Source of the DNA: Acidobacteriota bacterium
Lineage (GTDB): Bacteria > Acidobacteriota > Terriglobia > UBA7540
DNA length: 9,194 nt
Assembly: GCA_003165615.1 (NCBI GenBank)
Contig: PLWR01000344.1
Location: 2,003 to 11,196, forward strand
Direction: 5' to 3'
Both the position numbers and the translations under genes were made by a program. Positions 1 to 9,194 of this stretch are shown here, in pieces. Every line of letters begins with the position of its first letter. The first letter of the stretch is position 1. The notes beneath the pieces were generated by a model. That model was not told the origin of the DNA. It was given only the letters and a program-made list of their open reading frames with translations, and ran no database searches.

Positions 1-1655
1 TCCGAGTACCCCAGCATCACTTCCTGAAAGTCGTTGCGCGCCCGTAGAATGCGGCGGTAGATAGGATCGGCGAACAGCTCCTCCATGATGTGCGGGCCGG
101 CTTCCAAATCGTCGAGCGTTTCGAAAAGAGGAATAACATCGAGGCGGGAATGCAAACGGCGGCCGCGCGGTTCCACCAATCCCGTTTGCCGCGCCAGCAA
201 CAGCACGTCCCACACATCGGCCGCACTGGACGTCATGCTCAGAACGTAACGATACGCCGCCCCTTCCCCGTTGCGAACCTGGATGGTGCGGAGGGCGCGG
301 AATTCCTCCAGTACATGGAGCGTAGCCGCTGAAAAAGATGGACGCGGCACGGATTGAAAAAGCATTCGCTGGATCGATTGGATGCGCGCGTCGTCAGGCT
401 CAGTGGGCAGGTGCGCCTGGCGCAAAACCTCATCCGCGGCGGCGCGAGTGGCACGCGAGTGGGTGCGGAAGTCCAGGCTGGCTCCGTGAAAACCAAAAAC
501 CTGTGAGGCCACACGCAGGCGGCCGGGCCCCAGGCGCGCAATCCGCGGACTGGGATAAGCAGTCAGCAGGTCCGTCAACTTGCGCAATTCGTGCGTAAAT
601 TCCTGCGCTGTTGCGTATGCGCCCGGGGCGCGCTCCGTCGTGCGCTCCAGCCGCCACATCATGATGCGCAGCTTGCGGCGGTAGAGTTCGCTGGGCTGGT
701 CAACAGCTTCAAAAGCCCGGGTGGCGGGATAACGCCGCATGTCCCGGTCGATTTCGCGGCGCAGAGTCGCTGCCAGACGTGGGTTATTACAGGGGAACGA
801 GGCCCAGCCCAACATACGGTTGCAGGCTCCGTGGTAATAGCGAAGAATGCTCCGGCGCACCTGCTCCGCGGCTTCCAGGCTTGTCTCCGGTGTCACGAAG
901 GGATTGCCATCTCGGTCCGTCCCTACCCATGATCCCAGGCTCAAAAAGGGGACAGGCTCCGGCAGGCTCGGATAGCGGCGAACCATCTCCGCGCAAAACT
1001 TTTCCCAAAAGCTCCCCGCCAGGTCGTAGATGGTGCGTTCCAGGAAAAAGCGGGCGTTCTCACTTTCCATCTCCGGCGTCACCACGCCCTCACGCACCTC
1101 ATCGGTAAGCCATAGGGCTTCAATCCATGAATCGACGTCCCGCTCTGCGGCGGGGGTCAGGTCACCGCAGGCGGCATCCAGGGTTCTGCCCAGGCGCAGG
1201 ATGTGATTCAGAACGCTGCGGCGCTTGGCCTCCGTGGGGTGGGCGGTCAGCACCGGCTCAATGTGCATGGACTCCAGCAGCTTTTTGACGGCCGCGGCGG
1301 GCACCCCCTGCCGGCGCAATTCGCTGAACGTATGGCGCAAAGACATGGGCGCGCCTGTTCCTTGCTGGTCATGCGCGCGCAGGTGGCGGATGCGCTCGCG
1401 TTCCTCGCAAAGATTGACGAGGTGAAAGAAGAGGCTGAAAGCATGCGCGACAGCCGCGGCCTTCTCCACGGAAAGGCGGTTGACCGCGCGCTCCTTGGCC
1501 TTCAGAAGCTTGGCATTAGGGGTTTGGCGGATTTGCTTGGCAACTTTGCGCAGGACTTCAATGGCCGCAAACACTTCCGGCCCCGACTGCTCGCGAACAA
1601 TCGCGCCCAGCCGCGTCGTCAGGAACCGCACTTCCTGTCGCAAACGTTCATTCAT
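1..1655 (-). CDS. ppc: Phosphoenolpyruvate carboxylase, N-terminal 551 codons (runs off the left edge)
   Basis: The enzyme carboxylates phosphoenolpyruvate with bicarbonate to oxaloacetate, refilling the TCA cycle and feeding aspartate synthesis. The frame is open from ATG at 1655 to the window edge with no stop or frameshift. Visible motifs: VLTAHPTEAKRR (135-146) with the catalytic His at 139, matching E. coli His138; GSWVGTDRDGNP (241-252); FGFHGASLDFRTHS (387-400) with Arg397 matching E. coli Arg396; PLFETLDDLE (509-518); and VMLGYS (546-551), where the window ends inside the usual GYSDSxKDAG motif. Roughly the C-terminal 40% is missing, including the remaining catalytic Arg/Lys and effector-binding residues. 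The start fits because MNERLRQEVRFL aligns with the E. coli N-terminus. No Shine-Dalgarno sequence is visible before it; the mRNA there is pyrimidine-rich, from repeat array 1. It lies 113 bases downstream of thrC on the same strand, so co-transcription is plausible. Confidence 0.95.
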   Translation of the reverse strand, partial: MNERLRQEVRFLTTRLGAIVREQSGPEVFAAIEVLRKVAKQIRQTPNAKLLKAKERAVNRLSVEKAAAVAHAFSLFFHLVNLCEERERIRHLRAHDQQGTGAPMSLRHTFSELRRQGVPAAAVKKLLESMHIEPVLTAHPTEAKRRSVLNHILRLGRTLDAACGDLTPAAERDVDSWIEALWLTDEVREGVVTPEMESENARFFLERTIYDLAGSFWEKFCAEMVRRYPSLPEPVPFLSLGSWVGTDRDGNPFVTPETSLEAAEQVRRSILRYYHGACNRMLGWASFPCNNPRLAATLRREIDRDMRRYPATRAFEAVDQPSELYRRKLRIMMWRLERTTERAPGAYATAQEFTHELRKLTDLLTAYPSPRIARLGPGRLRVASQVFGFHGASLDFRTHSRATRAAADEVLRQAHLPTEPDDARIQSIQRMLFQSVPRPSFSAATLHVLEEFRALRTIQVRNGEGAAYRYVLSMTSSAADVWDVLLLARQTGLVEPRGRRLHSRLDVIPLFETLDDLEAGPHIMEELFADPIYRRILRARNDFQEVMLGYS

Positions 1656-1665
1656 AAGTGGAAAC

Positions 1666-1759
1666 CAGGAGTCAGGAGACGGGAGTCAGGAATCAGAATG
1701 TCTTGCCGGCCTGCGTGTTGCCTTCATTCTGACTCCTGACTCCTGTCTTCTGTCTCCAC
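1666..1759. repeat. Two-armed heptamer repeat array 1 (CAGGAGT type), imperfect inverted repeat
   Basis: The left arm holds five consecutive 7-base units: CAGGAGT, CAGGAGA, CGGGAGT, CAGGAAT, CAGAATG (1666-1700). The right arm holds the same kind of unit on the opposite strand: CATTCTG, ACTCCTG, ACTCCTG, TCTTCTG, and a weaker TCTCCAC (1725-1759). Positions 1668-1700 pair with 1725-1757 at 29 of 33 bases, leaving a 24-base GC-rich spacer (1701-1724). The array fills most of the 113-base gap between the thrC stop and the ppc start, so a transcript would carry a long hairpin there. There is no T-tract, so it is not a classical intrinsic terminator. Repeat structure is read directly from the sequence; any function (termination, mRNA stability, gene-to-gene expression ratio, or an inert mobile repeat) is inference. 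Confidence 0.9.
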
Positions 1760-1768
1760 CTCGCTACC

Positions 1769-3070
1769 CTATCTGCCCGCAGCCATCGGCCTCAGCGCGC
1801 GCTTCAATTCCCGGCGCAGCGAGGCCAGGTCAGGTTCGACTTGCAGTCGCTGGCTGTTTTCCTGGTCTTCCGAGCGGTGGCGCATGATGTACTCGGTATC
1901 TTTGAGTTGGTTGCCGGTAAGGACGCAGACGATGTCGGCGTGCCTTTCGATCTTGCCCGCCCGCACCAGCTTGCGCACGCCGGCGATGGTGGCGGCGGAA
2001 GCAGGCTCGCAGCCCACGCCATCTTCGGCCAGAACGCGTTTGGCCTCAAAGATCTCCTCATCCGTCACCGACTCGCAGAACCCGCCCGCCCAATCAAGCG
2101 CCCGCTTCGCTTTTTTCCAGTTGGCAGGATGGCCAATGCGAATGGCCGTAGCTTCCGTGTTCGGGTTCTCAACCGCCAGCAAGTCGGGCGCTCCGGCGCG
2201 CAAAGTTTGGTAGAAAGGGTTGGCGCCTGCCGCCTGAACAATAACGATGTGGGGCACTTTTTCAATGAGGCCCAAATCCTTGAGCTCGCGCAGGCCTTTG
2301 CCGATAGCGGAAGAATTCCCCAGGTTGCCGCCTGGAACCACAATGTAATCCGGAGGCCGCCAGGCGCGCTGTTCCAGCAACTCAGCGACGATGGTCTTCT
2401 GCCCTTCAATGCGGAAGGGATTGATGGAATTCACCAGATAGAGTCCCAGCTCGGGGGCGATCTCTTGCAGCAGGCGGAAAGCTTCATCGAAATTGTCGCC
2501 CACTTCCACCACCAGCGCGCCAAAGTCAAGCGCCTGGGCCAGCTTGGCGGCGGAGATTTGTTTGTAGGGAACAAACAGCAGCGCCTTCATGCCGGCGCGC
2601 GCCGCGTAAGCCGCCATGGAAGCGGAGGTGTTACCAGTTGAAGCACAAGCCACCAAGCGGACTCCGCGCGACTCCGCGCGAGTTATGCAGGCCGACATGC
2701 CGAGATCTTTAAAGGAGCCCGTGGGATTGTTGCCTTGATGTTTAATGGTCAGGTGGACCGGGCCGGCCCACCAGCCCGTCCGCCGGGTTCCGACCAACGG
2801 CGTAGAGCCTTCGGAAAGTGAAATGATGCGTGCGGTGGAACCCACAAAAGGAATCAACTCGCGGAAGCGCCATAATCCGCTGCGGTCGATCGGTTCGCCG
2901 CTCAGCCGGCGCTGGTGCCAGGTGCGCCGAAGCTGCTCCGGGTCGAAGGGATCAAAATTATATTTAACATCGAGCAGGCCACCGCAGAATTCGCAGGCGT
3001 GCAGGTCCTTCCGGGGGTCCTGCCGGCGCCCACAGGCTTCCTCGATACATTGGAGATAGGCGGAAGACAT
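1769..3070 (-). CDS. thrC: Threonine synthase (PLP-dependent, fold type II)
   Basis: The enzyme converts O-phospho-L-homoserine to L-threonine and phosphate in the cytosol, the last step of threonine synthesis. The protein is 433 residues. It begins with a Cys-rich zinc-ribbon-like segment (Cys8, Cys13, Cys26, Cys29), as in the longer class of threonine synthases. Family motifs follow: LSEGSTPL (85-92), NPTGSFKDLGMS (115-126) with PLP-binding Lys121, ACASTGNTSAS (141-151), the phosphate-binding loop VPGGNLGN (245-252), and a C-terminal VLTGNQLKDTEY. The last 40 or so residues are a charged tail of unknown role. A short AGGA lies 4 bases before the ATG and directly abuts heptamer array 2. Threonine dehydratase and cysteate synthase share the fold, but the zinc-ribbon start and the STGNTSAS/GGNLGN pair favour ThrC, as does lysC upstream. 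Confidence 0.95.
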   Translation of the reverse strand: MSSAYLQCIEEACGRRQDPRKDLHACEFCGGLLDVKYNFDPFDPEQLRRTWHQRRLSGEPIDRSGLWRFRELIPFVGSTARIISLSEGSTPLVGTRRTGWWAGPVHLTIKHQGNNPTGSFKDLGMSACITRAESRGVRLVACASTGNTSASMAAYAARAGMKALLFVPYKQISAAKLAQALDFGALVVEVGDNFDEAFRLLQEIAPELGLYLVNSINPFRIEGQKTIVAELLEQRAWRPPDYIVVPGGNLGNSSAIGKGLRELKDLGLIEKVPHIVIVQAAGANPFYQTLRAGAPDLLAVENPNTEATAIRIGHPANWKKAKRALDWAGGFCESVTDEEIFEAKRVLAEDGVGCEPASAATIAGVRKLVRAGKIERHADIVCVLTGNQLKDTEYIMRHRSEDQENSQRLQVEPDLASLRRELKRALRPMAAGR

Positions 3071-3077
3071 AAAATCC

Positions 3078-3171
3078 TAAAGGGTAAAGTGTAAAGGCAA
3101 AAGGGTAAAGGAATACAGCACGCGCCTTACACTTTATCCTCTACCCTTTATCCTTTAAACTTTGCCCTTCT
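3078..3171. repeat. Two-armed heptamer repeat array 2 (TAAAGGG type), imperfect inverted repeat
   Basis: The left arm is five contiguous heptamers: TAAAGGG, TAAAGTG, TAAAGGC, AAAAGGG, TAAAGGA (3078-3112). The right arm (3123-3171) is seven heptamers of the same type on the other strand: CGCCTTA, CACTTTA, TCCTCTA, CCCTTTA, TCCTTTA, AACTTTG, CCCTTCT. Positions 3080-3112 pair with 3137-3169 at 28 of 33 bases, with a 24-base spacer containing two of the right-arm units. AAAGGGTAAAG occurs twice, 21 bases (three units) apart. The array sits between lysC and thrC, ending 7 bases before the thrC start and 14 bases after the lysC stop. Its AT-rich composition contrasts with the GC-rich genes on both sides. 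No T-tract terminator is present. Function is unknown. Confidence 0.9.
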
Positions 3172-3185
3172 GCGGCACCGCGAGT

Positions 3186-4628
3186 CTAACTCGTTCCCAG
3201 CGTGAACTCTTCGTGAACAGCCTTCACGGCCTCCTTGACGTCGGAGGCTTTCACGGCAAAAGAAATGCTCAATTCGGAGGACCCTTGGGCGATGGCAATA
3301 ATGTTGATCCCGTGCCGTCCCAATGACCCGAAGGTACGGCCGGCGATGCCCGGCGTGCCCTCCATGTTTTCACCAATCGCCACCACGATCGCCACGTGGG
3401 GCATGACTTCAATCGATACCCTGTCATCGTGGAGCATTTCCAGCTCAAAAGTTTTTTCCAGTTGGGCCCTCACACGGCGCAAATCGGCATCATGCACGGC
3501 AAAACACAGCACGTTATCGGCGGAGGACTGCGTGACCATCAGTGTGGGAATTTCATCCAGGCTGAGCGAACCGAAGGCTTTGGCCGCCAGTTGGGGAAAG
3601 CTCAGTGATTCCTTGCCGCTAATGGTGATAAGGTCGGCCTTGCTGACGGAAGTGATGGCCTTGACGCCCTTTTGGCTATTGGTGGCGGTAGGAACGATGC
3701 ACGTGCCGCGACATGTGGGATTAAAACTGTTTTTGATCCAAACCGGGATTTTCTTTTTCATGACGGGTTGGATGGTTTTGGGGTGCAGGACCTTGGCGCC
3801 GAAAAACGAAAGCTCAATGGCCTCACGATAAGAAATTTCCGGCAAAATGTGCGCTTCCGGAACTAGGCGAGGGTCGGTGGTCATGACGCCATCGACGTCC
3901 GTCCAAATCCAGACCTCGTCAGCATCCAGAGCGGCTCCCACAATCGTGCCACTGTAATCGGATCCGCCCCGGCCGAGCGTGGTGCAAGCACCCGCACGCG
4001 TTGCGCCACGGAAGCCGGTGATGATCGGAATCACGCCGCGTTTCCGCAACCCCGCCAGGCGTTGCCGGGTTTTGACATTGGTTTCTTCGAAGATGGGCGT
4101 GGCGTTGCCGAAACAATCGTCGGTCACAATCAGTTCGGTGGCGTCCACGGCTTCCGCGGGAATCCCACGCGACCGCAGGATGGCCGCCACCAGGTTCGCG
4201 GACATCACTTCTCCCAAACTGGAAAGTGTGTCCATGGCTCGCGGCGTAACCTCGCGCACCAGCGAGAACCCTGAGCAGAGATTTTCAAAATCGGCCACGG
4301 CGTCGGCGAGTCGGGGCAGAACCGCGGCTTGCTCAGCAGCTTTCAGAAGCTGGTCGGCAACCTCGCGGTGACGGTGGGCCAGTTCGCGGCGGACGTTCTT
4401 CCAGTTCTCGCGGTCGCCCTGGCTGGCTTCGTTGGCAGCGCGGATCAGCATGTCCGTAACGCCACCCATGGCGGATACCACCACTACAAGCTCCGCCCGT
4501 TGGGCGTGGTCGGCGAGGATCTCCGCCACGTTTTTCATCCTCTCCGCGTTACCCACGGAGGTCCCGCCGAACTTCATGGCGATGAGCGGCTTCTTGCTCT
4601 TACTGGCAATTGGATTTTCTTTCACCAT
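3186..4628 (-). CDS. lysC: Aspartate kinase (monofunctional, with C-terminal ACT domains)
   Basis: The enzyme phosphorylates L-aspartate to 4-phospho-L-aspartate, the committed and usually feedback-inhibited step to lysine, threonine and methionine. The protein is 480 residues. The amino-acid-kinase domain spans about 15-310: KFGGTSVGN (19-27), VVVSAMGGVTDML (49-61), SSLGE (136-140), GRGGSDYSGT (219-228), WTDVDGVMTTDPR (242-254) and FFGAKVLHPKTI (275-286). Two ACT domains follow, about 323-395 and 410-475. The second contains TPGIAGRTFGSLGRHGINI (425-443), typical of the allosteric amino-acid site. There is no homoserine dehydrogenase domain, so it is not a ThrA/MetL fusion. The length fits the LysC/AK-III class rather than the roughly 410-residue Corynebacterium-type enzyme. 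AGGGG lies 8 bases before the ATG. It is followed by thrC and ppc on the same strand and preceded by the LysR gene. Which end product inhibits it cannot be read from the sequence. Confidence 0.95.
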   Translation of the reverse strand: MVKENPIASKSKKPLIAMKFGGTSVGNAERMKNVAEILADHAQRAELVVVVSAMGGVTDMLIRAANEASQGDRENWKNVRRELAHRHREVADQLLKAAEQAAVLPRLADAVADFENLCSGFSLVREVTPRAMDTLSSLGEVMSANLVAAILRSRGIPAEAVDATELIVTDDCFGNATPIFEETNVKTRQRLAGLRKRGVIPIITGFRGATRAGACTTLGRGGSDYSGTIVGAALDADEVWIWTDVDGVMTTDPRLVPEAHILPEISYREAIELSFFGAKVLHPKTIQPVMKKKIPVWIKNSFNPTCRGTCIVPTATNSQKGVKAITSVSKADLITISGKESLSFPQLAAKAFGSLSLDEIPTLMVTQSSADNVLCFAVHDADLRRVRAQLEKTFELEMLHDDRVSIEVMPHVAIVVAIGENMEGTPGIAGRTFGSLGRHGINIIAIAQGSSELSISFAVKASDVKEAVKAVHEEFTLGTS

Positions 4629-4675
4629 TATGACAACCCCTGCGGACAGAGCATTGCCCTGCTGAGCTTTACGAA

Positions 4676-4691
4676 TCCGTCAACTGACGGA
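4676..4691. promoter_or_regulatory. 16-base dyad between the LysR gene and lysC
   Basis: TCCGTCA-AC-TGACGGA is a perfect 7-bp inverted repeat. It begins 3 bases after the LysR stop codon and ends 47 bases before the lysC start. As RNA it could form a 6-bp stem with an AGTT loop, but no T-run follows, so an efficient intrinsic terminator is unlikely. As DNA it could be a regulator site in front of lysC. Both readings are inference. Confidence 0.4.
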
Positions 4692-4694
4692 CCG

Positions 4695-5624
4695 CTAGCG
4701 AATTGTACCCGAATTCGTTGCGGAGGAAGCGCTGGCAATGACGGTCTTGGTTGTTTCACGCACGACGTCAATAAAGACCTTGGTGGGAAGCGACAGGTAG
4801 CGGTCCTGGCGATAGACCAAGCCCAGCTCCCGGAAAATTTTCTGGCCTTCCAGCGGGATCAATTTCAGTACGCCCGCGGCGACTTCCGGCTGCACGTAGG
4901 TTCGGCTGATCAGGGAAATCCCCAGGCCGGCGCCCACAAATTTCTTGATGGTCTCAACGCTCGCCAGCTCCATGGAAATTTGCAGGTGATCACGTTGCGC
5001 GCGCAGCAGGCGGTCAATGACCACGCGCGTATGGCCGGTCTTGGGCAGGATCAGAGGGTGCTGAGCAAGCTCTTCCACCGTCACGGTCTTGTTCTTGGCC
5101 AAAGCATGACCCTTCGGCACCACCACCTGGACTTCATCACGAAAGACCGGGATCACTTCCATGTTGGTGGCGGTCGTCGGCAGAGTAACAATTCCCAGGT
5201 CAACCGCGCCCTCTTGAACCTTCTGAAGAATCTTGTGGCTGAAGTTCCGGTAGATGCTGATTTGGACGAGCGGATAGAGCTGCTTGAAGCGGAAAAAGGT
5301 CTTGGGCAAAACGTAGAGACAAGTGGCTTCGTTGGCGCCGATGAAGAGCTTGCCCCGCGGGGTCTGGTTCAATTCCGCAATCGCCTGAAGAGCTTCTTTG
5401 TGCATCAGCAGCATCTTCTCTGCATAACGAAAGAGAATCTCGCCGGCGGGCGTCATTAAGACTTTCTTCCCGCTGCGGTCGAAGAGTTTTTCCCCACATT
5501 CCTGTTCGAGCAGGCGAACCTGCGCGCTGATTGCGGGTTGCGTGCGAAACAGCTTCTCCGCCGCCCGGGAGAAGCTCTGCAACTTCGCCACCTCTAAGAA
5601 ACTGCCGATCTGGTCGTAGTCCAT
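4695..5624 (-). CDS. LysR-family transcriptional regulator
   Basis: This is a DNA-binding regulator with an effector-sensing domain, 309 residues from the chosen start. The N-terminal winged HTH covers about 4-62: MDYDQIGSFLEVAKLQSFSR, then AAEKLF, TQPAISAQVRLLEQECGEKLF and TPAGEILF, all in the usual LysR order. The two-lobed periplasmic-binding-protein-like domain follows from about 91 to 295 (GKLFIGANEA; VDLGIVTLP; FVGAGLGISLI at 229-239). The frame stays open upstream to 5750, but the extra 42 residues are low-complexity and no LysR protein needs them, so ATG 5624 is preferred. No good Shine-Dalgarno is visible before it. It lies 66 bases upstream of lysC on the same strand, unlike many LysR regulators, which are divergent from their targets. 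It may control lysC-thrC-ppc, but the ligand is unknown. General appearance recalls CysL/CbbR-like members; I would not assign a subfamily. Confidence 0.93.
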   Translation of the reverse strand: MDYDQIGSFLEVAKLQSFSRAAEKLFRTQPAISAQVRLLEQECGEKLFDRSGKKVLMTPAGEILFRYAEKMLLMHKEALQAIAELNQTPRGKLFIGANEATCLYVLPKTFFRFKQLYPLVQISIYRNFSHKILQKVQEGAVDLGIVTLPTTATNMEVIPVFRDEVQVVVPKGHALAKNKTVTVEELAQHPLILPKTGHTRVVIDRLLRAQRDHLQISMELASVETIKKFVGAGLGISLISRTYVQPEVAAGVLKLIPLEGQKIFRELGLVYRQDRYLSLPTKVFIDVVRETTKTVIASASSATNSGTIR

Positions 5625-5826
5625 TGTGTTTGCTTGTCTGCGAACCTCTACTCTAGCAAATTGCGGCGAGTCCGCGCGAAGAAAAGTGGCGGGACGCAGA
5701 AATGAGCCGGGGCCACGGAAGGAATGAGAAGCGAGGGCAAGGCTGTTCACATCGGCTTTGCCAATGAACCCTCCCTATCCAACTCTGGCCCCCCCTCGAG
5801 CCCCTCAAGGGTCAGGCCGCCCCCCA

Positions 5827-7623
5827 CTACATCTCGGTGTCCTGATGCCTTGCCAGAACCGAAATCCAAAGTAATTGTATCCCCAGCACCAAGGCCAAAA
5901 AGAACAAGGCGATGGCCACCGGCGACCAAACCCCATAAGCGGTTTGAAGCACGAGGTACCAGATGATGCGCCAGCCAAGATACATTTTCCGGCCGAAGGA
6001 ATAGAGCAGCGCTGCAAAAGGTGCAGCGGCAGCGATCAGCAGGGCGGCATTCACGATTCTCCGCACCAGGCCGCGTGGCGGCAGCAAGAGTCCCGCGGCA
6101 TAGGCAAAGGCGCCCAGGAATAGCCACATCGCGTAGGGGTTGTTGCAGAACCCCACCACTGCCACGATGGCCACCCATAAGAACAGAATACGTTTCTTCA
6201 TTGCAAACGTTACCGGAGGAGCGTCCACGCGCGCCCGGAGCTTTTGCAGTACCATCGATCCCACAACCACGAGAGCCAGCAGCACCACCAGAAGGGTGTA
6301 TGGCAGGTCATAAAGGAAAGGGTCTCTGGGTGTAGCGGGATAAAGCTCATAGCGAGGAAGTACATTTACATCTCTCAGCCCATAAAGCAGCAGGGTCGCC
6401 AGGCCGGGCGGGATGATCCAGCTTACCGGTTCAAAGAACCTCCATCCGCGCAATTCGAAATCGCCGGCGGCGAAGTTGTGCGAAGCAAAAAACGCGGCAA
6501 GGATGATCGGCAGAAGTAGCAGAAGTTGGATTCCATAGATGAGTCCACCGGGCAGGTAGCTGCTGGAGCCAACTTGGAAGGCTTCGGCGCCGAGGTTGTG
6601 AACCTGCTCCCACGCCCCGGACATACGAACCGAAGCGGAAGGATTAGAACTCGTGGTTCCGGTGGCCAAATGGGGAAGCCCGTCGAGACTGAGGACGGCT
6701 TGCTCCACGGTGGAGCCGACCATTTGAAACGCCGCCGGGTCGAAATCCCGAAAGACGTCTTCCGGCGTGTGGCGGCGAAGGCGCGAGGCCTCAATTTGGG
6801 TGGAGAGCGCTCCCACGTCGACGGCGGGGATGCCCGCACGGAGCAGCGGCCCCTGGTCCTGCTCGGAAATTTCCACCGCGCGCTGCATCCACTCCTTCCA
6901 TCCCGTAGCCTGCTCAACGCTGGCGCCTTGCGCCCGGCCAGAGACCACCAGCAACTGTCGAAGCCAAAGAGGGGTGTACCCCGCAAACTGCCCCACGCAA
7001 TTCATTTCCAGTGAGCGCGGCGGCCCCGCCATGAGGTATTCAATTGAAATGACGGCAACCGTGTGGCGGCGCTTGAGGAAATCGGTCAGTTGCCGCGCCC
7101 CGATCATTCCCCATTCCTCCGCGTCCGTGGCCACCAGAATTATTCCATGCGAATGAGGCGTAAGGCGCAAAACACGAGCCAGCTCCAACAGCACCCCGAC
7201 TCCAGAGGCGTTATCTTCAGCGGCCTGATGCGAAGTGAATTGGCTGTCATAGTGGGCGATGATCGCCACGCTTGGTGGGGAATCGCCCTCACCCAGGGCA
7301 ATCACATTTTCGCCCTGCACCTGTTTTCCCCGCAGCCATAGAGGAAAGGAATCGAGGATTACCGCGTAACCTGAATTTATCAGTTGCGCGCGGAGGTAGT
7401 TCGCCGCCCGATGCGCGGCGGGCGTGCCCGTAATGCGGTCAGGGAATTCTTCCGCCACTACCCGCGCGAATTCAAAAGCCGCAGCACCCTCAAAGCGCAC
7501 CTTGGCCGGTGGCACGGAGAGCGGGGGAAGGGACTTCGGCCCCCACCTGGCGCTGACCCAGATCAGCAGCCCGGCGGCGGCAGCACAAAACGCGGTAGTG
7601 CGGCGTTGAGGGTTACACAACAT
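5827..7623 (-). CDS. M28-family zinc metallopeptidase with C-terminal multi-pass membrane domain
   Basis: Probably a membrane-anchored aminopeptidase whose M28 domain faces the periplasm or outside. The protein is 598 residues. Residues about 10-25 form an N-terminal signal anchor. The di-zinc peptidase domain spans about 45-320 and shows all expected ligands: AHYDS with His124 and Asp126, EDNASGVG with Asp137, ATDAEEWG with catalytic Glu169 and Glu170, SIEY with Glu195 where soluble M28 enzymes usually have Asp, and RRHTPEDVF with His285. The C-terminal half has about seven hydrophobic segments (near 361-381, 401-417, 443-461, 478-495, 497-515, 524-542, 566-590). This is the M28-plus-membrane layout of ERMP1/Fxna-like proteins. 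The ATG lies 5 bases after the MEDS gene stop with no evident Shine-Dalgarno, which suggests translational coupling. Substrate unknown. A 202-base gap separates it from the LysR gene, with no gene and no clear promoter or terminator seen. Confidence 0.88.
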   Translation of the reverse strand: MLCNPQRRTTAFCAAAAGLLIWVSARWGPKSLPPLSVPPAKVRFEGAAAFEFARVVAEEFPDRITGTPAAHRAANYLRAQLINSGYAVILDSFPLWLRGKQVQGENVIALGEGDSPPSVAIIAHYDSQFTSHQAAEDNASGVGVLLELARVLRLTPHSHGIILVATDAEEWGMIGARQLTDFLKRRHTVAVISIEYLMAGPPRSLEMNCVGQFAGYTPLWLRQLLVVSGRAQGASVEQATGWKEWMQRAVEISEQDQGPLLRAGIPAVDVGALSTQIEASRLRRHTPEDVFRDFDPAAFQMVGSTVEQAVLSLDGLPHLATGTTSSNPSASVRMSGAWEQVHNLGAEAFQVGSSSYLPGGLIYGIQLLLLLPIILAAFFASHNFAAGDFELRGWRFFEPVSWIIPPGLATLLLYGLRDVNVLPRYELYPATPRDPFLYDLPYTLLVVLLALVVVGSMVLQKLRARVDAPPVTFAMKKRILFLWVAIVAVVGFCNNPYAMWLFLGAFAYAAGLLLPPRGLVRRIVNAALLIAAAAPFAALLYSFGRKMYLGWRIIWYLVLQTAYGVWSPVAIALFFLALVLGIQLLWISVLARHQDTEM

Positions 7624-7628
7624 TATTT

Positions 7629-8354
7629 TCAGGGCCCCGGCGGCGCCGGCCGCTGAAGCTGGCCATAGCCTGCTAGGGTTGAAAGCAGTTTCTCCAAGTC
7701 AAATCCGACTTCCCGGAAAACGTCGCGGAGATCGCGCTCGCGATCTTCCGGACTCATGGCGAGAAATTTCTCCGCCGGTATGTAAAACGGATTATCCCGA
7801 ACCAGCGTACCTACCACCATCAGGTGGCGGTGAACGGCGATGGCGGAAAAAAGGTGAGGTATTTCCATTTGTTCAGCGTTGTATTCGCACAAGGCCACGC
7901 TGGGATAGTGCTTGACCAGATAATTCAAACGCGCGTGCAGCTCAAAGAATTGGGGCACGGGGAGGCCCGGGGGCTTTGCCCAAACGCCCGCCTCCAACCA
8001 GCGCACGGCCGGGGCGCGAGCGCTTTCCGCCTCGTCAAAGAATCTCTTCGCCCGATCAAGCAGATCTCCCGCGTCCGGTGACTCCGGAGGGAATTGCAGT
8101 GTTTGGTTGTGCAGATGGCGCTCCACATCGACGCCCAGTTCGCGCAGGCGCGTGATCATCCCGGGGTGCAGGGCGGCGGGCGCCAGGCAACAACACCGGT
8201 GGCCCCGGAACAAGCCCTCGCTGACGAACTCCGGCCACCAGTCTGCCGAACCACCGCCGCGATGCACGATGGCCACGTGTTCGTAGCAGTGCACGGGAAC
8301 TCGGGCGTCGAGGTAGGTAAAGATGCCCCGCGACTTTGGGAGTTGGTCCGGCAA
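7629..8354 (-). CDS. Stand-alone MEDS-domain (DcmR-type sensory) protein
   Basis: A 241-residue cytoplasmic protein made almost entirely of a MEDS domain (named for methanogen/methylotroph DcmR sensory domain). Matching features: EHVAIVHRGGG (25-35), EFVSEGLFRGHRCCCLAP (42-59), LRELGVDVERH (70-80), LNYLVKHYPSVALCEYN (143-159), VHRHLMVVG (174-182) and DNPFYIPAEKFL (187-198). Known MEDS proteins carry the domain alone or next to a histidine kinase or HTH, where it is thought to sense small molecules. Here there is no HTH, kinase or transmembrane segment; a charged helical tail (about 200-235) follows. The start is TTG, chosen because AGGGGAGGA lies 6 bases upstream and no ATG is in frame before an upstream stop near 8436. 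The gene is tightly coupled to the downstream M28 peptidase gene. The ligand and partner are unknown. Confidence 0.8.
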   Translation of the reverse strand: MPDQLPKSRGIFTYLDARVPVHCYEHVAIVHRGGGSADWWPEFVSEGLFRGHRCCCLAPAALHPGMITRLRELGVDVERHLHNQTLQFPPESPDAGDLLDRAKRFFDEAESARAPAVRWLEAGVWAKPPGLPVPQFFELHARLNYLVKHYPSVALCEYNAEQMEIPHLFSAIAVHRHLMVVGTLVRDNPFYIPAEKFLAMSPEDRERDLRDVFREVGFDLEKLLSTLAGYGQLQRPAPPGP

Positions 8355-8360
8355 CCGAGG

Positions 8361-8369
8361 TCCTCCCCT
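8361..8369 (-). promoter_or_regulatory. Strong ribosome binding site fixing the TTG start of the MEDS gene
   Basis: On the minus strand AGGGGAGGA is followed by 6 bases and then TTG (8354-8352). It is the best Shine-Dalgarno match in the window and decides for the TTG start, since no ATG or GTG is suitably placed. Confidence 0.8.
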
Positions 8370-8445
8370 CGGGAATTTATGTGGATTGCGCGCGGGTCGC
8401 AGCCATCCGCCTGGATAGCCTGGAACGCGTCGTCATCACCCGCGC

Positions 8446-8475
8446 GGAACATGCAAAGCTCTCGCCGCATGTTCC
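8446..8475. promoter_or_regulatory. Perfect 9-bp dyad in the predicted 5' leader of the MEDS-M28 unit
   Basis: GGAACATGC and GCATGTTCC are separated by 12 bases (8455-8466). Relative to the predicted transcription start near 8480 the dyad covers about +6 to +35. It could be an operator blocking the promoter or a 5' mRNA hairpin (two G-U pairs could extend the stem to 11 bp). The GAAC/GTTC cores recall Gram-positive LexA boxes, but the 12-base spacing is wrong for those. A perfect 9-bp dyad somewhere in 9 kb is not itself improbable; its position next to the promoter is what gives it weight. Confidence 0.5.
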
Positions 8476-8486
8476 ATTTGGCCGCG

Positions 8487-8515
8487 ATTATGCTGGTGAC
8501 GGAGGAGGGTGTCAA
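8487..8515 (-). promoter_or_regulatory. Near-consensus sigma-70 promoter for the MEDS-M28 unit
   Basis: On the minus strand TTGACA (8515-8510) is separated by exactly 17 bases from CATAAT (8492-8487), 11 of 12 consensus bases at optimal spacing. Predicted start of transcription is near 8480, giving a leader of about 126 bases before the TTG start of the MEDS gene. It is the only promoter in the window I would call from sequence alone. Confidence 0.7.
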
Positions 8516-8925
8516 GTCAGTTGTTGATTATGAGGGAAAATGTTTTTTGCCCATACTTGCCCACTGGGATGGATCACCCTTTCAGGGCTGGTTCCTAAAC
8601 CCCGGGCGCCCCTACCTCTGCGGCCGGAATTGAACCCCCTATGAGCTCCCCACCACTGAAAGCCTGCGAAGAGTCCGCAAAAACTGTTATTCTTAAGTGG
8701 AGGGGGCGGATGCGCGAAGGAAAGAGGTTGAAGATTCTGCCCTGATGAGATCATTGCCGATGTCTCACTCGAATCAAGCCTGAAAGCGCGGCTGCGGGGT
8801 ATCGGAGCAATAAGGCCCCTTTATATCTTGATGAAAAAAAGGCACTGACAGGACACTGAGTTCAGCCCCGGCCGTACCCATGTTCGGGGAGACCACCAAC
8901 ACCCTGTTCACCTCTTCACTTACCT
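8516..8925. other. Non-coding spacer upstream of the two divergent units
   Basis: No convincing gene is seen on either strand; the open frames here have no recognisable protein character. Two copies of TTGCCCA (8547-8553 and 8557-8563) lie exactly 10 bases apart, upstream of the minus-strand promoter. Near the ABC-F gene there is an AT-rich patch (about 8819-8842) that could hold its promoter, but no clear -35/-10 pair. After it CACTGA occurs twice, 11 bases apart (8843-8848 and 8854-8859). Confidence 0.6.
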
Positions 8926-9194
8926 ATGATTCAACTCTCATCGGCCGGAAAGCGGTTCGGCCCCAAGTTGTTGTTTGAAAACCTCGACTGGCTCATCACG
9001 CCGCGCGATCGCGTGGGCCTGGTGGGTGCGAACGGCACGGGCAAGACCACTTTGCTCAAGACCTTGGCCCGCCTCGAGCCCCTCGACCACGGCGAGATTT
9101 CTTTCGCCAAAGGGGTCACGGCTGGCTACCTGCCTCAGGACGGACTGTCCCTTTCCGGGCGCACGGTGATGGCGGAGTGCATGTCGGTGTTCGG
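8926..9194 (+). CDS. ABC-F family ATPase, first 89 codons (runs off the right edge)
   Basis: ABC-F proteins are soluble twin-ATPase proteins that bind the ribosome E-site region and act in translation (EttA, Uup, YheS) or antibiotic resistance. Visible: the N-terminal strand MIQLSSAGKRFGPK, Walker A GLVGANGTGKTT (31-42), and a Q-loop region GYLPQDG (67-73) followed by SLSGRTVMAECM. There is no membrane segment. The phrase YLPQD after a short AKGVTAGY stretch is typical of ABC-F proteins and not of transporters. Only part of the first ATPase domain is present, so the linker and subfamily cannot be judged. ATG 8926 is the only in-frame start and matches the usual N-terminus. The upstream TTCACCTCTTCACTTACCT has no Shine-Dalgarno. 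It is transcribed away from the rest of the window. Confidence 0.9.
   Translation, partial: MIQLSSAGKRFGPKLLFENLDWLITPRDRVGLVGANGTGKTTLLKTLARLEPLDHGEISFAKGVTAGYLPQDGLSLSGRTVMAECMSVF

Follow-up and report, generated by a model that had tools for sequence, protein, structure and literature searches.

Two ORF-less heptamer hairpins beside an acidobacterial thrC-like gene, probable members of an intergenic element family related to 23S rRNA intervening sequences

Short intervening sequences (IVSs) of 23S rRNA genes that lack an open reading frame (ORF) are reportedly present in Salmonella. The IVS of Coxiella burnetii is 428 nt long, has terminal inverted repeats that form a long stem (28 bp) and carries an S23 gene in its loop; its 5' region contains tandem heptamers whose copy number varies among strains, the first of them starting where RNase III cuts the stem (PMC4990558). 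S23 (PF05635), named "23S rRNA intervening sequence protein", is described as a four-helix bundle with no known function and as a homopentamer in Xanthomonas campestris (PMC4990558), and S23 genes have been reported inside cas loci (PMC3936711). The bAvd/Avd proteins of diversity-generating retroelements have a homologous four-helix bundle, and S23 proteins matched the Avd models weakly (NF033474, E 1.9e-5; PF22296, E 2.2e-6), under the curated cut-offs.

Heptamer repeats are also known outside rRNA genes. The cyanobacterial STRRs are dispersed tandem heptamers of several units, like the elements reported here, and to our knowledge neither inverted pairing nor a link to S23 has been described for them. 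Heptamers of the sequence GGGAATC in Xanthomonas and GGGGA(C/T)T in Nostoc have been published in a paper that also cites heptamers of Calothrix (PMC4692102). Like the elements described below, these repeats are mostly intergenic and lie between codirectional ORFs; four units are preferred, five unit positions are conserved, and 70 and 75 convergent inverted pairs were reported in two genomes. Unlike here, a single unit type was studied in each organism, and it was read as a G-quadruplex (PMC4692102). S23 is not mentioned in the available text of that paper, yet the S23 structure Xcc0516 comes from the same species. The TAACTGA repeats of Beggiatoaceae and cyanobacteria are likewise intergenic heptamer arrays, some sets of which mix related heptamers, but 169 sets are reported as direct and one as inverted, and most lie just upstream of start codons (PMC4679880).

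The window, that is, the whole stretch of 9,194 nucleotides analysed, contains two gaps with inverted heptamer arrays, one on each side of a thrC-like gene:

3..1655, minus strand: ppc, phosphoenolpyruvate carboxylase, cut by the window end, downstream neighbour of hairpin 1 (PF00311, E 1.8e-106)
1656..1768, minus strand: gap 1, ORF-less hairpin element with the CAGGAGT unit, between the thrC stop and the ppc start, 113 nt
1668..1700, unstranded: hairpin 1 left arm, about 4.7 heptamers of the CAGGAGT type (TRF and inverted-repeat scoring)
1701..1724, unstranded: hairpin 1 spacer, 24 nt (inverted-repeat scoring)
1725..1757, unstranded: hairpin 1 right arm, inverted heptamers (TRF and inverted-repeat scoring)
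1769..3070, minus strand: thrC-like PLP enzyme, between both hairpins (PF00291, E 1e-66)
3071..3185, minus strand: gap 2, ORF-less hairpin element with the TAAAGGG unit, lysC-thrC intercistronic, 115 nt
3080..3112, unstranded: hairpin 2 left arm, TAAAGGG type (TRF and inverted-repeat scoring)
3113..3136, unstranded: hairpin 2 spacer, 24 nt (inverted-repeat scoring)
3137..3169, unstranded: hairpin 2 right arm, inverted heptamers (TRF and inverted-repeat scoring)
3186..4628, minus strand: lysC-like aspartate kinase, upstream neighbour of hairpin 2 (PF00696 and ACT_9)

We take 1769..3070 to be thrC from its sequence and context, and 3186..4628 is presumably lysC from its domains and context. The thrC-like gene has a relative that is 94% identical (L001). 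The range 1656-3185 spans this whole gene as well, which is no part of the feature.

Both hairpins were recovered as inverted repeats with 33-nt arms and a 24-nt spacer by ungapped scoring (+1/-2; scores of 21 and 18 for hairpins 1 and 2), which reproduced the arm and spacer lengths of the original prediction and confirmed its gaps of 113 and 115 bases. Self-identity of the arms at lag 7 was 0.73 in hairpin 1 and 0.71 in hairpin 2, whereas the best other lag within 3-13 reached 0.34 (gap 1) and 0.50 (gap 2); at lag 14 it was 0.68-0.74. TRF detected CAGGAGT at 1666-1696, TAAAGGG at 3078-3111 and both inverted arrays, in agreement with the two different units that had been proposed. RNA folding gave z values of -5.9 and -5.6 for hairpins 1 and 2, and none of 200 shuffles folded as well. 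The outer ends lie 12 and 11 nt from the neighbouring genes for hairpin 1 and 9 and 16 nt for hairpin 2. The left arm is purine-rich in both, as had been noticed; such a left arm in an inverted repeat reads identically on either strand.

Like the Coxiella IVS, both window hairpins have terminal inverted repeats that form a long stem, here with 33-nt arms, and both are bounded by inverted tandem arrays, of a period of 7 or 8 in such elements. Tandem heptamers in the stem are common to the window hairpins and the Coxiella IVS, a trait that the published accounts consulted report for Coxiella only and that is no general criterion for an IVS. Unlike 23S IVSs, which lie inside 23S rRNA genes, the window hairpins lie between protein genes, and elements of this kind are present in many copies with many unit sequences per genome. 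Unlike the long forms of 23S IVSs, neither window copy has an S23 gene between its arms, the spacers being 24 nt.

Several other assignments were rejected. An Rfam search of the window gave no match to a known RNA family. Within 1600-3300, a terminator scan (loops of 3-8) gave a single candidate site, internal to thrC, which argues against an intrinsic terminator at either hairpin. Direct reading of the sequence showed that no CAGGAGT or TAAAGGG arm has four GGG tracts, unlike the G-quadruplex heptamers of Xanthomonas.

A scan for period 7 with inverted symmetry, blind to the unit, revealed that the two window hairpins are not the only ones. The unselected sample comprised 1.60 Mb of contigs from nine Acidobacteriota relatives, or about 2 Mb with the thrC loci. 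Tandem repeats in the 1.60 Mb were mostly of period 7 or a multiple of it: arrays numbered 51, 37, 17 and 12 at lags of 7, 14, 21 and 28, and 40 at all remaining lags of 2-30 combined, where one poly-C run adds one array per lag. Heptamer hairpins with many different units numbered 61 in about 2 Mb, of which 45 lay in the unselected 1.60 Mb used for per-genome rates. A control of 3.2 Mb, generated from the unselected relatives' DNA by an order-2 Markov model, contained 20 inverted repeats, one of them with period 7, and was free of tandem arrays at every lag from 5 to 9; a chance origin of the hairpins is excluded because this control was near empty compared with 45 hairpins in the real 1.60 Mb. 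The proposal that the form is kept while the unit varies, and that simple copying of one element is not responsible, was thus borne out. REP/BIME elements are recognized by a single palindromic consensus that is conserved across numerous copies, and the 51 distinct consensus units among 96 arrays do not fit that class.

The shared 33/24 geometry did not survive the scan. Arms ranged from 16 to 53 nt (median 25) and spacers from 0 to 202 nt (median 31) among the 61 hairpins, with a soft excess of spacers at 20-31 nt (19 of 61) and no mode, and a 33/24 rule was rejected in favor of coincidence. Nor is the match special, because four exact combinations of arm and spacer occur twice among the 61, one non-window pair being possibly orthologous. 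A purine-rich 5' arm was a tendency (22 of 32 codirectional hairpins; 43 of 59 S23 elements). Variants were mirrored between arms no more than in block shuffles (14 hairpins, combined p 0.92; underpowered), and arms as exact mirror copies were rejected on this test; the longest hairpin alone gave p 0.043.

S23 genes were associated with the same kind of arms. Inverted arrays flanked 61 of 70 S23 genes at an inverted-repeat score of at least 13 (51 with period 7, eight with period 8 and two other); by source, 48 of 54 acidobacterial and 13 of 16 plasmid genes had them. Two of the nine genes under the cut scored 12. The 70 genes were four in loci already compared, 50 of 113 matches (10 chosen automatically, 20 from among the best of the remainder and 20 that mostly scored lower) and one from each of 16 plasmid records out of 30 with a hit. 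Control ORFs were rarely flanked: three of 150 random short ORFs (350-nt flanks), two of them by heptamers, and four of 109 short ORFs bordered on each side by a gap of 30-300 nt (300-nt flanks, as in the S23 count), one of which was an S23 gene and one more of which had heptamers. The control ORF L077, which has heptamer arms, is not S23. Viral S23 genes from IMG/VR had inverted arrays in 10 of 15 cases, four of the five misses being weak partial matches, and the association was seen in several phyla. A full-length member measures about 490 nt in total and consists of a tandem heptamer or octamer array, the S23 gene and an inverted copy of that array, whereas an ORF-less member has only a spacer between its arms. 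S23 matched PDB 2gsc (E 2.4e-21). Array pairs 200-1500 nt apart were few in the acidobacterial loci (five): two enclose S23 genes, two are cross-pairs of neighbouring hairpins in L205, and one is a period-8 pair in L083 without S23. The number of S23 matches agreed partly with array density, with 11-19 in the array-rich genomes G001, G003, G004 and G008, 2-7 in G005, G006 and G009, whose samples were free of arrays, and only three in G013, the densest in arrays. Our literature search found no statement linking S23 genes to inverted heptamer arrays. The view that no named family fits the description is not entirely correct, since both the Xanthomonas heptamers with their convergent inverted pairs (PMC4692102) and the Coxiella IVS with its tandem heptamers (PMC4990558) are published; neither paper, in the parts available, names a general family.

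The lineage of S23 predicted the unit of its arms. S23 protein distance was correlated with unit distance (Mantel r 0.275, p 0.0002) and did not predict reversed-unit distance (r 0.017). The heptamer-armed S23 loci include five orthologous-site pairs, and the correlation held with orthologous sites collapsed (r 0.266, n=46, p 0.0002) and in Acidobacteriota alone (r 0.311, n=35, p 0.0002). For a forward prediction, nine acidobacterial genomes were searched and the two S23 genes nearest (65% and 63%) to a Nostoc S23 whose arms are of the CAGGAGT type were extracted before their flanks had been inspected. The prediction held clearly in one locus (L295), with the CAGGAGT-type unit in both arms, and weakly in the other (L296), with a short imperfect form and no tandem array at score 7; both scored below the cut of 13 (12 and 11). 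The window unit types also serve as arms of S23 genes: the CAGGAGT type of gap 1 in L295, L281 and L285, and an AAAGGGT type, whose likeness to the TAAAGGG of gap 2 is looser, in L261, L286 and L291. Five pairs of elements at different sites were aligned. The alignment covered both arms in two pairs, extended into one arm in two others and was confined to the gene in the fifth. Between the copies of Nostoc edaphicum and Geminocystis, which lie beside different genes, homology extends from one arm to the other and ends there.

The gap orthologous to gap 2 provides a direct comparison. In L028 it holds inverted TCAGCNN arrays that enclose a PF05635 gene (E 5.8e-39), and in L013 and L027 it has the TCAGCNN unit type without the gene. 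A hairpin or related element was found in only nine of the 36 lysC-thrC gaps read; in nine further genomes the gap lacked a hairpin, and one of these carried a single array. Heptamer-free lysC-thrC gaps measured 40-175 nt (unaligned). Descent of ORF-less from S23-bearing forms is unsupported because no S23 remnant was detected in any of the 24 ORF-less hairpins whose spacer is at least 60 nt long, and the idea that these are visibly decayed S23 elements was rejected.

An unlikely alternative is that slippage at a preferred 7-nt step makes the arrays, template switching makes the inverted copies, and S23 genes tolerate or prefer such places. Slippage of 7 nt is a published proposal for the excess of heptanucleotides (PMC4679880, PMC4692102), and no inverted partner was found for about half of 72 lag-7 arrays chosen regardless of symmetry (one of them a poly-C run). 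However, slippage yields direct copies, and these arrays had an inverted partner (within 250 nt, score at least 14) in 35 cases and a direct partner in seven, with none at random places. Slippage also leaves unexplained the S23 genes between arms, the octamer arms and the match between S23 lineage and unit, and 100 kb of E. coli K-12 contained no array at the tested lags.

Slightly harder to credit is selection for intercistronic RNA hairpins that act in mRNA stability, uncoupling of neighbours or termination, the units being incidental. The hairpins fold well and fill a median of 80% of their gap, with median distances to the flanking genes of 11 and 13 nt (n=37). Of 47 hairpins between two genes, 32 were codirectional, 11 convergent and four divergent, compared with 399, 154 and 155 of 708 background gaps of at least 60 nt (smaller locus set); this bias is mainly a shortage in divergent gaps. 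But on the transcribed strand G-U mismatches did not clearly outnumber A-C mismatches (24 vs. 16, p=0.27), nor did they in S23-bearing elements (42 vs. 38), which leaves the proposed selection for RNA shape unsupported; neither window hairpin has a terminator-like site, a shape needs no period of 7, and most lysC-thrC gaps lack the element. That the elements are ordinary MITEs with an unidentified transposase, the heptamers being terminal inverted repeats and S23 a passenger, is highly improbable: terminal inverted repeats, ORF-less copies, arm-to-arm homology in two of five pairs and GxxExxY, another small gene that also occurs between inverted arrays (the survey covered six of eight plasmid records), fit it, whereas S23 is a recurrent cargo whose lineage predicts the arm unit, which is unexpected for a passenger.

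The two window hairpins are therefore best explained as probable members, without an ORF, of a family of small elements that occupy intergenic sites and are related to 23S IVSs. The dedicated enzyme that had been suggested has a candidate outside the window, the S23 protein, whose ring probably reads the arms of family elements. An S23 homopentamer would recognize its cognate array with one heptamer per subunit, through about five fixed and two free positions in each heptamer, and this recognition would spread the arms and maintain them. Once transcribed, the arms may form a long stem open to RNase III cleavage, as in 23S IVSs, and because of such cutting operons would tolerate insertions between their genes. 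Where one genome has several units, each would correspond to its own S23 specificity, exerted in cis or in trans. More tentatively, the bacterial heptanucleotide repeats, a class described decades ago (STRRs, Xanthomonas GGGAATC and perhaps Beggiatoa TAACTGA), could largely be the footprint of one ancient S23-dependent superfamily, in which the pentamer ring reads its own array, one unit per subunit, as TRAP reads spaced triplets, and disperses and rebuilds inverted arrays; 23S IVSs would then be the rRNA branch and S23 in cas operons further insertions.

Two old puzzles meet in these elements, the dominance of heptamers among long simple repeats of many bacterial genomes and the role of the widespread S23 protein. 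If S23 reads the arrays, a single small protein and a set of short oligonucleotides would suffice to test both, and a large number of intergenic hairpins that lack an explanation would gain a name. The fragmentation of 23S rRNA would then count as a visible example of an intergenic element of a general kind, and the S23 genes reported in cas loci (PMC3936711) would be explicable as insertions.

The gaps between the lysC-like, thrC-like and ppc genes were each almost entirely occupied by an inverted repeat of tandem heptamers, with arms of 33 nt and a spacer of 24 nt in both cases (ungapped +1/-2 scoring). The features are as follows:

4628..3186, minus strand: lysC-like gene
3071-3185, 115 nt: gap 2, with hairpin 2 (unit TAAAGGG)
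3070..1769, minus strand: thrC-like gene
1656-1768, 113 nt: gap 1, with hairpin 1 (unit CAGGAGT)
1655..3, minus strand: ppc, cut by the window end

Both gaps folded far better than shuffled sequences (z of -5.9 for gap 1 and -5.6 for gap 2). No Rfam family exceeded its threshold anywhere in the window, and no terminator-like site was found on either hairpin. The nearest relatives found were MAGs of Acidobacteriota, some of which carry the label subdivision 13 or gp13, and the closest ThrC (94% identical) was that of locus L001.

The repertoire of such structures was characterized by a unit-blind scan of nine related genomes, represented by 1.60 Mb of contigs (loci L072-L211, picked by contig-number runs). 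Tandem arrays with a score of at least 15 were concentrated at lag 7 (51 arrays) and its multiples (37 at lag 14, 17 at lag 21 and 12 at lag 28); the remaining 25 lags between 2 and 30 gave 40 arrays in sum, one per lag coming from a poly-C run. Fifty-one distinct consensus units were present in 96 arrays. Inverted repeats (score of at least 13, arms of at least 16 nt) numbered 176 in about 2 Mb comprising the unselected contigs, the window and acidobacterial thrC loci, and their best period was 7 in 61, 4, 8, 9 or 10 in 14, and none in 101. Tandem arrays at lags 5 to 9 were absent from Markov controls totalling 3.2 Mb, which contained 20 inverted repeats, one with period 7; none occurred at lags 5-9 and 14 in 100 kb of E. 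coli K-12. The 61 period-7 hairpins had arms of 16 to 53 nt and spacers of 0 to 202 nt, those of 20-31 nt being mildly over-represented (19/61). Given the many units and the near absence of period-7 repeats from the Markov controls, heptamer hairpins are a real class, and the original observation of an architecture shared between different units stood; given the spread of arm and spacer lengths, the exact 33/24 match of the two gaps is not the rule of that class. Long perfect arrays of CCGTTAA and CAAAATC were seen in G013, a distant acidobacterial MAG (L148, L149 and L238).

Inversion is intrinsic to heptamer arrays. Among 72 arrays chosen by lag 7 alone (one of them a poly-C run), a partner within 250 nt (score of at least 14) was inverted for 35 and direct for 7, and was found at a random locus for none. 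In gaps no longer than 400 nt, 37 heptamer hairpins lay a median of 11 and 13 nt from the two genes and filled a median of 80% of the gap, compared with 51% for the 49 inverted repeats lacking heptamers. Heptamer hairpins were placed in codirectional (32), convergent (11) and divergent (4) gaps, at edges (8) and inside ORF calls (6). Because gaps in general (60 nt or longer), counted in a smaller locus set, split into 399 codirectional, 154 convergent and 155 divergent, the main departure is a shortage of hairpins in divergent gaps. In L001 the lysC end runs into the TAAAGGG array (5437-5463), which shows that an array and the end of a coding region can overlap.

The lysC-thrC gap was readable in 27 loci including the window, of which seven contained a heptamer inverted repeat. 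L008 and L019 had merely weak arrays. Nine further genomes had no hairpin in this gap, one of them having a single array, giving a hairpin or related element in 9/36 overall. Turnover of the repeat unit at a fixed place was observed directly, in contrast to the order of events.

Units and elements in orthologous gaps
lysC-thrC gap: TAAAGGG, window and L001
lysC-thrC gap: GGATTCA type, L004 and L016
lysC-thrC gap: TCAGCNN type, L013 and L027
lysC-thrC gap: GTCGACA, L026
lysC-thrC gap: S23 gene between TCAGCNN arms, L028
lysC-thrC gap: GxxExxY gene between period-8 arms, L023
thrC-ppc gap: CAGGAGT, window; GGCAGTA, L001; GATGAAT, L024

The L028 ORF encodes an S23 protein (PF05635, 23S_rRNA_IVP, E 5.8e-39; TIGR02436, four helix bundle protein), and PF05635 genes at L116, L134 and L118 (tblastn; the last in two pieces) were flanked likewise. 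PF05635 had 113 matches, fragments counted, in the 12 relatives examined and none in 14 control genomes; array-rich G013 had only 3, its array density lacking a matching number of S23 genes. We compared the two 300-nt flanks of 70 S23 genes in inverted orientation (cut-off score 13): 4 from loci already in the set, 50 of the 113, and 16 plasmid genes (14 from Cyanobacteria plus Azospirillum lipoferum and Gemmatirosa). Sixty-one passed (Acidobacteriota 48/54, plasmids 13/16), with a best period of 7 in 51, 8 in 8 and another in 2; the loci under the cut-off scored 7 to 12 (L235, L236, L256, L271, L277, L278, L289, L293, L294). Inverted flanks were found for 3/150 random short ORFs of unselected loci, two of them heptamer, and for 4/109 short ORFs bordered on each side by a gap of 30-300 nt; the latter four include the S23 gene of L118 and the heptamer-flanked L077, which is not S23. 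Octamer arms were seen at L234, L241, L272-L275, L283 and L292; the S23 proteins of L272-L275 are mutually closest or near-closest by identity, and the other octamer-armed ones are scattered. At L268 an S23 gene lies between perfect 33-nt inverted arms with a 15-nt unit. No S23 remnants were found in 24 ORF-less hairpins with spacers of 60 nt or more. Among S23 genes on IMG/VR contigs, 10/15 were flanked, nine with period 7; two loci had identical arms (L301, L302), and four misses were weak partial matches. Inverted arrays accompany the S23 genes of L298-L308 on these putatively viral contigs, and phages or prophages may carry S23 elements.

The S23 protein predicts the unit. Across 51 heptamer-armed S23 genes, protein distance correlated with unit distance when orientation was kept fixed (Mantel r 0.275, p 0.0002), also when each orthologous site was represented by a single gene (r 0.266, n 46, p 0.0002) and within Acidobacteriota alone (r 0.311, n 35, p 0.0002), and did not correlate with reverse-complement unit distance (r 0.017). 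Units differed at a mean of 1.36 of 7 positions for S23 pairs 70-80% identical and about 3.5 for pairs 10-30% identical. In a forward test, nine acidobacterial genomes were searched for the S23 nearest to the CAGGAGT/CAGAAGT-armed one of Nostoc ATCC 53789; the two top matches (65% and 63%) were chosen first, and their flanks were cut out and read afterwards. L295 had a CAGGAGT-type unit in both arms (score 12, below the cut-off of 13), and L296 a short, imperfect form that scored 11 and contained no tandem array at score 7. Units within one change of CAGGAGT, the unit of window hairpin 1, make up 5/51 S23 arm units; TAAAGGG has looser counterparts at L261, L286 and L291.

The arms of 59 S23 elements had a median of 4.1 units (four in 27). 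Sorted per-position conservation averaged 0.62, 0.77, 0.91, 0.97, 0.98, 0.99 and 1.0. Sorting by itself yields a slope, but the two loosest positions were adjacent in 20/32 clear S23 cases (p 0.001; chance one third) and in 22/43 of a wider array set (p 0.015). The 5' arm was purine-rich in 43/59 S23 elements. Selection for RNA shape, suggested at the outset, found no backing here, since G-U mismatches (42) did not outnumber A-C mismatches (38) beyond chance. The S23 protein of Xanthomonas campestris is a toroidal homopentamer (PMC4990558; five chains in PDB 2gsc), and such a ring, in which every subunit offers one site, could read evenly spaced units; its expected trace would be repeats spaced 7 or 8 nt apart that include free linker positions.

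The 23S rRNA intervening sequence (IVS) of Coxiella has tandem heptamers, in numbers that vary by strain, between its 5' end and the start of S23p, and the RNase III site falls at the first repeat (PMC4990558). On these grounds the intergenic elements and the 23S IVSs may be one family, with transcripts cut at the stem by RNase III as in the IVS; for the window hairpins, cutting is proposed by analogy. The authors of PMC4990558 conclude that S23p of Coxiella is decaying and probably not produced, an argument that in this copy the RNA or DNA counts for more than the protein. Heptamer repeats with inverted pairs have been described in Xanthomonas and Nostoc (PMC4692102), TAACTGA repeats have been published (PMC4679880), and an IVS with heptamers is described for one species (PMC4990558). 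A general tie between S23 and heptamer arrays was not found in the portions consulted of PMC4692102, PMC4679880, PMC4990558, PMC3936711 and PMC4060949, within a paper collection that lacks most subscription-journal articles.

GxxExxY genes (PF13366, PDDEXK_3) also occur between inverted arrays (L023:8330-9110, L314, L316, L317), and are possibly a sister kind of element. Four of seven GxxExxY loci scored at least 16, with arm periods of 8 (L023) and 9 (L314, L317). These genes, too, are embedded in operons: that of L315, a locus with no clear arms, is placed between fabD and fabG.

Alignments suggest that the S23 element moves as a unit, the shared sequence running from arm to arm in two of five different-site pairs. 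Nostoc edaphicum and Geminocystis share 477 nt at 72%, from the left-arm start to an end in the right arm, the copies following a TraM-domain gene and an AAA ATPase gene, respectively. Between Nostoc ATCC 53789 and Scytonema the shared stretch is 411 nt (78%) and has the same boundaries. Two of the other three pairs aligned via one arm only and one inside the gene only. S23 was codirectional with both neighbours in 11/14 annotated plasmid loci. On cyanobacterial plasmids, S23 elements lie in CRISPR operons (L279, L283, L288), in the orders cas6, S23, cas4 and cas10, S23, cmr3, and a survey counted 18 S23 genes in cas loci (PMC3936711). Such placement of S23 elements may explain why 23S_rRNA_IVP genes have been reported as cas-associated.
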